From NCBI GenBank assembly GCA_028818755.1, contig JAPPNF010000183.1:1-64000 (forward strand): a stretch of 64,000 nt of DNA. Reading direction: 5' to 3'. Under the pieces are notes generated by a model, which saw only the letters and a program-made list of their open reading frames with translations, searched no databases and was not told where the DNA came from. Positions within the stretch are counted from its first letter, which is position 1. Each line of letters begins with the position of its first letter. Shown piece after piece: positions 1 to 64,000 of the stretch. The stretch comes from Deltaproteobacteria bacterium. Its GTDB lineage: Bacteria > Desulfobacterota > Binatia > UBA9968 > JAJDTQ01. Made by a program: the position numbers and the translations under genes.

Positions 1-35
1 AGGAGTCCGTCGGAAATTTCCAGGGACAGCGAAAG

Positions 36-144
36 GTCCTTCGACTTCGCTCGGCAGACCTCGCTACGCTCAGGACGAACGGAGAAGGCAGACACAACCG
101 TTCGTCCTGAGCGTAGCGAGGTCTGCCGAGCGAAGTCGAAGGAC
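36..144. repeat. 47-bp perfect inverted repeat
   Basis: The left arm at 36-82 and the right arm at 98-144 are exact reverse complements over 47 bp, separated by a 15-bp spacer. The arms carry the TTCGACTTCGCTC / GAGCGAAGTCGAA core. A shorter relative with the same core lies at 61325-61392, which points to a dispersed palindromic repeat family. It sits just past the 3' end of the minus-strand gene at 180, so it may act as a bidirectional transcription stop or mRNA-stabilising hairpin. No T-run or coding potential is visible. Confidence 0.85.
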
Positions 145-179
145 GCCATCTCGCCCGGCGGCAATTGATCAGAGCTTCC

Positions 180-1169
180 TTAGATCTTGAACGCCTCGCG
201 GGTGTTGGCCGCGTACAGGCTCTCGACATCCACGGGATTCTTGATGACGCCCTGCTCCAGCAGGTAGGAGTGGAAGGTCTCCAGGGTCTTGCGGTTGCTC
301 TCGAAGCCGTAGGGCCAGTAGTCCTCGCCCATGAGATCCACCGTCTCCTCGTACTCGAACAGGTACCAGAGCTGGTGCGTGCGCAGCACGTTGGTGTCGT
401 AGATCTGCGACACGCACAGGTCCTTGGCTTGGCAGAACGCCTTGTAGAGGTTCTGGGTCACCCACGGGTGCGCTTCGTAGATCTCCCGGCGCACCACGAT
501 GCAGTGCATGATGGGGAACAGGCCAGTGCGGCGAAAGTAGTCCATCTCGGCCGCGCGGCAGTCCTCGAAGAGGCGCGTGATGCCGGGGGCGCGCCGCACG
601 AAGCAGGACGGCATCCGCGCCGACACCAGTGCGTCGATATCGCCCTTCTCCAGCATGTCGTCGAGGGTCCTCTCCTCCTCGGTGTCGATCTCCACCCCGG
701 CCGGGGCGTCGAACGGCACGCGGTCCTTGCGGCCGGGCTGCTCCACGCCGCCCTGGATCCAGTGGACGTCCCTGGCCTCCACGCCGAAGTCGTGCTGCAG
801 CATGCCGCGCACCCACACCGACGCGGTCATGGTGTACTCGGGCACGCCCACGCGCCGGCCCTTGAGATCCTCGGGCTTGCTGATACCCGATGCGGCGTTC
901 ACGAAGATGCAGCGGTGCCGGAACATGCGGGACGGGAACACCGGGATGGCGATGAACGGCTGGTGGCCGCGGGACGCGTCCACGTGGTAGGCGCCCATGG
1001 ACATCTCGGCGGCGTCGAACTCCTGGAAATGGAGCATGCGCCAGAAGATCTCCTCCACGGGCAGCGCCACGTAGTTCAAGTCTATGCCCTCGGGCTTCAC
1101 GAGCCCATCCTTGAGGGCCCGGGTGCGGTCGTAGTCCTCACACGCGAGCGTCAGTTCGATGTTTGCCAT
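180..1169 (-). CDS. Substrate-binding-like protein of the 4,5-dihydroxyphthalate decarboxylase type
   Basis: 329 aa beginning MANIELTLACEDYDRT, a pattern I recognise from proteins annotated as 4,5-dihydroxyphthalate decarboxylase or NMT1/THI5-like periplasmic-binding folds. No signal peptide is visible, so it is either a cytoplasmic enzyme of this fold or a binding protein without a standard export signal. The ATG at 1167-1169 has a GGGGAG Shine-Dalgarno. It is the last gene of a minus-strand operon, 8 bp after the aminotransferase stop, behind a KDPG-type aldolase and an SDR. The setting suggests breakdown of a small carboxylic acid or sugar acid. The family assignment is fairly safe; the substrate is unknown. 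Confidence 0.7.
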   Translation of the reverse strand: MANIELTLACEDYDRTRALKDGLVKPEGIDLNYVALPVEEIFWRMLHFQEFDAAEMSMGAYHVDASRGHQPFIAIPVFPSRMFRHRCIFVNAASGISKPEDLKGRRVGVPEYTMTASVWVRGMLQHDFGVEARDVHWIQGGVEQPGRKDRVPFDAPAGVEIDTEEERTLDDMLEKGDIDALVSARMPSCFVRRAPGITRLFEDCRAAEMDYFRRTGLFPIMHCIVVRREIYEAHPWVTQNLYKAFCQAKDLCVSQIYDTNVLRTHQLWYLFEYEETVDLMGEDYWPYGFESNRKTLETFHSYLLEQGVIKNPVDVESLYAANTREAFKI

Positions 1170-1177
1170 AACTCCCC

Positions 1178-2353
1178 TTACAGTTTCGCGAGGCTGGCCT
1201 CCATGCGGTCCATGGCTTCGTCGATGTTCTCGTACGAATTCGAGTACGCCAGCCTTATGTATCCCTCACCGTAGCGGCCGAAGGCGCTGCCGGGCACGGT
1301 GGCGACGTAGGCATCTTCCAGGAGGTGCATGGACACGTCCTCGGACGACCGCCCCAACGCCCGGATGGAGGGGAACGCGTAGAAGGCGCCCTCGGGCACC
1401 GCGCACTCGATTCCCTCCATGGCCCTGAGCCGGCGCAGGATGAGCTCCCGGCGCCGGGCGAACTCGTCGCGCATCTCGCGCACGCAGTCCTGCGGCCCGT
1501 CGTAGGCGGCCGCGGCGCCGTACTGGCCGAACGACGTGGCGCACAGCACCGTGTACTGGTGCACGCGGATGAGCACGTCCATGAGCGGACGGGGCGCGGC
1601 GATGTATCCCAGCCGCCAGCCGGTCATGGAGTAGCTCTTGGAGAAGCCGTTCACCACCAGCGTGCGCTCGCGCATTCCCGGCAGGGTGCCGATGCTGTGG
1701 TGCACGGCGCCGTCGTACACCAGCTTCTCGTAGATCTCGTCCGACAGCACCAGCAGGTCGTGCTCCCGCGCCAGCGCCGCCAAGGACTCCAGATGGCCGC
1801 GGTCGAGCACCGCGCCGGTGGGGTTGTGGGGGCTCATGACCACCATCATGCGCGTGCGCGGCGTCACCAGTCGGGCCACGTCGTCGGGGTCCATGCGGAA
1901 GTCCTTCTCCGCCCGCAACGGCACGCTCACCGGCACGCCTCCGCCCAGCGTGATGCAATGGAAGTAGTTGAGCCACGAGGGGTCCGGCACCAGCACCTCG
2001 TCGCCCTCGTCGATGAACGCCATGACCGCCATGAAGACCGCCTCGTTGGCGCCGATGGTGACCGCGATCTCGCCCTTCTCGTCGAAGTCTAGGCCGTTGT
2101 CCGAGCGCAGCTTGGCGGCGATGGCGCGGGTGACTTCCGGGACCCCGTAGTTGGAGGTGTAGTGGACCTTGCCCTCATCCAACGCGCGCTGGGCGGCGGC
2201 TTTGATGTGAGCGGGCGTGTCGAAGTCGGGGCGGCCGATCTCCAGGTGGATGACCGGCTTTCCTTCTCCCTCGAGATCCCATGCCCGGCCCATCATCTTC
2301 CGGATGCCGGAGAACGGCACGCCCTCCATCCGCTGTGCTTGCCGAGTCTTCAT
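1178..2353 (-). CDS. PLP-dependent class I/II aminotransferase (aspartate aminotransferase-like)
   Basis: 391 aa, a normal length for fold-type I aminotransferases of the AspB/AspC group. Visible marks are SPHNPTG (174-180), the cofactor Asp and Tyr in SDEIY (204-208), the Schiff-base lysine K239 in NGFSKSYSMTGWR, and the Arg of the MTGWRLGY element. It should move an amino group between an amino acid and a 2-oxo acid in the cytoplasm. It lies 44 bp downstream of the KDPG-type aldolase and 8 bp before the dihydroxyphthalate-decarboxylase-like gene, all probably one transcript. The neighbours suggest the amino acceptor could be a 2-oxo acid made by the aldolase; that is inference. Confidence 0.85.
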   Translation of the reverse strand: MKTRQAQRMEGVPFSGIRKMMGRAWDLEGEGKPVIHLEIGRPDFDTPAHIKAAAQRALDEGKVHYTSNYGVPEVTRAIAAKLRSDNGLDFDEKGEIAVTIGANEAVFMAVMAFIDEGDEVLVPDPSWLNYFHCITLGGGVPVSVPLRAEKDFRMDPDDVARLVTPRTRMMVVMSPHNPTGAVLDRGHLESLAALAREHDLLVLSDEIYEKLVYDGAVHHSIGTLPGMRERTLVVNGFSKSYSMTGWRLGYIAAPRPLMDVLIRVHQYTVLCATSFGQYGAAAAYDGPQDCVREMRDEFARRRELILRRLRAMEGIECAVPEGAFYAFPSIRALGRSSEDVSMHLLEDAYVATVPGSAFGRYGEGYIRLAYSNSYENIDEAMDRMEASLAKL

Positions 2354-2397
2354 TCCATGTTACGTGTCAAAGGCAAGGTACCCGCCCGAAGCTGCCC

Positions 2398-3048
2398 TCA
2401 GGAAGCAACCGTGGCGAGCGCGTCTTCCACCAGCGCCACGAACTCCCCGGCCTTCGCCACAAGGCCGTCGTGACCTTCCCGACCCAGCACGTCGGCCAGA
2501 AACGCGCTGCCCAGCACGATGCCTGTCACCCCCAGGGTGGCGTACTCGGCGACGTTGTCCTTGTTGACGCCCCCCGAGACCATGAACCGGGCGTCGGGGA
2601 ACGGGCCCAGCATCTGCCTGATGAAGTGCGGTCCGCCGACACAGTCCGCGGGGAAGATCTTCACGAGGTCGGCGCCGGCGCGCAACGCCTGCACGACCTC
2701 GGTAGGGGTCGCGCCCGCGGGGATGGAGGCCACGCCGGCCTCGCGGCAGAGCGGCACCAGGTCCAACTCCAGGCTCGGCGAAACGATGAAACGCGCTCCC
2801 GCCTCGATGCCGGTGCGCGCCTGTTCCTCGGAAAGCACGGTGCCCGCGCCGACGAGCACCTCTCCTTCCCCGGCCAGCGTGCGGATCACCTCCGCGGCGC
2901 CGGGGACGCTGAAGGTCACCTCGACAAACCGCACCCCGGCCTCGCCCACGGCCCGGGCGGTGGCCAGCGCTTCCTCGGCGGTCCTGGAACGAATCACCGC
3001 CACCAGCCGATGAGCCTGCATGGCGGTCATCAACTCCGTCTTGGTCAT
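2398..3048 (-). CDS. eda: 2-keto-3-deoxy-6-phosphogluconate / 4-hydroxy-2-oxoglutarate aldolase (KDPG aldolase family)
   Basis: 216 aa from the ATG at 3048, which has a GAGAGAG purine run upstream; a longer open frame exists but lacks family similarity. Class I aldolase marks are AVIR near residue 20, E43 in VEVTFS, GAGTV (67-71), SPSLE, and the Schiff-base lysine K130 in DLVKIFPAD, followed by MVSGGV. The family cleaves KDPG or related 2-keto-3-deoxy acids to pyruvate plus an aldehyde. It sits 35 bp after an SDR dehydrogenase and before an aminotransferase, consistent with a sugar-acid degradation operon. The true substrate may be non-phosphorylated. Confidence 0.88.
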   Translation of the reverse strand: MTKTELMTAMQAHRLVAVIRSRTAEEALATARAVGEAGVRFVEVTFSVPGAAEVIRTLAGEGEVLVGAGTVLSEEQARTGIEAGARFIVSPSLELDLVPLCREAGVASIPAGATPTEVVQALRAGADLVKIFPADCVGGPHFIRQMLGPFPDARFMVSGGVNKDNVAEYATLGVTGIVLGSAFLADVLGREGHDGLVAKAGEFVALVEDALATVAS

Positions 3049-3083
3049 GGCAAGTCTCTCTCGCTTGCTGCAGCTTGAGGGAA

Positions 3084-3851
3084 CTAGCTCAGGCTCAGGC
3101 CGCCGTCCACCAGCAGGGTCTGTCCGGTGACGAAGTCGCCGCCGGTGATCAGGCCCAGGATGGCGCCCGCCACCTCTTCCGGCTTCCCCACCCGCTTCAG
3201 CGGGTAGTTGGCGGAGGCACGATCGATGACGCCGTCGTAGTCGGCGCCGTAGTGGTCGCGCATCCACTGGGTGTCGGTGAACGCGGGCGCCACGGCGTTG
3301 ACCCGGATCTCGGGCCCCAGGGCCACGGCAAGGCCGCGGGTCATGTAGATGAGCCCGGCCTTGGCGGTGCCGTAGGCGAGCGACGACATGGTGGAGGGCG
3401 CGATGACACCGGAGATAGACGAGACGTTGACGATCATGCCTCCGGTGGCCTTCAGGTGCGGCGCCGCGGCGCGGGCGCAGCGGTACGCGCCCTTGACGTT
3501 TACGTCCAGGGTCATGTCCCAGATCTCGTCCGTCAACGCCTCCATGTCCGTGATCGGCACCCAGCGGGTGATGCCGGCGTTGTTCACCAGGATGTCCAGG
3601 CGCCCGAAGTGCTCGACCGTCTGCCGTACCATGTTGCGGACGTGGTCGTCGTCCTTCACGTCGCCGTGTATGCACAAGGCATCGGCGCCCAGCTCCCGTG
3701 CCTCCGCTGCCAGGGTCTCCGCCTTTTCGCGGGCCGAACGGTAGTTGATCGCTACCCCCGCGGCACCGGCTCGGGCGAGCTCCAGGACGGTCGCGCGGCC
3801 GATGCCGGTTGCCGCTCCGGTGACGAGGGCGATGCGTTCAGCAAGAATCAT
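3084..3851 (-). CDS. SDR-family NAD(P)-dependent oxidoreductase
   Basis: 255 aa, the classical short-chain dehydrogenase length. The Rossmann motif TGAATGIG is at 11-18, NNAG at 90-93, the catalytic Ser at 144/145 in VSSISG, and Tyr160/Lys164 in YGTAK. The C-terminus ends in the typical TLLVDGGLS. It looks FabG-like, but its position as first gene of a catabolic operon (KDPG-type aldolase, aminotransferase, dihydroxyphthalate-decarboxylase-like protein) argues for a sugar or hydroxy-acid dehydrogenase rather than fatty-acid synthesis. Upstream (3852-4025) there is no gene; the operon promoter should lie there. Confidence 0.88.
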   Translation of the reverse strand: MILAERIALVTGAATGIGRATVLELARAGAAGVAINYRSAREKAETLAAEARELGADALCIHGDVKDDDHVRNMVRQTVEHFGRLDILVNNAGITRWVPITDMEALTDEIWDMTLDVNVKGAYRCARAAAPHLKATGGMIVNVSSISGVIAPSTMSSLAYGTAKAGLIYMTRGLAVALGPEIRVNAVAPAFTDTQWMRDHYGADYDGVIDRASANYPLKRVGKPEEVAGAILGLITGGDFVTGQTLLVDGGLSLS

Positions 3852-4025
3852 GTTTATTTCTTGATTTGGCCCATGGACAGTAGCAAGACTGGTGGAGTGC
3901 TTGGCATGATCAAAGGGGAAGCAGCGATCGCTATGTCCTTCTTGGGACTTTGATCAATGCGTGTCCCAAGACCACACCACGAAACAGGCGGAAACGTCAC
4001 GGAAAAGCATGGAGTTATCAAGCGA

Positions 4026-4640
4026 CTATTCCTTCTTGCACAAAAGAAGAACTTTGTATGGCGGCATGTTGTTGTGCGGCGTACCCTGACCCTCGACGCC
4101 GGTCTTTTGTTTTAGGTCGAAAATGTTTAGCTCGGCGTCGCGGTAAATGTCGCTTCCGGTGATTTTCCCGGGCCTACCGCGGCCCTGCCCCCATACCAAA
4201 CTATGGGCGTGCGGTGCCAGTTCGTTTCCTATCAGCTTGTGCGTTCGGTTCCCGCCTTCTTCTCCAACCACTAGCGCTTTCACCTGGTGTCCATATTCGT
4301 CGTGCTCCGTGTGGCGCCCAGCACCAACGATAAATCGTCCAGCACCTTCATGATAGTCATCCCAACCGTCTGGACAACTCTTGAGATCAAAGGCAACCAC
4401 AGCTCGATGTGGCAATACGTTGGCATCGCCTGGCAGACCGCGTTCGCCTTGCGGACCCTTCAGAGATTCGGCGATCTTGGGGTCTCTTAACTGCTCCTTT
4501 GTTAGGCCACCTAGCATCCGAACCAACCCTCCTCCGGAAGCCCATCCACCGAGACCAACCAGCCCAGCCACAGCGATTGCCGCCACAATGGATGTAACGA
4601 GTTGTTTCGCGTCTACAACTGACCTTTTTTCTCGAATCAT
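4026..4640 (-). CDS. Membrane-anchored protein with short collagen-like stretch and tail-collar-like C-terminus
   Basis: 204 aa. One transmembrane helix spans about 13-31. A short collagen-like run GPQGERGLPGD (62-72) follows. The rest resembles phage tail-collar or tail-fibre tips: CPDGW (89-93), GRFIVGAG (101-108), HAHSL (144-148), and HNNMPPYKVLLLCKKE at the end. The DNA is clearly less GC-rich than its neighbours and no good Shine-Dalgarno precedes the ATG, both signs of foreign origin. It lies between two catabolic operons with no other phage gene nearby. A surface-displayed trimeric adhesin-like fibre is a plausible role; the function is unknown. Confidence 0.6.
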   Translation of the reverse strand: MIREKRSVVDAKQLVTSIVAAIAVAGLVGLGGWASGGGLVRMLGGLTKEQLRDPKIAESLKGPQGERGLPGDANVLPHRAVVAFDLKSCPDGWDDYHEGAGRFIVGAGRHTEHDEYGHQVKALVVGEEGGNRTHKLIGNELAPHAHSLVWGQGRGRPGKITGSDIYRDAELNIFDLKQKTGVEGQGTPHNNMPPYKVLLLCKKE

Positions 4641-4683
4641 TTTGACAATACCTCGACAGAACGGCCAAGGCCCCTTAAAAACG

Positions 4684-6408
4684 CTAGCCGTATCCTCGCA
4701 ACCCGGCCGTCGCGGTTTCGTCGATCACCCACTGCTCGGGCAGCCGCACCTTCTCGTCGTCGCGTCCGGTGTAGCGCACCACCACGCCGTAGTCGCGCTC
4801 GGCGGCTTCCGGGGTGATGTAGCCGTAGACGACATCCGCGCGGACGCGTTCGGGGTCGCGCCGGAAGGCTTCGCCGTAGCCGCCTCCGCCGGGATGGTTC
4901 AGCTGGACGCTGCGGTCGCCTCCGAGATGGGTCTGCGCCTTGGGGTTGGGACGCTCGCCGCCGTCGAGGATGAACTCGCCGGGGAGGCCCGGGCCGCCCC
5001 CCATGATCCCGGGCGCGGCATAACGGGTGCGGTCGAGGATGCCGTTGACGCTCCACTGGCCGCGGGCGCGGTTGGCGAACTCGGTGAACTGGCCGAGGCC
5101 GCCGCGCCAGGTGCCGGCTCCGCCGGAGTCCACCCGCAGCTCGCGCCGGCGCATGACCAGCGGCGACAGGCTCTCGATGACCTCGGCGGGCACGCCCGCG
5201 ACGCCGCTGGGGAAACCCACCGCGCTGAGGCCGTCCTTGGTGGGGCGGGCGCCGGTGCCGCCCACCTGGAAGACCGTGAGGTTGAACGCCGGGTCCTGGC
5301 CGCGCCACACGCTGAGCCAGATGGGGTCCGCGCTGGGCGCCATGAGCTTCCCCGGAAGCGCCTTGGCCAGCGCCGTGAACACCGCGGTGGGCACGAAGTG
5401 GCCCACGGTCTGGCGCGCCGCCACCGGCGCCGGCTCGTTGGCGTTCAGGATGGAGCCCGCCGGCGCGCTCACGTGAACCGGCCGGAAACTGCCCTCGTTG
5501 TGAGGCACGTCCGGATAGATGGCCGCCTTGGCCGCGAAGCTGGCATAGGCGTGGGTATAGTTCATCACCACGTTGATGCCGCGGTGGCTTTGCGGCGACG
5601 AGCCGGTGAAGTCGATGAAGATCTCGTCCCCGCGCACCGCGAGCTTTGTCTTGATGAAGATCGGCTCCTCGAAGCCGTCGCTCCAGGTCTCCCCTTCCCA
5701 CTCGCCGTCATCGAGCTCGGCGATGGCCGCGCGCACCGCCTTCTCCGAGCGGCTGATGATCTCCTCGGCGACGGGGTCGAAGCTGTCGAGGCCGAACTCG
5801 TCCATGGTCTCGATGAGTGCCCGGCCGCCGGCGTCGTTGCACGCGGACTGGGCGTAGAAGTCGCTCACCACCTCGTGGGGAAGCCTCACGTTGGCGCGGA
5901 TCATCTTGAGCAGAATCGGGTCGGGCTCGCCCGCGTGGAACAGCTTCATGATGGGGATGCGCAGCCCCTCCTCGTAGACCTCCCGCGCCTCGGCCGAGAG
6001 GATGCGCCCGCCGATGTCCGCGGCGTGGCAAGTGTTGGCGAAGAAGGCGACGAGTTGACCGGCCCGGAAGATCGGCGTGGTGATGGTGATGTCGTTGACG
6101 TGGCCCGCGGTCTGCCAGGGGTCGTTGGTGATGAGCACGTCGCCCGGCACCAGCGTTTCCGCGGGGAACTCCCGAAGGAAGTGCCCCATGGACGTGGCCA
6201 TGGCGTTGATGTGGCCCGGCGTGCCGCTCACCGACTGGGCCACCATGCGGCCCTTGGTGTCGAAGAGGCCGCAGGCCAGGTCCTGGCTCTCCCGCACGAT
6301 GGTGCTGAAGGCCGTGCGCATGAGCGCGTCCTGCTGCTCGTTGGCCACCGACAGGAGCCGGTTCCAGATGACCTCGAGGGTCACGGGATCGATGACGTCT
6401 TTGCTCAT
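4684..6408 (-). CDS. hyuB: Hydantoinase B / oxoprolinase family protein (HyuB)
   Basis: 574 aa, the usual length for the hydantoinase B subunit, starting at an ATG with a CGGAG Shine-Dalgarno. Recognisable elements are the N-terminal DPVTLEVIWNRL, VSGTPGHINAM, VLITNDPW, GGTGARPTKDG (acidic/Gly-rich core), VDSGGAGTWRGG, and the late HPGGGGYG. With HyuA it forms the ATP-dependent N-methylhydantoinase / acetone carboxylase / 5-oxoprolinase type of complex that opens or carboxylates small substrates. It is 31 bp downstream of hyuA and belongs to an LLM-hyuA-hyuB operon. The substrate cannot be read from sequence. Confidence 0.9.
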   Translation of the reverse strand: MSKDVIDPVTLEVIWNRLLSVANEQQDALMRTAFSTIVRESQDLACGLFDTKGRMVAQSVSGTPGHINAMATSMGHFLREFPAETLVPGDVLITNDPWQTAGHVNDITITTPIFRAGQLVAFFANTCHAADIGGRILSAEAREVYEEGLRIPIMKLFHAGEPDPILLKMIRANVRLPHEVVSDFYAQSACNDAGGRALIETMDEFGLDSFDPVAEEIISRSEKAVRAAIAELDDGEWEGETWSDGFEEPIFIKTKLAVRGDEIFIDFTGSSPQSHRGINVVMNYTHAYASFAAKAAIYPDVPHNEGSFRPVHVSAPAGSILNANEPAPVAARQTVGHFVPTAVFTALAKALPGKLMAPSADPIWLSVWRGQDPAFNLTVFQVGGTGARPTKDGLSAVGFPSGVAGVPAEVIESLSPLVMRRRELRVDSGGAGTWRGGLGQFTEFANRARGQWSVNGILDRTRYAAPGIMGGGPGLPGEFILDGGERPNPKAQTHLGGDRSVQLNHPGGGGYGEAFRRDPERVRADVVYGYITPEAAERDYGVVVRYTGRDDEKVRLPEQWVIDETATAGLRGYG

Positions 6409-6439
6409 GAGAGAACTCCGTGCATCGGAGGGTGCCGAA

Positions 6440-8524
6440 TCAGGCGTGCTGACCGTATTCGAACTCTACGATCACGTTCAGATAATCGTCAACCCGGGCG
6501 CGGCTGCGGGCGGTCACCACCAGGGTGGACTCCCGCTCCTCCACGATGGCGGGGCCCGGGAAGGTCATGCCCGGCGTCAGCGCGTAGCGGTCGTAGACCG
6601 CGGTCTCGACAAACTTGCCCCGGCCCGCCGAATACACCGGGCGCGTACCCTTCCGAGCCTTGGCTCCGTCCACCTTACGGCCCTGGGTGGAGAAATTGAG
6701 CGGCTGCTCCGGCCCCCGCGCCACCACGCGCCAGTTGATCACCTCCACCACCACGTCCGGGACGGTGCGGCCGTACATGTGCTCATAGGTGCGCTCGAAG
6801 GCCTCGGTGATGGCGGCGAGATGGCCTGCGTCCAGCACCCCGTCCGGGATGGGCACCGACACCTCGTGGCCCTGGCCGGTGTAGCGCATGTCCGCGGTGC
6901 GCTCGTAGACGATCTCGCCCGAGCCGAGCCCCGACTGTTCCAGGATGGCCCGTCCCTCGGCGCACATTTCGTCGAACATCCCGTTGACGAAGGACCAGTC
7001 CAGCTCGTCCAGGAGGCTGTAGGCGCTGCGCACGAAGTCGAAGGCCAGCGGCGCCGCCAGGAGCCCGAAGGTCGACCCCACCCCTGCCCCCATGGGCGAG
7101 ATCAGCGTGGGCAGGCGCAGCAACTCGGCGACGTGACCGCCGTGCACCGGCCCGGCGCCGCCGAAGGCGTACATGGGCAGCTCCCGCGGGTCCTTGCCGC
7201 GTTCCCCGAGGTGTGCACGGGCGGCGTTGGCCATGTTCTCGTTGACGATCTGGTGGATGCCCCAGGCCACTTCCTCCACGCGCATGTCGAGCTTGCCGGC
7301 CACCGCGCCAAGGGCCTGCCTTGCCGCGTCCACGTCGAGCTTCATCTCCCCGCCGAGAAAATAGTCCGGGTCGAAGTAGCCCAGGATCAGGTTGGCGTCG
7401 GTGACCGTGGCGCCGGTGCCGCCGCGGCCGTAGCAGGCCGGCCCCGGCTCGGCGCCGGCGCTGTCGGGCCCCACCTTGAGAAGGCCCAGGGCGTCCACCC
7501 GGGCGATGCTGCCGCCGCCGGCGCCGATCTCGATCATGTCGATGACCGGGATCTTGATGGGCAGGCCGCTGCCCTTGCGGAAGCGGTAGATCCGGTCCAC
7601 CTCGAACTCCCGCGCCTTCAGCGGATAGCCGTTCTCCACCGCGCAGAGCTTGGCGGTGGTGCCGCCCATGTCGAAGGAGAGGAGATCGGGATAGCCCGCG
7701 CGCTGCCCCAGCGCGGCTGCCGCCAGCGCTCCCGCCGCCGGCCCCGATTCCAGCATCCGCACCGGGAAGCGGGCGGCCGTCTCGGGCGTGCCGATGCCGC
7801 CGCTGGAGAGCATCACGAAGAAGCTGCCGCTGAAACGCAGGCCGTCCAGCCGTTGCTGAAGTTCCTGCAGGTAGGCGGCCACGCGCTCCTGCACGTAGAC
7901 GTTGGCCGCGGTGGTGCTGGTGCGCTGGAACTCGCGGATCTCGGGCACCACGTCGGCGCTGACCGACACGCGGATGTCCGGCGCCACCTCGGCAATGAGC
8001 TCCTGGGTGCGGCGCTCGTGGGCTGGGTTGCGGAAGCTGTTGAGATAGCACACCGCCACCGCCCGCACCCCCTTGTCCCAAAGCTCGGCCACCAGGCCGC
8101 GCACGAAGTCCTCGTCCAGCGGCGTCAGCACGTTGCCGTCCGCGGCCACGCGTTCGGGCACATCGAAACGGAGGTAGCGCGGCACCAGGGGCTTGGGAAA
8201 CTCGAGATCCAGGTCGTAGAGCTCGTAGCGGTGCTCGCGGCCGATCTCCAGGGCGTCGCGGAACCCTTCGGTGGTGAGAAGCGCGGTCATGGCGCCCTTG
8301 CGCTCGATCAGGGCGTTGGTGACCAGCGTGGTGCCGTGCACCACGGTGCCCGTCTGGACGCGGTCCACGATGCCGGCCTCCAGCCCCTCGCGCATGGCGG
8401 TTTCCACCGCCACGCTCGGGTCGCCGTGGGTGGTCAGGGTCTTGCCGATGAAGGAGGTGCCGTCATCCGCCACCAGCAGCAGATCCGTGAAGGTTCCGCC
8501 TATGTCAACGCCGACACGGTACAT
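6440..8524 (-). CDS. hyuA: Hydantoinase A / oxoprolinase family protein (HyuA)
   Basis: 694 aa from the ATG at 8524; the frame is open further upstream, but the family N-terminus MYRVGVDIGGTFTDLL starts here. It carries the ASKHA nucleotide-binding elements: DIGGTFTD at the N-terminus, LLSFDMGGTTAKLC in the middle, EIGAGGGSIARVD, and AFGGAGPVHG. The subunit uses ATP to activate the substrate together with HyuB. The length matches the family. It begins 19 bp after the stop of the LLM oxidoreductase, so the three genes are almost certainly co-transcribed. No obvious Shine-Dalgarno is seen, which fits translational coupling. Confidence 0.9.
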   Translation of the reverse strand: MYRVGVDIGGTFTDLLLVADDGTSFIGKTLTTHGDPSVAVETAMREGLEAGIVDRVQTGTVVHGTTLVTNALIERKGAMTALLTTEGFRDALEIGREHRYELYDLDLEFPKPLVPRYLRFDVPERVAADGNVLTPLDEDFVRGLVAELWDKGVRAVAVCYLNSFRNPAHERRTQELIAEVAPDIRVSVSADVVPEIREFQRTSTTAANVYVQERVAAYLQELQQRLDGLRFSGSFFVMLSSGGIGTPETAARFPVRMLESGPAAGALAAAALGQRAGYPDLLSFDMGGTTAKLCAVENGYPLKAREFEVDRIYRFRKGSGLPIKIPVIDMIEIGAGGGSIARVDALGLLKVGPDSAGAEPGPACYGRGGTGATVTDANLILGYFDPDYFLGGEMKLDVDAARQALGAVAGKLDMRVEEVAWGIHQIVNENMANAARAHLGERGKDPRELPMYAFGGAGPVHGGHVAELLRLPTLISPMGAGVGSTFGLLAAPLAFDFVRSAYSLLDELDWSFVNGMFDEMCAEGRAILEQSGLGSGEIVYERTADMRYTGQGHEVSVPIPDGVLDAGHLAAITEAFERTYEHMYGRTVPDVVVEVINWRVVARGPEQPLNFSTQGRKVDGAKARKGTRPVYSAGRGKFVETAVYDRYALTPGMTFPGPAIVEERESTLVVTARSRARVDDYLNVIVEFEYGQHA

Positions 8525-8543
8525 GGAGGCCGGACAACCGCCG

Positions 8544-9548
8544 CTATTGCGCGAACAGGTCCATAAGGGCGTCGGTCTGGTCGGCCGCCGCCGGGCGCAG
8601 CAACGGGATCTTGACGCCCGCGTCGCGGTACTGCTGGACACGGGCCTTGACCTCGTCCGGAGTGCCACTGGCCGTCATGCCCTCCACGTAGGAATCCGGG
8701 ATGGCCTTGATGAGGGCCTCCATGCCGCCCTCGGCATGGGCCTTCTCGAACGTCGGGATGTCTTCCTCGTGGATGTATGGCTCGCCCACTTTCATCTTCG
8801 GACGGGCGATGAACGGGAGCTGGACGGGGTCGAGCTTGGTGGCCACCTCCCAGCGGATGGCGTCCAGGGCCTTTTGGTGGTCGTCGGCAATGGAGCAGTT
8901 GATCAACTGGGCGACCTCGAACTTCGAGAAGTCGCGGCCCGCCTCCTCGGCGGCGTCCTTGATGATCTTGAGGGCGTTGGCGGTGTACTCGGGCGAGCAG
9001 ACCGCGTTCAGCACCACGCCGTCGCCGATCTGGCCGGCCAGCTTGAGGCCGGGCCTCGCGGTGGCCGGGATGTAGAGCGGGATGTTGGTGCGCAGCGGCT
9101 TCCAGCCGATGCCGACGTTCTTGAACTTGACGAACTGGCCTTCGTAGTCGACCTTCTCGCCGGTGAAGAGCAGCCGCATGGACTCGATGTATTCCTTGAG
9201 CACCTGAGGAGGATCCTGGTGCTCCATCGCGTGGACCCGGGCGTGGCTTCGCGTGCAGGCGCCCGGCGCCAGCGTGATGCGCCCGCCGGTCATCTCGTCC
9301 AGCGTCATCAACGACTGGGCCATGCAGATGGGCGTGCGCAGGCGGACGATCTGGGTGGCCCCCAGCGTGACCTTGGAGGTGGCCAGACCCATGGCCGACA
9401 GGGCGGAAACCGAGTCGCGCATGAGCTCGATGGTCTCGGAGAAGAAGCCCATCTCGAAGCCCTTTTCCTCCGCGCGCCGCATGAGGTCGGCGATTTCCCG
9501 AACGTTGGTGAACTTTCCGTATCCAAGTGCGAACCCGACTCTGGCCAT
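8544..9548 (-). CDS. LLM-class (luciferase-like) flavin-dependent oxidoreductase
   Basis: 334 aa from the ATG at 9548, chosen because AGGAG lies at ideal spacing. The sequence has the luciferase-like TIM-barrel look: MARVGFALGYGK, then SETIELMRDS, LGATQIVRLRTPICMAQSLMTLDEM split over two strands, LAPGA, and GIGWKPLR. These enzymes use F420 or FMN for oxidation or hydride transfer; the QIVRLR and LAPGA forms are common in the F420-dependent branch, but the cofactor is not certain. It heads the operon with hydantoinase A/B, so it may prepare the substrate for the ATP-dependent ring opening. Confidence 0.82.
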   Translation of the reverse strand: MARVGFALGYGKFTNVREIADLMRRAEEKGFEMGFFSETIELMRDSVSALSAMGLATSKVTLGATQIVRLRTPICMAQSLMTLDEMTGGRITLAPGACTRSHARVHAMEHQDPPQVLKEYIESMRLLFTGEKVDYEGQFVKFKNVGIGWKPLRTNIPLYIPATARPGLKLAGQIGDGVVLNAVCSPEYTANALKIIKDAAEEAGRDFSKFEVAQLINCSIADDHQKALDAIRWEVATKLDPVQLPFIARPKMKVGEPYIHEEDIPTFEKAHAEGGMEALIKAIPDSYVEGMTASGTPDEVKARVQQYRDAGVKIPLLRPAAADQTDALMDLFAQ

Positions 9549-9820
9549 GACGTCTCCTGACTCGTTAAGCACAACCGCCCCCGATCGTTCATGTCTCGGC
9601 GAGCGCGTTGTGCACGGCTGGTGGCCTGTGCCATCCGCCGCCACCGACGACCCGATGGTCCTGCGCTTAGAGCTCCGGTTGATTCAGAGGAAAGCGGGCG
9701 GGCGCTGCGGTGTGCCTGAAGAAAAACCATTTGTATCCGACCGCTTGCAGTACGTCAAGGAAGGGCCGCGCACGGGCGGCCGTTGCGGCGCACCCCGGGA
9801 TTGCGTAAGCTTTGGCCACG

Positions 9821-10423
9821 ATGGTGGGGCTGGACATTGACGGCGTGGTGGCCGACTTTCTCTCCCCGTTCCTTGTTCGTCTCGAAATGCGCATCGGCAA
9901 GGGGCCGATACCGGCGGAATCGCTCCGCAGCGTGCGCCTCTCGGCGCATCCGACGCTGACCGAGGAAGCGGTGAGGGAGTGCTCCGAGGCCGTGCGGCAG
10001 GACCCCGGGTTCTGGGACGGGCTGGATTCGCTCTTGAGCCCGGACCAGTGGCGGCGGCTGGAACACCTGAGCCAATGCCGGCAGCTTTCCTTCATCACGC
10101 ACCGGACCGGGCACGAGAGCTGGGACATCCACGCGGTCACCTCCGAGTGGTTTCGGCGGCACGGCATCACGAACCCCGACGTTCACCTGGTGGAGAAGGA
10201 GAAATCCGCGGTGGTGGAGAGGCTCGGCGTGGTGCTGTTCGTCGACGACAACTACGAGAACTGCCAGGACGTGGCCGAGCGTACCGAAGCCCGGGTGCTG
10301 ATGCCGCACCACCCCTACAACCGCCATTTTTCGCACCCCGGCGTAACCCGCGTCATGCATTTCAACGAGGTGTTCGCGGAGATCGAGCGCTGCCTGGATC
10401 TCCGCGCACCGACCCCCGCTTGA
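9821..10423 (+). CDS. HAD-superfamily 5'-nucleotidase-like phosphatase
   Basis: 200 aa from the ATG at 9821; an in-frame TTG at 9812 is an alternative and neither has a clear Shine-Dalgarno. The N-terminal nucleophile motif is D5-I-D7-G (LDIDGVVADF), the middle has SFITHRTG, and the C-terminal metal-binding acids are in LFVDDNYENC. This layout matches the 5'(3')-deoxyribonucleotidase-like HAD proteins. It is the first gene after a divergent 272-bp intergenic stretch (9549-9820), in which I see no other gene. It is followed by GAGGAGG and an Asp/Glu-racemase-family gene only 11 bp away. The substrate is unknown. Confidence 0.7.
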   Translation: MVGLDIDGVVADFLSPFLVRLEMRIGKGPIPAESLRSVRLSAHPTLTEEAVRECSEAVRQDPGFWDGLDSLLSPDQWRRLEHLSQCRQLSFITHRTGHESWDIHAVTSEWFRRHGITNPDVHLVEKEKSAVVERLGVVLFVDDNYENCQDVAERTEARVLMPHHPYNRHFSHPGVTRVMHFNEVFAEIERCLDLRAPTPA

Positions 10424-10434
10424 GGAGGCTCATC

Positions 10435-11160
10435 ATGTACGGTTGGCGAGCACGTGTCGGCCATGTGGCTCCGTCCCGCGGAGACACTCTCGTTTACGAG
10501 TTCTACCGGATGCTGCCCGAGGGCTTCCAGTTGCTCAACAGCACCGGCACCATCCGGCAACTGGTGGACGCCGACTTCGAGCGACAGCTCGAACGCATCG
10601 AGGAAGCGGCCCTGGACCTGGTGGACAACGGTTGCGACGTGATCATTCTCGGCGGCTCACCGCTCTTCACCAAGCTGGGCTACGGCAGCGACACCGAGAT
10701 GGGGCGGCGCCTGAGCGAGAAGACCGGCGTCCCAATCACCGCCGGCATCACCGGCGAGGTGGAAGCCCTCAAGGCCATGGGGCTCCACAGCCTCGTGGTC
10801 GCCACCCCCCACGAGGACGACCTGAACGCGCGCATGAAAGCCTTTCTCGAGGCCTCCGGCTTCGAGGTGCTTCAGATCGAGGGCTATGGCGTGCGCAAGA
10901 ACTCGGCCATCTCGGACCTGCCGGTCCACGCCTCCTACAAGATCGCCAAGCGCCTCTATGAAAAGGCCCCCGAGGCGGACGGCATTTTCATACCGTGCCC
11001 GCGCTGGCCCACCATCGAGGACGTGGAGATCCTGGAGCACGAGATCGGCAAGCCGGTAGTCACCAGTTGCCAGGCCTACATCTGGTACGCGCTGAAGTTG
11101 ATCCGCATCAGGGAGAGCGTGACGGGCTATGGGCGTTTGATGGGCAGCCTCGCGGCGTGA
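10435..11160 (+). CDS. Asp/Glu racemase superfamily enzyme, arylmalonate decarboxylase / maleate isomerase-like
   Basis: 241 aa starting at an ATG with GAGGAGG eight bases upstream. The two-lobed Asp/Glu racemase fold is suggested by CDVIILGGSPLF (67-78), VPITAGITGEVEAL, GLHSLVVATPH and the second half IFIPCPRWPTI. Two-cysteine members have a Cys in each lobe. Here the first-lobe position is Gly73-Gly74-Ser75 and the only matching Cys is C188, in the second lobe. As I recall, that is the arrangement of bacterial arylmalonate decarboxylase (Gly74/Cys188). It therefore looks more like a decarboxylase than a racemase or isomerase. Another Cys, C212, is downstream. It is probably co-transcribed with the HAD phosphatase. 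Confidence 0.72.
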   Translation: MYGWRARVGHVAPSRGDTLVYEFYRMLPEGFQLLNSTGTIRQLVDADFERQLERIEEAALDLVDNGCDVIILGGSPLFTKLGYGSDTEMGRRLSEKTGVPITAGITGEVEALKAMGLHSLVVATPHEDDLNARMKAFLEASGFEVLQIEGYGVRKNSAISDLPVHASYKIAKRLYEKAPEADGIFIPCPRWPTIEDVEILEHEIGKPVVTSCQAYIWYALKLIRIRESVTGYGRLMGSLAA

Positions 11161-11221
11161 GCGCGGCCCGGGCGCTCCTGGCGATGAATGCGCCGGCGGT
11201 TCCGTTGTTCTTGCCGCCACG

Positions 11222-12316
11222 ATGAGGCGGTCGCCGACATCTCCCGCTCCGGGCCTTTCCCGCCGCCGATTTCTCCTGGGTCTCGCGGCTTCAGGGTTGG
11301 CCGGGACCCTCCAGGCTCCCTTCCCTCGGGCCGCCACCATACGAGATATCGCCATGGACCTGCTCGACCAGTACCCGTCAGTGGACATCCACGCCCATCC
11401 GGGCCGTTTTCACCGGGACAACACCGGGTTGGACCAGCGTGTCCTGGAAATGGCACGGGGCCGGTTGAACGCCGCTTTCTTCTGCGTGAGCACGGATCGG
11501 GCCATCATCCGCCGGGACCGGCAGTCCGGCAGGATCCGGGCACAGCGGAAGTTCGAGCCCGGAGAATCGTATCGCGACACCTACGCCCGCTTCGCCGTGC
11601 TCGACCCGTGGTTCGACCAGGAGCACCTCCTGCGGGTGCTGGGGCCCGCCGACGTTCTGCGCGCCAAACGACTGCGCTGGCCCGGCGCGATCCTCGCCGC
11701 CGAGGGCGCCGACTTTCTGGAGGAACGCATCGACCGGATCCAGGAGGCTCATGACCACGGCATCCGCTCGATCCAGCTCGTCCACTACAACATCAACGCC
11801 GTCGCCGACATCCAGACCGAGGAGCCGCGGCACCATGGCCTGACGCCGTTCGGCGCCAAGGTGATCCGAGAGATGAACCGCGTCGGATTGGTCGTAGACG
11901 TCGCCCACGCCACCGAGCAGGTGACCCGCGACGTGGTGGACATTACCACCCGGCCCATCATCCTCAGCCACACCGCGCTGCGCCGCACGCCGCGCAAGTA
12001 CACGCGCTTCATCTACGCCGATCACGCAAGGCTCATCGCCTCCACCGGCGGCGTCATCGGCGTCTGGCCCGCCGGCCGCGGCGGCATGGAACGATGGACC
12101 CGGCGCTTCAGGAGGCTCGCCGACCTGGTGGGCCCGGAGCACCTCGCCGTCGGCACCGACATGGACGGCCTGCGCAACACCGTCTTCGACGACTACGGCG
12201 AGTTGCCGGACCTGGCTGCAGGACTGCTGGCGGCCGGTTTCTCCCGAAGCGAGGCCGCCGGCATCCTGGGCGGAAACTTCATGAGGGTTTTTCGGGAGGT
12301 GGCCCGTGGGACGTGA
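11222..12316 (+). CDS. Tat-exported membrane dipeptidase (peptidase M19)
   Basis: 364 aa. The N-terminus has a twin-arginine signal, SRRRFLLGLAASG (13-25), so the folded metalloenzyme is exported by Tat. The zinc ligands of the renal dipeptidase family are visible: DIHAHPG with H57 and H59, the bridging Glu in AAEGADFLE, His in VVDVAHAT and in ILSHTALR, and the late Asp in VGTDMDG. M19 enzymes hydrolyse dipeptides, often D-containing ones, or small amide or lactone substrates. It begins 61 bp after the AMDase-like gene. The length is normal. TatA is encoded at 25884-26078. Confidence 0.88.
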   Translation: MRRSPTSPAPGLSRRRFLLGLAASGLAGTLQAPFPRAATIRDIAMDLLDQYPSVDIHAHPGRFHRDNTGLDQRVLEMARGRLNAAFFCVSTDRAIIRRDRQSGRIRAQRKFEPGESYRDTYARFAVLDPWFDQEHLLRVLGPADVLRAKRLRWPGAILAAEGADFLEERIDRIQEAHDHGIRSIQLVHYNINAVADIQTEEPRHHGLTPFGAKVIREMNRVGLVVDVAHATEQVTRDVVDITTRPIILSHTALRRTPRKYTRFIYADHARLIASTGGVIGVWPAGRGGMERWTRRFRRLADLVGPEHLAVGTDMDGLRNTVFDDYGELPDLAAGLLAAGFSRSEAAGILGGNFMRVFREVARGT

Positions 12317-12427
12317 CTTCGGCCAACGCTTCCCAGTCCGATTCCGGCACCGGCGGTGCAACGACGTCGCCGACAAAAGTGACGGTGCCCGCCAGTTCCG
12401 ACTGGGGGTACTCGGGTTTGATTCGGA

Positions 12428-13582
12428 TCATCCCAGCTCCAGCTTGTAGAACCGCTGGGCATTGCCGCCCAGGAGGGCGTCCCGCTCTTCCCGCGTGATG
12501 GAGTCGTTATTCTTGATGGCGTCGACCCTGCCCCAGTCCATGTCGCTGTGGGGGTAGTCGCTGGCGTACATGAGCGATCCGGCGCCGACCTGGTCGATGA
12601 TGGAGCGCAGGTTCTCGTCGTCCTCGAAGCCCGAAAGGATGCGTCCGGCGAGGATGTCCTCCATGGGCTCGCGGATGGTCTCCGGCAGGGTGTAGGGCTC
12701 CCGGCCCCAGTTGCCCTCGTGGCGTCCGTCGCCACGGGGTCCCCGGACGTGCTCGATGTGCTTTCCCACCCACCAGGCCCAGTAGGGGAACCAGGTGGCG
12801 CCGATCTCCAGGAAAGCGCAACGGAGGTTGGGGTAGCGGGCCAGGATACCCAGGCGCACCACCGACATCATGCCCACCATCATGGAGAACGGCATGGCGG
12901 TGACGTGGGTGGAGAAGAAGTCGGTGAAGCAGTCGGCCCACGGCGTGTCGTGCATGCCGGTGACGGCGTGGAATCCGATAGGGGTGTCGAGCTCGTCCAC
13001 GGCCGCGAAAAACGGCTCGTATTCCGGGGCGTGAAGCGGACGGTTGCCGGCCATGCCGGGCAGCAGCACGCCGGCCAGTCCCAACTGTCCCACGGCCCTT
13101 CTGGCCTCTTCCGCTGCGCCGGCCGGGTCCTGGATCGGCACCATGGCGATGGCGTTCAGGCGCTTGCTGGCCTGGGAGCACTGCTCGGCCACGTAGTTGT
13201 TGTAGGCGCGGCACACGGCGCCGGCCAGCTCCGCGTTCTCGAGGTCGAACACCCACACGAGCGCGGTAGGGAAGACCACCTGGTAGTCCACACCCATCTG
13301 GTCGAGGTCGTCAAGGCGGCCCGGGATATCGTCCAGGGAGTTATCGCGGGCCTTCATCTGCTTGTGCCGTGGCGTGGGGTAGTTGAACCCACCGCCCCCC
13401 ACGCCCCGTGAGAACGGAATCCGCGGCACCACCCTTCCCTCGGCCAGCCAGCGGCCCTGGTCCCGGGCCTCGCCGGGCATGTCGATGACCCGCGGCCGGA
13501 GCGCATGGAACTCTTTCTCGATGTAGCGGTCGAACAGGTCGAAGGGCTCGTGCAGATGGCCGTCGGAGTCGATGGTCAGCAT
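12428..13582 (-). CDS. Amidohydrolase family protein (amidohydrolase-2, ACMSD-like)
   Basis: 384 aa from the ATG at 13582, which has GGGGAGG upstream. The metal-binding H9-x-H11 is in MLTIDSDGHLHEP; further ligands are the His of IGFHAVTG and the Asp of YASDYPHSDMDW near the C-terminus. This matches the PF04909 group of decarboxylases and hydrolases related to aminocarboxymuconate semialdehyde decarboxylase. It runs convergent to the M19 dipeptidase; the 111 bp between them (12317-12427) hold no gene. The substrate is unknown, most likely a cyclic or aromatic acid. Confidence 0.85.
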   Translation of the reverse strand: MLTIDSDGHLHEPFDLFDRYIEKEFHALRPRVIDMPGEARDQGRWLAEGRVVPRIPFSRGVGGGGFNYPTPRHKQMKARDNSLDDIPGRLDDLDQMGVDYQVVFPTALVWVFDLENAELAGAVCRAYNNYVAEQCSQASKRLNAIAMVPIQDPAGAAEEARRAVGQLGLAGVLLPGMAGNRPLHAPEYEPFFAAVDELDTPIGFHAVTGMHDTPWADCFTDFFSTHVTAMPFSMMVGMMSVVRLGILARYPNLRCAFLEIGATWFPYWAWWVGKHIEHVRGPRGDGRHEGNWGREPYTLPETIREPMEDILAGRILSGFEDDENLRSIIDQVGAGSLMYASDYPHSDMDWGRVDAIKNNDSITREERDALLGGNAQRFYKLELG

Positions 13583-13671
13583 GGTACCTCCCCGAATACC
13601 CCTTGGGTTCACGGACGTGGGAGTGAAGAGCGAGAGACGCTTACGGGCGCGGCGGCGTCACTCGGTGAACG

Positions 13672-13929
13672 TCAAGCGCCGAATTTCTCCCACTGATCGG
13701 GCGTGAAGGTCTTGAGCGAAAGCGCGTGGATGCGTTCGTCTCCGAGCTCTTCCTTGAGCGCCTCGTAGACCATCTTGTGCTGGTCGATGAGACCCTTGCC
13801 GGCAAAGGAATCATGAACGATGACGACCTGATAGTGGTCGCCCCCGCCGGTCAGGTCCTTGATCATCGGCACCACGCAGCCCGGGAAAACCCGCCCCAGC
13901 GTATCCTCGATCTCTTGTGGCTGAATCAT
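13672..13929 (-). CDS. BolA/IbaG-family protein
   Basis: 85 aa from the ATG at 13929. It has the BolA core: GGGDHYQVVIV (the helix-turn-helix-like half), FAGKGLIDQHKMVYEAL with the conserved His of the Fe-S site, and HALSLKTFTPDQW at the end. It resembles the IbaG/YrbA branch more than BolA proper. BolA proteins pair with monothiol glutaredoxins in Fe-S trafficking; a monothiol glutaredoxin-like gene is at 61482. The preceding gene on this strand is the candidate selenocysteine peroxiredoxin, so the local theme is redox. Confidence 0.85.
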   Translation of the reverse strand: MIQPQEIEDTLGRVFPGCVVPMIKDLTGGGDHYQVVIVHDSFAGKGLIDQHKMVYEALKEELGDERIHALSLKTFTPDQWEKFGA

Positions 13930-14002
13930 AGGGCTGGGATTAACACAAAACGGGTGGACCGGCCACTGAACAATGGCCGCCGGACGCCCCTTCCCCGCCC
14001 CC

Positions 14003-14029
14003 TGGATTCCCGCGTCCGCGGGAATGACG
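14003..14029. repeat. Short palindromic dispersed repeat
   Basis: TGGATTCCCGCG...CGCGGGAATGACG forms a hairpin with 9-bp arms at 14006-14014 and 14017-14025 and a 2-nt loop. A diverged copy with the same flanks is at 16714-16742. It lies between the peroxiredoxin-like gene and the BolA gene and contains no coding signal. Confidence 0.75.
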
Positions 14030-14046
14030 AACTCGGACATCCCGAC

Positions 14047-14553
14047 TCAAGCCTGCGCGTCATAGTCTCCCCGGCACTGCTGGATCATGGCCCTCATGTC
14101 GGCCCGCAACTCTTCGTTGGTGGGGCGACCCACGTAGTACCAGCCATTGTAGATGCGATGGACGGTGAGATCCGGCAGCAGCGAGAAGGCGTACGGAATC
14201 GCAATGGTCCCGTGCTTCTTGTCCGAGGTGTCGACGATATCCAGGGCCTCGATGGCCTTGTGCTCGTCATCGCTCAGAAACGGGAACGTCGCCCCGAGGC
14301 CGTTCCTGAGCGCGCCGTTCACCGGAGGCGGGTCGACGCTGACGACGGCGACGCGGCAGTAGGCGGATGGAAGCTCTTCCTGAAGGATGACCAGGTGGCG
14401 CAACTGCACCACGCACTTCCCTCACCAGTATCCGCGGTAGAACGCCACTATCAGAGGGAACTTGCCGTCCGTGATATCGGACAACTTCACCTCCTGGCCC
14501 GACTGGTCCTTGAGGGCCAGATCCGGAAACTTCGCACCCACTGTCTGGTTCAT
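14047..14553 (-). CDS. Peroxiredoxin-like protein with in-frame UGA at the peroxidatic position (candidate selenoprotein)
   Basis: Read from the ATG at 14553, which has a strong AAGGAG, the frame gives 168 codons with one TGA at 14422-14424 (residue 44), then stays open to 14047. The N-terminal part (MNQTVGAKFPDLALKDQ ... FYRGYW) and the C-terminal part (GKCVVQLRHL ... FPFLSDD ... HGTIAIPYAFSLL) together make one AhpC/TSA-type peroxiredoxin-like domain. The family motif is YRGxWCxxC; here the TGA falls exactly on the first Cys, giving W-UGA-G-K-C47. Codons on both sides look normal. A hairpin suited to selenocysteine insertion starts 9 nt after the TGA (14395-14412). If UGA is a stop, only a 43-aa stub and a 121-aa GTG-started piece lacking the active site would be made. 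Probable co-transcription with the enolase-superfamily gene (16 bp upstream). A point nonsense mutation is the alternative. Confidence 0.75.
14395..14412 (-). promoter_or_regulatory. Candidate bacterial SECIS hairpin
   Basis: On the transcript the sequence GUGGUGC-AGUU-GCGCCAC folds into a 7-bp stem (six Watson-Crick pairs and one G-U) with a four-base loop. It begins 9 nt after the UGA, and the loop G, second base of the loop, is 18 nt after it. Bacterial SECIS elements are hairpins just downstream of UGA with a G among the first loop bases and a spacing of roughly 16-37 nt, so this one fits. The stem also encodes the conserved VQLRH of the protein, so protein constraint could explain part of it. 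Confidence 0.55.
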
Positions 14554-14569
14554 GATGTATCTCCTTACC

Positions 14570-15673
14570 CTAGGGTGCCGGCATCGCCCAGCGCGCCAGC
14601 TCCGATTCCGCCAACTCCGCGCCGAGCCCGGGACCGTTCGGCACCGGCACCCGGCCCTCCTTCAGGTCCAGCGGCTGCTCCACAACGTCGCCGCCCATCT
14701 TGAGCGGACCCACCGACTCGCAGCCGTCCATGATGTTGCCGCAGCTTGCGGCCACGTGAATCTCCGCCAGCGTGTTGATGGTCAGGCCGAACCCGTGGCC
14801 GATGACACACCCGATGCCGGCCGCCTCGGCCATGTACACCATGCGCACGGTGCGGGTGATCCCGCCCTGCTTCATCACCTTTACCTTGACGATATCCGCC
14901 GCCTCCTTCCGGATGACCTCCACCAGGGTCTGCGGCCCGACGATGGCCTCGTCCGCCATCACCGGAATGTCGATGGCGCGCCGCACCCGCGCCAAGCCGC
15001 CGTAGTCGGAACGGGACACGGGCTGCTCCAGCAGCGCCACGTCCAGGGGGGCCAGCGCCTTGCCCAGGCGAATGGCCTCATCGACCCCGTAGGCCTCGTT
15101 GGCGTCCACGCGAAGCTTCAAACCGCTCCCCACCGCCTCGCGTACCGCCGCCACCCGGTCGCGGTCGGCCTCGATCCCCGAGCCCATCTTGATCTTCACC
15201 GAGCCGAAGCCGGCGTCGCGCCAACCGAGGGCCTCCCGCGCGGCGGAATCCGGCTCCAGCAGGCCGATCCAGCCGTTGAGCCGCACCTCTTCCTTCAGCC
15301 GACCGCCCAGGAGCGAGTGCGCCGGCTGGCCCAGGGCCTTGGCCTTGAGGTCGAAGAGCGCCATCTCCAGCACGGCCTTTGCGTCCAGGTGCCGCGGGAG
15401 GCGGCGGTCCATGAGGTCCAGCGCCGCCGAAAGGTTCAGCGGATCCCAGCCGGTGAGGTCGGGCGCCAGCGTCCGCACCGCCTTCAGGGTCTCACTGAAA
15501 CTCTCCTCGGAATGTCCGGGATCCGGATCGACGTTGCCGAGACCCGTGAGGCCTTCGTCCGTGCGCACGCGCACCACGATGCTCTCCTGCCGGGTCTTGG
15601 CGTCGTGGGCGTTGCGGAAGACCCCCTTCAGGGGAATCGCCAGGGGATGGATGTCGATGCCGGTGATTCTCAT
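14570..15673 (-). CDS. Enolase-superfamily (mandelate racemase / muconate lactonizing type) enzyme
   Basis: 367 aa. The barrel carries the MLE-subgroup pattern: K160-x-K162 in SVKIKMG, metal ligands D190 (RVDANEAY), E216 (LLEQP) and D241 (MADEA), and a second lysine in VKVMKQGG (near 268). The two-base arrangement is typical of epimerases and cycloisomerases acting by abstraction of a proton next to a carboxylate. It is the first gene of a minus-strand unit with the peroxiredoxin-like gene and BolA, and is divergent from a PEP-mutase-family gene; the 125 bp between (15674-15798) should hold both promoters. It could be a dipeptide epimerase or an acid-sugar or muconate enzyme. Confidence 0.85.
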   Translation of the reverse strand: MRITGIDIHPLAIPLKGVFRNAHDAKTRQESIVVRVRTDEGLTGLGNVDPDPGHSEESFSETLKAVRTLAPDLTGWDPLNLSAALDLMDRRLPRHLDAKAVLEMALFDLKAKALGQPAHSLLGGRLKEEVRLNGWIGLLEPDSAAREALGWRDAGFGSVKIKMGSGIEADRDRVAAVREAVGSGLKLRVDANEAYGVDEAIRLGKALAPLDVALLEQPVSRSDYGGLARVRRAIDIPVMADEAIVGPQTLVEVIRKEAADIVKVKVMKQGGITRTVRMVYMAEAAGIGCVIGHGFGLTINTLAEIHVAASCGNIMDGCESVGPLKMGGDVVEQPLDLKEGRVPVPNGPGLGAELAESELARWAMPAP

Positions 15674-15798
15674 GGAACTTCGCTGGCCGTTTTCGCCGTC
15701 GACCGGCCGGACTGCCCGCCTTGGCTTGCGCGGCGCCGCAGGCTACTGAATGATACCCACAACCGGCCGGTTGGTCGAACGGTCACGGAGGGGACACC

Positions 15799-16671
15799 AT
15801 GACTAACGCATCACGGTTGCGGGAAGCAATGGCCGAGGACGGCTGCCTCGCTGCGCCGGGAGTTCACGACGGGTTGACGGCACTGCTCGCCGAGAAGGCC
15901 GGCTTCCGGGTAGCATTCCTCGGCGGCAACGCCGCCACGGCCAGCGTGCTCGGCCTTCCGGATCTCGGTTTCCTGTCCGCCGACGCGCTCATCGCCCACG
16001 TCCGGAACATCTGCCACGTGCTGCGCATCCCTCTCCTGGTGGACGCCGACACCGGCTTCGGAGGCCCGCTGCAGGTGCACCGGACCGTGGCGGCGCTGGA
16101 GCGGGCGGGCGCGGCGGCGATCATGATCGAGGACCAGGTGCCGGCCAAGAGATGCGGACTGCTGGACGGCGGGCACCCGCTGGTTGCGGCGGCCGAGATG
16201 GCCGAGAAGGTCCGGGCCGCCACCGCCGCCAGGACGGACCCGGACACAGTCATCATCGCCCGCACGTTGGCCTATTCGTCTGGCGGAATCGACGAGGCCA
16301 TCCGCCGCGGCCGGGCCTACCACGAAGCCGGCGCCGACACGGTGTTCGTGCAGGTACCCGGTACTCTGGAGGATCTCCGTGCGATCCGCCGGAGCATCCC
16401 GGGCCCGCTGGTCGTCAACATAGACGAAGCCCTGCCGGCTTCCGCCCTGAACGTGCGCGACGCAGCGAAGGAAGGCTACAAGCTGGCCCTCTTCCCGGGG
16501 ACCATCCGCTACACCCTGGTGAAAGCCGCTGGCGACGCCCTTGCCGCGTTGCGACAGGACGGAACCACCCGCGGCCACCGGGACCGTATGGCGTCCCTGG
16601 CCGACTACCACGACGTGCTGCGAATGGGCGAGTTTCTGGACCTCGAAGCATCCCTGGTGAAGCCTTCGTAG
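15799..16671 (+). CDS. Isocitrate lyase / PEP mutase family protein (methylisocitrate lyase-like)
   Basis: 290 aa with GGAGGGG before the ATG. Family marks are LGGNAATAS (41-49), the metal-binding D82 and D84 in VDADTGFGG, E111 in MIEDQ, and C119 in AKRCGLLDG. The catalytic loop of methylisocitrate lyase normally reads KRCGH; here His is replaced by Leu, and the downstream IARTDA is IARTLA, so an Asp is lost too. The fold and active-site Cys are kept, but the substrate probably differs from 2-methylisocitrate; carboxyphosphonoenolpyruvate-mutase-like or oxaloacetate-hydrolase-like chemistry is possible. Confidence 0.8.
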   Translation: MTNASRLREAMAEDGCLAAPGVHDGLTALLAEKAGFRVAFLGGNAATASVLGLPDLGFLSADALIAHVRNICHVLRIPLLVDADTGFGGPLQVHRTVAALERAGAAAIMIEDQVPAKRCGLLDGGHPLVAAAEMAEKVRAATAARTDPDTVIIARTLAYSSGGIDEAIRRGRAYHEAGADTVFVQVPGTLEDLRAIRRSIPGPLVVNIDEALPASALNVRDAAKEGYKLALFPGTIRYTLVKAAGDALAALRQDGTTRGHRDRMASLADYHDVLRMGEFLDLEASLVKPS

Positions 16672-16713
16672 ACGGTTGCAGGGATAACGCCGCGGCGTCC
16701 TCACCCCGCCACT

Positions 16714-16742
16714 CCTGGATTCCCGCTTTCGCCGGAATGACG
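16714..16742. repeat. Short palindromic dispersed repeat, second copy
   Basis: TCCTGGATTCCCGC-TTTC-GCCGGAATGACG, a near-palindrome with one mismatch in the arms, is the same family as 14003-14029. It sits in the 119-bp gap between two convergent genes (stops at 16671 and 16791). Confidence 0.7.
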
Positions 16743-16790
16743 GGGGATGCCGGAATTGTTGTGGAGTATGGACAAACCTCCGGCTAGTGC

Positions 16791-17891
16791 TCAGGCGCGG
16801 GTGTCTTCCAGGAACAGCTCCGTGGGTATCTCCCGGCCCAGGCCGGCTTCCCGGGCGCGTTCGTAGACAGCGGCGGTAACGGCGCTGAACTGCGGGCCGA
16901 TGGCGCCGATGTTCATGAACCAGGTGGTCTGTTCCGGACTGGTGCGTCCGGGTGTCCGCCCGCTCATGAGGTCAGGCAGCTTGGGAATGTCGACGATCTC
17001 CGGCGTGAGATCAACCCGCGGCACCAGCGCCCTTTCCTCTTCCTGTCCCGCCACGTAACCCAGGTAGCCTCCCCGGGCGTAGAAGGCGTCCGGAGGGAGC
17101 TTCTCCACGTAGGGGGTAGCGTCGCCGGGCCGCACCGCCACGTCCACGGCGTGAAGGAAGCCCGGCTCCACCGAGTTCCGGTTGACGTCGATGACGTGCA
17201 TGCCCGGCTCCAGCCAGTCGATGAAGAACACCGGCTCGATGGCGGAGGCGCAGCAGCAGACGATGTCGGCGCCGCGCACCGCGCTGCGCGCGTCCGGCGC
17301 CACCTCAACCTCGATCTCGTGGCGTGCCCGCATCTCCTCGGCATACTGCCGGGCATTGGCCGGGTTGAGGCTGAAAACCGTCACCCTGCTGATGGATCGC
17401 ACAAGACAGAGCGCGTCGAGGTAGCTCCGGGCCATGCCGCCCGAACCGATCATCGCCACGGTTCGGCTGTCCTCCCGCGCCAGGTACTTGGCGCCGAGCC
17501 CGGCGCCCGCGCCCACGCGGTCGTGCTGCAGCCGGCCGTCGTTCATCATCGCCACGGGGGTGGCGTCGCGGGTGCTGAAGAGCAACAGCAGGCCGCACCA
17601 GGTACCGGGCTCGCGGGCGTACTTGTTCTCGCGCCGGTGGCCGTGCACCATGGGCCAGCTCACCATGTCGGATATGATGCGGATACAGGCATAGCCGTCC
17701 CCGCGGCTGCCCCCGACCATGAGGGCGAGCCGGTGGTACGGCGCCTCCTGTCCGGAAGGCACGTACATGTCCATGCGCCCCATGCCCGTGGCGTCGCCGC
17801 GGGCCAGCTCCCGGAAAAGACCCTCAAGGGAGTCCAGGCACAGCGGCATGTCGATGACGCGGGCCACATCGTCGTTGCTCAGGAAAAGCAT
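16791..17891 (-). CDS. Ornithine cyclodeaminase / mu-crystallin family protein
   Basis: 366 aa, a little longer than most members. The N-terminal half carries the substrate region (YHRLALMVGG ... RIISDMVSWP ... ENKYAREPGTWCG) and the second half the Rossmann fold with VAMIGSGGMARSY (about 145-157) and ADIVCCCASAIEPVF. The catalytic Asp of the family is expected in HVIDVNRNS. Members make or reduce cyclic imino acids, or act as N-alkyl-amino-acid dehydrogenases. It is convergent with the PEP-mutase-like gene and divergent from the FmdB-like gene. The substrate cannot be stated. Confidence 0.8.
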   Translation of the reverse strand: MLFLSNDDVARVIDMPLCLDSLEGLFRELARGDATGMGRMDMYVPSGQEAPYHRLALMVGGSRGDGYACIRIISDMVSWPMVHGHRRENKYAREPGTWCGLLLLFSTRDATPVAMMNDGRLQHDRVGAGAGLGAKYLAREDSRTVAMIGSGGMARSYLDALCLVRSISRVTVFSLNPANARQYAEEMRARHEIEVEVAPDARSAVRGADIVCCCASAIEPVFFIDWLEPGMHVIDVNRNSVEPGFLHAVDVAVRPGDATPYVEKLPPDAFYARGGYLGYVAGQEEERALVPRVDLTPEIVDIPKLPDLMSGRTPGRTSPEQTTWFMNIGAIGPQFSAVTAAVYERAREAGLGREIPTELFLEDTRA

Positions 17892-18024
17892 GGGTTCTCC
17901 TCATGTCCAACGGGAATTCCCGACGGTTGTTAACTGGTCGCTATTTGGAGTACATTGCCGCGGCACACCATCGGGGACGGAGCGCACGCCTACGGCGTCG
18001 TGGACTGCTGAAAGGAGAACAGTG

Positions 18025-18246
18025 ATGCCTCTTTATGAATTCCAGTGCAAGAGCTGCGGCCACGAGTTCGAGGACCTCGTGCTCGGCTCCGCCCGCCCCG
18101 CCTGCCCATCGTGCAACGGACAGCAACTCGAACGGCTCCTTTCCGTGTTCGCGGTGAACGGAACCGCGGACGACCCGATCCCGGCCGCTGCCGCATGCGG
18201 AAGCTGCGGCGACCCCAGAGGACCGGGAGCCTGTTCCATTAACTGA
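18025..18246 (+). CDS. FmdB-family zinc-ribbon protein
   Basis: 73 aa from the ATG at 18025 with AAAGGAG upstream. The putative regulatory zinc ribbon of the FmdB family is clear: MPLYEFQCKSCGHEFE with C8 and C11, then PACPSC with C27 and C30. A second Cys cluster, CGSCGDPRGPGAC, is at the C-terminus, as in many FmdB proteins. Such proteins are usually annotated as regulators, but the biochemical role is not known. The gene stands alone, divergent from the OCD-family gene. Confidence 0.85.
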   Translation: MPLYEFQCKSCGHEFEDLVLGSARPACPSCNGQQLERLLSVFAVNGTADDPIPAAAACGSCGDPRGPGACSIN

Positions 18247-18307
18247 CCCTGACAGCACGCTTGACCGGGCCTGCCGACACGGCGCGGCTTTGGGAGGGCT
18301 TCCAGAG

Positions 18308-20923
18308 ATGCCTTGGCAATCGATTGAAGCTTGCATGGGACTTTCCCGCCTGCGCGCTGGATGTTTGCTCTTGCTGGCATGCGCCTTGCTGGTGGCCGGC
18401 GGCTGCGGCGGCGGTGACGGTGGCGGACCGGGTCCTGGTCCAGGTCCGGGTCCTGGTCCCGCACCGGCGCCTGTCGCGCCCAACCCGGTCGAGCTCACGT
18501 TCCGGGCGGTCGACCTCGGCGCCCCCAACGAGCCGGACGGCCTGGACTACCGCACCCCGGAGTTCATGGGGCATCACGGACTGGCCGCCATCTCGGCGGA
18601 CACGGCCTACGAGCGGGGCTACTTCGGGCAGGACGTGTCCATCGCCGTCGCGGACGACGGCATGGACATCACCCACCCTGACCTGGAAGGGAAGATCAAG
18701 GCGCCTCTTCACGTGAGGAATCGGAATGCCGACGTGTTCGAACCCGACCACGGGGGACCGGGGGCGGGACACGGCACGTATGTCGCCACGCTCGCCGCGG
18801 GGGCCCGGAACAACGATCGCGGACAGGCTTTCGAGATAGACCTGGCCGGCGGCCGTACGATCTTCACCGGAAACGTCCATGGCGTCGCCCCACAGGCCTC
18901 GGTAATCCCGATACAGCTTGCCGGCGGCGGCCAGCCACCGGCAGCCATACGGCACGCGGTTACCAACCGGGCGCAGGTGCTCAATCTCAGCATCGGCGTA
19001 TCCAGATCCTACTTCGGAGAATTCGCCGGCAGAGAGGGCGTGTGGCTTACGACACCGGTGCCGTTCTTCGCGCCACTCATCGACTCCGGGTTGAGGAGGG
19101 ACTTTGCCGGGGTGGCGGCAACGCTCGAAAACTCGGACATCGTGGTGGTCTGGGCGGCCGGCAACGACGGATGGAATTCCCGCAACAATCACCTTCGCAT
19201 GTGCGGGAAGAACTTCATCGGCGAGGACGGCTGTCTGCTGGGCGAAGGGCCCGTCAGCGCCGTGGAGTTCATGAACAACTTCACGTGGCTTTACGATCCG
19301 AACGACCTCACCCGCAAGCTATCCTTCAGGGAAATGTGGGGAACCGACTGCGGCAGCGCCGACTGCGCCGACTACAACTCCCCGGGGGGATGGAGCGAGG
19401 CGCCGTTGTTCGATCCCCGATTGCTGGGGAAATGGCTGGTCGTCGGAGCCATGGACCCGAACGGCGAGATCGCGGGGTTTTCCAACGGGTGCGGCGCGAC
19501 AAGAAACTGGTGCCTGATCGCCCCGGGAGTTGGCCTCAACGTTGGGGGGACACGCATCTCGGGCACATCCTTTGCTGCCCCGTTGGTGAGCGGGGCATTG
19601 GCGGTGCTGAAAAGCCGGCTGCCGAGCATGCCGATGGAGGTGGTGCAGGCCGCGCTGCTCTTCTCCGCCGACCCGCTCGGGACCCGCGTGAACAACCCCA
19701 ACGAGCCGGATCCGGTCTACGGCTGGGGCCGGCTGAACCTGGGGAATGCCGTCACCATGCAGGGAACCGTCCACCTGCCGTACTCGGTGGCTGGAACAGG
19801 GGAAACGCAGGCGTTGCCGTTGGAGCGCACGCGCATCACTCTTTCTCCCGCCCTTGCCCAGGTGGGAGAGCGGTTCCGAACCGTCCAGGTTGCTGTGGGA
19901 GGCGTGGGTGATGCGTACTACAACATGAGACTCGCCGATGCCGCCGACATCGCCATCGGGATTCCTCCCTCGCTGGGACGCGCCGCCGGCGACATGCTCG
20001 CGGAGACGAACGGCCATCGGTTCGGGGCCGGCCCCGAGACCCTTGGCGTGTTCGCCGAAGCAGCCCCATACGCCAGGGCGCTTCAAACCTTGGGGATGAA
20101 TCTCTCCGACGACACGCTGGGACGCTGGCGGCTGCGTCACGACTTGTGCGAACACTGCGGCGCTTCCGCATGGCGGGAATGGAGCACTCTCGACTCCGCG
20201 GGCTCCGCTGCCGCCCCCTTCTTTGCCCATGCCGGAGGGGCGCTCTCGCTGCAAATGCAGGGCGACGGCGTACGGCCGTTCGCCACGGTCAGCACCGGGC
20301 GGGAATCCGGGCGTGCGCCTTGGCATCAAGTCGGCTTGCGATGGCGGCACGAGGGCCGCGGCTTCCTGTCCGTGGCCGAGTTCTCACGGATCGCCGAAAG
20401 CCGCAGTGTCTGGGGCGCGGATTTCGGCGCGTTCGGGGACACCCGGACCGAAACCCTTCAAAACCGGTTGCTGGTCTCAACCATGCTGGGGCGGACTTGG
20501 CGCGGGTTTCTTGGGTACGAGTACAGCGCCGGAGAGGTCTCCGTAACCGGCCGGATGTTGTCCGGCGTATCCGGGCTGCGGGCGCAAGGATGGTCGGCGG
20601 GCACGCAGGGACGCAACGTGTTTCGCGAAGACGATACCTTGCGCCTTTCGGTCCGCCAGGAAACGGGGGTTCGCGACGGCGAAGTCCGATTCGACCATCT
20701 GGTGGCGACCGGAAGCAGCTTTGTCGATGCCTTCTACCGAGGGCGCGCACAATCTCTTGAGCGACGACGGACCGCGATCGATTTGCGTGCGCGGCCGACG
20801 ACACGTTACGCCCTCGGGTATGGTCTGCCGGTCGGAAAGACGGCGCAACTCGCCCTCGCTTTCGAATACGAAGGGGAAAGCCGTGACCGCGGAGTCTCGA
20901 CCCACCTGCGAATGGAATTCTAG
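18308..20923 (+). CDS. Secreted subtilisin-like (S8) protease with probable outer-membrane C-terminus
   Basis: About 871 aa. The start at 18308 has GGGAGGG at a workable distance; an internal ATG at 18335 and a TTG at 18290 are alternatives. A hydrophobic signal (GCLLLLACALLVAGGC) ends in a weak lipobox, followed by a Gly-Pro repeat linker. The S8 triad is complete: Asp in IAVADDGMDITHPD, His in GAGHGTYVATLAAG, Ser in GTSFAAP, with the oxyanion Asn in WAAGNDG. After about residue 480 comes a beta-rich region ending in HLRMEF; a terminal Phe and alternating pattern are typical of outer-membrane barrels. It resembles NalP/SphB1-type autotransporter proteases with a lipid-anchored passenger, though the barrel call is by eye. 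Confidence 0.8.
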   Translation: MPWQSIEACMGLSRLRAGCLLLLACALLVAGGCGGGDGGGPGPGPGPGPGPAPAPVAPNPVELTFRAVDLGAPNEPDGLDYRTPEFMGHHGLAAISADTAYERGYFGQDVSIAVADDGMDITHPDLEGKIKAPLHVRNRNADVFEPDHGGPGAGHGTYVATLAAGARNNDRGQAFEIDLAGGRTIFTGNVHGVAPQASVIPIQLAGGGQPPAAIRHAVTNRAQVLNLSIGVSRSYFGEFAGREGVWLTTPVPFFAPLIDSGLRRDFAGVAATLENSDIVVVWAAGNDGWNSRNNHLRMCGKNFIGEDGCLLGEGPVSAVEFMNNFTWLYDPNDLTRKLSFREMWGTDCGSADCADYNSPGGWSEAPLFDPRLLGKWLVVGAMDPNGEIAGFSNGCGATRNWCLIAPGVGLNVGGTRISGTSFAAPLVSGALAVLKSRLPSMPMEVVQAALLFSADPLGTRVNNPNEPDPVYGWGRLNLGNAVTMQGTVHLPYSVAGTGETQALPLERTRITLSPALAQVGERFRTVQVAVGGVGDAYYNMRLADAADIAIGIPPSLGRAAGDMLAETNGHRFGAGPETLGVFAEAAPYARALQTLGMNLSDDTLGRWRLRHDLCEHCGASAWREWSTLDSAGSAAAPFFAHAGGALSLQMQGDGVRPFATVSTGRESGRAPWHQVGLRWRHEGRGFLSVAEFSRIAESRSVWGADFGAFGDTRTETLQNRLLVSTMLGRTWRGFLGYEYSAGEVSVTGRMLSGVSGLRAQGWSAGTQGRNVFREDDTLRLSVRQETGVRDGEVRFDHLVATGSSFVDAFYRGRAQSLERRRTAIDLRARPTTRYALGYGLPVGKTAQLALAFEYEGESRDRGVSTHLRMEF

Positions 20924-20959
20924 TGTGGTGTCTGCGGGCCATTGACCTGCCCACGGAAA

Positions 20960-20988
20960 TTGCACAATTGCCGAAAACCATGTAGAAT
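20960..20988 (+). promoter_or_regulatory. Probable sigma-70-type promoter of the SAM-riboswitch operon
   Basis: TTGCAC at 20960-20965 and TAGAAT at 20983-20988 are separated by 17 bp. The -10 box is one base from consensus, the -35 box is weak. A start near 20995 would place the first transcribed bases just before the riboswitch P1 stem at 21006. Confidence 0.5.
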
Positions 20989-21005
20989 CTCCTTCAAGAA
21001 CTGAA

Positions 21006-21110
21006 CACCTTATCCAGAGTGGTGGAGGGACAGGCCCGTTGAAGCCACAGCAACCGTGTTCCCCAGGGAACGCAGGTGCTAATTCCGGCCCGTAAGGGAC
21101 AGATAAGGTG
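21006..21110 (+). promoter_or_regulatory. SAM-I (S-box) riboswitch aptamer
   Basis: A 9-bp P1 stem is formed by CACCTTATC (21006-21014) and GATAAGGTG (21102-21110). Between them are the conserved S-box blocks: AGAG then GGAGGGAC, GGCCCGTTGAAGCC, CAGCAACC, then CAGGTGCTAATTCC, GGCCC, and GGACAGATAAG. Order and spacing match the SAM-I class. The 3' P1 strand overlaps an alternative pairing: AAGGTGAGGAG (21105-21115) can pair over 11 bp (two G-U) with CTTCTCATCTT (21123-21133), which would break both P1 and the terminator. High SAM should therefore favour P1 and termination. It precedes the thiF-like operon. Confidence 0.93.
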
Positions 21111-21115
21111 AGGAG

Positions 21116-21149
21116 AAAACCTCTTCTCATCTTGGAAGAGGTTTTTTTT
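21116..21149 (+). terminator. Intrinsic terminator of the SAM riboswitch
   Basis: AACCTCTTC (21118-21126) pairs with GAAGAGGTT (21135-21143) around an 8-nt loop, followed by a run of eight T (21142-21149). The 5' arm overlaps the antiterminator pairing region, so this is the OFF switch of the riboswitch. Confidence 0.93.
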
Positions 21150-21203
21150 CGTTTGTAGTGTCTTGAGTAGTGTCGTTGAAGCTTAGCCTGGAGCCCGCGT
21201 TCG

Positions 21204-21992
21204 ATGCGTCTGACCCCTGATCAAATCGAGCGATACAGCCGCCAGATCATGATCCCCGACGTCGGCGGCGCCGGCCAGATACGCCTGCGCCAGGCGAGTG
21301 CCCTGGTGGTGGGAGCCGGCGGTCTGGGAAGCCCCGCGGCATTCTATCTGGCCGCCGCCGGCATCGGGCGGCTCGGCATCGTGGACGGCGATACGGTGGA
21401 CCTCTCCAACCTGCAGCGGCAGATCCTCCACACCACCGCCGACCAGGGTCAGCGCAAGGTGGAATCGGCGAGGTCGCGGCTGCGCGAGCTCAACGCCGAG
21501 GTGGAGGTGGAGGTCCACGACGTGCGCCTGACCGAAGACAACGCCGCCGGGCTCATGGAACCGTACGACTTCGTCATCGACGGAAGCGACAACTTCGACA
21601 CCAAGTTCCTGGTCAACGATGTCGCCGTGGCCATGAGCAAGCCGTTTTCCCACGCGGGGATCGTACGCCTTCAGGGCCAGACCATGACGGTGGTGCCGCC
21701 GGACAGCGCCTGCTATCGCTGCCTTTTCGAGGAGCCGCCGGCGCCCGGCGAGGTCCTGGGGTGCCAGCAGGCGGGTATCCTGGGCGCGGTGGCGGGGACC
21801 ATCGGATCCATCCAGGCCACCGAGGCCGTCAAGTACATCGTCGGCCTCGAGGAGCACCTGCTGGTGAACAGCCTGCTCACCTATGACGCCAAGACCATGG
21901 AAATAAGAAAGGTGCCGGTGTCGCCGAACCCGCGCTGCAAGGCTTGCGGCGCATCCGCGGGCCCGCCGGCGTCCCAAAGGAGTCACGCATGA
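21204..21992 (+). CDS. ThiF/MoeB-family sulfur-carrier adenylyltransferase
   Basis: 262 aa, first gene after the SAM-I riboswitch. The nucleotide-binding motif GAGGLG is at 37-42, followed by DGDTVDLSNLQRQILH with the acidic residue and the Asn/Arg pair that hold ATP. A zinc site is made by CYRC (near 172-175) and CKAC near the C-terminus; GCQQAGILG is the usual segment holding a catalytic Cys. It should adenylate the C-terminal Gly of the ThiS/MoaD-like protein encoded at 23351. No rhodanese domain is attached. Its stop overlaps the next start as ATGA, implying coupling. Regulation by SAM argues for a role in cysteine/methionine sulfur supply rather than thiamin or molybdopterin. Confidence 0.85.
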   Translation: MRLTPDQIERYSRQIMIPDVGGAGQIRLRQASALVVGAGGLGSPAAFYLAAAGIGRLGIVDGDTVDLSNLQRQILHTTADQGQRKVESARSRLRELNAEVEVEVHDVRLTEDNAAGLMEPYDFVIDGSDNFDTKFLVNDVAVAMSKPFSHAGIVRLQGQTMTVVPPDSACYRCLFEEPPAPGEVLGCQQAGILGAVAGTIGSIQATEAVKYIVGLEEHLLVNSLLTYDAKTMEIRKVPVSPNPRCKACGASAGPPASQRSHA

Positions 21993-23254
21993 GCTTTGTG
22001 AAAGGATTGAAATGCCGGGAGTGCGGCCGGGAGTATCCCACGGCGCCCCTGCACGTGTGCGAGGACTGCTTCGGCCCCCTCGAGGTGGAGTACGACTACG
22101 ACGCGATCCGCGATAGCGTGAGCCGGGAGAAGATCGCCTCGCGGGCCCGCAACCTGTGGCGTTACCGGGAGCTGCTGCCCATCGACCAGGAGCCCCGCGT
22201 GGGCCTCTACTCGGGCTATACCCCACTCATCCGTGCGCGCCGCCTGGGCGAGGCGCTGGGCGTCGACGAGTTGTACCTCAAGGACGACTCCGTGAACCAC
22301 CCGACCTTCTCGTACAAGGACCGGGTGGTGTCGGTGGCCATCTCCAAGGCCATCGAGTTCGGCTACGAAACCGTCTCGTGCGCTTCCACCGGAAACCTGG
22401 CGAACTCGGTGTCGGCCCACGCCGCCAGCGCCGGGCTCAACTGCTACGTCTTCATTCCCGAAGGGCTGGAAGAGGGAAAGATCGTCGGCTCGGCGATCTA
22501 CGGCCCGCGCACCGTCGCCATCAAGGGGACCTACGACGACGTCAACCGCCTGTGCAGCGAGATCGGCGACAAGTACCCGTGGGCGTTCGTCAACGTGAAC
22601 CTGAGGCCCTACTACTCCGAAGGCGCCAAGACCCACGCCTTCGAGGTCGCCGAGCAGCTCGGTTGGAAGCTGCCGCGCCACATCGTCGTGGGCTCGGCGG
22701 GTGGGACCATCCTTCCCAAGCTGAACAAGGCGTTCAAGGAGCTTCGGACCGTGGGGCTGGTGGGTGCGGACGAGCCCTGCAGCATCTACTCGGCGCAGGC
22801 GGCGGGCTGCTCCCCGATCATCGACGCCCTGAAAAAGGGCACCGATGTCGTCGATCCGGTCAAGCCCGACACCATCGCCACCTCCATCGCCATAGGCAAC
22901 CCGGCCGACGGCTACTACGTGATCCAGGCCGTCAAGGAGTCCGGGGGCTGGGGAGAAAACGTCACCGACGAGGAGATCCTTGACGGCATCAAACTGCTGG
23001 CGGCCACCGAGGGCATCTTTACCGAGCCGGCGGGCGGCACGGAAGTTGCGGTAACCAGGAAGCTCATCGAGCAGGGCCGGATTCCCCGGGACGAGTCCAT
23101 CGTTATCTCGATCACCGGGAACGGCTACAAGACGGTGGAGACGGTGGCCCACATCATCGACCGTCCTTACAGCATCGACGCGACCCTCGGCACCTTCGAC
23201 GAGTTGTACGGCGAGCTGTCGCGCGAGCCGCGGGAAACGGCAAAGGCCGGCTGA
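21989..23254 (+). CDS. Threonine synthase-like PLP enzyme in SAM-regulated operon
   Basis: 421 aa from the ATG at 21989 (AAAGGAG upstream; ATGA overlap with the ThiF-like gene). An N-terminal zinc ribbon has C9, C12, C24 and C27. The fold-type II PLP lysine is K110 in HPTFSYKDR, with CASTGNLANS as the phosphate-binding segment and ITGNGYKT near the end. The family normally converts O-phosphohomoserine to threonine. A second, separate threonine synthase is at 46588-47955. This copy sits between a sulfur-carrier activator and a sulfur carrier, under a SAM riboswitch, so it may make homocysteine from O-phosphohomoserine and a thiocarboxylate. That is inference; ordinary threonine synthase remains possible. 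Confidence 0.82.
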   Translation: MSFVKGLKCRECGREYPTAPLHVCEDCFGPLEVEYDYDAIRDSVSREKIASRARNLWRYRELLPIDQEPRVGLYSGYTPLIRARRLGEALGVDELYLKDDSVNHPTFSYKDRVVSVAISKAIEFGYETVSCASTGNLANSVSAHAASAGLNCYVFIPEGLEEGKIVGSAIYGPRTVAIKGTYDDVNRLCSEIGDKYPWAFVNVNLRPYYSEGAKTHAFEVAEQLGWKLPRHIVVGSAGGTILPKLNKAFKELRTVGLVGADEPCSIYSAQAAGCSPIIDALKKGTDVVDPVKPDTIATSIAIGNPADGYYVIQAVKESGGWGENVTDEEILDGIKLLAATEGIFTEPAGGTEVAVTRKLIEQGRIPRDESIVISITGNGYKTVETVAHIIDRPYSIDATLGTFDELYGELSREPRETAKAG

Positions 23255-23350
23255 AGCGGGCGCCGGGCGGCCCCGAGACACGGGGACGGCCGCTTCCATA
23301 TTGAAATGGCCGCGAGCAGGGTTTATCCTATCGCGAAAGGGAGGTCTTCC

Positions 23351-23629
23351 ATGAGTGTTCGTGTACGCGTTCCTACACCGTTGAGAAAATTTACCCAGGG
23401 ATCGGACGAGGTGGATGCCAGCGGCGATACCGTCCTGGCCATGCTCGAGGACCTCGAGCAAAACCATCCCGGCATCAAAGAGCGCATCATGGACGAGTCC
23501 GGCAAGGTTCGCCGCTTCGTGAACGTCTATGTCAACGGTGATGACATCCGCTTCCTGAAGAACGTGGACACCGCGCTGAAGGACGGCGACAACATCTCCA
23601 TCGTGCCGGCCATTGCCGGAGGCGTGTAG
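23351..23629 (+). CDS. ThiS/MoaD-family sulfur-carrier protein with blocked GGV tail
   Basis: 92 aa from the ATG at 23351 with GGGAGG upstream. It has the ubiquitin-like beta-grasp pattern: MSVRVRVPTPLRKFT, ATLEN-like LAMLEDLEQNHPGI, VNVYVNGDDIRFL, GDNISIVPAIAGGV. The family acts as a protein-thiocarboxylate sulfur donor after adenylation of its terminal Gly-Gly. Here one Val follows the Gly-Gly, so a peptidase, usually a JAMM-type metalloprotease, would first have to trim it. No such gene is in this window. It lies between the threonine-synthase-like gene and a CysM-like gene, which suggests it supplies sulfur to one or both. Confidence 0.85.
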   Translation: MSVRVRVPTPLRKFTQGSDEVDASGDTVLAMLEDLEQNHPGIKERIMDESGKVRRFVNVYVNGDDIRFLKNVDTALKDGDNISIVPAIAGGV

Positions 23630-23656
23630 TCGCAAACACCGCCCCCGTAAACCCCC

Positions 23657-24652
23657 ATGCTCGCCACCATACCGAAAACCGCGCCGGCGCCTGCCCGGGA
23701 GCTCGCGAAAGCCGACGCCATCACCGAGCTTGTCGGCAACACGCCGCTCGTGGAGATCCGGAACATCGCCCGCGGCCTGTCCCCCGGAGTGCGGGTTTTC
23801 GCCAAGCTGGAGGGGTTCAATCCGGGCGGATCGGTAAAGGACCGGCCCGCGCTCAGGATGATCCTGGAGGCGATCCGCACGGGCCAGCTCCAACCCGGCA
23901 AGACCATCATCGATTCGACCTCGGGCAACACCGGCATCGCCATCGCCATGGTCGGGGCGGCGCTGGGCTACCGCGTCCGCCTGGTGCTGCCGTCCAACGT
24001 GAGCGAGGAGCGCAAGGGGATCATCCGGCTCTTCGGCGCGGAGACCGTGTACAGCGATCCCCTGGAGGGATCCGACGGGGCCATACGACTCTGCCGCAAG
24101 ATCGTCGCCGACGATGCGGAGACCTACTTCAAGCCCGATCAATACTTCAACCCCATGAACACCCAGGCCCACTACGACACCACGGGCCCGGAAATCTACC
24201 GCCAGACCGACGGGAGCATCACCCATTTCGTCGCCGGCATCGGCACCGGCGGGACCGTCATGGGGACCGGCCGCTTCCTGAAGGAACGGGACCCGCGGAT
24301 TCACATCATCGGCGTGGAGCCGGATGCGGCGCTGCACGGGTTGGAGGGGCTGAAACACATGGCCAGCTCCATCGTCCCGGGCATCTACCACGAAGAGGAG
24401 CTCGACCTGAAGGTCCCGGTGGCCACCGAGGACGCCTACGACATGGTCTACCGCCTGAGCCAGGAGGAAGGGTTGCTGGTGGGTCAGTCGTCCGGCGCCG
24501 CCATGTACGTGGCCTTGAGCATTGCCCGTCAACTGTCCCACGGCACGGTGGTCACCGTATTCCCTGATTTCGGCAGCCGCTACATGACCACCAATCTCTG
24601 GACCACCTGGAAGGAAAAACTGACGGTCGGTGATGTCAACTTCTCGATTTGA
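23657..24652 (+). CDS. cysM: Cysteine synthase, CysM-like
   Basis: 331 aa. Fold-type II PLP enzyme: VGNTPLVEI (26-34), PLP lysine K61 in GGSVKDRPA, STSGNTGIAIA as substrate and phosphate loop, and GIGTGGTVMGTGRFLKE for the PLP phosphate. The pattern AKLEGFNPGGSVKDRPALRM and the GTGRFL stretch look closer to the actinobacterial CysM that uses O-phosphoserine and a thiocarboxylated carrier than to CysK. It follows the carrier gene by 27 bp. It should make cysteine, with the carrier protein or sulfide as sulfur source. The exact acceptor (O-phosphoserine or O-acetylserine) is not decidable by eye. Confidence 0.85.
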   Translation: MLATIPKTAPAPARELAKADAITELVGNTPLVEIRNIARGLSPGVRVFAKLEGFNPGGSVKDRPALRMILEAIRTGQLQPGKTIIDSTSGNTGIAIAMVGAALGYRVRLVLPSNVSEERKGIIRLFGAETVYSDPLEGSDGAIRLCRKIVADDAETYFKPDQYFNPMNTQAHYDTTGPEIYRQTDGSITHFVAGIGTGGTVMGTGRFLKERDPRIHIIGVEPDAALHGLEGLKHMASSIVPGIYHEEELDLKVPVATEDAYDMVYRLSQEEGLLVGQSSGAAMYVALSIARQLSHGTVVTVFPDFGSRYMTTNLWTTWKEKLTVGDVNFSI

Positions 24653-24720
24653 AAAGGCGAGACGCTGACACCCCACGGGAATCGCGGCATCGAACCCGTT
24701 ACGTCCAAACCGGAACCGCC

Positions 24721-25953
24721 ATGATCATCCGCTGTCCCAGTTGTTCCACGACCTACAGGGTGAACGGCAGCGTCTTCGATGCGCCTCAACCCACCTTCCG
24801 CTGCTCCCGCTGCAAGCACATCTTTGCCGTGCAGGTCCGCTTGCAATTGCGCGACGAGGAACCGCCGGTTCCCGACGCGGAAACCGCCCCGCCGACCGAG
24901 GCGGAGGCCGCCGACTACGATCCCGACACCGCGGTCGACTTCGATGCCGGGGAGACTTACCCACAAAGCCGCGCCGAGACAGACGACCATGACGCCGGCG
25001 CCGCCGAAACGGACCATGAACCGTATCCTGGAAGCGAACAGGGTGCTCTGGACCTGACGGAGCCGGCGCCTACCGACGACGACGCGCCGCCCGCCATGAA
25101 TCCCGACGACGACACGGAGACGCCCGACGACGAATTCGAGGAGGTGCTGCTTTCCGAACCGGACTTCGAGCTGCCGGAACTGAACGAGCCGGAACCGCTG
25201 GAACCAACGGCAATCGTCGTCGACGACCCTCCCGTCCGCGGAACGCGGCAACCGGACTTCGAGATCGACGATGATTTCCTGATCCCGCCCCGGCGGGCGT
25301 CGACTCCGCCGCCACCGCCGCGGTTCGGCACAAGGGGATCCATCGTGCCGCTGGTGAGTCTCGTGGCCCTGTCGCTGTTCGCCTTCGTGCTGGTTGCGCT
25401 GATCTACCAGATCAACCCGCAGCCGCTGGATTCCCTCCTGCGACGAATCCCGTGGTACGGCAGCGCCGTGTTCGAGGACCGGCACGTCAAGGGGACCCTC
25501 TCCTTCGAATCGCTCACCTCGGGCGTGCAACCGGTGCTGAATCAGACGGAGGTCTTCATCGTCTCGGGCAAACTGGTCAACCGCAATGACCGGAGCGTCC
25601 ACAAGATCCAGATCGAGGCTCTGCTCTTCGATGCGGAAGGCAAACAGGTGGGCCGGCAGGTCACGTTCGTGGGGAACGCGATTTCGGCCAAGATCATCGA
25701 GGATATGACGTTTCGGGAGATCTCGATGCTGCAGAGCCTGAAGCCCCAGAGCGCCTATCGAATTCCCGCCAACGCATCAGCGGACTTTACCGTCGTCTTT
25801 GCCAAGCCGAAAGCGGCGGTGGAGTCCTTCAGCTGCCGGGTTCTTTCGGCGGAAACCTTCGGCGAAGACGGCCGCGTAGCCCTTCAATCCTTCTTGGAAC
25901 CCTCGCCTTCGCCCTTTTCCGAGGCGGTCACGTCGATCTCGTCGGGCTCGTGA
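24721..25953 (+). CDS. MJ0042-type zinc-ribbon, DUF3426 membrane protein
   Basis: 410 aa from the ATG at 24721. The N-terminal zinc ribbon has C5, C8, C28 and C31 ([13 protein letters not shown] ... FRCSRCKH). A long acidic, Pro-rich low-complexity linker (about 45-200) follows, then one transmembrane helix (about 208-232), then an extracytoplasmic beta-rich DUF3426 domain. The family is a membrane sensor-like protein of unknown role common in proteobacteria. Its last 70 bp overlap the 3' end of tatA on the opposite strand, so both C-termini share DNA. It probably belongs to the end of the sulfur operon by position, but a functional link is not evident. Confidence 0.8.
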
Positions 25954-26078
25954 AGGGACTTGCGAAAGCCCTTGATCCCCTTGCCGAGCCCTTGGCCGAT
26001 CTCCGGAAGCCTCCGGCTGAAGAGGACGAGGATGATCACCAGGATGATCAGGAGTTCCCAGATGCCGAAGCCGAACAT
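25884..26078 (-). CDS. tatA: Twin-arginine translocase subunit TatA/TatE
   Basis: 64 aa. N-terminal membrane helix (about 5-20) followed by the hinge and amphipathic helix [21 protein letters not shown], the TatA hallmark, and a charged tail. It forms the translocation pore for folded Tat substrates such as the M19 dipeptidase at 11222. No tatB or tatC is adjacent. The 3' end overlaps the DUF3426 gene by 70 bp in convergent orientation, which is unusual for such a conserved gene. Confidence 0.92.
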
Positions 26079-26121
26079 GTCACCACTCTAGCCGAAAAGA
26101 CGCGACATTGACAGCGTCGAA

Positions 26122-26210
26122 ACCCTCACCCCAACCCTCTCCCAAAGGGAGAGGGGGCAGATTGGCCCTCTCCCTCTGGGAGAGGGTGGCCGAAGGCCGG
26201 GTGAGGGCCT
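26122..26210. repeat. CCCTCACCC/GGGTGAGGG palindromic repeat, copy A
   Basis: A nested palindrome: outer arms CCCTCACCC and GGGTGAGGG, inner arms from CTCTCCC and GGGAGAGGG, with GGCCGAAGGCC near the right end. It abuts the gcvP stop at 26212 and separates gcvP from tatA. An almost identical copy is at 29533-29622. Confidence 0.85.
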
Positions 26211-26211
26211 G

Positions 26212-29076
<2,865 letters not shown>

Positions 29077-29095
29077 GGCCTGGTCCTCAAGCCTT

Positions 29096-29497
29096 TCAGT
29101 CGTCGTCGTCCTGCTGGCCCTCGCAGTATTCCTCGTACTCCTCCGCGTTCATGAGATCGTCCAGCTCGTCGACATCCGACAGGCTCACCTTGATGATCCA
29201 CCCCTCTCCATAAGGGTCTTCGTTGATCAGCTCCGGCGTCTCCGGCAGCGCGTCGTTGACCTCGACCACGGTACCGCTCACCGGCGCGTACAGATCCGAT
29301 ACCGCCTTCACCGACTCCACCGCGCCAAAGGGATCGTCCTTGCTGATCTTCTCCCCCAGCTCCGGCGCCTCGACGTACACCACGTCCCCCAGCTCGTTCT
29401 GAGCGAAGTCCGATATTCCGATCACGCCGGTGTCGTCGCCCTCCACCATCACCCACTCATGCTCCCGCGAATACCGTAGACCCTTGGGGTACTCCAT
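29096..29497 (-). CDS. gcvH: Glycine cleavage system H protein
   Basis: 133 aa, a normal length. The lipoylation site is K64 in [13 protein letters not shown], and the HEWVMVEG and [13 protein letters not shown] segments are typical. The C-terminus ends with an acidic tail, DDDD. It carries the aminomethyl group between GcvP and GcvT as a lipoyl swinging arm. It lies between gcvT and gcvP but is separated from gcvT by a palindromic repeat (29533-29622). Confidence 0.96.
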
Positions 29498-29532
29498 CTG
29501 TTCCTCCTTGACCGCTCTGCCGGCCTCCTGGC

Positions 29533-29622
29533 GCCCTCACCCCCACCCTCTCCCAGAGGGAGAGGGGGCAAGATTCGCCCTCTCCCTCTGGGAGAGGGTG
29601 GCCGAAGGCCGGGTGAGGGCCT
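29533..29622. repeat. CCCTCACCC/GGGTGAGGG palindromic repeat, copy B
   Basis: Nearly the same sequence as 26122-26210, including CTCTCCCTCTGGGAGAGGG and GGCCGAAGGCCGGGTGAGGGCCT. It lies between gcvT and gcvH and its right edge overlaps the gcvT stop codon (29621-29623), so the repeat provides part of that stop. In the transcript it forms a long hairpin inside the operon, which could set the relative expression of gcvT and gcvHP. Confidence 0.88.
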
Positions 29623-30706
29623 AGCCGAACGGCACGCGAACGATGCGGCCGCGGACCCGCCGGCGGCGAATCTCCACCTGTACCTCGGTGCCCCGGGCCG
29701 CGGCATCGGCCGAAACATAGCCCAGGGCGATGGCCTTGCCCAGGGTCGGAGACCGCGTTCCGCTGGTGACCCGTCCAACCTCGCGGTCGCCGTGAAATAT
29801 CGGATAGCCCTCCCGGGCTATGCCCGCCTCCTCCATCTCCAGCCCCACGAGGCGCCGCCGCAACGGTTCCTTGCGCGCCAGCACCTCGGAACCGATGAAC
29901 AGGCCCTTGTCGAGCTTGGTGACCCAGCCGAGCCGCGCTTCCATCGGCGTGGTGTCCTCGTCGAGCTCGTGCCCGTAGAGGGAGAAACCCTTCTCGAGAC
30001 GGAGCGTGTCCCTGGCCCCCAGCCCGGCCGGCTCCACCTCGCCCGTGCCCATCAAGGCGTCCCACAGGCGGGCGCCGTCGTCCGCGGCGCAATAGAGCTC
30101 GAAGCCGTCCTCTCCCGTGTATCCGGTGCGCGAAACGATGCAGTCGACTCCGCCCACCGCGCCGGTCAGGAAGTTGAACGCCTTGACGGTGGAAAGCTCC
30201 AGAACGGTCAACGGCTGCAAGATGGTCTCCGCCGCCGGGCCCTGAAGGGCCAGCAGCGCATAGTCGTCGCTCAGGTCCCGGATTGCGACGTCGTCGCCCG
30301 CATGGCCCGCCAGCCACGCGAAGTCCACCGCCCTCCTGGACGCGTTGACGCAGAGCAGATACCGGTCCGCCTCCAGCCTGAAAATGACCAGGTCGTCGAT
30401 GACCCCGGCGCGCTCGTTCAGCAACAGCGTGTACTGGGCCTGCGACGGTCCCAGCCGCTCGACGTCGTTGGTGGTGACGCGCTGACAGAACTCCGAGGCG
30501 CCCGGACCGCTCACCTCGATCTCGCCCATGTGGCTCACGTCGAAGAGGCCCGCCCTCGAGCGAACCGCCTCGTGCTCGACCTGAATGCCCCGATATTGCA
30601 CCGGCATCTCCCAGCCCGCGAACTCCACCATGCGGGCGCCAAGGGCCTTGTGCCGAGCGTGAAGAGGAGTCTTCCGGGGCTCCGGGCTCTTCGCGTCTTC
30701 CACCAT
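29621..30706 (-). CDS. gcvT: Glycine cleavage system T protein (aminomethyltransferase)
   Basis: 361 aa, the normal bacterial length. Family marks: TPLHARHKALGARMVEFAGWEMP near the start (read in two pieces), SRAGLFDVSHMGEI, TNDVERL, SRTGYTGEDGFE, and LRLEKGFSLYGHELDEDTTP. It transfers the methylene unit to tetrahydrofolate, releasing ammonia. The folD gene 58 bp upstream on the same strand then oxidises methylene-THF, so the run makes one-carbon units from glycine. The stop codon falls at the edge of a palindromic repeat. Confidence 0.96.
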   Translation of the reverse strand: MVEDAKSPEPRKTPLHARHKALGARMVEFAGWEMPVQYRGIQVEHEAVRSRAGLFDVSHMGEIEVSGPGASEFCQRVTTNDVERLGPSQAQYTLLLNERAGVIDDLVIFRLEADRYLLCVNASRRAVDFAWLAGHAGDDVAIRDLSDDYALLALQGPAAETILQPLTVLELSTVKAFNFLTGAVGGVDCIVSRTGYTGEDGFELYCAADDGARLWDALMGTGEVEPAGLGARDTLRLEKGFSLYGHELDEDTTPMEARLGWVTKLDKGLFIGSEVLARKEPLRRRLVGLEMEEAGIAREGYPIFHGDREVGRVTSGTRSPTLGKAIALGYVSADAAARGTEVQVEIRRRRVRGRIVRVPFG

Positions 30707-30743
30707 CGTTACGACCTGCCCAGCCTTTCAGGCGCACGGGCAC

Positions 30744-30767
30744 GGGCGGATTTGAAACCCGCCCCTA
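30744..30767. repeat. GGGCGG-TTT-CCGCCC-type palindromic repeat
   Basis: GGGCGGATTTGAAACCCGCCCCTAC is a near-palindrome related to 47987-48014. Its CTAC end supplies the TAG stop of folD (30765-30767 on the minus strand). Confidence 0.7.
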
Positions 30768-31610
30768 CTCCAACGATCGTTGTGCGGACAACAGCGTGTT
30801 GGACAGCAGCATGCAAATGGTCATCGGTCCGACGCCCCCCGGCACCGGGGAGATCCACGAGGCGCGCTCGCTGGCCGCGTCGAATTCCACGTCGCCGGCG
30901 AGCTTTCCGGTGGGCAGACGGTTGATCCCCACGTCGATCACCACGGCGCCGGGCTTGATCCACTCCCCGCGAACGGCGCCGGCCTTGCCCACCGCCGCCA
31001 CCACCACGTCCGCCCGGCCCACCTCGCCGCCGAGGTCCGCGGTCCGCGAGTGGCAGAGGGTCACGGTGGCGTGCCGCGCCAGGAGCATGAGCGCCACGGG
31101 CTTGCCGACGATGTTGCTGCGGCCCACCACCACGGCGTTCTTGCCCTTGAGATCGCAGCCTATGGAATCCAGCATCCGCATGATCCCCAAGGGCGTGCAG
31201 GGCTGGAAGCCGGCGCCTCCGGAAAGCAGCAGGCCCTGGTTGACCGGATGGAAGCCGTCTACGTCCTTCCGTGGAGACACGGCCTCCAGGATCCGGTCCG
31301 AGCGGATCTGGTCCGGCAGCGGCAACTGGACCAGGATACCGTGAATGGAGGCGTCGTCGTTGAGACGGCCGATGAGTCCCAGGAGCTCCGACTCGGACAC
31401 CGACGCCGGGAGAAGATGCTCCACGGACCGGATCCCCACCTCGGCGCACGCCTTCTCCTTGTTCCGCACGTAGATGCGCGACGCCGGGTCGTCGCCCACG
31501 AGCACGACGCCGAGCCCGGGAACGACGCCATGATCGTTCCGGAGCCGTTCGGTTTCTATCCGCACCTCCTCGCGTACCTGCTTCGCTACGGCCTTGCCGT
31601 CGATAATCAT
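30765..31610 (-). CDS. folD: Bifunctional methylene-THF dehydrogenase / methenyl-THF cyclohydrolase
   Basis: 281 aa from the ATG at 31610; an upstream in-frame ATG would add 11 residues. The active site shows Y47 and K51 ([10 protein letters not shown]), VQLPLPDQI, the DVDGFHPVN loop, [10 protein letters not shown], and the NADP loop [12 protein letters not shown]. The last helix has [14 protein letters not shown]. It interconverts methylene- and formyl-THF in the cytoplasm. It is the first gene of the folD-gcvTHP run and is divergent from ald across 200 bp that should contain both promoters. Confidence 0.95.
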
Positions 31611-31810
31611 CGTCCTGACGCCTTGAACATGCCTTGAAGTCACCGGCCTCGGCCGGGCTCACGTGTCAAATTCCGGTTAACACGCCGGGAGAAGGAGGTC
31701 AACGAAATATCACAGTATCTTAGTTCCAAACTGAGAGACTACCAAATATCCGCGGGTCGTTTGCCAGCGCCGTCTTGACACCCCACAGGTGCTCACGTAC
31801 CAATAAATCA

Positions 31811-32929
31811 ATGGTCGTGGGCGTGCCGAAAGAGCTGAAAACCGAGGAAAACCGGGTAGCGTTGACGCCCGCGGGAGCGGCCGCCTTCATCGCCCACGGT
31901 CACCAGGTGCTGGTGGAACGCAACGCCGGCCGGGGCAGCCATATCGCCAACCGCGCCTACACCGCCACCGGCGCGACCGTGCTCGACCGCGCGCGGGATG
32001 TATGGGGGCGGGCCGACCTCGTCATGAAGGTCAAGGAACCGGTGGCCGGCGAGTTCGTCCACCTGCGACCCGGCCTGACCGTATTCACCTATCTCCACCT
32101 GGCCGCGCAACCCGAGCTCGCCGATACCTTGTGCGACAAGGGCGCCACCGCCATCGGCTACGAGACCATCGAGCTGGACGACGGCTCCCTGCCCTTGCTG
32201 ACCCCCATGAGCGAGATCGCCGGGCGCCTTTCGCTGCAGGTGGGCGCATGGTGCCTGCAGGCGGAGAACGGCGGCAGGGGCGTGCTCCTGGGCGGCGCCT
32301 CGGGGGTCCGCCCGGGGAAGGTGGTGGTGCTGGGAGCCGGCACGGTGGGCGCTTCCGCCTGCCAGGTGGCCGCAGGCATGGGCGCCGACGTGAGCGTGCT
32401 GGACGTCAACCCGGCGCGGCTGCGCTACATCCACGACATCCTCGGCGGCCGTCTCACCACCCTCATGTCCAACCGGGCCAACCTGGAGGAAGAGATCGTC
32501 GACGCCGACCTGCTGATCGGCTCGGTGCTGATTACCGGCGACAGGACCCCGATGCTGCTGCCGCGGGACCGGATCCGGCAGATGAAGCGCGGCGCGGCGA
32601 TCGTCGACGTGTCCATCGATCAGGGCGGGTTCGCCGAGACCTCCCGCCCCACCACGCACCACGAACCCGTCTACGTGGAAGAGCGGGTGGTGCACTACTG
32701 CGTCACCAACATGCCTGCGCTGGTGCCGCATACCTCGACCTACGCCCTGACCAACGCCACGCTGTCCTACGGCCTGGCGCTGGCCGACAAGGGTCTGCGA
32801 CGGGCGATGCAGGAGAGCCGGCCGCTCGCCCGGGGCCTCAACGTCCACGCCGGCAAGGTCACCCATGCCGGCGTCGCCAGCGCCCTGAAGTTGCCCCTGA
32901 GCCCGGTGGACGAGGTGCTTTGCGCATGA
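31811..32929 (+). CDS. ald: Alanine dehydrogenase
   Basis: 372 aa from the ATG at 31811, the standard Ald length. Family elements: VVGVPKELKTEENRVALTP (in two pieces), VKVKEP-like LVMKVKEPVAGEF, TYLHLAAQPEL with the catalytic His, and the NAD fold VVVLGAGTVGASACQVA. The tail has HYCVTNMPALVPHTST. It oxidatively deaminates alanine to pyruvate. The region upstream is AT-richer and has TTGACA at 31775-31780, but no convincing -10 box at a sensible distance. It overlaps the DHH gene by ATGA. Confidence 0.93.
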   Translation: MVVGVPKELKTEENRVALTPAGAAAFIAHGHQVLVERNAGRGSHIANRAYTATGATVLDRARDVWGRADLVMKVKEPVAGEFVHLRPGLTVFTYLHLAAQPELADTLCDKGATAIGYETIELDDGSLPLLTPMSEIAGRLSLQVGAWCLQAENGGRGVLLGGASGVRPGKVVVLGAGTVGASACQVAAGMGADVSVLDVNPARLRYIHDILGGRLTTLMSNRANLEEEIVDADLLIGSVLITGDRTPMLLPRDRIRQMKRGAAIVDVSIDQGGFAETSRPTTHHEPVYVEERVVHYCVTNMPALVPHTSTYALTNATLSYGLALADKGLRRAMQESRPLARGLNVHAGKVTHAGVASALKLPLSPVDEVLCA

Positions 32930-33864
32930 GGCTGGTAACCCGACCGGACTTCGACGGCATCGTCTGCGGCGCCCTCATCACCGCCCTCGAGGACATCGAC
33001 TCGTACCTCTTCGTGGAGCCCAAGTTCATGCAGGACGGCGCGGTCGACATACGCGCCGGAGACATCATCGCCAACCTCCCCTACCATCCCGCCTGCGCCC
33101 TGTGGTTCGATCATCACTTCACCAACGGCGCGGCCGGCTTCGACCGCCCCGTGGTCGCCGGGCGGGGCGCCTTCCGAATGGCGCCGAGCGCGGCCCGCGT
33201 GGTGTACGAATACTACTCCGAGGTTCCCAGCGGGTCGCCGCGCTACGAGTCCGCCCTGGACATGATGCGGACCGACCGCGTGACCGCGCTCTTGCGGGAT
33301 ACGGACAAGATCGACGGCGGCACCCTGACCCGCGAGGACGTCCTCCATCCGGACGGCTACGTGCTGATCTCCATGACCATCTACGGCAAGGAGAGCGCCG
33401 AGGAACCCTACTGGCGCCGCCTCATCGACCTCATTCGCGACCGCGCCCTGCCCGAGGTCCTGGACGACCCGGAGGTGCGGGCGCGATGCAAGCACATCCT
33501 CGGGCTGCAGGAGAAGCTGCGCCGGCAACTGCTGGAGCGCGCCGAGCTCCGGGGAAACGTCATCTACCTCGATCTGCGGGAGACCGAGGACCTGACCGAC
33601 GCCAACCGGTTCCTGCTCTATACGCTGTTCCCCGAGGGGAACATCTCGATGAAGATCTCCCGGGACCCGCAGCGCGCGCACACCACCGCCATTTCGGTGG
33701 GGTACAACATCTTCAACACCACCTCCACGGTCAACGTCGGCGAGCTGCTGAGCCGCCACGGCGGCGGCGGCCACCGGGTGGTGGGGTCATGCAGGGTCCC
33801 GGACGGCGAGGCGGGACGGGCCGTCGACGAGATCCTGCTGCACATCACCGAGCCCGCGGCCTGA
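32926..33864 (+). CDS. DHH-family phosphoesterase
   Basis: 312 aa; start overlaps the ald stop as ATGA. The first motif is RPDFDGIVCGAL (6-17), a variant of the usual HxDxDG in which the first His is Pro. The DHH motif is FDHHF (61-65), and the DHHA1-type Gly-rich motif GGGGHR is near the C-terminus. The family includes oligoribonucleases, c-di-NMP phosphodiesterases and exopolyphosphatases. The loss of the first His may change metal binding. Coupled to ald and followed by a cupin, it has no obvious pathway partner. Confidence 0.82.
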   Translation: MRLVTRPDFDGIVCGALITALEDIDSYLFVEPKFMQDGAVDIRAGDIIANLPYHPACALWFDHHFTNGAAGFDRPVVAGRGAFRMAPSAARVVYEYYSEVPSGSPRYESALDMMRTDRVTALLRDTDKIDGGTLTREDVLHPDGYVLISMTIYGKESAEEPYWRRLIDLIRDRALPEVLDDPEVRARCKHILGLQEKLRRQLLERAELRGNVIYLDLRETEDLTDANRFLLYTLFPEGNISMKISRDPQRAHTTAISVGYNIFNTTSTVNVGELLSRHGGGGHRVVGSCRVPDGEAGRAVDEILLHITEPAA

Positions 33865-33882
33865 GCGCGGGCGGAGGTTCCC

Positions 33883-34239
33883 GTGTCCAACGGTACGCTA
33901 TCCGGTCCGAAGATCGTAAGCGTCGACGAAGCGCTCGCCGAGCTGGCCGAGATCAACTCCGAAATCCGTCACAAGGAATGCCTCGAGGGCGACGGTTTCA
34001 ACGTCGGCCTGGTTTCCTTCAGCGCCACCACCACGACCGACCCGAGGCAGATCGTCCATGACGACAAAGACGTGGTCTGCCACGTCCTGCGGGGGCGGGG
34101 ACGGCTGCGCGCCGCCGGAGACATCACCAGCCTCCGCCCGGGCATGCTCTGTCACATACCCAGGGGCGTCCCCCACGACTTCGCGGCCGAGGAGGGGGAG
34201 CTGGTCCTGTGCTATTCGCTCATCACCACAAAACGGTAA
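33883..34239 (+). CDS. Small cupin-domain protein
   Basis: 118 aa starting at GTG with GCGGAGG upstream. A single cupin barrel is suggested by VCHVLRGRGRLRAAGDI and MLCHIPRGVPHDF, the two cupin motifs, although the first motif lacks most of the His/Glu metal ligands. It lies 18 bp after the DHH gene and its 3' end overlaps the next gene by 31 bp. It may be a small-molecule-binding or isomerase cupin; the function is unknown. Confidence 0.75.
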   Translation: MSNGTLSGPKIVSVDEALAELAEINSEIRHKECLEGDGFNVGLVSFSATTTTDPRQIVHDDKDVVCHVLRGRGRLRAAGDITSLRPGMLCHIPRGVPHDFAAEEGELVLCYSLITTKR

Positions 34240-35132
34240 CCGCACTGTGGCTGTGGGCGCTGGTGCTCATCGGCGCCACCGGGTGCACCCGCACCGAGGC
34301 CCCCGACCCGCGCTACGTGCAACCGGCCAACCTGCTGGAGATCATCAACGAGTTCCGGCGGCTCTCGCGCGAGGACGTCTACCGGTTCGACATTCCCAAG
34401 GACGTCACCGGGACCAACATCCTCAAGGCCACGCTGCTGCGCCTGGATGACTATCAACGCAAGCACGGGAACGGCTACAACGACATCGTGGAGTTCACCC
34501 GGGCCACCGCCTACGAGCGCCTCCGGAACTATGAACGGGCCATCCGCCATTACCGTAACGTCGCCCGGGGCGGCGGCGAGCTGGCCGGCCCAGCCACACG
34601 CCAGTTCGAGGCATTGCGGACCTTTCAACGAATCTCCCGCACAGCTCTTCCCAAAGAGGACCCGTTCGAGTACATCAAGGTCCTGGACGACGTGGTCCTG
34701 GCCTGGAACGCGTTGATCCGGGAACACGAGGGAACTCCGCTGGAGTATCTGGCGCGGGTGGAAGCCGAACGCATCGACCGCGCCAAGGTGGCGTTCGTGG
34801 AACTCAACCGCCATCGACTGAATCAGGGGAACGAGCTGGTCGTGCTCGGCTACAGCCAGCTCCTGTCCCGCCACGTGCGGAGTAAGAACTACCACCGGCA
34901 CCTGCTGGACTTCGGCGACTACTACGTGGGTCTGGCTAGGGAGTATTCCCTTCGGAACGATCCGCAGGGCCTCGATTTCGATATCGAGACCTTCGAAGGG
35001 TTTGCCCGGTCCGCCATGAAGCTGTATGCGGAGGTGGCGCAGCAGGACGGCGCACTGGAGAAGCTCGAGGCCGGCGCCAAGCTCGAAGGACTCAAGGGGC
35101 TCATGGAACGAACGAGGAGACTCAACCGATGA
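34209..35132 (+). CDS. Probable lipoprotein of unknown function, paired with the next gene
   Basis: 307 aa starting at GTG 34209 (GAGGAGGGGG upstream), inside the end of the cupin gene. A hydrophobic signal (ALWLWALVLIGATGC) ends at Cys26, a probable lipid-attachment site. The rest is predicted all-helical with alternating charged repeats (for example TRATAYERLRNYERAIRHY), like tetratricopeptide solenoids. No enzyme motif is visible. The stop overlaps the start of the next gene as ATGA, so the two proteins are likely partners at the cell envelope. I do not recognise the family. Confidence 0.7.
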   Translation: MLFAHHHKTVTALWLWALVLIGATGCTRTEAPDPRYVQPANLLEIINEFRRLSREDVYRFDIPKDVTGTNILKATLLRLDDYQRKHGNGYNDIVEFTRATAYERLRNYERAIRHYRNVARGGGELAGPATRQFEALRTFQRISRTALPKEDPFEYIKVLDDVVLAWNALIREHEGTPLEYLARVEAERIDRAKVAFVELNRHRLNQGNELVVLGYSQLLSRHVRSKNYHRHLLDFGDYYVGLAREYSLRNDPQGLDFDIETFEGFARSAMKLYAEVAQQDGALEKLEAGAKLEGLKGLMERTRRLNR

Positions 35133-37621
35133 AGACCGGCGCGTGGCTGCTCTGCCTGCTCGTGGTGCTGCCGGCTTCGGCGCTGGCGCAGTCGGCCCGG
35201 ACGCCCCACGAGCGGATCATGGACCCCCTGCGGGACTTCGATCCCTTCGAGCCGCCGGTCACCGCCGAACGGTACTTTCCCGACGAGCTGGAGCAGCGCG
35301 TGCGCGTGGCCATCGTCGACGCCCTGACCCAACGCACCGAGCGGCTGGGCGGACACGTCCGTTACTTCGAGGGCAAGGACAAGGAAAGGGTCGCGGGCGA
35401 CGGAACCTTGAGCGGACTGACCCACCACGTAAGGGAGCTGCACCACGGCAACCTGCCCGACAGGGGAACGTACCGTGACGCGCAACGGGAGGCCCTGGCG
35501 GCGGCACCGCCGGGCGCACCGCAGCGGCTGATACGCGCCCGCCTGCGCCACGACGAGCTGGAGCAGGCCGAGTCGCTGGTGGCCGAGCACCGCATCGGGC
35601 GCTGGAACGCGCTCCTGAACCGGCTGCTCGCCTCCGTGGACCTGATTACGCTGGCGTCGGGCTCCTATGTCACGGCGGCGGTGGAGACCGCGTTCACGGA
35701 GGTGCAGCGCACGCGCACGCCGCGCATGCCGGAGGCCGAGCGCAAGGCCCTGGCTCTCTACAAGCGCTTCGTGGAGCGTTTTCCGGACGACCCCAGGAGC
35801 GCCGAGGTGGCCGCGAAGGTCGCGGCACTGGAAGCCGACCGCAAGGGCCTCTGGAAACACGAGCACCTGACCCGGGCGGGCAAGGCGCTGGAGGAGGACA
35901 GGATCGAGGACGCCGAGTTCCACGCGCAACTGGCGGCCGTCGTCGATCCGGAGGCGCGGGAGGTTGACGAGCGATTGCGGGAGATCGATGCCGCCCGGAC
36001 GGCGCGCGAGGGCAGCCGGCGCCGGCAGCTTTCGGTGGCGGCCGGCGACAACCTGTCCGACACCGGTCCGCAAGAGACCAGAGACGTCCGGGCGCTGCTC
36101 TACGCTCTGGTCAAGGGCGATGCCGCCGGTGTCTCGGAGCAGGCGCGCGACATGGAACGCCGCTACGGCGGCAAGCCCCTGGGCACCCTGGCCAAGGACG
36201 CACGGGCCGTGGCCCAGGAGCTGAGCGGCCGGCACGCGGAGGCCAAGCGCACGCTTGACGAGATCGCCCGCGCCGGTTCGTCGGAACGCCAGCAACGGCG
36301 CGCGCGGGTCCTGCTGGACAGCCCGGAGTACAATCTTCTGGGAGTCCTGGACCGGGCGCGCACACGCTACCGCCTGGAGCAGGCGCGTTTCGTGCTGCTG
36401 GGGCGGAATTTTCTCGAAAAGAACGTCCTGATCGGCGCGGCGCCCGTTATCACCCACGGAGTTGCCGGGGCCACCACCCTCGGCACCGCCAACATCCTGA
36501 TGGTGAGCAGCAACGTGCTGGAAATGCTCAGCGGCAATCCGGTTTCGGACCAGGCGGTCATGGACGCCGCCGCCCGCCATGTGCGTTTCCAGGCCGACTC
36601 CGAGGAAACCGGCGACGTCTACCAGGTACTGGGGAAGGCATACGAGAGCAAAGGACACCTCCACAAGGCGCTGCATTACTACCGGCTGTCCGGGAAGCTC
36701 CCGCCGGACGAAATGCGGGAACAGGAGGAAAAAGCCGGGCGGACCCTGATGAAGGCCGCCGAGGAGAGCGGCTCGGACGCCCGGAAACGAACCCTGTACG
36801 CGGCCATCCTCCAGCACTATCCGGACACGGCGGCCGGACTAAAGGCCAAGGGCCTGCTGGCGCGGGTGGTGGCCATGAAGAACCGCGGCTTCAGGCTCAG
36901 CAAGCAGTTTCTCACCGAACACCCGCAACTTCACGGGCCGGACGGGCTCGGCCTCAAGGCCACGCTGTTCGACGGACGGTCCGACAACATGGAGCTGGCC
37001 GACAGGGGCCTCAACGTCCTGGGGCGCAACGCGGTGATGTTGCACTACGACACCCCGTGGGGGGTGCAGACCCGCACCTATCCTGCGGCCGAACGGCGCA
37101 TCGAGAACCTGGAAACCCTGCTGCGGGAGAAACACTACGAGCTTGCGGCACTGGACGCGGATCAACGCGACCGGACGAGCGGCGCCGGCCTCCGGGACTT
37201 CCCCGCCCGTCTGATGCAGGTGGAGGCGCGGGACCGTGACGCCGACGACGCGGATCTTGAGTTCATCCGGCGCACCGGCCGGAGCGCGGACCCACGCTCG
37301 CCGATCCTCGACCATCAACTGCTGAGCGCGAAGGAAACCGATCCCCAGCGGGCTCTCGGGCTGCCCAACGTACGCGGCAGCGTCACCGCCACGGGCGGCG
37401 TCAGCGTGCAGGCGGACGCGCCGGAGTCGTTCCTGGCGGACGAACTGGTGGTCGGCAACGACGCCGTCAGCCCCTACGCCGGCGTGCGCATGCCCATACC
37501 CTTGCTCAAGGACTTCGTCCCGGTGGACTTCATGTTCCGCGCCCGTCCGGGACTGCCGTCCCTCACGCCGCAGATCCGCAAGCCGAAGTCGTCCGTGGAC
37601 GACGCGCGGCTGTACCGTTAA
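35129..37621 (+). CDS. Large exported helical-repeat protein of unknown function
   Basis: 830 aa with a signal peptide (MKTGAWLLCLLVVLPASALAQ, cleavage after about 21), so periplasmic or outer-membrane associated. Residues 60-500 are strongly helical and charged with TPR-like segments (ERKALALYKRFVERFPDDPR, YQVLGKAYESKGHLHKAL). A short hydrophobic patch near 440-470 (APVITHGVAGATTLGTANIL) may contact a membrane. The last 200 residues are less helical, with a conserved-looking VSPYAGVRMPIPLLKDFVP block. It is translationally coupled to the lipoprotein gene and followed by ridA. No known family is recognised. Confidence 0.75.
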   Translation: MKTGAWLLCLLVVLPASALAQSARTPHERIMDPLRDFDPFEPPVTAERYFPDELEQRVRVAIVDALTQRTERLGGHVRYFEGKDKERVAGDGTLSGLTHHVRELHHGNLPDRGTYRDAQREALAAAPPGAPQRLIRARLRHDELEQAESLVAEHRIGRWNALLNRLLASVDLITLASGSYVTAAVETAFTEVQRTRTPRMPEAERKALALYKRFVERFPDDPRSAEVAAKVAALEADRKGLWKHEHLTRAGKALEEDRIEDAEFHAQLAAVVDPEAREVDERLREIDAARTAREGSRRRQLSVAAGDNLSDTGPQETRDVRALLYALVKGDAAGVSEQARDMERRYGGKPLGTLAKDARAVAQELSGRHAEAKRTLDEIARAGSSERQQRRARVLLDSPEYNLLGVLDRARTRYRLEQARFVLLGRNFLEKNVLIGAAPVITHGVAGATTLGTANILMVSSNVLEMLSGNPVSDQAVMDAAARHVRFQADSEETGDVYQVLGKAYESKGHLHKALHYYRLSGKLPPDEMREQEEKAGRTLMKAAEESGSDARKRTLYAAILQHYPDTAAGLKAKGLLARVVAMKNRGFRLSKQFLTEHPQLHGPDGLGLKATLFDGRSDNMELADRGLNVLGRNAVMLHYDTPWGVQTRTYPAAERRIENLETLLREKHYELAALDADQRDRTSGAGLRDFPARLMQVEARDRDADDADLEFIRRTGRSADPRSPILDHQLLSAKETDPQRALGLPNVRGSVTATGGVSVQADAPESFLADELVVGNDAVSPYAGVRMPIPLLKDFVPVDFMFRARPGLPSLTPQIRKPKSSVDDARLYR

Positions 37622-37653
37622 CCCGTTCGTCGTATTCAGCCCAGGAGGAAGCC

Positions 37654-38046
37654 ATGAGAAAGGTGCTGCAACCCCAGAGCCTGCCCGACCCGCGACCGCG
37701 TTACTCGCAGGGCATTCTGGCCGAAGGGAAACGCCTGCTCTTCATCGCCGGCCAGACCGGAGTGGACGCCGACGGCAACGTCGTCGGCAAGGGCGACGCC
37801 GCCGCCCAGGCCGAGCAGGTGCTCAAGAACATGAAGGCGGTGCTCGACGAGGCCGGCGCCAGCTTCGCCGACCTGGTCAAGATCACCACCTACATCACCG
37901 ACCCGCGCTACCGGGACGACATCAACCCGGCGCGGCTCAAGTACATGGGCGACAACCCGCCGTCCAGCACCCTGGTGGTCTGCGCCGGCCTGGCCAACCC
38001 GGACTTCCTGGTGGAGATCGAGGCGATCGCGGTGCTGCCGGATTGA
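37654..38046 (+). CDS. RidA/YjgF-family protein
   Basis: 130 aa with CAGGAGG upstream. The Rid fold is clear from YSQGILAEGKRLLFIAGQTGVD, QAEQVLKNMKAVLDEAGASFADLVKIT and VEIEAIAVLP. The Arg that defines active RidA deaminases (Arg105 of the enteric enzyme, before the ThxVxV strand) is not seen; the segment reads PPSSTLVVC. It probably belongs to a Rid subfamily without enamine deaminase activity, or with a different substrate. Confidence 0.87.
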   Translation: MRKVLQPQSLPDPRPRYSQGILAEGKRLLFIAGQTGVDADGNVVGKGDAAAQAEQVLKNMKAVLDEAGASFADLVKITTYITDPRYRDDINPARLKYMGDNPPSSTLVVCAGLANPDFLVEIEAIAVLPD

Positions 38047-38058
38047 AAAGCCAGTGTG

Positions 38059-38237
38059 ATGCGCAAGGAAACCTATAATCTGGTTCAGATGCTGGCCGAG
38101 ATTACGGAAGAGAACCTCCATCCGGAAGTGGATACCGGGCCGCCACAAGGCAACGAGGAATGGTAGAGCCAAAGCATATTCCCAACGCCGGGAACGTGCT
38201 TTGGCTGTCCGTGGTCCTGGCCCCGGCTACGGCTTGA
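38059..38237 (+). pseudogene. mazEF toxin-antitoxin remnant
   Basis: Two overlapping stubs. 38059-38166 encodes 35 aa: MLAEITEENLHPEVDTGPP then QGNEEW, which matches the C-terminal toxin-binding tail of MazE antitoxins, with no DNA-binding domain left. Its end overlaps 38160-38237, which starts MVEPKHIPNAGNVLWLS, like the first strand of MazF, then stops after 25 aa. The overlap (ATGGTAG) is typical of mazEF. Both genes are truncated, so this is a decayed module. Confidence 0.65.
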
Positions 38238-39399
38238 CGATAAGAGAGGGTTCTTCCTCGGCTTCCTGCTTCTCCTGGGCCTTGTGGAGGCCCAGGCTCC
38301 GCATCACCAGGGCTTCCAGTAGCGGGACGCCCAGGCTGCCTAAGTCGCCGCGGCGGATGGCGAGGGCAACCGCGAGGACGGTCCTGGCCTTCTCTTCCTG
38401 GCCGGAGACGTGCAGGTGGAGGGCGGCGTCCTCGAGACGGCCCTTGAAGACCGGAGCCGTTTCCTCGCCCAGGAAAATTCCCTGCACGGCTTCCCGGACG
38501 ATGCTGCGGAAGCGTTCTTCCTTCTGCATCGGGTTGAGCACGATGCGGCTCTGCTCGGTCTCTTCCAGGCGTTCCAGGTAGGGTTCCAGGAGGTCTTTCT
38601 CCACGAACCAGGTGCGGAGCTCCGGTTCCTCAAGGAGCTTCTCCGAGGTTTCCGACAGCGCGGCGGAATCGATGCCGTCCTCGTCCACGAGATCGAAGAC
38701 GGGGTGGGCGCGTTGGGCGGGCTTGGCGGCGGTCAGGTAGGTCCTGATCCGGGGATAGTCCGCGACCCCCTCCCCCGGCGCATCGGTGACCTTCTGGTAG
38801 GCTTCGTGCACCAGCCAGTCGGCGTACTCCCAGGGCACGGGCGTCATGGAGACGCCGAGTTGGGCCTTCATATCCTCCATCATCTGCCGCAGCTCCTTGC
38901 GGCGGATGACGTTGCCCCCGAGCCTTTCGAGGCCGCGCCGGTCGTTGACCGCGGCCTGCATGGCCATCAGACCGCCTCCGGGTTGCGGCCGCGTCACGAT
39001 CACCATGCGCGAGCCGCCGCCGGTCACCGATGACAGGAATCCCTCGATCTCGGGGGCGAGGCTGAAGTTGGCTCCCGCATCCTCCGGCCGGGGCGGCGCT
39101 TCGGTTCCGGCAGGCTCCAGCCCGCCTTGGGCCAGCTTGAACAGCGATCGGCGGATTTCCCTGCGTACTTCCTTGTTGCCTGCCCGGCTCTCCAGGGACT
39201 TGAGCGCCTCCACCGAGGCGACGTCGCGGATGCGGCCCAGAACGTAGGCGACCGCGAGAGACTCTCCCGGCTCGGTGCCGAACCGTCGCACCAGCGGCTC
39301 CACCATGGTCGCGTCCGGCGATTCCGTCTCCAGTCCCTGGCTCCGGAGCGCTTCCAGGCCGCTTCGAATGGTCTTCTGTCGCGCGTTCTGCTTGGCCAT
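38227..39399 (-). CDS. Protein of unknown function with HEAT-like N-terminus
   Basis: 390 aa. The first 110 residues look like two HEAT-type helical hairpins (VEPLVRRFGTEPGESLAVAY, VEALKSLESRAGNKEVRREI). The middle has MVIVTRPQPGGGLMAMQAAV and the C-terminal third is helical and acidic, ending in a Glu/Lys tail. No signal peptide, membrane segment or catalytic motif is seen. It ends over the mazF remnant and is preceded by the ATPase/DUF4276 pair on the same strand with a 51-bp gap. A role with that pair is possible but unsupported. I do not recognise the family. Confidence 0.7.
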   Translation of the reverse strand: MAKQNARQKTIRSGLEALRSQGLETESPDATMVEPLVRRFGTEPGESLAVAYVLGRIRDVASVEALKSLESRAGNKEVRREIRRSLFKLAQGGLEPAGTEAPPRPEDAGANFSLAPEIEGFLSSVTGGGSRMVIVTRPQPGGGLMAMQAAVNDRRGLERLGGNVIRRKELRQMMEDMKAQLGVSMTPVPWEYADWLVHEAYQKVTDAPGEGVADYPRIRTYLTAAKPAQRAHPVFDLVDEDGIDSAALSETSEKLLEEPELRTWFVEKDLLEPYLERLEETEQSRIVLNPMQKEERFRSIVREAVQGIFLGEETAPVFKGRLEDAALHLHVSGQEEKARTVLAVALAIRRGDLGSLGVPLLEALVMRSLGLHKAQEKQEAEEEPSLIVKP

Positions 39400-39450
39400 C
39401 GTGTTACTCTTGCCACAGGCGCCAGGACAAGAAAGTGTCGGCGCGCGATT

Positions 39451-40069
39451 TCACGCAACGGCCTCGGCAAGGGTATCGCAAAACACCACGAAACTATGGG
39501 ACCGGTTGCGCGCCGGATCTATGTGTTTGCCGATGGCGGTGGCCGCCTGCACCTTCGACAATCCTTGCCTGAAGTAGCCGTGCTTTTGCAGAACCCGCTC
39601 GAAAGCTTCCCAAGTGCCACCCGTGATCGCGTCGGGGTCCCGGTAGCGAGCTTGGCTCGAAATGCTCGGTGACACCCTCGGAAAAGCCGTGCATACAGCT
39701 TGCCAGTCACCGAAATACCACGCCTCGAGTTCTTCGATCGCGATCCTTGTTACCACCTGCCAGTCCGCACCGCCGGCAGCCCGTCTGGATCGAAGCCCGA
39801 CACTCTTGCAAACATCCTCAAGCGTCGACTTGAGGTCCTTGCATGCGTCTCCGTCACGATCCACGACCACCACGACGCGGCAGTTGTCCGGCATCCATTT
39901 GGAATAACCTCTCAGGCGGTTCCCGATCTTTCGCAACAGCGCGTCCCTTGCCCGGGTATGGGTAAACCCCGAAGGTGCAATCCTCCGGCAGGATTTCTGG
40001 CAAGCAGGCGACCAGAAACGCTTCCATGGAACGTTCTTCCACGTGAAACTCAAAGTTGCAGGCGGGCAT
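39451..40069 (-). pseudogene. DUF4276 (Toprim-like) protein, frameshifted
   Basis: The N-terminus MPACNFEFHVEERSMEAFL continues to CTFGVYPYPGK in one frame; the continuation DALLRKIGNRLRGYSKW and VVVVVDRDGDACKDLK lies in another frame. Both halves match DUF4276, whose acidic DRD motif resembles a Toprim centre, and IAIEELEAWYFGD is a family hallmark. The break is at the GGG run near 39945-39949: one extra G (or two missing bases) would explain it. The ATG is one base after the ATPase stop (TGATATG), so the pair is coupled. It may be a real loss of function, a programmed shift or a base-calling error. Confidence 0.75.
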
Positions 40070-40070
40070 A

Positions 40071-41309
40071 TCAGTGTCCGCCTGCGTCCCGCGTCGGCAT
40101 CCCGCTTCCGGTAAGCGGGTCTCCCACTCCGAAATGCCCTTCCATCCAAAGATCGCCCAGTAGGGCGCCGGCGTCCATAAACGCCATGACCTTTTCGTTC
40201 CGGTCCAGGGCGTGACATCGCGTGTAGCCGGATTCGTCCCGCCACAACACTCGAACCTCGCGGGGACGCAGCGCGTCCAGGAAGAACGGCGAATGGGTGG
40301 TCACAAGAGTCTGCGTCATCTCGGCCGCCGCCCGGCACTCTTCCGCCAACCCGTAGAGCAGGCGGGGATGGAGGAAATTTTCCGGCTCCTCGATGCCGAT
40401 GAAAGGCGGCGGGACTGGGTCGTTGAGCAACACCAGATAGGCGAGCATCTTGAGCGTACCGTCCGATGCAAAGCGGGCCAGAACCGGCTTCGAGAACGGG
40501 GCATCCTTGATCTGCAACAGCAGCCGTCCGTCCGGCATTTGATCCGCCGTCACCGTCTCGATCTTGGGAACTCTTTCCCGGAGTCTGTCGAAAATAAACT
40601 CCAAAGACTCCGGGTGCTCTTCGGAAAGGTACTGGATCACGTTGGCCAAGTTGTCTCCGGTCTTGCTCAGGCGTTCCTGCGGCCCCGCTTCCGGTTGTCC
40701 CCTCGCATCCTCGGACGACAGATAGGACACGTGCCATCCCATGATGAAATCGCGCAGCGCGACGACACGGGGATTCTCCGCCAACTGGCCTAGCGCGTTG
40801 ACCGCGAGGGTATCGGGAGAACTCAGGGGAACCTCGATCCGCTCGTCCTCCGCGGCGGGTAGTTCGCCCGAGATGACCCGCCCGACGCCGTCGGCGTAGT
40901 CGAGAAACCGGAAGGGCGCGCCATAGCGATGCCGTTTCCATCTGAGCCATTCCCGCACCACGGCTGGCCTGCCGTTTCTCTCGTCGACTTCGAGGTGATA
41001 GGTGGTCATGGGCCTGCCCGGTTTTTCGCGATAGGCGATTTCGATCAGGGTCGGACCAAATTCATCGCGCGATTTCAACTCCCGGGCTCGACCGCGTTTC
41101 TCCCACGCGCGCCGTAAGCCGCTCTCGAAGCATTCGGCCAGAAAGGCGAAGACGTCGAATACCGTGGACTTTCCGCTGCCGTTCGGACCCAGCAGCACGG
41201 TAAGCGGCGTGAGGTGCCTTAGCTCGATATCTCTCAGCGCACGAAAATTCCGTACCTTGAGGCGCTCGATCCGAGGCGGTGTCTCGCCTTCCATCGTCAT
41301 CGCGTGCAT
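40071..41309 (-). CDS. AAA-family ATPase (OLD/RecF-like, AAA_21), partner of DUF4276 protein
   Basis: 412 aa from the ATG at 41309; in-frame ATGs at 41300 and 41294 are alternatives. Walker A is GPNGSGKST (41-49), the SMC/Rad50-like signature is in [13 protein letters not shown], and Walker B is [14 protein letters not shown] (about 315), followed by [12 protein letters not shown]. This is the ABC-type ATPase found in OLD, Septu and PARIS-like systems, where an ATPase works with a nuclease-type effector. Its coupled partner is a DUF4276 Toprim-like protein. A role in phage defence is inferred from this gene pairing. Confidence 0.85.
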
Positions 41310-41810
41310 TTCTCTATTTCCATTGACCGAGGAATGTCGTCTACAGGAGGTCTGGGGCAAGAACCTCGATCTGGTCTTTCTCGCCTGTGGGAGCTTACCA
41401 CAAATGAGCCGTGTTGTGTGCGCAAGAGATCGAGGCGGTGTAGGGAATCAACGCCGCGAACTCCTCCCCTGAGATCTCGCCGCAGGCAGTCATGCAACAT
41501 GTCCGTGTGATCTACGGAGATAACGAACTGCCGGAGAAGGCGACTTGTAAAGAATTCTTACAAGTTCGTGCCGAAGGTGCGCGACCCCCTTCGGCGTCGA
41601 GTATTGACAGTATTGACTTGTCTCACCCTGCCCGCTAATTCAGATGGATCGGCGAACACGAAAGCACCCCCCGTAACAGAGTCCTTTTCCCGCTCGAATC
41701 CGGCAGTTCGGGATGCTGCAAGTGGCCTCGCTGTCTGGCGACGGCCACCTGCGTAAGTTTGCGGGAGGCGCAACGCTACCGATCGAGAAACGTTATTTCA
41801 GGAGGCAAAC
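41310..41810. other. 500-bp stretch without a convincing gene
   Basis: Less GC-rich than the surroundings. A small open frame at 41492-41638 (48 codons, starting MQHVRVIYGDNELPEKATC) has no recognised family or clear Shine-Dalgarno. A near-palindrome ACTTGTAA-N7-TTACAAGT lies at 41543-41565 and could be an operator. A direct repeat of TATTGACAG/TATTGACTT is near 41602-41620. The strip probably holds the promoters of the ATPase pair (minus) and of the hydratase (plus). Confidence 0.5.
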
Positions 41811-42599
41811 ATGGCAGACGGCACGATCGACCAAACCAACGAAGGCGGCATCTCGCTTATCGAGCTCAATCACCCCCCGGTCAACTCTTACACCCACGAG
41901 ATGTTGCGGGAGCTCGACAACGCGCTCCTGGCGGCCCGCTTCGACGACGACATCCACGTGATCGTGATCACGGGCAAGGGTGAGAAGTTCTTCTCGGCCG
42001 GCGCCGACATCAACATGCTCGGGACCCAGACCCTCTCCTACAAGTCGAACTTCGCGCTCCACGGGCACGAGGTGCTGATGCGCATGGAGAACACCCCCAA
42101 GCTGATCATCGCCGCGGTCAACGGCCATGCCATCGGCGGCGGCCTGGAGATCTCCATGGCGGCCGACATCCGCATCGGCAAGAAGGACGGCGGCCGCATG
42201 GGCCTGGCGGAGGTGAACCTCGGGGTCATGCCGGGCATGGGCGGCACCCAGCGTCTTCCGCGGCTGGTGGGCCGGGCCAAGGCCCTGGAACTCTGCGCCA
42301 CCGGCAAGCAGGTGGCCTTCGAGGAGGCCCACGACATGGGGCTCCTCCACTATATCTACGAGCGCGACAGCTTCATGCAGGACGTGATGGACTACGCCAG
42401 ACAGTTCGTGCCCCCCAACAAGGCCAGCATGGCGGTGGGCAAGATCAAGCGCGCCGTCCACGCCGGCATCGAGACCTCGTTGCCCGAGGGCCTGGCGTTC
42501 GAACGCGAGGTGCTCACCCAGACCTTCGCCAGCGAAGACGGCAACGAGGGCGTGACGGCCTACCTGGAGAAGCGGACGGCCAAGTTCAAGGGCCTGTAG
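41811..42599 (+). CDS. Enoyl-CoA hydratase/isomerase family protein
   Basis: 262 aa with CAGGAGG upstream. Crotonase-fold marks: GEKFFSAGADINML for the first oxyanion residue, VNGHAIGGGLEISMAADIRIG, and LAEVNLGVMPGMGGTQRLPRL split over two strands, with the catalytic Glu in LAEVNLG and the Gly-rich GMGG. It acts on acyl-CoA thioesters, hydrating a double bond. It is followed 98 bp later by an aldehyde dehydrogenase. The substrate is unknown. Confidence 0.9.
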   Translation: MADGTIDQTNEGGISLIELNHPPVNSYTHEMLRELDNALLAARFDDDIHVIVITGKGEKFFSAGADINMLGTQTLSYKSNFALHGHEVLMRMENTPKLIIAAVNGHAIGGGLEISMAADIRIGKKDGGRMGLAEVNLGVMPGMGGTQRLPRLVGRAKALELCATGKQVAFEEAHDMGLLHYIYERDSFMQDVMDYARQFVPPNKASMAVGKIKRAVHAGIETSLPEGLAFEREVLTQTFASEDGNEGVTAYLEKRTAKFKGL

Positions 42600-42697
42600 A
42601 CGAAAGACGCTCAAACGCCCCGGGTCGAGCGGCGCGGCTCTGCCCGGGTCATCGGACGAAACGTTCCAACCAACTTCAGAATCCGGAGGTATTACGC

Positions 42698-44155
42698 ATG
42701 TCCAAGCTGTTGATCGGCGGCGAGCTCGTCGACGCCGTGAAGAAGGAAACCTACGAAGTGCGCAACCCGGCCACCGGCCAGGTCGTCGACCAGGCCGCCA
42801 AGGGCTCCGAAGAGGATGTCCGGCAAGCCGTGGACGCCGCCGAGACGGCCTTCAAGGAATGGTCGGACACCACCCCCGAAGACCGCGGAAAAGCCCTGGA
42901 GAGCGCCTGCGAGCTCATCCAGGAACGCAGCAAGGACATCGCGGCGCTCCTGACCCAGGAGCAGGGCAAGACGCTGTTCGAGGCCGGGCTCGAGATCCAT
43001 CACCTGATTCACGGCCTGGAGTTCTACGCCGGACTGGCCTCCAAGGTGCGCGGCTCGCACGTGCCGCTGCCGCAGAAGAACGCCTACGGCATGGTGGTGC
43101 GCCAGCCCATCGGCGTGTGCGGCGCCATCGTGCCTTGGAACTTCCCGCTGACACTCATGGGCACCAAGGTAGGTCCGGCGCTGGCGGCCGGCAACACCAT
43201 CATCGTCAAGCCCGCCTCCACCACCCCGCTGGCCACCGCGCTGTGCATGGAGCTGATCGCCCAGGCCACCTATGCCGGGGGCAAGAAATCGCTGCCCGCG
43301 GGCACGGTGAACTTCGTCAGCGGACCGGGCGGCTCGGTGGGCGAGGAGTTGTTGAGCAACCCCCGCATCCGCCGCATCGCCTTCACCGGCTCCACCCCCA
43401 TCGGCCGTCACGTCATGGAGGTGGCGGGGCGGGAGATCAAGCGCGTCACGCTGGAGCTCGGCGGCAGCGACCCCATGATCGTCATGGAGGACGCCAACGT
43501 CGACATGGCGGTGAAGATGGCCGACATCGGACGCTACTTCAACTGCGGGCAGATGTGCCTCGGAGTGAAGCGCCTCTTCGTGCACGAGTCCGTTGCCGAG
43601 GACTTCGTGAGCAAGCTGGCGGCGGGCCTCCAGAAGAAGGCGGTGGGCGACGGCATGAAGAAGGAGAGCCGCATGGGGCCGCTCCACGTCGACTACCAGC
43701 GCACCGAGGTGGAGGAGCAGGTGGAGGACGCCAAGGCGCGCGGCGCCAAGGCGGTGGCGGGCGGCGCCCGGCCGGAAGGCGACGAGTTCAAGAACGGCCA
43801 CTTCTACCTGCCGACGCTGCTCACCGACGTCCCGGACGACGCCCGCATCGCCACCGAGGAGTGTTTCGGCCCGGCCCTGCCGGTGTTCACGTTCAAGGAC
43901 CTGGACGAGGCCATCGAGCGCGCCAACGCCTCCGAGTTCGGCTTGGGCTCGTCCATCTGGACCAGCAACATGGTGTACGCCAACAAGGCCATCGACAGGC
44001 TCGAGGCCGGCAACGTGTGGGTGAACTCGCTCCACTACGGCTACGACGAGCTGCCCTTCGGCGGCGTCAAGTCCAGCGGCGTGGGCCGCGAGCACGGCCC
44101 GGAGGCCCTGGACTACTACCTGGAGCCCAAGGGCGTGGTGGTCGTCAACGTGTAG
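42698..44155 (+). CDS. NAD(P)-dependent aldehyde dehydrogenase
   Basis: 485 aa with GGAGGT upstream. ALDH family marks: GVCGAIVPWNFPLTL, the cofactor stretch AFTGSTPIGRHV, the general base in LELGGSDP (near 253), the catalytic Cys287 in FNCGQMCLG, and EECFGPALPVF, FGGVKSSGVGREHG. It oxidises an aldehyde to an acid; it resembles the succinate-semialdehyde / betaine-aldehyde branch, but the substrate is not fixed. An intrinsic terminator follows at 44178-44214. Confidence 0.92.
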   Translation: MSKLLIGGELVDAVKKETYEVRNPATGQVVDQAAKGSEEDVRQAVDAAETAFKEWSDTTPEDRGKALESACELIQERSKDIAALLTQEQGKTLFEAGLEIHHLIHGLEFYAGLASKVRGSHVPLPQKNAYGMVVRQPIGVCGAIVPWNFPLTLMGTKVGPALAAGNTIIVKPASTTPLATALCMELIAQATYAGGKKSLPAGTVNFVSGPGGSVGEELLSNPRIRRIAFTGSTPIGRHVMEVAGREIKRVTLELGGSDPMIVMEDANVDMAVKMADIGRYFNCGQMCLGVKRLFVHESVAEDFVSKLAAGLQKKAVGDGMKKESRMGPLHVDYQRTEVEEQVEDAKARGAKAVAGGARPEGDEFKNGHFYLPTLLTDVPDDARIATEECFGPALPVFTFKDLDEAIERANASEFGLGSSIWTSNMVYANKAIDRLEAGNVWVNSLHYGYDELPFGGVKSSGVGREHGPEALDYYLEPKGVVVVNV

Positions 44156-44177
44156 ACGGCAAGGACCCGAGGCCATG

Positions 44178-44214
44178 AACGGGTGTCACTGTGTGAGACG
44201 GTGGCACCCGTTTT
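44178..44214 (+). terminator. Intrinsic terminator after the aldehyde dehydrogenase gene
   Basis: AACGGGTGTCAC (44178-44189) pairs with GTGGCACCCGTT (44201-44212), 12 bp with one G-U, around an 11-nt loop, followed by TTTT (44211-44214). It separates the aldehyde dehydrogenase from the ABC exporter. Confidence 0.8.
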
Positions 44215-44243
44215 GGTATTGACGGACCGAACACCATCGGCTG

Positions 44244-46028
44244 ATGCAAGCGCCCGGAAATTTGTTCGATTCCCGACCCGGCAGCAGGAACCTGCGCCCG
44301 CTGCGCCACCTCGTCCGGTACCTGAGACCCTACCCCGGACTGTTGATCCTGACGATCCTGTCCCTGCTCACGGCGGCGGTGACGACGCTCGTCCTCCCCA
44401 TCGCGGCCCGGCAGATCCTGGAAATCGGCTTCGCCGACGAGAACCGGGCACTGATCGGCCGGCATTTTCAACTGCTGCTCGGGGTCATCGCCGTCCTGGC
44501 GGTGGCTTCCGCCGGCCGTTTCTATTTCGTCGCCAGAATCGGAGAGCGCGTGGTCGCGGATATTCGCAAGCAGATCCACGCGCATGTGATGGGCATGAAC
44601 CCCACCTTCTTCGAGGTGACCCGCACCGGCGAGATCCTCTCACGCCTCACCACCGACACCACGCTGATCCAGACGGTCATCGGCTCCGGCGCCTCCATGG
44701 CCCTGCGCAACCTGCTGATCTTCACCGGCGGGTTCGTCATGCTCATCGTCACGAGCCCACAGCTCATGGGCGCGGTGGTGGTGTTGATCCCGCTGGTGCT
44801 GCTCCCCATCCTGGTGCTGGGCCGGAGGGTACGGCGGCTGTCCCGGTTGAGCCAGGACCGGGTGGCGGACACCAGCGCGCTCGCCGGGGAGAACCTGGAC
44901 GCGGTGGAGACCGTCCAGGCGTTCACCCAGGAACGCACCGAGGAGGACCGCTTCGCCGCGGCCACCGAGGCTGCCTACCACGCCGCGCTGGTGCGCATCC
45001 GCAACCGGGCGCTGCTCGTCTTCCTGGTGATCACGCTCATGTTCGGCGGTGTCGTGGGCGTGCTGTGGCTGGGAGCGGAGGCCGTGCTGACCGGCCGCAT
45101 GTCCGCCGGCGTCCTGATCCAGTTCGTGTTCTACGCGATCTTCGTGGCCGGCTCGGCCGCGAGCCTGAGCCAGGTCTGGGGCGAGGTGCAGCGCGCCGCC
45201 GGCGCCACGGAGCGTTTGATGGAGCTCCTGCAGGCGCGGCCGGCCGTCACCGCGCCGGCGACGCCCCTGCCCCTGCCCGACCCGCCCCGCGGCAGCGTCA
45301 TCCTCGACGCCGTGGAGTTCGGCTACCCGTCCCGGCCCGGTGAGCTTGCGCTGGACGCGTTCTCCCTCGCCATCGAGCCCGGCGAAACGGTGGCCCTGGT
45401 GGGTCCGTCCGGGGCCGGCAAGAGCACAGTCTTCAAGTTGCTGCTGCGATTCTACGACCCCGCGGGGGGATGCATCCGACTGGACGGGGTGGACCTGCGG
45501 GAGGCGGATCCCCAGGCGGTGCGGAGCCGTATCGGGCTGGTACCCCAGGAAACGGTCATCTTCTCGGCCAACGCCAGGGAGAACATCCGCTACGGGCGGC
45601 CGGCGGCCACCGACGCCGAAGTAACGGCGGCCGCCGGCGCCGCCTTCGCCGACGACTTCATCCGGGGCCTGCCGCAACGCTACGACACCTTCCTCGGCGA
45701 GAAGGGTCTGCGCCTTTCCGTCGGCCAGCGCCAGCGCATCGCCATCGCCCGGGCCATCCTCAGAGACCCGGCCGTCATGCTGCTGGACGAGGCCACCAGC
45801 TCACTGGACGCGGAGAGCGAGCACCTGGTGCACGAGGCGCTGGAACGCCTCATGGCCAACCGCAGCACTCTGATCATCGCCCACCGCCTCGCCACGGTGC
45901 TCAAGGCCGACCGCATCGTGGTCATCGACCAAGGCCGCATCGTCGCCACCGGCACCCACGAGGCCCTGATGAGCGGCGGCGGCCTGTATGCCAGGCTGGC
46001 TTCGCTGCAGTTCGCGCCGGAGGCGTGA
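44244..46028 (+). CDS. ABC exporter, fused permease and ATPase (MsbA-like)
   Basis: 594 aa, the half-transporter length. The N-terminal six-helix membrane domain spans about 20-320 with the usual FFEVTRTGEILSRLTTDT coupling helix. The ATPase has Walker A GPSGAGKST (about 388-396), Q-loop LVPQETVIF, signature LSVGQRQRIA, Walker B VMLLDEATSSLD and the switch His in IIAHRLAT. It works as a homodimer or heterodimer in the inner membrane exporting lipid-like or drug-like substrates. No Shine-Dalgarno is evident. A VOC protein follows by 98 bp. Confidence 0.92.
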   Translation: MQAPGNLFDSRPGSRNLRPLRHLVRYLRPYPGLLILTILSLLTAAVTTLVLPIAARQILEIGFADENRALIGRHFQLLLGVIAVLAVASAGRFYFVARIGERVVADIRKQIHAHVMGMNPTFFEVTRTGEILSRLTTDTTLIQTVIGSGASMALRNLLIFTGGFVMLIVTSPQLMGAVVVLIPLVLLPILVLGRRVRRLSRLSQDRVADTSALAGENLDAVETVQAFTQERTEEDRFAAATEAAYHAALVRIRNRALLVFLVITLMFGGVVGVLWLGAEAVLTGRMSAGVLIQFVFYAIFVAGSAASLSQVWGEVQRAAGATERLMELLQARPAVTAPATPLPLPDPPRGSVILDAVEFGYPSRPGELALDAFSLAIEPGETVALVGPSGAGKSTVFKLLLRFYDPAGGCIRLDGVDLREADPQAVRSRIGLVPQETVIFSANARENIRYGRPAATDAEVTAAAGAAFADDFIRGLPQRYDTFLGEKGLRLSVGQRQRIAIARAILRDPAVMLLDEATSSLDAESEHLVHEALERLMANRSTLIIAHRLATVLKADRIVVIDQGRIVATGTHEALMSGGGLYARLASLQFAPEA

Positions 46029-46125
46029 GCGGCCTGCACGAGCCCGTTCTTCCGGCGCTGTCGCGGACGGGGATTGGATGTTCGTCGCTCCAGGATCCCC
46101 CTCGTAATCTCCAGGAGGAAAGAAA

Positions 46126-46551
46126 ATGGAGCAGCGTTTGAGCATCGTCACCCTGGGGGTACAGGATCTTCAGCGAGCCCGAAGGTTCTACGAGACCCTC
46201 GGCTGGCGTGTCGCAACCCAGGAAAACGCCGATTCCATCGTCTGTTTCACGCTCAACGGAATCGGTTTTGCCCTCTATCCACACGAGAAGCTCGTTGAAG
46301 ACATCGGCCTGCCCGGCTTGAGTGGCGAGACGACGGGTGCGGTCACTCTGGCCTACAACGTCCGAGCACGCGAGGACGTGGCCGCGGTCCTCGACGAAGC
46401 CGAACGCGCCGGCGGCGCCATCGTCAAGCCGGCGCAGGATGTCTTCTGGGGCGGCCATTCGGGATACTTCAAGGATCCCGATGGGCATCTGTGGGAAGTT
46501 GCCTGGAACCCCTTCTCGCCGCTCGACGACGATGGAAGCTTCGCCTGGTAG
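46126..46551 (+). CDS. VOC-family (glyoxalase/bleomycin-resistance) protein
   Basis: 141 aa with CAGGAGGAA upstream. Two beta-alpha-beta-beta-beta repeats are visible: LSIVTLGVQDLQRARRFYE in the first and GAVTLAYNVRAREDVAAVLD in the second, with the ending FKDPDGHLWEVAWNP. Metal ligand positions are partly kept (Glu in the C-terminal LWEV), while the first His is replaced. Such proteins bind or detoxify small electrophiles or antibiotics; here it follows an exporter. Specificity is unknown. Confidence 0.88.
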   Translation: MEQRLSIVTLGVQDLQRARRFYETLGWRVATQENADSIVCFTLNGIGFALYPHEKLVEDIGLPGLSGETTGAVTLAYNVRAREDVAAVLDEAERAGGAIVKPAQDVFWGGHSGYFKDPDGHLWEVAWNPFSPLDDDGSFAW

Positions 46552-46587
46552 AAGAGTTCGGGTCTCGAACGGGCCAGACCTGGTTTG

Positions 46588-47955
<1,368 letters not shown>

Positions 47956-47986
47956 GACTCGTCCTCTACTGCCAACGATACGTCGT

Positions 47987-48014
47987 GTAGGGGCGGGTTT
48001 CAAACCCGCCCTAC
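47987..48014. repeat. GTAGGGGCGGGTTTCAAACCCGCC-type palindrome
   Basis: GTAGGGGCGGGTTT and AAACCCGCCCTAC are near-perfect inverted arms. Related palindromes are at 30744-30767 and, with a different core, at 58488-58515. It lies between eutA and thrC on the minus strand. Confidence 0.8.
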
Positions 48015-48042
48015 AACATCGTACGACGCCCCTGACGGTCCG

Positions 48043-49539
48043 TTATTGCCGGATAGCCGCGTTCTGCTCCGCGCTGGGGAAGACGAGCGACTTGATGACC
48101 ACGGGCACCGCCCCCGAGGAGGGGATCAGCGCGCCCACGTCGATGTAGTCGAACTCCTGCAGCGCGATGCCGTCCACCGAGATGATGGGCTTGTCGAGCT
48201 TCATCTCCTCCTTGAAGTGCAAGCCCAGGATGCCGCCGATGTCGCCGTCGTTGACCAGGAGCAACGGGTGCCCCTTGTCCAGAATGGGCTTGAGGCCCTC
48301 CGCCACCGCGCCGCAGAAGCCCTGCAGGCGGGCGAAGGTGGCGGATCCCTCCCAGTGGAACGCCAACGCCACCGGCTGGCGGCCGTCCTGGAGGTCCAGG
48401 CGCCGCAGCGCGTTGTCGATGGCGCCGATCACCTCGGCGGGATCGATGTCGTCGCCCCACTCGAAGTCGATGCGCACCACGGGGACGTTCCGCACCGGCA
48501 CCGCGTCCGGGGGTGAGATAAAGATGGTGCTGCCGCTCACCTGGATGGTGTACTGGGAAGCGCCGATGACGGTGGCGCGGATGCGCGCCGCGGGCTCCAG
48601 GATGGGAACGCCCAGTCCCTCCACCCGCCGGCGGATCTCCCTGCCCAGGATCGCGCCCATGTCGCCGTAGCCGTTCTCGGCGTGGCCGTAGATGAACTCG
48701 GACACGCCGCCCGAGAAAGTCACGGCGTCGACCTTGCCCCGGTACGACAGCGGCGGAAGGCGGAGCAGCTCCCGGGTTTCGTCGGTCAGCTCCTGCTGGT
48801 TGACCACCTCGAACAGGCGGTCCGCCATCTCCGAGGCAATGGCCTCCAGGGTCTGCTCGTTCATGGACTGGCCAAGCTCCAGCTCGACGCCCACCTTGCC
48901 GCCGTGACGCCTGCCTGCCTCCTCGATCCGGACAACGGTGTTGCCGCCGTCCATGGCCAGCAGCCGGGCGCCCACGTCGATGGCGGTCACCTCGCGCACC
49001 CTGCCGCCGGCGCACACCGCTATCTTGCTGGTGCCGCCGCCCACGTCGATGTTGAGCACCACCCCTTCCTCGCGGCCCGAGCGCGCCACCGCGCCGGAGC
49101 CGTGGGCGGCCATGGTGGTCTCGAGCCCGTCGCCAGCGGTGACCGACACGAACCGGCCCGCCTCCTCGGCGAACAACTCGGCGATGGCGCGAGAGTTGCG
49201 CCGGCGCACGGCCACGCCGGTAAGGATCAGGGCGCCGGTGTCGACGTCCTCGCGCTTGAGCTCGGCGCGCTCGTACTGCTCGTTGATGAAGCGCTCCAGG
49301 CGCTCCATGTCGATGGTCAGGTCGTCGGTGTAGGGCGTGAGCAGAATCTCCGATTCGCTCAGCACGATGCGCTTCTTGACGACGTAGCGGGTGCCTTCCT
49401 GGCTCAACTCGAGACGCGAGAACACCAGGTGGGACGTGGACGAACCGATGTCCACGCCCACGCTGGTGAGCTTGATCTCGTCTTCGTCTACGATGTGCCG
49501 GCCGGAACCGGTGAAGCCGAGGGATCCTGTGTCGGCCAC
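48043..49539 (-). CDS. eutA: EutA-family ethanolamine ammonia-lyase reactivase
   Basis: 498 aa starting at GTG. ASKHA-type elements: SVGVDIGSSTSHLVFSRLE in two strands, LNIDVGGGTSKIAVC, and VTFSGGVSEFIYG, matching the EutA family that exchanges damaged B12 cofactor on ethanolamine ammonia-lyase using ATP. It ends in a partner-binding segment VIKSLVFPSAEQ. It starts 4 nt after the stop of a bicupin gene, so the two are coupled. No eutB/eutC, eutT or microcompartment gene is in the window, so its client enzyme is either elsewhere or not ethanolamine ammonia-lyase. Confidence 0.85.
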   Translation of the reverse strand: MADTGSLGFTGSGRHIVDEDEIKLTSVGVDIGSSTSHLVFSRLELSQEGTRYVVKKRIVLSESEILLTPYTDDLTIDMERLERFINEQYERAELKREDVDTGALILTGVAVRRRNSRAIAELFAEEAGRFVSVTAGDGLETTMAAHGSGAVARSGREEGVVLNIDVGGGTSKIAVCAGGRVREVTAIDVGARLLAMDGGNTVVRIEEAGRRHGGKVGVELELGQSMNEQTLEAIASEMADRLFEVVNQQELTDETRELLRLPPLSYRGKVDAVTFSGGVSEFIYGHAENGYGDMGAILGREIRRRVEGLGVPILEPAARIRATVIGASQYTIQVSGSTIFISPPDAVPVRNVPVVRIDFEWGDDIDPAEVIGAIDNALRRLDLQDGRQPVALAFHWEGSATFARLQGFCGAVAEGLKPILDKGHPLLLVNDGDIGGILGLHFKEEMKLDKPIISVDGIALQEFDYIDVGALIPSSGAVPVVIKSLVFPSAEQNAAIRQ

Positions 49540-49543
49540 GGCC

Positions 49544-50740
49544 CTAGGCTTCCGGCTGATAGATCTCGGCGGGCATCTTGGACTTCATGCCCTCCTTGGC
49601 CAGGGTCTCCTCGAACTCCTTGCGCAGGAACGGATCCTCGTCACGATAGGCGATGGCGGTGCCGCCGTCCTTGATCTCGATGGCGCCGTAGTCGATGGCC
49701 TTCTCGCCGGGCCGGCCGCGCTCGCGCCCGGGCGCGTTGGGGCCGAACCACGCCGACAGCCGCAACGGCTCGGCGCTCACGCCGAAGTGGGCATGGAACC
49801 AGTTTCCGCCCATGGGAGCCGCGCTCACCATGCCGACGGGCTCGTAGTCCTGCCGCCGCACCCCTTCCGCCTTGCCGTCCTTCCACGGCGTGGGGCCCAG
49901 GGTGGAGGGCCAGGTGTAGGTGTAGCCCTTGCCCTTGACACAGATGAGCACGGCGGCGGAGCCGTGGGCGTGGGCCTTGGAGTAGCGGCCGGTCTCGTGC
50001 TGGCCGATCCACAGGTAGAAGCTGTTGCCCACCATGTGCGGCTCGATGCGGCGGTAGCCGGGCGAGCGGCGGTTGTCCAGCGGCAGCTCGCAGGTGACGA
50101 TGTCCGGGATGATGTTGGTCTGGCGCATGGCCAGCCCGCGCACCGGGTCGGGTTCGATCTCCTCGTTGGGCTTGTAGTAGTCCTCGGTCTCCTCGTAGCG
50201 GTCGGTGAAGGTGTACGGGCAGTTGAAGATGAAGTCCGTATTGTTGAACAGGTTCATGATGTTGGGCGCCGTGGTGCCCGCCAGCAACAGCGCCGGGCTG
50301 GAGGTGGCATTGACGATGCGGTGGCTGGCGTTCATCGGGATGGCGAACAGCGACCCCTGCTGCCACTCGAAGGTATGCTTCCTGCTGCTGCCCTCCGCCC
50401 ACACCTCGGTGGTGCCGCGCCCCTCCACCACGAAGTACTGCTCTTCGTAAAGATGCTTTTCCTCGTTCAGCGCGCCGGCGCCCGGAACCTCGACGACGTA
50501 GGAACCCCAGAGGCCCTCGGTCCCCAGGAGTTGGATGAAGCTGGCATTGCCGCCGAGCCGCTTCCACATCTTCCTGGGCAGGTTCTGGACTTTCTCCACC
50601 CCGATGTCCCGGTAGACAGGAATCTCCTGCTCTTCCATGAAGGTGTCATAGGCGGTGTTGGGCCGAAGGAACTTCCCGTAGCCCGCTTTCTGCATCTCGC
50701 CCGTGGGCTCCTGCCACTTCTCTTTTCCGTTGCCAGCCAT
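49544..50740 (-). CDS. Bicupin protein, gentisate-dioxygenase-like fold
   Basis: 398 aa from the ATG at 50740 with GGGAGG upstream. Two cupin barrels: the first around EEQYFVVEGRGTTEVW and FAIPMNASHRI, the second around YSKAHAHGSAAVLICVKGKG and NWFHAHFG. The second has the HxH...E-like metal pattern, the first is poorer in His. The size fits bicupin dioxygenases or isomerases. Its stop lies 4 nt before the eutA GTG, so they are translationally coupled; a link with a B12-type reactivase is unexpected. Upstream, 188 bp separate it from the divergent Cys-rich peptide gene. Confidence 0.78.
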   Translation of the reverse strand: MAGNGKEKWQEPTGEMQKAGYGKFLRPNTAYDTFMEEQEIPVYRDIGVEKVQNLPRKMWKRLGGNASFIQLLGTEGLWGSYVVEVPGAGALNEEKHLYEEQYFVVEGRGTTEVWAEGSSRKHTFEWQQGSLFAIPMNASHRIVNATSSPALLLAGTTAPNIMNLFNNTDFIFNCPYTFTDRYEETEDYYKPNEEIEPDPVRGLAMRQTNIIPDIVTCELPLDNRRSPGYRRIEPHMVGNSFYLWIGQHETGRYSKAHAHGSAAVLICVKGKGYTYTWPSTLGPTPWKDGKAEGVRRQDYEPVGMVSAAPMGGNWFHAHFGVSAEPLRLSAWFGPNAPGRERGRPGEKAIDYGAIEIKDGGTAIAYRDEDPFLRKEFEETLAKEGMKSKMPAEIYQPEA

Positions 50741-50928
50741 AAAAGGTGCCTCCCTGAACTGTGTTTGGTGAGCCACTCAATATAGACAATCGAGTTCCGA
50801 CCGTCCAGGGTCGGCCGGGCCCCAGGGAACGTATGCCATCTTTCTGCGCACCCCAACCCTAAAGTTCCGGTCCGGACCACCGATTCATTAAAGAGTCGGA
50901 CAGTCAAACACGGAAAGGAGAACCAAAC

Positions 50929-51147
50929 ATGCTGTTTCACGACAACTTCAATCAGGGCCGGCCCGTAGCGATACCGTGGGTGCTCGACCCCCACGATGAC
51001 GATCTTGAGCTGGAAATCCACGGATGCGGCTGCGGCTGTGCATGCGCGTGCGGCTGCAACTGCGCATGCGCGTGCAGCGACGCCGGCGGCGAGGATGACT
51101 CCGGTGAGTGCACGGACGATCTCTCGGACCAGCTAGGGAGCGGCTGA
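50929..51147 (+). CDS. Small acidic peptide with alternating-cysteine core (RiPP-precursor-like or metal-binding)
   Basis: 72 aa with a strong AAAGGAG Shine-Dalgarno. The N-terminal 31 residues are acidic and leader-like (PHDDDLELEIHG). Then nine cysteines alternate with small residues: C33, 35, 37, 39, 41, 43, 45, 47, 49 (CGCGCACACGCNCACAC). A tenth, C61, is in the acidic tail DSGECTDDLSDQLGSG. The codons are TGC with GGC/GCA/GCG spacers, so the repeat is partly a DNA repeat. It has the look of heterocycle-type RiPP precursors or a metallothionein-like chelator. No cyclodehydratase or radical SAM maturase is in the window. I do not recognise the family. Confidence 0.7.
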   Translation: MLFHDNFNQGRPVAIPWVLDPHDDDLELEIHGCGCGCACACGCNCACACSDAGGEDDSGECTDDLSDQLGSG

Positions 51148-51167
51148 CAGCGACGCAAGGGGCGTCT

Positions 51168-52313
51168 TTACCCCTCGGTCATCATAACCGCGATGTTGCC
51201 CACGTGACGCTTTGCGATGAACGCTTGCTGGGCGGCGGCCAGCTCCTGCAAGGGGTAGGTCGCCGCCAGCACAGGTTTGATCTCGCCGCGTTCAATGTAG
51301 CCTACAAGGTCGGTGAAAACACCGGGTGGCGGCACGGTAGCCCCGGCGAAAACGAGGTCACGCAGGTAGAAGGCTCTAAGGTCGAAGCGGACGACAGGAC
51401 CGGCGATGGCTCCGGCGCAAACGTACCGTCCGCCGCGAGCCAGCGCCGCAATCAATTGCGGCCAGATCGGGCCGCCCACGACATCGGCCGCCACCGTCAC
51501 CTCTTCGGTGCCGGCGACCTCTTTCAGGGCGGCCTTCAGGTCTTCGGGCCCTCGCGGCAGCACATGATCGGCGCCAAGGGCCTTGACCGTCGCGGCCTTG
51601 TCTTCACCGCAGAGCGCGACGGTTTCGGCACCGCGGCGCCGGGCCAACTGGACGAGGGCGGAGCCGACGCCGCCGGATGCGCCGGAGATGAGAACGCAAT
51701 CGCTCGACCCGACCTCGGCGCGGTTCAACATGTACTCCGCAGTCAGGTAGGACGTCGCGAAGGTTGCCAATTCTGCGTCGGAGAGGTCGCTGTCGACGGC
51801 GTGAACATTCCGGGCGTCGGCTATCGTGTAGTCGGCGAAGCCGCCGTCGCATTCGGAGCCGAAGTAGCCGCACTTCTCGCGATCGAGCGGATCGCTCCAG
51901 TCCCTCAGCCACGGGTCTACCAGCACCCGTTTGCCCAGAAGCGAAACGTCGCATCCACGACCCAGGGAGACCACCTGTCCACAGACGTCGGCGCCCTGAA
52001 TCCGGGGAAGCGCGACTGGCTTGCCGCCCCAGGCCGCGTCGGCGTCGCCAGCGCCCTGGGGCGCGTCGCCGGTTGTGCCGCCGGAGACTCCGGCCGAGTA
52101 CCACCCCGTCCTCGTATTGACGTCGGTGTTGTTGAGCCCGCAGGCCGCTACCTGGATGAGAACCTGGCCGATTCCTGGAAAGGGACGCGGCCAATCTTCC
52201 CGAAAGCTCAGATGGTCGAGACCCCCATGCGCTGTCAGCACCACGGCACGCATGGCGCCGGGCAGTTCAGACGGTCCGGCGATCGATGGACTGAAGGTGC
52301 TACCGGCGGACAT
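51168..52313 (-). CDS. Zinc-type MDR alcohol dehydrogenase / quinone reductase
   Basis: 381 aa from the ATG at 52313 (GGAG upstream but distant); ATG 52253 gives MRAVVLTAHGG, the family N-terminus, and is an alternative. The MDR pattern is VAACGLNNTDVNTRTGWY, RIQGADVCGQVVSLG, and the Rossmann loop ISGASGGVGSALVQLARRRG. The structural zinc cysteines are mostly missing, so it may be quinone-reductase-like. The end at 51168 is 20 bp from the convergent Cys-peptide gene. The substrate is unknown. Confidence 0.85.
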   Translation of the reverse strand: MSAGSTFSPSIAGPSELPGAMRAVVLTAHGGLDHLSFREDWPRPFPGIGQVLIQVAACGLNNTDVNTRTGWYSAGVSGGTTGDAPQGAGDADAAWGGKPVALPRIQGADVCGQVVSLGRGCDVSLLGKRVLVDPWLRDWSDPLDREKCGYFGSECDGGFADYTIADARNVHAVDSDLSDAELATFATSYLTAEYMLNRAEVGSSDCVLISGASGGVGSALVQLARRRGAETVALCGEDKAATVKALGADHVLPRGPEDLKAALKEVAGTEEVTVAADVVGGPIWPQLIAALARGGRYVCAGAIAGPVVRFDLRAFYLRDLVFAGATVPPPGVFTDLVGYIERGEIKPVLAATYPLQELAAAQQAFIAKRHVGNIAVMMTEG

Positions 52314-52363
52314 TTGTGGAAAACACTCCGGGGATGACTCTTCCCGAGGAGCGTTGCCCTGGT

Positions 52364-52801
52364 TCAATCGGAGCAGTCGAGCCCGGCCGCCGCGATTCCC
52401 ACCCTGGCGATGTCCTCATCCTCGTCCGAGGTCCCGCCGCTCACGCCCACCGCCCCCACCACGTCGTCTCCGTCGCGGATCAGCAGGCCGCCGGCGGCGG
52501 GCACGACCTTGCCGTCGGCCAGGGCCGTGAGGGCGGCGAGGAAGGTCGGGCGCTCGTTGAGGCGGTCGGCGATGGAGCGGCTGGAGCCGCCCATGCCCAG
52601 GGAGCCCCAGGCCTTGCCGATGGCGATCTGCGGGCGCAGGATGCTGGCGCCGTCCTCGCGCTTGAAGGCCTTGAGATGGCCGCCGTCGTCAAGCACGGCC
52701 ACGGCCATGGGCCGGAGTTCCAGCCGGCGAGCTTCGGCCAGGGTTTCGTCGACGATGATGCCCGCCTTTTCAAGGCTCAGTCTTGAGCTGCCTCGTGCCA
52801 A
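52364..52801 (-). CDS. GlcG/HbpS (DUF336) family protein
   Basis: 145 aa starting at TTG 52801, supported by GAGGAGG right upstream. The family fold is visible: AVAVLDDGGHLKAFKREDGA, GKAWGSLGMG, PAAGGLLIRDGDDVVGAVGVSGG, EDEDIARVGI. Members bind haem or cobalamin, or act as stress proteins. The start is inside the MscS-like gene, 32 bp before its stop, so it is translated from the same mRNA. Function here is open. Confidence 0.85.
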   Translation of the reverse strand: MARGSSRLSLEKAGIIVDETLAEARRLELRPMAVAVLDDGGHLKAFKREDGASILRPQIAIGKAWGSLGMGGSSRSIADRLNERPTFLAALTALADGKVVPAAGGLLIRDGDDVVGAVGVSGGTSDEDEDIARVGIAAAGLDCSD

Positions 52802-55724
52802 GAGTCACCTCCTCTTCCTTCGCTTGCTTCTCTTCCGCCTCTCGGGGGTCTGCCGCTTTCACGGCCGCCCGGTTCTCCACCTGCAGCGGCAGCTGTCCCT
52901 GCTTGGTCTCACCCCAGTAGACGGTGCGGTGCGGGAACGGTATCTCGATGCCGCGCTCGTCAAACGCCTTCTTCAGACGACGGTTGTACTCGCGGCCGAT
53001 GCGCCATTGCTGGCTCGGCCGGGTCTTGAGGCGCCCGCGTACGATTACGGCGGAATCCTCGAACCGGTCCACGCCCATGATCTCGATGGGCTCCAGCATA
53101 TCCCGGCGGAACTGTGTGTCCTGGCGCATGGACTCATCCACTTCCTTCATCACCGCCACCACCTCGTCGGTATCCTCACGGTACCCAACCCCCACGTCCA
53201 GGAGGTAGCGGGAGAAGTCCTTGGTCATGTTCTCGACGTGCTCGATGGTGCTGTTGGGCACGAAGTGCACGTTGCCGCCCAGGTCGCGGATGCGCACGGA
53301 GCGTAGCGTGACCTTCTCCACCACGCCCGTGACCCCGCCCACGTCCACCACGTCGCCGGCGCCCACGCTTCCTTCCGTGAGGATGAACAGGCCGTTGATG
53401 ATGTCCTTGATGAGCGACTGGGCGGCGAAACCCACGGCCAGTCCGAAGATACCGACACCCGCCAGAAGCGGTCCAGTCTCCACCCCCACCAACTGCAGGA
53501 TCAAAAGGAACCCCACCAGCACCACCAACAGCTTCACGGACGTCTGCGCCAGCGGCGCCAGCGTCTGGAGTTTTCGCCCCGCCTCCCGGCTGCCGACACG
53601 GTCCAGGATCCTCGGCCGCAGGAGCGAGAGCACGGTAGCGTTGCTGAGGCGCACGAGGCCCACCCCGGCCGCGATCACCAACGCGATCAGCGCCGCCCTC
53701 GCCAGCACCGTCCTGCCTGCCGACGTGCCGAAGAACTGCACAACCGAGACGCCCCATGTCTCCAACAAGACAGCCGCGGCCAGGATGCCCAGCGGCAAAT
53801 CCACCAGCGTGAACAACAGAGCGGCGTGCTCCGCGCCGGACCGGCTGCCCTCCGGCTCCGGTACGCCGCTACTAGTCGTGATTCTTTTCCACACGGCTCG
53901 GACGGCGCTCTTCAGATAGAACGAGAACAGTAGGGCCACAAGCAACAACAGGCCGGAGGCCATGATCCTCTGCCAGATGAACTGCGACGCGTACTGATAG
54001 CCCACCAGGTTGAGGACGATGGTGCCGGCCAGCACCGCGATGACCACCAGGTGAACCAAGGGCCATACCGACCAAAGGAACCCCTCCTGCGAGCGGCTGT
54101 GACGGAGGACGCACTGCATGAGAGCGCCGCGCCGGCTGAACCCGACCGCCGCCAGCGCCAGCACCACCAGGGCGAAAGCAATCATCAGCAGCCGGGCCAG
54201 CGCCAGGCTTGCCGCCACATCCTCTCCCGGAGCGTTCAGGACCACGTAGCGCGGAACCAGCAACACGAACGCTGCCACACACCCTGTCAGGATCGCCGTC
54301 CGAAGCAGCCGTCCGGCTTCCGGGGTCAAGCCCCAACGGCGCTCGCCGTGGCCGTCCGCCCGGAAAACCGCCCCACCGAATAGTGCGACCCAGAGGACCA
54401 GCGCGACGAGTTGTAGCGCCCCGGCCAGCGCCGCGCCGAGGGAGTCGTTCTGCGACAGGCCGAACTGCGGCAGCGACAAGGTGACGAGGATAACGTACGC
54501 GGGCAATATCGCGGTACGGCCGGCCAACAGCAGCGCCACCCGATATGCCGGCACATCGGGCCCGCGGGCTCTATGATCTTCCACCCGCGCCGAAAGGGAC
54601 CTGCCCGCTCGCGCCGCCAGCAATGGGACGAAGGCGAACAACAACACAGCCGCAGCCCACGGCCACCACGAGGCGGCAAACCGGATCTGGGCGATTTGCC
54701 GTTCCTGATCGAGCCATCGGTAGACCCGACCCAACAGTACGACGGCGCCGTCCGCGGCCTGCCCGAACAGCGCCCAGTTGGGTGGAAACAGCCCTATGGG
54801 CTCCCGGTTCCGCAGCCACAGCATCCTGCCCAAGACGAACGTGTAGAGGCTCTCGAGCTGATCCTCCCGCTCGCGCGCGAGGTCGGCCAGGCGCGTCGCA
54901 CTCTCCGCCAACTCGTTAAGCACACGCTCCTGTCCCTGCAACGCATCCTTGCGGTCGCGAAGCAGGTCGTCGAGTCGCGCGCTCAGCGCCGCCGTCGGCT
55001 GCCCCTCCGCCGACAGCGCCCGCGCATAGTCCCGCGCATCGGAGTCGACCCGGAACAACTGCGTGCCCAACTCGAACAGGGCTTGCCGGTACTCGCGAAG
55101 GAGCCGGCGCAACGACTCTTCATCCGTGGACCGGACCGGGCTCCGCTGGCCTCGGTGACGGAACTTTTCGAGCTCCACCTTGATGTGGCGCGCCACCCAG
55201 TCACCGGCGCCGTAACGCTCCACCAGGTCGACCAGCCGTTCCTTGTTGCGCACGTCCTGGGCGGTGAGCCGCTCCTGCTCGGCAAGCTCGGTCCGTATGC
55301 GCTGTAGCTCCCTGCGGCGCCCAAGGGTTTCCTTCTGTACCTTCAGCACCCCCAGCTCGAGGGTCTTGAACAGGCTATCGACCCGCGAGGCGGTCTCCGT
55401 GAGATGTTCCTCGACGATGGCGATGCGGTCATCGAGCACCGCCTCCTCGAAATCGAGGCTTGCCGGCGTGTCCGCTACGGACCGCGGACGGGTCTCCGTC
55501 GGCTGATCGGGCTCCGGCGCCGACCGGGCGGTGGGCGGAGGCGGCGGCTCTTCCACGGGCTCCGCCGGCGGCACCGGCGCCTGTGGAGCCTCCGCCGCCT
55601 GCGCAGGCGCCTCCGGCTCCTCGGTTCCGGGTGGCGTCTGGCCGAAGCCGGGCAACACACCGAGGCCCGCCACAGCCATCACCACCGACACCATCAGGGC
55701 CGCGGTCAAGAATCTCGTTCTCAT
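52770..55724 (-). CDS. Large MscS-family mechanosensitive channel with periplasmic coiled-coil domain
   Basis: 984 aa. A signal peptide (about 1-28) precedes a Pro/Ala/Glu-rich stretch (30-85) and a long helical, coiled-coil-prone periplasmic domain (about 95-300), as in MscK/KefA-type channels. Several membrane helices follow (about 340-700). The MscS core is near residues 730-880: VGFAAQSLIKDIINGLFIL, GDVVDVGGVTGVVEKVTLRS, and GNVHFVPNSTIEHVENMTK. It opens under membrane tension to release solutes. The last 32 bp overlap the TTG start of the DUF336 gene. Confidence 0.9.
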   Translation of the reverse strand: MRTRFLTAALMVSVVMAVAGLGVLPGFGQTPPGTEEPEAPAQAAEAPQAPVPPAEPVEEPPPPPTARSAPEPDQPTETRPRSVADTPASLDFEEAVLDDRIAIVEEHLTETASRVDSLFKTLELGVLKVQKETLGRRRELQRIRTELAEQERLTAQDVRNKERLVDLVERYGAGDWVARHIKVELEKFRHRGQRSPVRSTDEESLRRLLREYRQALFELGTQLFRVDSDARDYARALSAEGQPTAALSARLDDLLRDRKDALQGQERVLNELAESATRLADLAREREDQLESLYTFVLGRMLWLRNREPIGLFPPNWALFGQAADGAVVLLGRVYRWLDQERQIAQIRFAASWWPWAAAVLLFAFVPLLAARAGRSLSARVEDHRARGPDVPAYRVALLLAGRTAILPAYVILVTLSLPQFGLSQNDSLGAALAGALQLVALVLWVALFGGAVFRADGHGERRWGLTPEAGRLLRTAILTGCVAAFVLLVPRYVVLNAPGEDVAASLALARLLMIAFALVVLALAAVGFSRRGALMQCVLRHSRSQEGFLWSVWPLVHLVVIAVLAGTIVLNLVGYQYASQFIWQRIMASGLLLLVALLFSFYLKSAVRAVWKRITTSSGVPEPEGSRSGAEHAALLFTLVDLPLGILAAAVLLETWGVSVVQFFGTSAGRTVLARAALIALVIAAGVGLVRLSNATVLSLLRPRILDRVGSREAGRKLQTLAPLAQTSVKLLVVLVGFLLILQLVGVETGPLLAGVGIFGLAVGFAAQSLIKDIINGLFILTEGSVGAGDVVDVGGVTGVVEKVTLRSVRIRDLGGNVHFVPNSTIEHVENMTKDFSRYLLDVGVGYREDTDEVVAVMKEVDESMRQDTQFRRDMLEPIEIMGVDRFEDSAVIVRGRLKTRPSQQWRIGREYNRRLKKAFDERGIEIPFPHRTVYWGETKQGQLPLQVENRAAVKAADPREAEEKQAKEEEVTLGTRQLKTEP

Positions 55725-55867
55725 TTCGGCTTCTCGGAACGTCCGAACATCCGCGAGTCGGAGGAGCGGCGCAACACCGGAAACAACGCTCCTCGCGCCG
55801 CATCCCTCGATCTGCTAGCTAGTGTGTCTACTGTCTTGCAACCTACTTTACCACTCGCCCACGATTC

Positions 55868-57304
55868 ATGACATCGCGCGGTAACGCACTGCTCCTGGCC
55901 ACGTGCCTGCTCGTCACCTGCACGACCGGCGCCGCCAGCCGCATCTTCGCCATCTCGCTGCCGTCGGTCGCCGACGGCCTGGGAACCGACATGGTGGGCA
56001 TCTCATGGGCGCTCATCGCCTTCCAGCTGGCCACCGCCGCGCTTTCGCTGGTGTTCGGACGCGTCGGGGACGTGTACGGGCGCCAGACCGTCTACATCTG
56101 GGGCATCGTGCTCTTCACCGTAAGCTCGCTTCTGTGCGGCCTTTCCGGTGACATCCTGCAACTCATCTTCTACCGCGTGCTCCAGGGCGTCGGCGCCGCC
56201 ATGATGCAGGCCCAGGGCCGCGCCCTGGCCATGGACGCGTCCACCGAGGAGTCCAGGGGACGCGTGCAGGGGTACATGACCACGGCGCATCACAGCGGCT
56301 TCCTGGTCGGCCCGGGCGCGGGCGGATTCATCATCCAGTACATCCACTGGCGCGGCGTCTTCTTCTTCCTCGTCCCCCTGGGAGCCGTCGCCACCGCCAT
56401 GGCGCTGGGCTTCCGCCGGCGCCAGGGCAGCACGGTCACGAAACGAACGGACAACGGACGCCCGGCCATCGACTATCTCGGCGCCGCGTTGCTGGTGGCC
56501 GTCACCCTGGCGTTGATGGGCGTCCTCGACCGCCAGATCATGGGAACCTTGACCCCGGCATGGCGCGCGGGCGCCGTCGCGGCCTTCGCGGCCTTGGCCG
56601 CGGGTTTCCTGTGGCGCGAGAGCCGGGCGGCGAGCCCCATCCTGAGCCTGGCGCTGTTCCGGATCCGGATGTTCGCCTTCAGCACGGTGGCGATGCTGCT
56701 GGTCTCCATCGTCAACACGCTCCACGTCTACCTGCTGCCGTTCTACCTGCAGGACGTGCTGGGGCTGGCCCCCGCGTTCATGGGCATCCTGTTCCTCAGC
56801 GCGCCAATCGTCGCCGCCGCGCTGTCGCCGGCGGGCGGCATCATCGCAGACAAGGTCGGGCCGCGCATACCGGCCACCGTGGGAGCCGCGATGTACGCCG
56901 GAGCATCCTTCCTGGGGGTCTGGTTCGCGGCGGGTTCGCACTGGATGCAGCCGACGCTGGTGCTGGTGCTGGTGGGACTGGGCAGCGCGCTCTTCTTCCC
57001 GCCCAATCACACGGCGCTGATATCGTCCGTGCCGCCGGAGCACCGGGGGGTGGCCACCGGCACCCTCTACACCATGTTCGGCCTGGGGAACGTCTTCGGC
57101 GTCACGGTGGGCAACTTCCTCATGACCGTGGCCTTCCGCATGCACTCCGGCAATCCGGAGGCGTTGCCCGCGGCCGCGGACCGGGCGCACTTCGTGCTCG
57201 CGCTCCAGGACACCTTCCTGGTCACCACGGGCATCGCCCTGGCGGCGGTGGCGTGGTCGCTGCTGCGGGGCGGCAGGTCTACAGGAGCCGGTTCGGCAAG
57301 TTGA
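55868..57304 (+). CDS. MFS exporter, DHA2 (14-helix) drug:proton antiporter type
   Basis: 478 aa with about 14 hydrophobic segments. The motif between helices 2 and 3 is GRVGDVYGRQTVY, and motif C is LVGPGAGGFIIQYIHWRGVFFF in two parts, as in EmrB/QacA transporters. It should export drugs or metabolites by proton exchange. Its last 26 bp overlap the 3' end of the convergent FMN oxidase gene. There is no MFP (EmrA) partner next to it. Confidence 0.9.
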   Translation: MTSRGNALLLATCLLVTCTTGAASRIFAISLPSVADGLGTDMVGISWALIAFQLATAALSLVFGRVGDVYGRQTVYIWGIVLFTVSSLLCGLSGDILQLIFYRVLQGVGAAMMQAQGRALAMDASTEESRGRVQGYMTTAHHSGFLVGPGAGGFIIQYIHWRGVFFFLVPLGAVATAMALGFRRRQGSTVTKRTDNGRPAIDYLGAALLVAVTLALMGVLDRQIMGTLTPAWRAGAVAAFAALAAGFLWRESRAASPILSLALFRIRMFAFSTVAMLLVSIVNTLHVYLLPFYLQDVLGLAPAFMGILFLSAPIVAAALSPAGGIIADKVGPRIPATVGAAMYAGASFLGVWFAAGSHWMQPTLVLVLVGLGSALFFPPNHTALISSVPPEHRGVATGTLYTMFGLGNVFGVTVGNFLMTVAFRMHSGNPEALPAAADRAHFVLALQDTFLVTTGIALAAVAWSLLRGGRSTGAGSAS

Positions 57305-58361
57305 TGAAGGTGCTCATCTCGGTCGGCAGCACGGCCGGCGGCGCCTTGCACACGTGGGCCGGCGTGATCTGGTCGATGCTGGTCACCCCCAGGAGGCCCA
57401 TGGCGATGATGATCTCGTTCTCCAGGAGCTGCAAGGCGCGCACCAGGCCTTCATGACCCCCCGCACCCAGGGCCCAGCCCTGGAGCTTGCCGATGGTCAC
57501 GGCCTTGGCGCCCAGCGCCACTGCCTTGAGCACGTCGGTGCCTCTCAGAAAGCCGCCGTCGATGACGACCTCGGCCTTGCCGTCCACGGCCTCGACGATC
57601 TCCGGGAGCATGTCCATGGTCCCCTGCCCCGCGTCGAGCTGGCGGCCGCCATGGTTGGAGATGTAGATGACGTCCACGCCGTGGTCGAGAGCGATGCGTG
57701 CGTCCTCGGCGGTGGCCACGCCCTTCAGCAGGAACGGCAGGCCGGCGATCTCCTTGATGGCGTCCATGGTCTTCCAGGTGAGCTTGGCCTGCCAGAGACG
57801 GTCCTGGTTGGCGGCCTCGCGCCGCTTGCTGGGCGGCAGCCAGCGGTTCATCAACTGTCGCTCCCGGTTGCTGTAGTGGGCGGAATCCACGGTGAGGCAC
57901 AGAGCCTTGTACCCGGACTTCTTGACCCGTCCCAGAATCTCCTCGATCCAGTCCAGGCCGCCGCGGATGTAGAGCTGGAATATCTTGTCCGACGGGGTAG
58001 CGGCGGCGGTCTCTTCGAGGGCGGGCTGGGTGACGGAGCTTACGAAGTTGACGGTGCCGAACTCGTTGGCGGCCTTGGCGGCGGCCACGGCGCCTTCCGG
58101 AGTGATCTGCTGCAGCGATCCGATGGGGGCCAGCATGACGGGAATGCGCAGCTTGTGGCCGAGCACGGTGGTGGAAGTGTCCACCTCGGAGACGTCCACG
58201 AGCACCCGCGGACGAAGGGCCAGCGAGTCCAGGGCCAGCCGGTTGCGGCGCATGGTGGTCTCCGACTCGCTGCCGCCGCTCAGGTAGTCCCACACGGGCT
58301 GGGGCAGGTTGCGCCGGGCCTGTACGACGATCTCCTGATTGCTCACGTATTGTTCATACAT
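57279..58361 (-). CDS. FMN-dependent alpha-hydroxyacid oxidase / L-lactate dehydrogenase
   Basis: 360 aa from the ATG at 58361 with AAAGGAA upstream. TIM-barrel elements: WDYLSGGSESETTMRRNR, LAPIGSLQQITPEG, and the FMN/active-site HGGRQLDAGQGTMDMLPEI segment with the catalytic His of SNHGGRQLD, and VIDGGFLRGTDVLKA. It oxidises an alpha-hydroxyacid to the oxo acid with FMN. It is 3'-overlapping with the MFS gene. The family includes lactate, glycolate and mandelate enzymes; the substrate is not known. Confidence 0.92.
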   Translation of the reverse strand: MYEQYVSNQEIVVQARRNLPQPVWDYLSGGSESETTMRRNRLALDSLALRPRVLVDVSEVDTSTTVLGHKLRIPVMLAPIGSLQQITPEGAVAAAKAANEFGTVNFVSSVTQPALEETAAATPSDKIFQLYIRGGLDWIEEILGRVKKSGYKALCLTVDSAHYSNRERQLMNRWLPPSKRREAANQDRLWQAKLTWKTMDAIKEIAGLPFLLKGVATAEDARIALDHGVDVIYISNHGGRQLDAGQGTMDMLPEIVEAVDGKAEVVIDGGFLRGTDVLKAVALGAKAVTIGKLQGWALGAGGHEGLVRALQLLENEIIIAMGLLGVTSIDQITPAHVCKAPPAVLPTEMSTFINLPNRLL

Positions 58362-58487
58362 CGCGATTTCCTTTCGGCGAACGGCGCAAGGGCGCAACGG
58401 TGGGAGTCCGCATCCGTAGCGGACCCCCACCCGTATCGTCGATCAACTACCTGCAGCCCGTGGGGGCCTGCGTCGCGGTGGACCTCC

Positions 58488-58515
58488 GTAGGGGCGACCC
58501 GCCGGTCGCCCCTAC
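58488..58515. repeat. GTAGGGGCGACC/GGTCGCCCCTAC palindrome
   Basis: Perfect 12-bp arms (58488-58499 and 58504-58515) around a 4-nt loop. It lies between the FMN oxidase and the ABC substrate-binding gene. The outer GTAGGGGCG is shared with the repeat at 47987-48014. Confidence 0.85.
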
Positions 58516-58549
58516 ACAGACAGGCTACCAGTCCCGGCCCGGCTGGAAC

Positions 58550-59554
58550 TTACTTGCCCCGCTTCGGGAAGAGCTTCGGCAGGTACTCGTTGGTGTAGAC
58601 CGCCTCCACCGCAGTCTTCTTCGGGAGCTTCATGTGCGTGGTGATCAGGTCGTTGGTGAACACCATGCGCGGCTTGGTCATGTGGCCGATGCCTTCCTTC
58701 AAGGCGTTCTCGGACAGCAGCGAGTCCACCGCGATGTCGAAATGCTTCCGCGCCAGGTCCGGGCTGATGGCCGGGTTGTGCTTGATGAAGATGTCCACGG
58801 CCTCCTGCGGGTTCTCCACCGACCAGGCGATGCCCTTGTAAGTGGCCGCCAGGAACCGCTTCACCAGATCCGGCTTGTTCTTGAGGGTATCCCCGGACAC
58901 CATCAGGCCGTTGCCGTAGGTGGCCATGCCGTGGTCGGCGAACAGCAGGTACAACGGCTTCTTGCCGACCTTCTGGGCGGCCGCGTCCAGCGTCGGCTTC
59001 TCGGTGTAGAAGATGAGGATGGCGTCCACGCGTCCGGCCAGGAGGCTCGGGACGGTGGCGGGCACCGTCATGTTGATCCACTTGACCTTCTTGTTGTCGA
59101 ACTTGTTGATGTTGGCGAAGGCCGGGAAGATGACCCGCGCGGCGTTGGCCTCCGGCGAACCGATCGTCTTTCCTTCGATATCCGCCGGCTTGGTGATCTT
59201 GTTTCCCACCAGCGTGGCCAGGGTCTCCAGGGTCTTGTCGTGGACCATGCCGACCATCTTGAGATCGGCGCCCCGCGACAGGGCCGCGATCATGTTGCCC
59301 ACGGACGCGAAGCCGAAGTCGTCGGTGCCCGAGGCGATCCGCTTCACGGTGTCGCCGGAGCCGAAGCCTCGGGTCATCTGCACGTCGAGGCCCGCTTCCT
59401 TCCAGAACCCCTTGTCGATGCTCACGTAGTACATGGCGTGCTTGCCGTAGGGGATCCAGTCCAGCGCGAACTTGACCTTGTCCATGGCCGAGGCGCTGCC
59501 GGCGCCTGCCGCGTACAGCAGAAAAATCGCAAGCGCGATGAATGTGCGTTTCAT
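58550..59554 (-). CDS. NitT/TauT-type ABC transporter substrate-binding protein (NMT1/THI5-like)
   Basis: 334 aa. Signal peptide of about 23 residues (MKRTFIALAIFLLYAAGAGS, cut near ASA). The mature protein starts MDKVKFALDWIPYGKHAMYY, the NMT1/THI5-like start, and has a FGSGDTVKRIASG ligand loop and KFDNKKVKWINM. It captures a small ligand (thiamin precursor, sulfonate, nitrate or aromatic acid type) for the importer encoded next to it. On this strand the gene order is permease, ATPase, then this protein. Confidence 0.9.
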   Translation of the reverse strand: MKRTFIALAIFLLYAAGAGSASAMDKVKFALDWIPYGKHAMYYVSIDKGFWKEAGLDVQMTRGFGSGDTVKRIASGTDDFGFASVGNMIAALSRGADLKMVGMVHDKTLETLATLVGNKITKPADIEGKTIGSPEANAARVIFPAFANINKFDNKKVKWINMTVPATVPSLLAGRVDAILIFYTEKPTLDAAAQKVGKKPLYLLFADHGMATYGNGLMVSGDTLKNKPDLVKRFLAATYKGIAWSVENPQEAVDIFIKHNPAISPDLARKHFDIAVDSLLSENALKEGIGHMTKPRMVFTNDLITTHMKLPKKTAVEAVYTNEYLPKLFPKRGK

Positions 59555-59593
59555 TTCGTATACCTCCCCGCGTTAGAGTGTGTTTACAACTAC

Positions 59594-60364
59594 CTACAGA
59601 TACTGCAGCCCGATGGTCTTTCCCACCTGCCTGACGCACTCGGTGAACTCCGCCGACAACCGCATTTCCGGGGTCCGGGGCCGTGGCAGCCCAACGTCGA
59701 TGATGTCGGTGATACGGCCCGGACGGGGCGTCATCACCAACACCCGGTCGGCCAGGAAGACCGCTTCCGGTATGCTGTGGGTGATCAGCAGACTGGTCTT
59801 CTTCTTTTCGCTCCAGATGCGCTGAAGCTCCATGTTCATCTCACCCCGGGTCATGGCGTCCAGGGCGCCGAAGGGCTCGTCCAGCAGCAGCAGCGAGGGG
59901 TCGTGCACCAGCGCCCGGCTGATGGACGCGCGCTGCTGCATGCCGCCGGACAACTCCCGCGGGTACTTGTCCTTGAACTCCGTGAGTCCGGTCAGCTCCA
60001 GCAACTCCAGGGCCTTGGGATAGTATTCGTCTTTGGAAAGGCCGAGGATCTCCACCGGCAACAGGACGTTGTCGATGACCGAGCGCCACTGAAACAACAC
60101 CGGGGTCTGGAACACGATGCCGGTACTGGACTTGGGCCCTGTCACCGGCGCGCCGTTCACCAGCACCTCGCCCCGGGTCTTGTCGAGCAGCCCGGCGATG
60201 ATCTTCATGATGGTGGTCTTGCCGCAGCCGCTGTGGCCCACCAGGGATATGAACTCCTGCTCGTGGACCTCGAACGAGGCATCCTCCAGCGCCACGATGG
60301 GCGCATCCTTGGAAGGATACACCTTGGTGAGGCTCCTGACCTCGATGGCTTTCCCGTTTGTCAT
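59594..60364 (-). CDS. NitT/TauT-type ABC transporter ATP-binding protein
   Basis: 256 aa from the ATG at 60364; a TTG 15 bp earlier is an alternative. Walker A GHSGCGKTT, Q-loop QTPVLFQWRSV, signature LSGGMQQRAS, Walker B LLLLDEPFGALD, and a switch His in LITHSIPEA. It powers import by the permease at 60430. It belongs to the SsuB/TauB group, so the substrate is likely a small organic acid, sulfonate or thiamin-like compound. Confidence 0.92.
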   Translation of the reverse strand: MTNGKAIEVRSLTKVYPSKDAPIVALEDASFEVHEQEFISLVGHSGCGKTTIMKIIAGLLDKTRGEVLVNGAPVTGPKSSTGIVFQTPVLFQWRSVIDNVLLPVEILGLSKDEYYPKALELLELTGLTEFKDKYPRELSGGMQQRASISRALVHDPSLLLLDEPFGALDAMTRGEMNMELQRIWSEKKKTSLLITHSIPEAVFLADRVLVMTPRPGRITDIIDVGLPRPRTPEMRLSAEFTECVRQVGKTIGLQYL

Positions 60365-60429
60365 GGACAGCGATTCCAAACTCGATACGCCGCGGGCGGC
60401 CGGATGTTCTCCACCCGCCCGGAGCCGGC

Positions 60430-61215
60430 CTACATGCCGAAGCCCGTCATCTGCTGCTCATCCTCGTCGATGCTCCACGGGATCAGCCACATTTCCAGCA
60501 GCACCAGAACGCCGTAAAGGACCAAGCCCAGGATCGACAGCACGACGAGGGCCGCGAACATGAACGGCGTATTGACCTCGTAGTTGGCGACCATGACCAG
60601 GTACCCGAGACCGGTGTTGCCGCCGACGAACTCGCCGATGATGGCGCCGATGACCGCCAGCGTGATGGCGATCTTGAGGCCGCCGAAGAAGTGCGGCAGC
60701 GCGTTGGGCATGCGGACCTTGGCGAAGATCTGCCAGTCCGAGGCCTGGAGCGACTTGACCAAGTCCAGCATCTCGGGCTGTACCATGCGCATGCCCTGGA
60801 CCGTGGTGACGATGATGGGGAACCACGAGACCAGGAACGCGATGAGCACCTTGGACATCTCGCCGTAACCCACCCAGATCAGCAGCAGCGGCGCGATGGC
60901 CACCTTGGGAACGATCTGGGCCACCAGGATCAGCGGGTAGAGAAGATTCTGAAGCAACCGGGAGTAGACGATCATGATGGCCGAGATCACCCCCAGCACG
61001 AGCCCCATGAGGAACCCGTAGATGGTTTCCCGGAAGGTCACGAGGCAGTTCTGCAGGAGGGGGACAAACTTCTCGATGATGGTCCAGAAAATCTTCGACG
61101 GCGCGGGCAGCAGGAACTCGGAGACCGACAACAGCCACACCGACACCTCCCAAAGCACGGTGAAGAGGAGGAGACTGAAGGTGATGGTGCCGAGCTCCTT
61201 GAAACGTTCAACCAT
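60430..61215 (-). CDS. NitT/TauT-type ABC transporter permease
   Basis: 261 aa with about six membrane helices, starting MVERFKELGTITFSLLLF. The coupling EAA loop is MLDLVKSLQASDWQIF then KVRMPNALPHFFGGLK. It forms the inner-membrane channel of the importer. It is the first gene of the transporter operon; 266 bp upstream to 61481 hold a palindromic repeat and no gene. Confidence 0.92.
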   Translation of the reverse strand: MVERFKELGTITFSLLLFTVLWEVSVWLLSVSEFLLPAPSKIFWTIIEKFVPLLQNCLVTFRETIYGFLMGLVLGVISAIMIVYSRLLQNLLYPLILVAQIVPKVAIAPLLLIWVGYGEMSKVLIAFLVSWFPIIVTTVQGMRMVQPEMLDLVKSLQASDWQIFAKVRMPNALPHFFGGLKIAITLAVIGAIIGEFVGGNTGLGYLVMVANYEVNTPFMFAALVVLSILGLVLYGVLVLLEMWLIPWSIDEDEQQMTGFGM

Positions 61216-61324
61216 TCATTTTCCCCGCATAACCGACGGCGCAGGCCAATCGTTCAGCCCGCTTTCATATCACAAGTTTCCGCGCAAGAAACCCCCAAAT
61301 GGCATTTTCGCCCCCGATACCGTT

Positions 61325-61392
61325 CGCCCTGAGCCCTTCGACAGGCTCAGGACAGGCATAGCTTCGCGAAAGCGGAGCGAAGTCGAAGGGCG
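61325..61392. repeat. Dispersed palindromic repeat with TTCGACAGGCTCAGG and GCGAAGTCGAAGGG blocks
   Basis: CGCCCTGAGCCCTTCGACAG and the right end GAGCGAAGTCGAAGGGCG carry inverted ends and share the core of the 47-bp inverted repeat at 36-144. It sits between the permease start and the glutaredoxin-like gene, where promoters of both should also lie. Confidence 0.75.
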
Positions 61393-61481
61393 CACCGCCA
61401 GTCTTTGCGGCGATTGCCATGAAGCCCATTTGACGCTACGGGTAAAGGCAATCATCGAAACGACCCCGGAAAGGACAAGCC

Positions 61482-61697
61482 ATGCCGGACAAGGTATCGA
61501 TCTTCGGGCACGACCATTGTGACTACACCACGAGTGCCCGGCGGGACTACTCGGACAGAAACATCCCCTTCGAGTACATCAACGTGCTGGAGGACGAGGA
61601 CGGCCTCCGGCGCATGATGGAGCTCAACAACGGCAGCCGCGAGATCCCGGTCATCGTGGAGGACGGCAGGGTCACCGTCGGCTTCGGCGGAAGCTGA
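61482..61697 (+). CDS. Small glutaredoxin-like protein, single active-site Cys
   Basis: 71 aa. Thioredoxin-fold marks: VSIFGHDHCDYTTSAR with C13 as the only Cys of the active site (CDYT rather than CPYC), the cis-Pro in REIPVIVEDG, and the GFGGS end typical of glutaredoxins. It would work as a monothiol redox or Fe-S adaptor protein, and could pair with the BolA/IbaG protein at 13672. The length is short but complete. No clear Shine-Dalgarno; GGAAAGG lies about 10 bases upstream. Confidence 0.82.
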   Translation: MPDKVSIFGHDHCDYTTSARRDYSDRNIPFEYINVLEDEDGLRRMMELNNGSREIPVIVEDGRVTVGFGGS

Positions 61698-61807
61698 GCG
61701 GTGTAGCGGCCGCGGTCGCGGCCCGGAAATTGACTTGCGGCTCCGTCATCGGATATTCTCCGTCTTGATCGCCGCGTGATTTCACCAGATCCCCTCGGAG
61801 GTTTGCG

Positions 61808-62770
61808 ATGATCAAGCACGTCGTTCTCATCAAGCTCAAGCCGGACGCCTCCCCCGATCAGATCGACAGGATGATCGAGGGCTACAACTCCATGAAGGAG
61901 TCCATCCCGGACCTGCTGAGCTGGTCCATGGGACCGAACCTGCGGCGCGACGGCGACTACGACTACGCCATGGTGGCCGTCTGCGAGGACGCGGAGAGCG
62001 TCCAGCGCTACGTCGACCACCCGGTGCACCGGCAGGTGGCGCAGGAAGTCGGGCGGCCCATCATCCAGAGCCGGGAGATTGCCGACTTCGAGTTCGACCC
62101 CGAAGAAGAGATGTGGGAGCCGCAGGTGCAGGAAGTGTGGACCGAGCTGTCGGACACGGTTCGGACGGAGCATACGGCGCTGGTGGTCATCGACGTGCAG
62201 AACGACTTCTGCGCTCCCGGCGGTGCGCGCATGAAGGGAGACCTGAGCTTCGTCGAAGCCATGCGCGAGCCCCTGAAAGTGATGGTGGAAGCCGCCCGGG
62301 CCGCGGGGGTGCCGGTGATCTACACCCAGACCTCCAACGACAACGAGCACGACAACGGCCCGATCCTGGCCCGGCGCGCCCGAGTGGGGCTGGCCAACGC
62401 CAAGTACACGGTCCCGGGCACACCGGGATGGGACGTCTGCGACTTCGTCGCGCCCGCTCCCGGCGACGTCCGGATCAAGAAGTGGCATCACAGCGGCTTC
62501 ACCAATCCCAGGATGGACGCCACCCTGGGACGGCTGGGCATCAAGACCCTGCTGTTCACCGGCGCCGCCACCAACGGCTGCGTCGAGGCCACGGTCCGGG
62601 ACGCGTTCGCCCGGGGCTACTACAACGTGGTGCTGGAGGACTGCGTGGCCGCCTATGACGCCGACCTGCAGCGCTACTCGCTCAAGAACATGGCCACCCA
62701 CTTCGCCCTCATCAGCACGAGCCGCGAGGTGCAGCGCACGTGGGCGGAACAGGGAGCCCTGGCGGGCTGA
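61808..62770 (+). CDS. Dabb-domain / isochorismatase-family fusion protein
   Basis: 320 aa with CGGAGG upstream. Residues 1-100 are a stress-responsive A/B barrel (Dabb): MIKHVVLIKLKPDASPDQID and YDYAMVAVCEDAESVQRYVD then HPVHRQV. Residues 120-315 are a cysteine hydrolase of the isochorismatase type: the catalytic Asp in VVIDVQNDFC, Lys in DVRIKKWHHSGF, and Cys in ATNGCVEATVRDA. Dabb domains act as small-molecule-binding or cyclase/dimer units, and the hydrolase cleaves amides or similar bonds. This pairing in one chain is not one I recall. It precedes an oxygenase-like gene by 83 bp. Confidence 0.82.
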   Translation: MIKHVVLIKLKPDASPDQIDRMIEGYNSMKESIPDLLSWSMGPNLRRDGDYDYAMVAVCEDAESVQRYVDHPVHRQVAQEVGRPIIQSREIADFEFDPEEEMWEPQVQEVWTELSDTVRTEHTALVVIDVQNDFCAPGGARMKGDLSFVEAMREPLKVMVEAARAAGVPVIYTQTSNDNEHDNGPILARRARVGLANAKYTVPGTPGWDVCDFVAPAPGDVRIKKWHHSGFTNPRMDATLGRLGIKTLLFTGAATNGCVEATVRDAFARGYYNVVLEDCVAAYDADLQRYSLKNMATHFALISTSREVQRTWAEQGALAG

Positions 62771-62853
62771 TCCCGTTCCCGGAATTCACCCGGCCGGTGT
62801 ATAATTCCGGATAGAGCCGCAAGGCCGCACCACGGTCCCAAAAGGAGAACACC

Positions 62854-63675
62854 ATGGCCACAGCCACAGCCGAGAAACTCGACGACACCGTCGAAGCGAG
62901 CTTCAACTACCTGGTCCACAAGGGCCCCCGGCCCGTCACGACGTTCGACAAGCCGAGCCTCGGCTACCCGCACAAGGACCGGAAGTACGAGACCCACACC
63001 GCTCTGGTCCGGAACGGGCGCAACCACCCCGAGCTCTCCGTCGAGCACCACGGCTTCGCCCTGCGGCCCCAGCCCACGAAGATGACCGACTTCTTCGACG
63101 AAGACGAGATCCGGGCGGTGTACTATCCCGAGATGGAGGCGCTGATCAAGGAGAGCACCGGAGCCTGCCGGGTGCTGATCTTCGACCACACCCTGCGCTC
63201 CGGCTACGAGGAAAGGGGCGCGAAGGGACCGGTCCAGAACGTGCACAACGACTACACCGAGTGGTCCGGCCCGGAACGGGTGCGCGACCTTCTCGGCGAC
63301 GAAGCCGAGGAGTTGTTCAAGCGCCGCTTCGCCGTGGTCCAGGTCTGGCGCGGCATGCTGAACCCGGTCCTGCGGGATCCCCTGGCCATGTGCGACGCTC
63401 AGAGCATCGCCACCGAGGACCTCATCCCGACCGTGCGGCCGCATCCCAACCGGCTCGGCGAAACCTACCACCTGACCTACAGTCCCAATCACCGGTTTTA
63501 CTACTTCCCGGACATGCAGCCGGACGAGGCCATCGTCTTCAAGTGCTATGACTCGAAGACGGACGGACGGGCGCGCTTCTCCGCGCATTCCGCCTTCGAG
63601 CATCCCAATACTCCCGAAGACGCACCGCCGCGGGAGAGCATCGAGATCAGGACTCTGGCTTTCTTCGACGAATAG
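62854..63675 (+). CDS. CmcJ/NvfI-type putative non-haem iron oxygenase
   Basis: 273 aa with AAAAGGAG upstream. The H-x-D iron-binding pair is in VHNDYTEWS and the distal His in HSAFEHP, with RFAVVQVWRGMLNPV and DEAIVFKCYDSKTDGRARFS in between. This is the pattern of the CmcJ/NvfI/AsqJ-like family of oxygenases known from fungi and actinobacteria (cephamycin methoxylation region and alkaloid pathways). Its neighbour is the Dabb-isochorismatase protein, suggesting a secondary-metabolite or xenobiotic step. The substrate is unknown. Confidence 0.8.
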   Translation: MATATAEKLDDTVEASFNYLVHKGPRPVTTFDKPSLGYPHKDRKYETHTALVRNGRNHPELSVEHHGFALRPQPTKMTDFFDEDEIRAVYYPEMEALIKESTGACRVLIFDHTLRSGYEERGAKGPVQNVHNDYTEWSGPERVRDLLGDEAEELFKRRFAVVQVWRGMLNPVLRDPLAMCDAQSIATEDLIPTVRPHPNRLGETYHLTYSPNHRFYYFPDMQPDEAIVFKCYDSKTDGRARFSAHSAFEHPNTPEDAPPRESIEIRTLAFFDE

Positions 63676-63705
63676 ACGTCAAGCGGCGGGCTCATGCCCG
63701 TCGCT

Positions 63706-64000
63706 TTACTCCTCATCAAAGCCGCGGCTGAAACGGCGGCGCCAGTAGGCGTCCAGCGCCTCGTAGAGGCCCGGGTCGGCCTTCTTGTTCTTGACGAACC
63801 AGTCCCCCAGGATGTCGATGCTGTGGTCCACGTCCAGAACCGGGTTGGAGGCGAACAGCACCATCTGGGACAGCGCCTTGCGGCTGGCGTTCTTCTCCAG
63901 CGCGTTGCCCAGCCCGACGAGAAACACCTCCCGTTGATCTTCCCGCAGGCGGTTGAAGAGGCTCCACAGGACGGAGGCGGCGCCGTAGCGCTCCACCTCC
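63706..64000 (-). CDS. Partial protein of unknown function, open at right edge
   Basis: At least 97 codons read from the edge to the stop at 63706; the N-terminus is outside the window. The protein is helical (VLWSLFNRLREDQREVFLVG, LSQMVLFASNPVLDVDHSI, YEALDAYWRRRFSRGF). I recognise no family. It is convergent with the oxygenase gene, 30 bp away. Confidence 0.6.
   Translation of the reverse strand, partial: EVERYGAASVLWSLFNRLREDQREVFLVGLGNALEKNASRKALSQMVLFASNPVLDVDHSIDILGDWFVKNKKADPGLYEALDAYWRRRFSRGFDEE

Follow-up and report, generated by a model that had tools for sequence, protein, structure and literature searches.

The window analysed here, a stretch of 64,000 nucleotides from a draft bacterial genome, contains a peroxiredoxin-like gene with an in-frame UGA at codon 44 (Table 1), and selenocysteine (Sec) is almost certainly inserted at this codon, as an earlier note on the bare sequence had suggested. 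We base this assignment on the Sec machinery encoded in the same assembly, an alignment column holding only UGA and Cys, equal selection on both sides of the codon, a covarying hairpin behind it and a second UGA-containing gene, selD. Taken as a whole, the locus is very probably best explained as encoding a peroxiredoxin-fold selenoprotein whose UGA 44 is read as Sec via the hairpin. Building on these observations, the open frame, its conservation and the predicted fold, we infer the insertion itself as well as the chemical steps, substrate and reductant set out below.

Table 1. Features of the locus in window coordinates
Feature	Position	Strand	Remarks
Putative Prx-like UxxC selenoprotein gene	14047..14553	(-)	168 codons + UGA stop
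Start ATG	14551-14553	(-)	
Shine-Dalgarno AAGGAG	14561-14566	(-)	7-nt spacer to ATG
Inner UGA, codon 44	14422-14424	(-)	predicted to be read as selenocysteine
Terminal UGA stop of the Prx-like gene	14047-14049	(-)	
Cys47 codon	14413..14415	(-)	likely resolving Cys of UxxC; invariant in 30 orthologue rows; Asp or Glu in sister clade
bSECIS-type hairpin	14395..14412	(-)	7-bp stem, AGUU loop 14402-14405; loop begins 16 nt past UGA
bolA	13672..13929	(-)	85 codons + stop, start picked by homology; PF01722 67 bits; 117 bp downstream of the Prx-like gene

The reading frame and codon 44 across relatives

Counting the UGA as a residue, the gene encodes a 168-residue AhpC-TSA/redoxin protein that begins directly with its domain. 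The frame remains open from codon 44 to the terminal stop, and the AhpC-TSA model PF00578 matches residues 5-128 (1.9e-18, 67.1 bits versus a cut-off of 26) on both sides of the UGA. The earlier description of one interrupted frame with intact protein on either side, a start codon behind a strong Shine-Dalgarno sequence and an inner TGA thus stands, positions included. The source genome is a 4.94-Mb draft in 187 contigs with an estimated contamination of 5.57%, and its closest named relatives are four MAGs labelled Candidatus Binatia (84-90% protein identity). A scan of the window for UGA codons with GC3-rich open flanks returned 39 candidates, that at 14424 included; the other 38, which by eye bore no likeness to a conserved redox motif, were set aside.

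A first search covered 58 genomes, the source genome among them, and gave some match in 52. The 31 best rows (E 3.0e-52 or better, from 30 of the 58 genomes) contain exactly one TGA each, and in the alignment the codon-44 UGA is kept in 30/30 orthologues, one from each of 30 genomes. All these rows carry YRGYW, then UGA, then [GPA]KC; in full the motif reads FYRGYW-U-[GPA]KC, with YYRGYW in a single row. Another residue at codon 44, which the earlier note had named among the grounds against its reading, was found in none of the 30, nor was another stop within the frame. A class-wide search of 148 genomes yielded 92 with a match at 1e-10, and the 33 top-scoring rows (E of at most 3.2e-75) again hold exactly one in-frame TGA each, in keeping with the claim that the placement of the codon exceeds chance. 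An alignment of 39 rows, built without reference to the motif, supplied the comparison of homologues that had been recommended: codon 44 is UGA in 28 rows and Cys in 11, with nothing else in the column.

The part of the protein past the UGA is under selection as well, since the pooled pN/pS within the genus (7 sequences, 21 pairs) is as low for codons 45-168 (0.201) as for codons 1-43 (0.200).

Outside the order, the named loci group in a sister clade with the motif RGx[YF]-U/C-P[KR]-[DE], where Asp or Glu stands in place of Cys47 and position 44 varies between UGA and Cys from member to member. Among its loci (L087-L109, L148 and L150), the UGA rows read U-P-K-D/E, and Sec and Cys alternate across several phyla; no UxxD entry for the AhpC-TSA domain was found in the selenoprotein table of PMC13188914. 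A 65-row tree (45 Sec and 20 Cys rows), which carries a long-branch warning, requires eight Sec/Cys changes; well-supported branches force at least four of them. Judged from this tree, the Prx-like subfamily has switched between Sec and Cys on several occasions. One Chloroflexota-labelled Cys form (L112), whose aligned stretch as read in frame contains two TGA codons besides two other stops, is by its sequence a frameshifted or broken copy.

Active site, fold and relation to known families

The profile of the 39 rows was aligned with solved peroxiredoxins and with ResA, in whose structures we take the residue roles (peroxidatic Cys, CxxC) as given. Against the peroxiredoxins, it is Cys47 that coincides with the peroxidatic Cys, and Sec44 takes the place of the Thr/Ser in (T/S)xxC; against ResA, Sec44 corresponds to the first Cys of CxxC. 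The earlier statement that the UGA sits exactly at the peroxidatic Cys therefore has to be given up, and a peroxidase role, if there is one, would be exerted from a residue outside the canonical peroxidatic position. Because position 44 is Cys or Sec in 39/39 rows and the sister clade does without Cys47, the likely nucleophile here is Sec44, with Cys47 as its likely resolver. The AlphaFold model (mean pLDDT 92.7) has a helix of residues 45-64 that begins just after Sec44. Positioned where helix 1 begins, Sec44 would use its selenolate to attack a peroxide or disulfide, and resolution by Cys47 would give a Se-S bond that thioredoxin or glutaredoxin would reduce. We regard a UxxC redox cycle of this kind as probable.

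With Sec44 unchanged, the enzyme might instead be a thiol:disulfide oxidoreductase of the ResA/thioredoxin-like type and no peroxidase. This alternative has a substantial chance of being right, somewhat short of even: besides the correspondence of Sec44 with the first Cys of the ResA motif, ResA entries stand next to Bcp/PrxQ peroxiredoxins among the best Foldseek matches, and the class is named Prx-like thiol:disulfide oxidoreductase in the reviews PMC13188914 and PMC9312934. Against it, the whole-length profile matches best to PrxQ-type peroxiredoxins, and a sister clade that has lost Cys47 and keeps position 44 only would suit a one-Sec peroxidase better than an enzyme of disulfide exchange. 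Solved ResA/TlpA structures are soluble domains of tethered proteins, whereas the window protein starts directly with its domain, and the ResA model NF002854 (PRK03147) reaches 20.5 bits on it compared with a cut-off of 170.

Within the selenoproteins, the alignment of Sec44 with Thr/Ser and of Cys47 with the peroxidatic Cys assigns the predicted selenoprotein to the UxxC Prx-like kind and not to the TxxU peroxiredoxins. The latter share its AhpC-TSA fold and domain and, according to PMC13188914, differ by having Sec at the peroxidatic position. UxxC and UxxU Prx-like selenoproteins (pfam00578) are an established predicted class in PMC13188914, PMC9312934 and PMC2398784, in agreement with the earlier remark that UxxC is a common bacterial selenoprotein type, and the GOS survey has a 'Prx-like 1' selenoprotein of this kind. 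The window protein has the Pfam domain and UxxC motif of this class, to which we liken it by description; it is set apart by its FYRGYW-U-[GPA]KC motif, its bolA neighbour and the fact that no NCBIfam model passes its cut-off for it, as none does among the hits at 0.001 of six relatives. One of its two best NCBIfam matches, the SelL-related redox protein model NF040769 (residues 8-108), scores 27.7 bits on the window protein and 20.2 to 40.1 bits on the six relatives, compared with a cut-off of 120. The UxxC Prx-like kind is thus already known, and the subfamily in Binatia is an added member of it.

Many further UGA-containing redoxin paralogues occur in Binatia (L051, L053, L054, L055 and other class matches), for instance with FYRGHW-U-P[FY]C, and some of these rows hold two TGA codons; the genomes of this class are likely to encode a large, mostly undescribed selenoproteome. 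The literature collection searched contained no selenoprotein study on Binatia or Binatota.

The hairpin and the selenocysteine machinery

Codons 49-52 (GTG CAG TTG CGC), which lie within the hairpin behind the UGA, are each a single codon in 30/30 orthologues; none of the other 22 of the 26 conserved columns listed for codons 32-84 has one invariant codon, and TTG makes up a share of 0.08 of the 203 Leu codons in five genes of the genome. As given in PMC13188914, bSECIS elements have a stem of 4-16 bp, a loop of 3-9 nt with a G within its first two positions, a distance of 16-37 nt from the UGA and an MFE of -7.5 or lower. The hairpin falls within all these limits (7 bp, 4-nt loop, 16 nt; the 33 nt behind the UGA give an MFE of -11.9). 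A 48-nt stretch starting at the UGA folds with -19.9 kcal/mol (z -2.58). Taken as a single sequence it is unremarkable, as 503 of 5000 synonymous resamplings fold as well; CAGTTG with a stem of five or more arose in 56 of 5000. No Rfam match up to E 10 was found for 14330-14460.

The signal resides in the comparison of relatives. The loop string CAGTTG is present in 45/45 UGA rows versus 3/39 Cys rows of a first set and in 48/50 versus 3/42 of an enlarged one, where both UGA exceptions have an AGGC loop; since the rows share ancestry and include copies, a Fisher value on these counts is not a fair probability. Across 41 UGA rows, 84.0% of the stem cells are paired compared with 56.2% after shuffling, 71 cells are changed on both stem sides compared with 30.9, and the covariation score is 0.602 compared with 0.169; none of 500 shuffles reached the observed value of any of the three. 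Stems slid along the alignment attain at most 58.2% pairing and a score of 0.197, and RNAalifold, unprompted, returned the same 5-bp stem core. In the same rows, the number of pairs with double changes (6 of 7 versus 6.0 shuffled) and of further pair types (11 versus 11.9) do not discriminate. The 11 sister-clade Cys rows are 40.3% paired with a score of 0.156, slightly above their own shuffles. By the measures that discriminate, the hairpin covaries across phyla. A phylogeny-corrected test of hairpin against Sec, for which well-supported branches provide four independent pairs, is not significant. One Cys form with an Acidobacteria label (L086:1255-1299), which nests within Sec forms, keeps CAGTTG and a 4-bp stem, possibly as the leftover of a recent Sec-to-Cys change.

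The search of the genome for selA, selB, selC and selD, which the earlier note had advised, was positive throughout: the same assembly encodes SelB (387 bits, cut-off 242), SelA (586, cut-off 268), SelD (369, cut-off 125) and a tRNA-Sec (73 bits, gathering 47), the last of which ARAGORN also reports as tRNA-SeC with anticodon tca. On contig C9, selD, selB and selA are direct neighbours. In this selD (L009, G000:C9:57403-58329), a UGA occurs in frame within the sequence AAGUAAK, which suggests that SelD is probably a selenoprotein itself; with it, the genome holds at least two UGA-containing redox or selenium genes. In a relative of the same genus assembled as one 4.2-Mb contig (G003), the UGA gene and SelB share that contig, and contamination of the bin is therefore not the cause of their joint occurrence.

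SelB scores above its cut-off in 29 of the 34 UGA-form genomes, namely the 30 described above plus G075, G088, G089 and G102. Of the remaining five, G009 and G031 combine SelA with a tRNA-Sec of 74-75 bits, and G020 has a 74-bit tRNA-Sec. In the other two, the drafts G010 and G029, none of SelA, SelB and tRNA-Sec exceeds its cut-off. G010 has a completeness rating of 100% and contains two further UGA redoxin matches; its Sec genes may either have been lost recently or be missing from the bin. Conversely, of five genomes of the order that are devoid of the Prx-like gene, four (G006, G008, G023 and G028) have SelB and G024 has SelA but no SelB. Among three Cys-form genomes of the class, G145 has neither SelB nor SelA, while G062 and G063 have SelB. 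The machinery accompanies the UGA form well, but it is no strict switch. The tRNA-Sec model also exceeds its cut-off in the controls Caulobacter and Thermus, neither of which is known to use Sec, and in G145; scores near gathering are thus unspecific, and only matches of 73-75 bits were trusted.

A frame that is open across a UGA could also be produced by decoding of the codon as another amino acid such as Trp, through a changed code or near-cognate read-through. This we consider very improbable, given that the homologues in the 39-row alignment have Cys and never Trp, that SelB and tRNA-Sec are present, and that the window gene itself ends in UGA where its relatives L023 and L026 use another stop codon, which indicates that UGA still terminates genes. 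A sequencing error or a pseudogene, in which a nonsense change in a Cys codon would have left the remainder no longer part of one protein, needs just one change from TGC or TGT, and many homologues have Cys at this site, but it deserves practically no credence: the shared UGA, the undisturbed frames of the 30 orthologues and the low pN/pS behind the codon refute it, and nothing short of one systematic error common to all assemblies could save it. Next to no probability attaches either to two products, a short peptide up to the UGA and a separate protein from GTG 14412, where a mechanical ORF of 121 residues does begin, because the Pfam match crosses the UGA, selection is equal on both parts and the predicted fold includes both. 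For the selenoprotein we propose that the hairpin directly after the UGA would bind SelB carrying Sec-tRNA during translation, and that UGA 44 would consequently be decoded as Sec.

The bolA and glutaredoxin neighbourhood

The gene downstream of the predicted selenoprotein gene is bolA, which 31 of 35 genomes of the order carry, 30 of them once; in G025 a further, weak match lies on the opposite strand. In 27 of the 29 order genomes that hold both genes, bolA follows in the same orientation at no more than 1.73 kb from the UGA, a count that includes G031, where it stands beside a second, contig-end copy of the Prx-like gene. The two others have it at 4.2 kb (G018) and on another contig (G016). 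Of 23 loci in the two sister families f2 and f3, 19 have the gene for a PQCGFS-containing glutaredoxin behind bolA; of the other four, two end too early to tell, and the longer G018 locus has the glutaredoxin at 4.5 kb. The gene order in these families (L027-L049 among the loci) is UxxC-Prx, bolA, CGFS glutaredoxin. No CGFS glutaredoxin was found in seven loci of the same genus or within 12 kb downstream in the window, where the arrangement consists of Prx and bolA only, and neither bolA nor glutaredoxin was seen in the flanks examined, of varying length, of L081, L083, L085-L117 and L144-L150.

BolA proteins and CGFS glutaredoxins form [2Fe-2S] complexes. A direct GrxD-BolA family contact is reported in the abstract of PMC10580914. 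From these complexes, this contact and the neighbourhood one can conceive of the selenoprotein as a working part of a BolA-monothiol glutaredoxin module, as a selenium-dependent enzyme or sensor that would shield the BolA-glutaredoxin iron-sulfur complex or sense how far it is oxidised; we offer this as a speculation of rather low probability. The literature matches listed include no description of a bolA-linked selenoprotein.

The locus adds a well-supported subfamily to the selenoproteins, with repeated exchange of Sec and Cys and a covarying bSECIS-type hairpin. Gene-finding software that treats each UGA as a stop would truncate the gene or place its start at GTG 14412, and a redox enzyme conserved in an uncultured lineage would be overlooked. 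The steady place beside bolA, joined by a CGFS glutaredoxin in two families, provides a handle on its function and a possible link of selenium to iron-sulfur handling; if the proposed part in a BolA module were true, iron-sulfur or iron regulation in these bacteria would depend on the supply of selenium.
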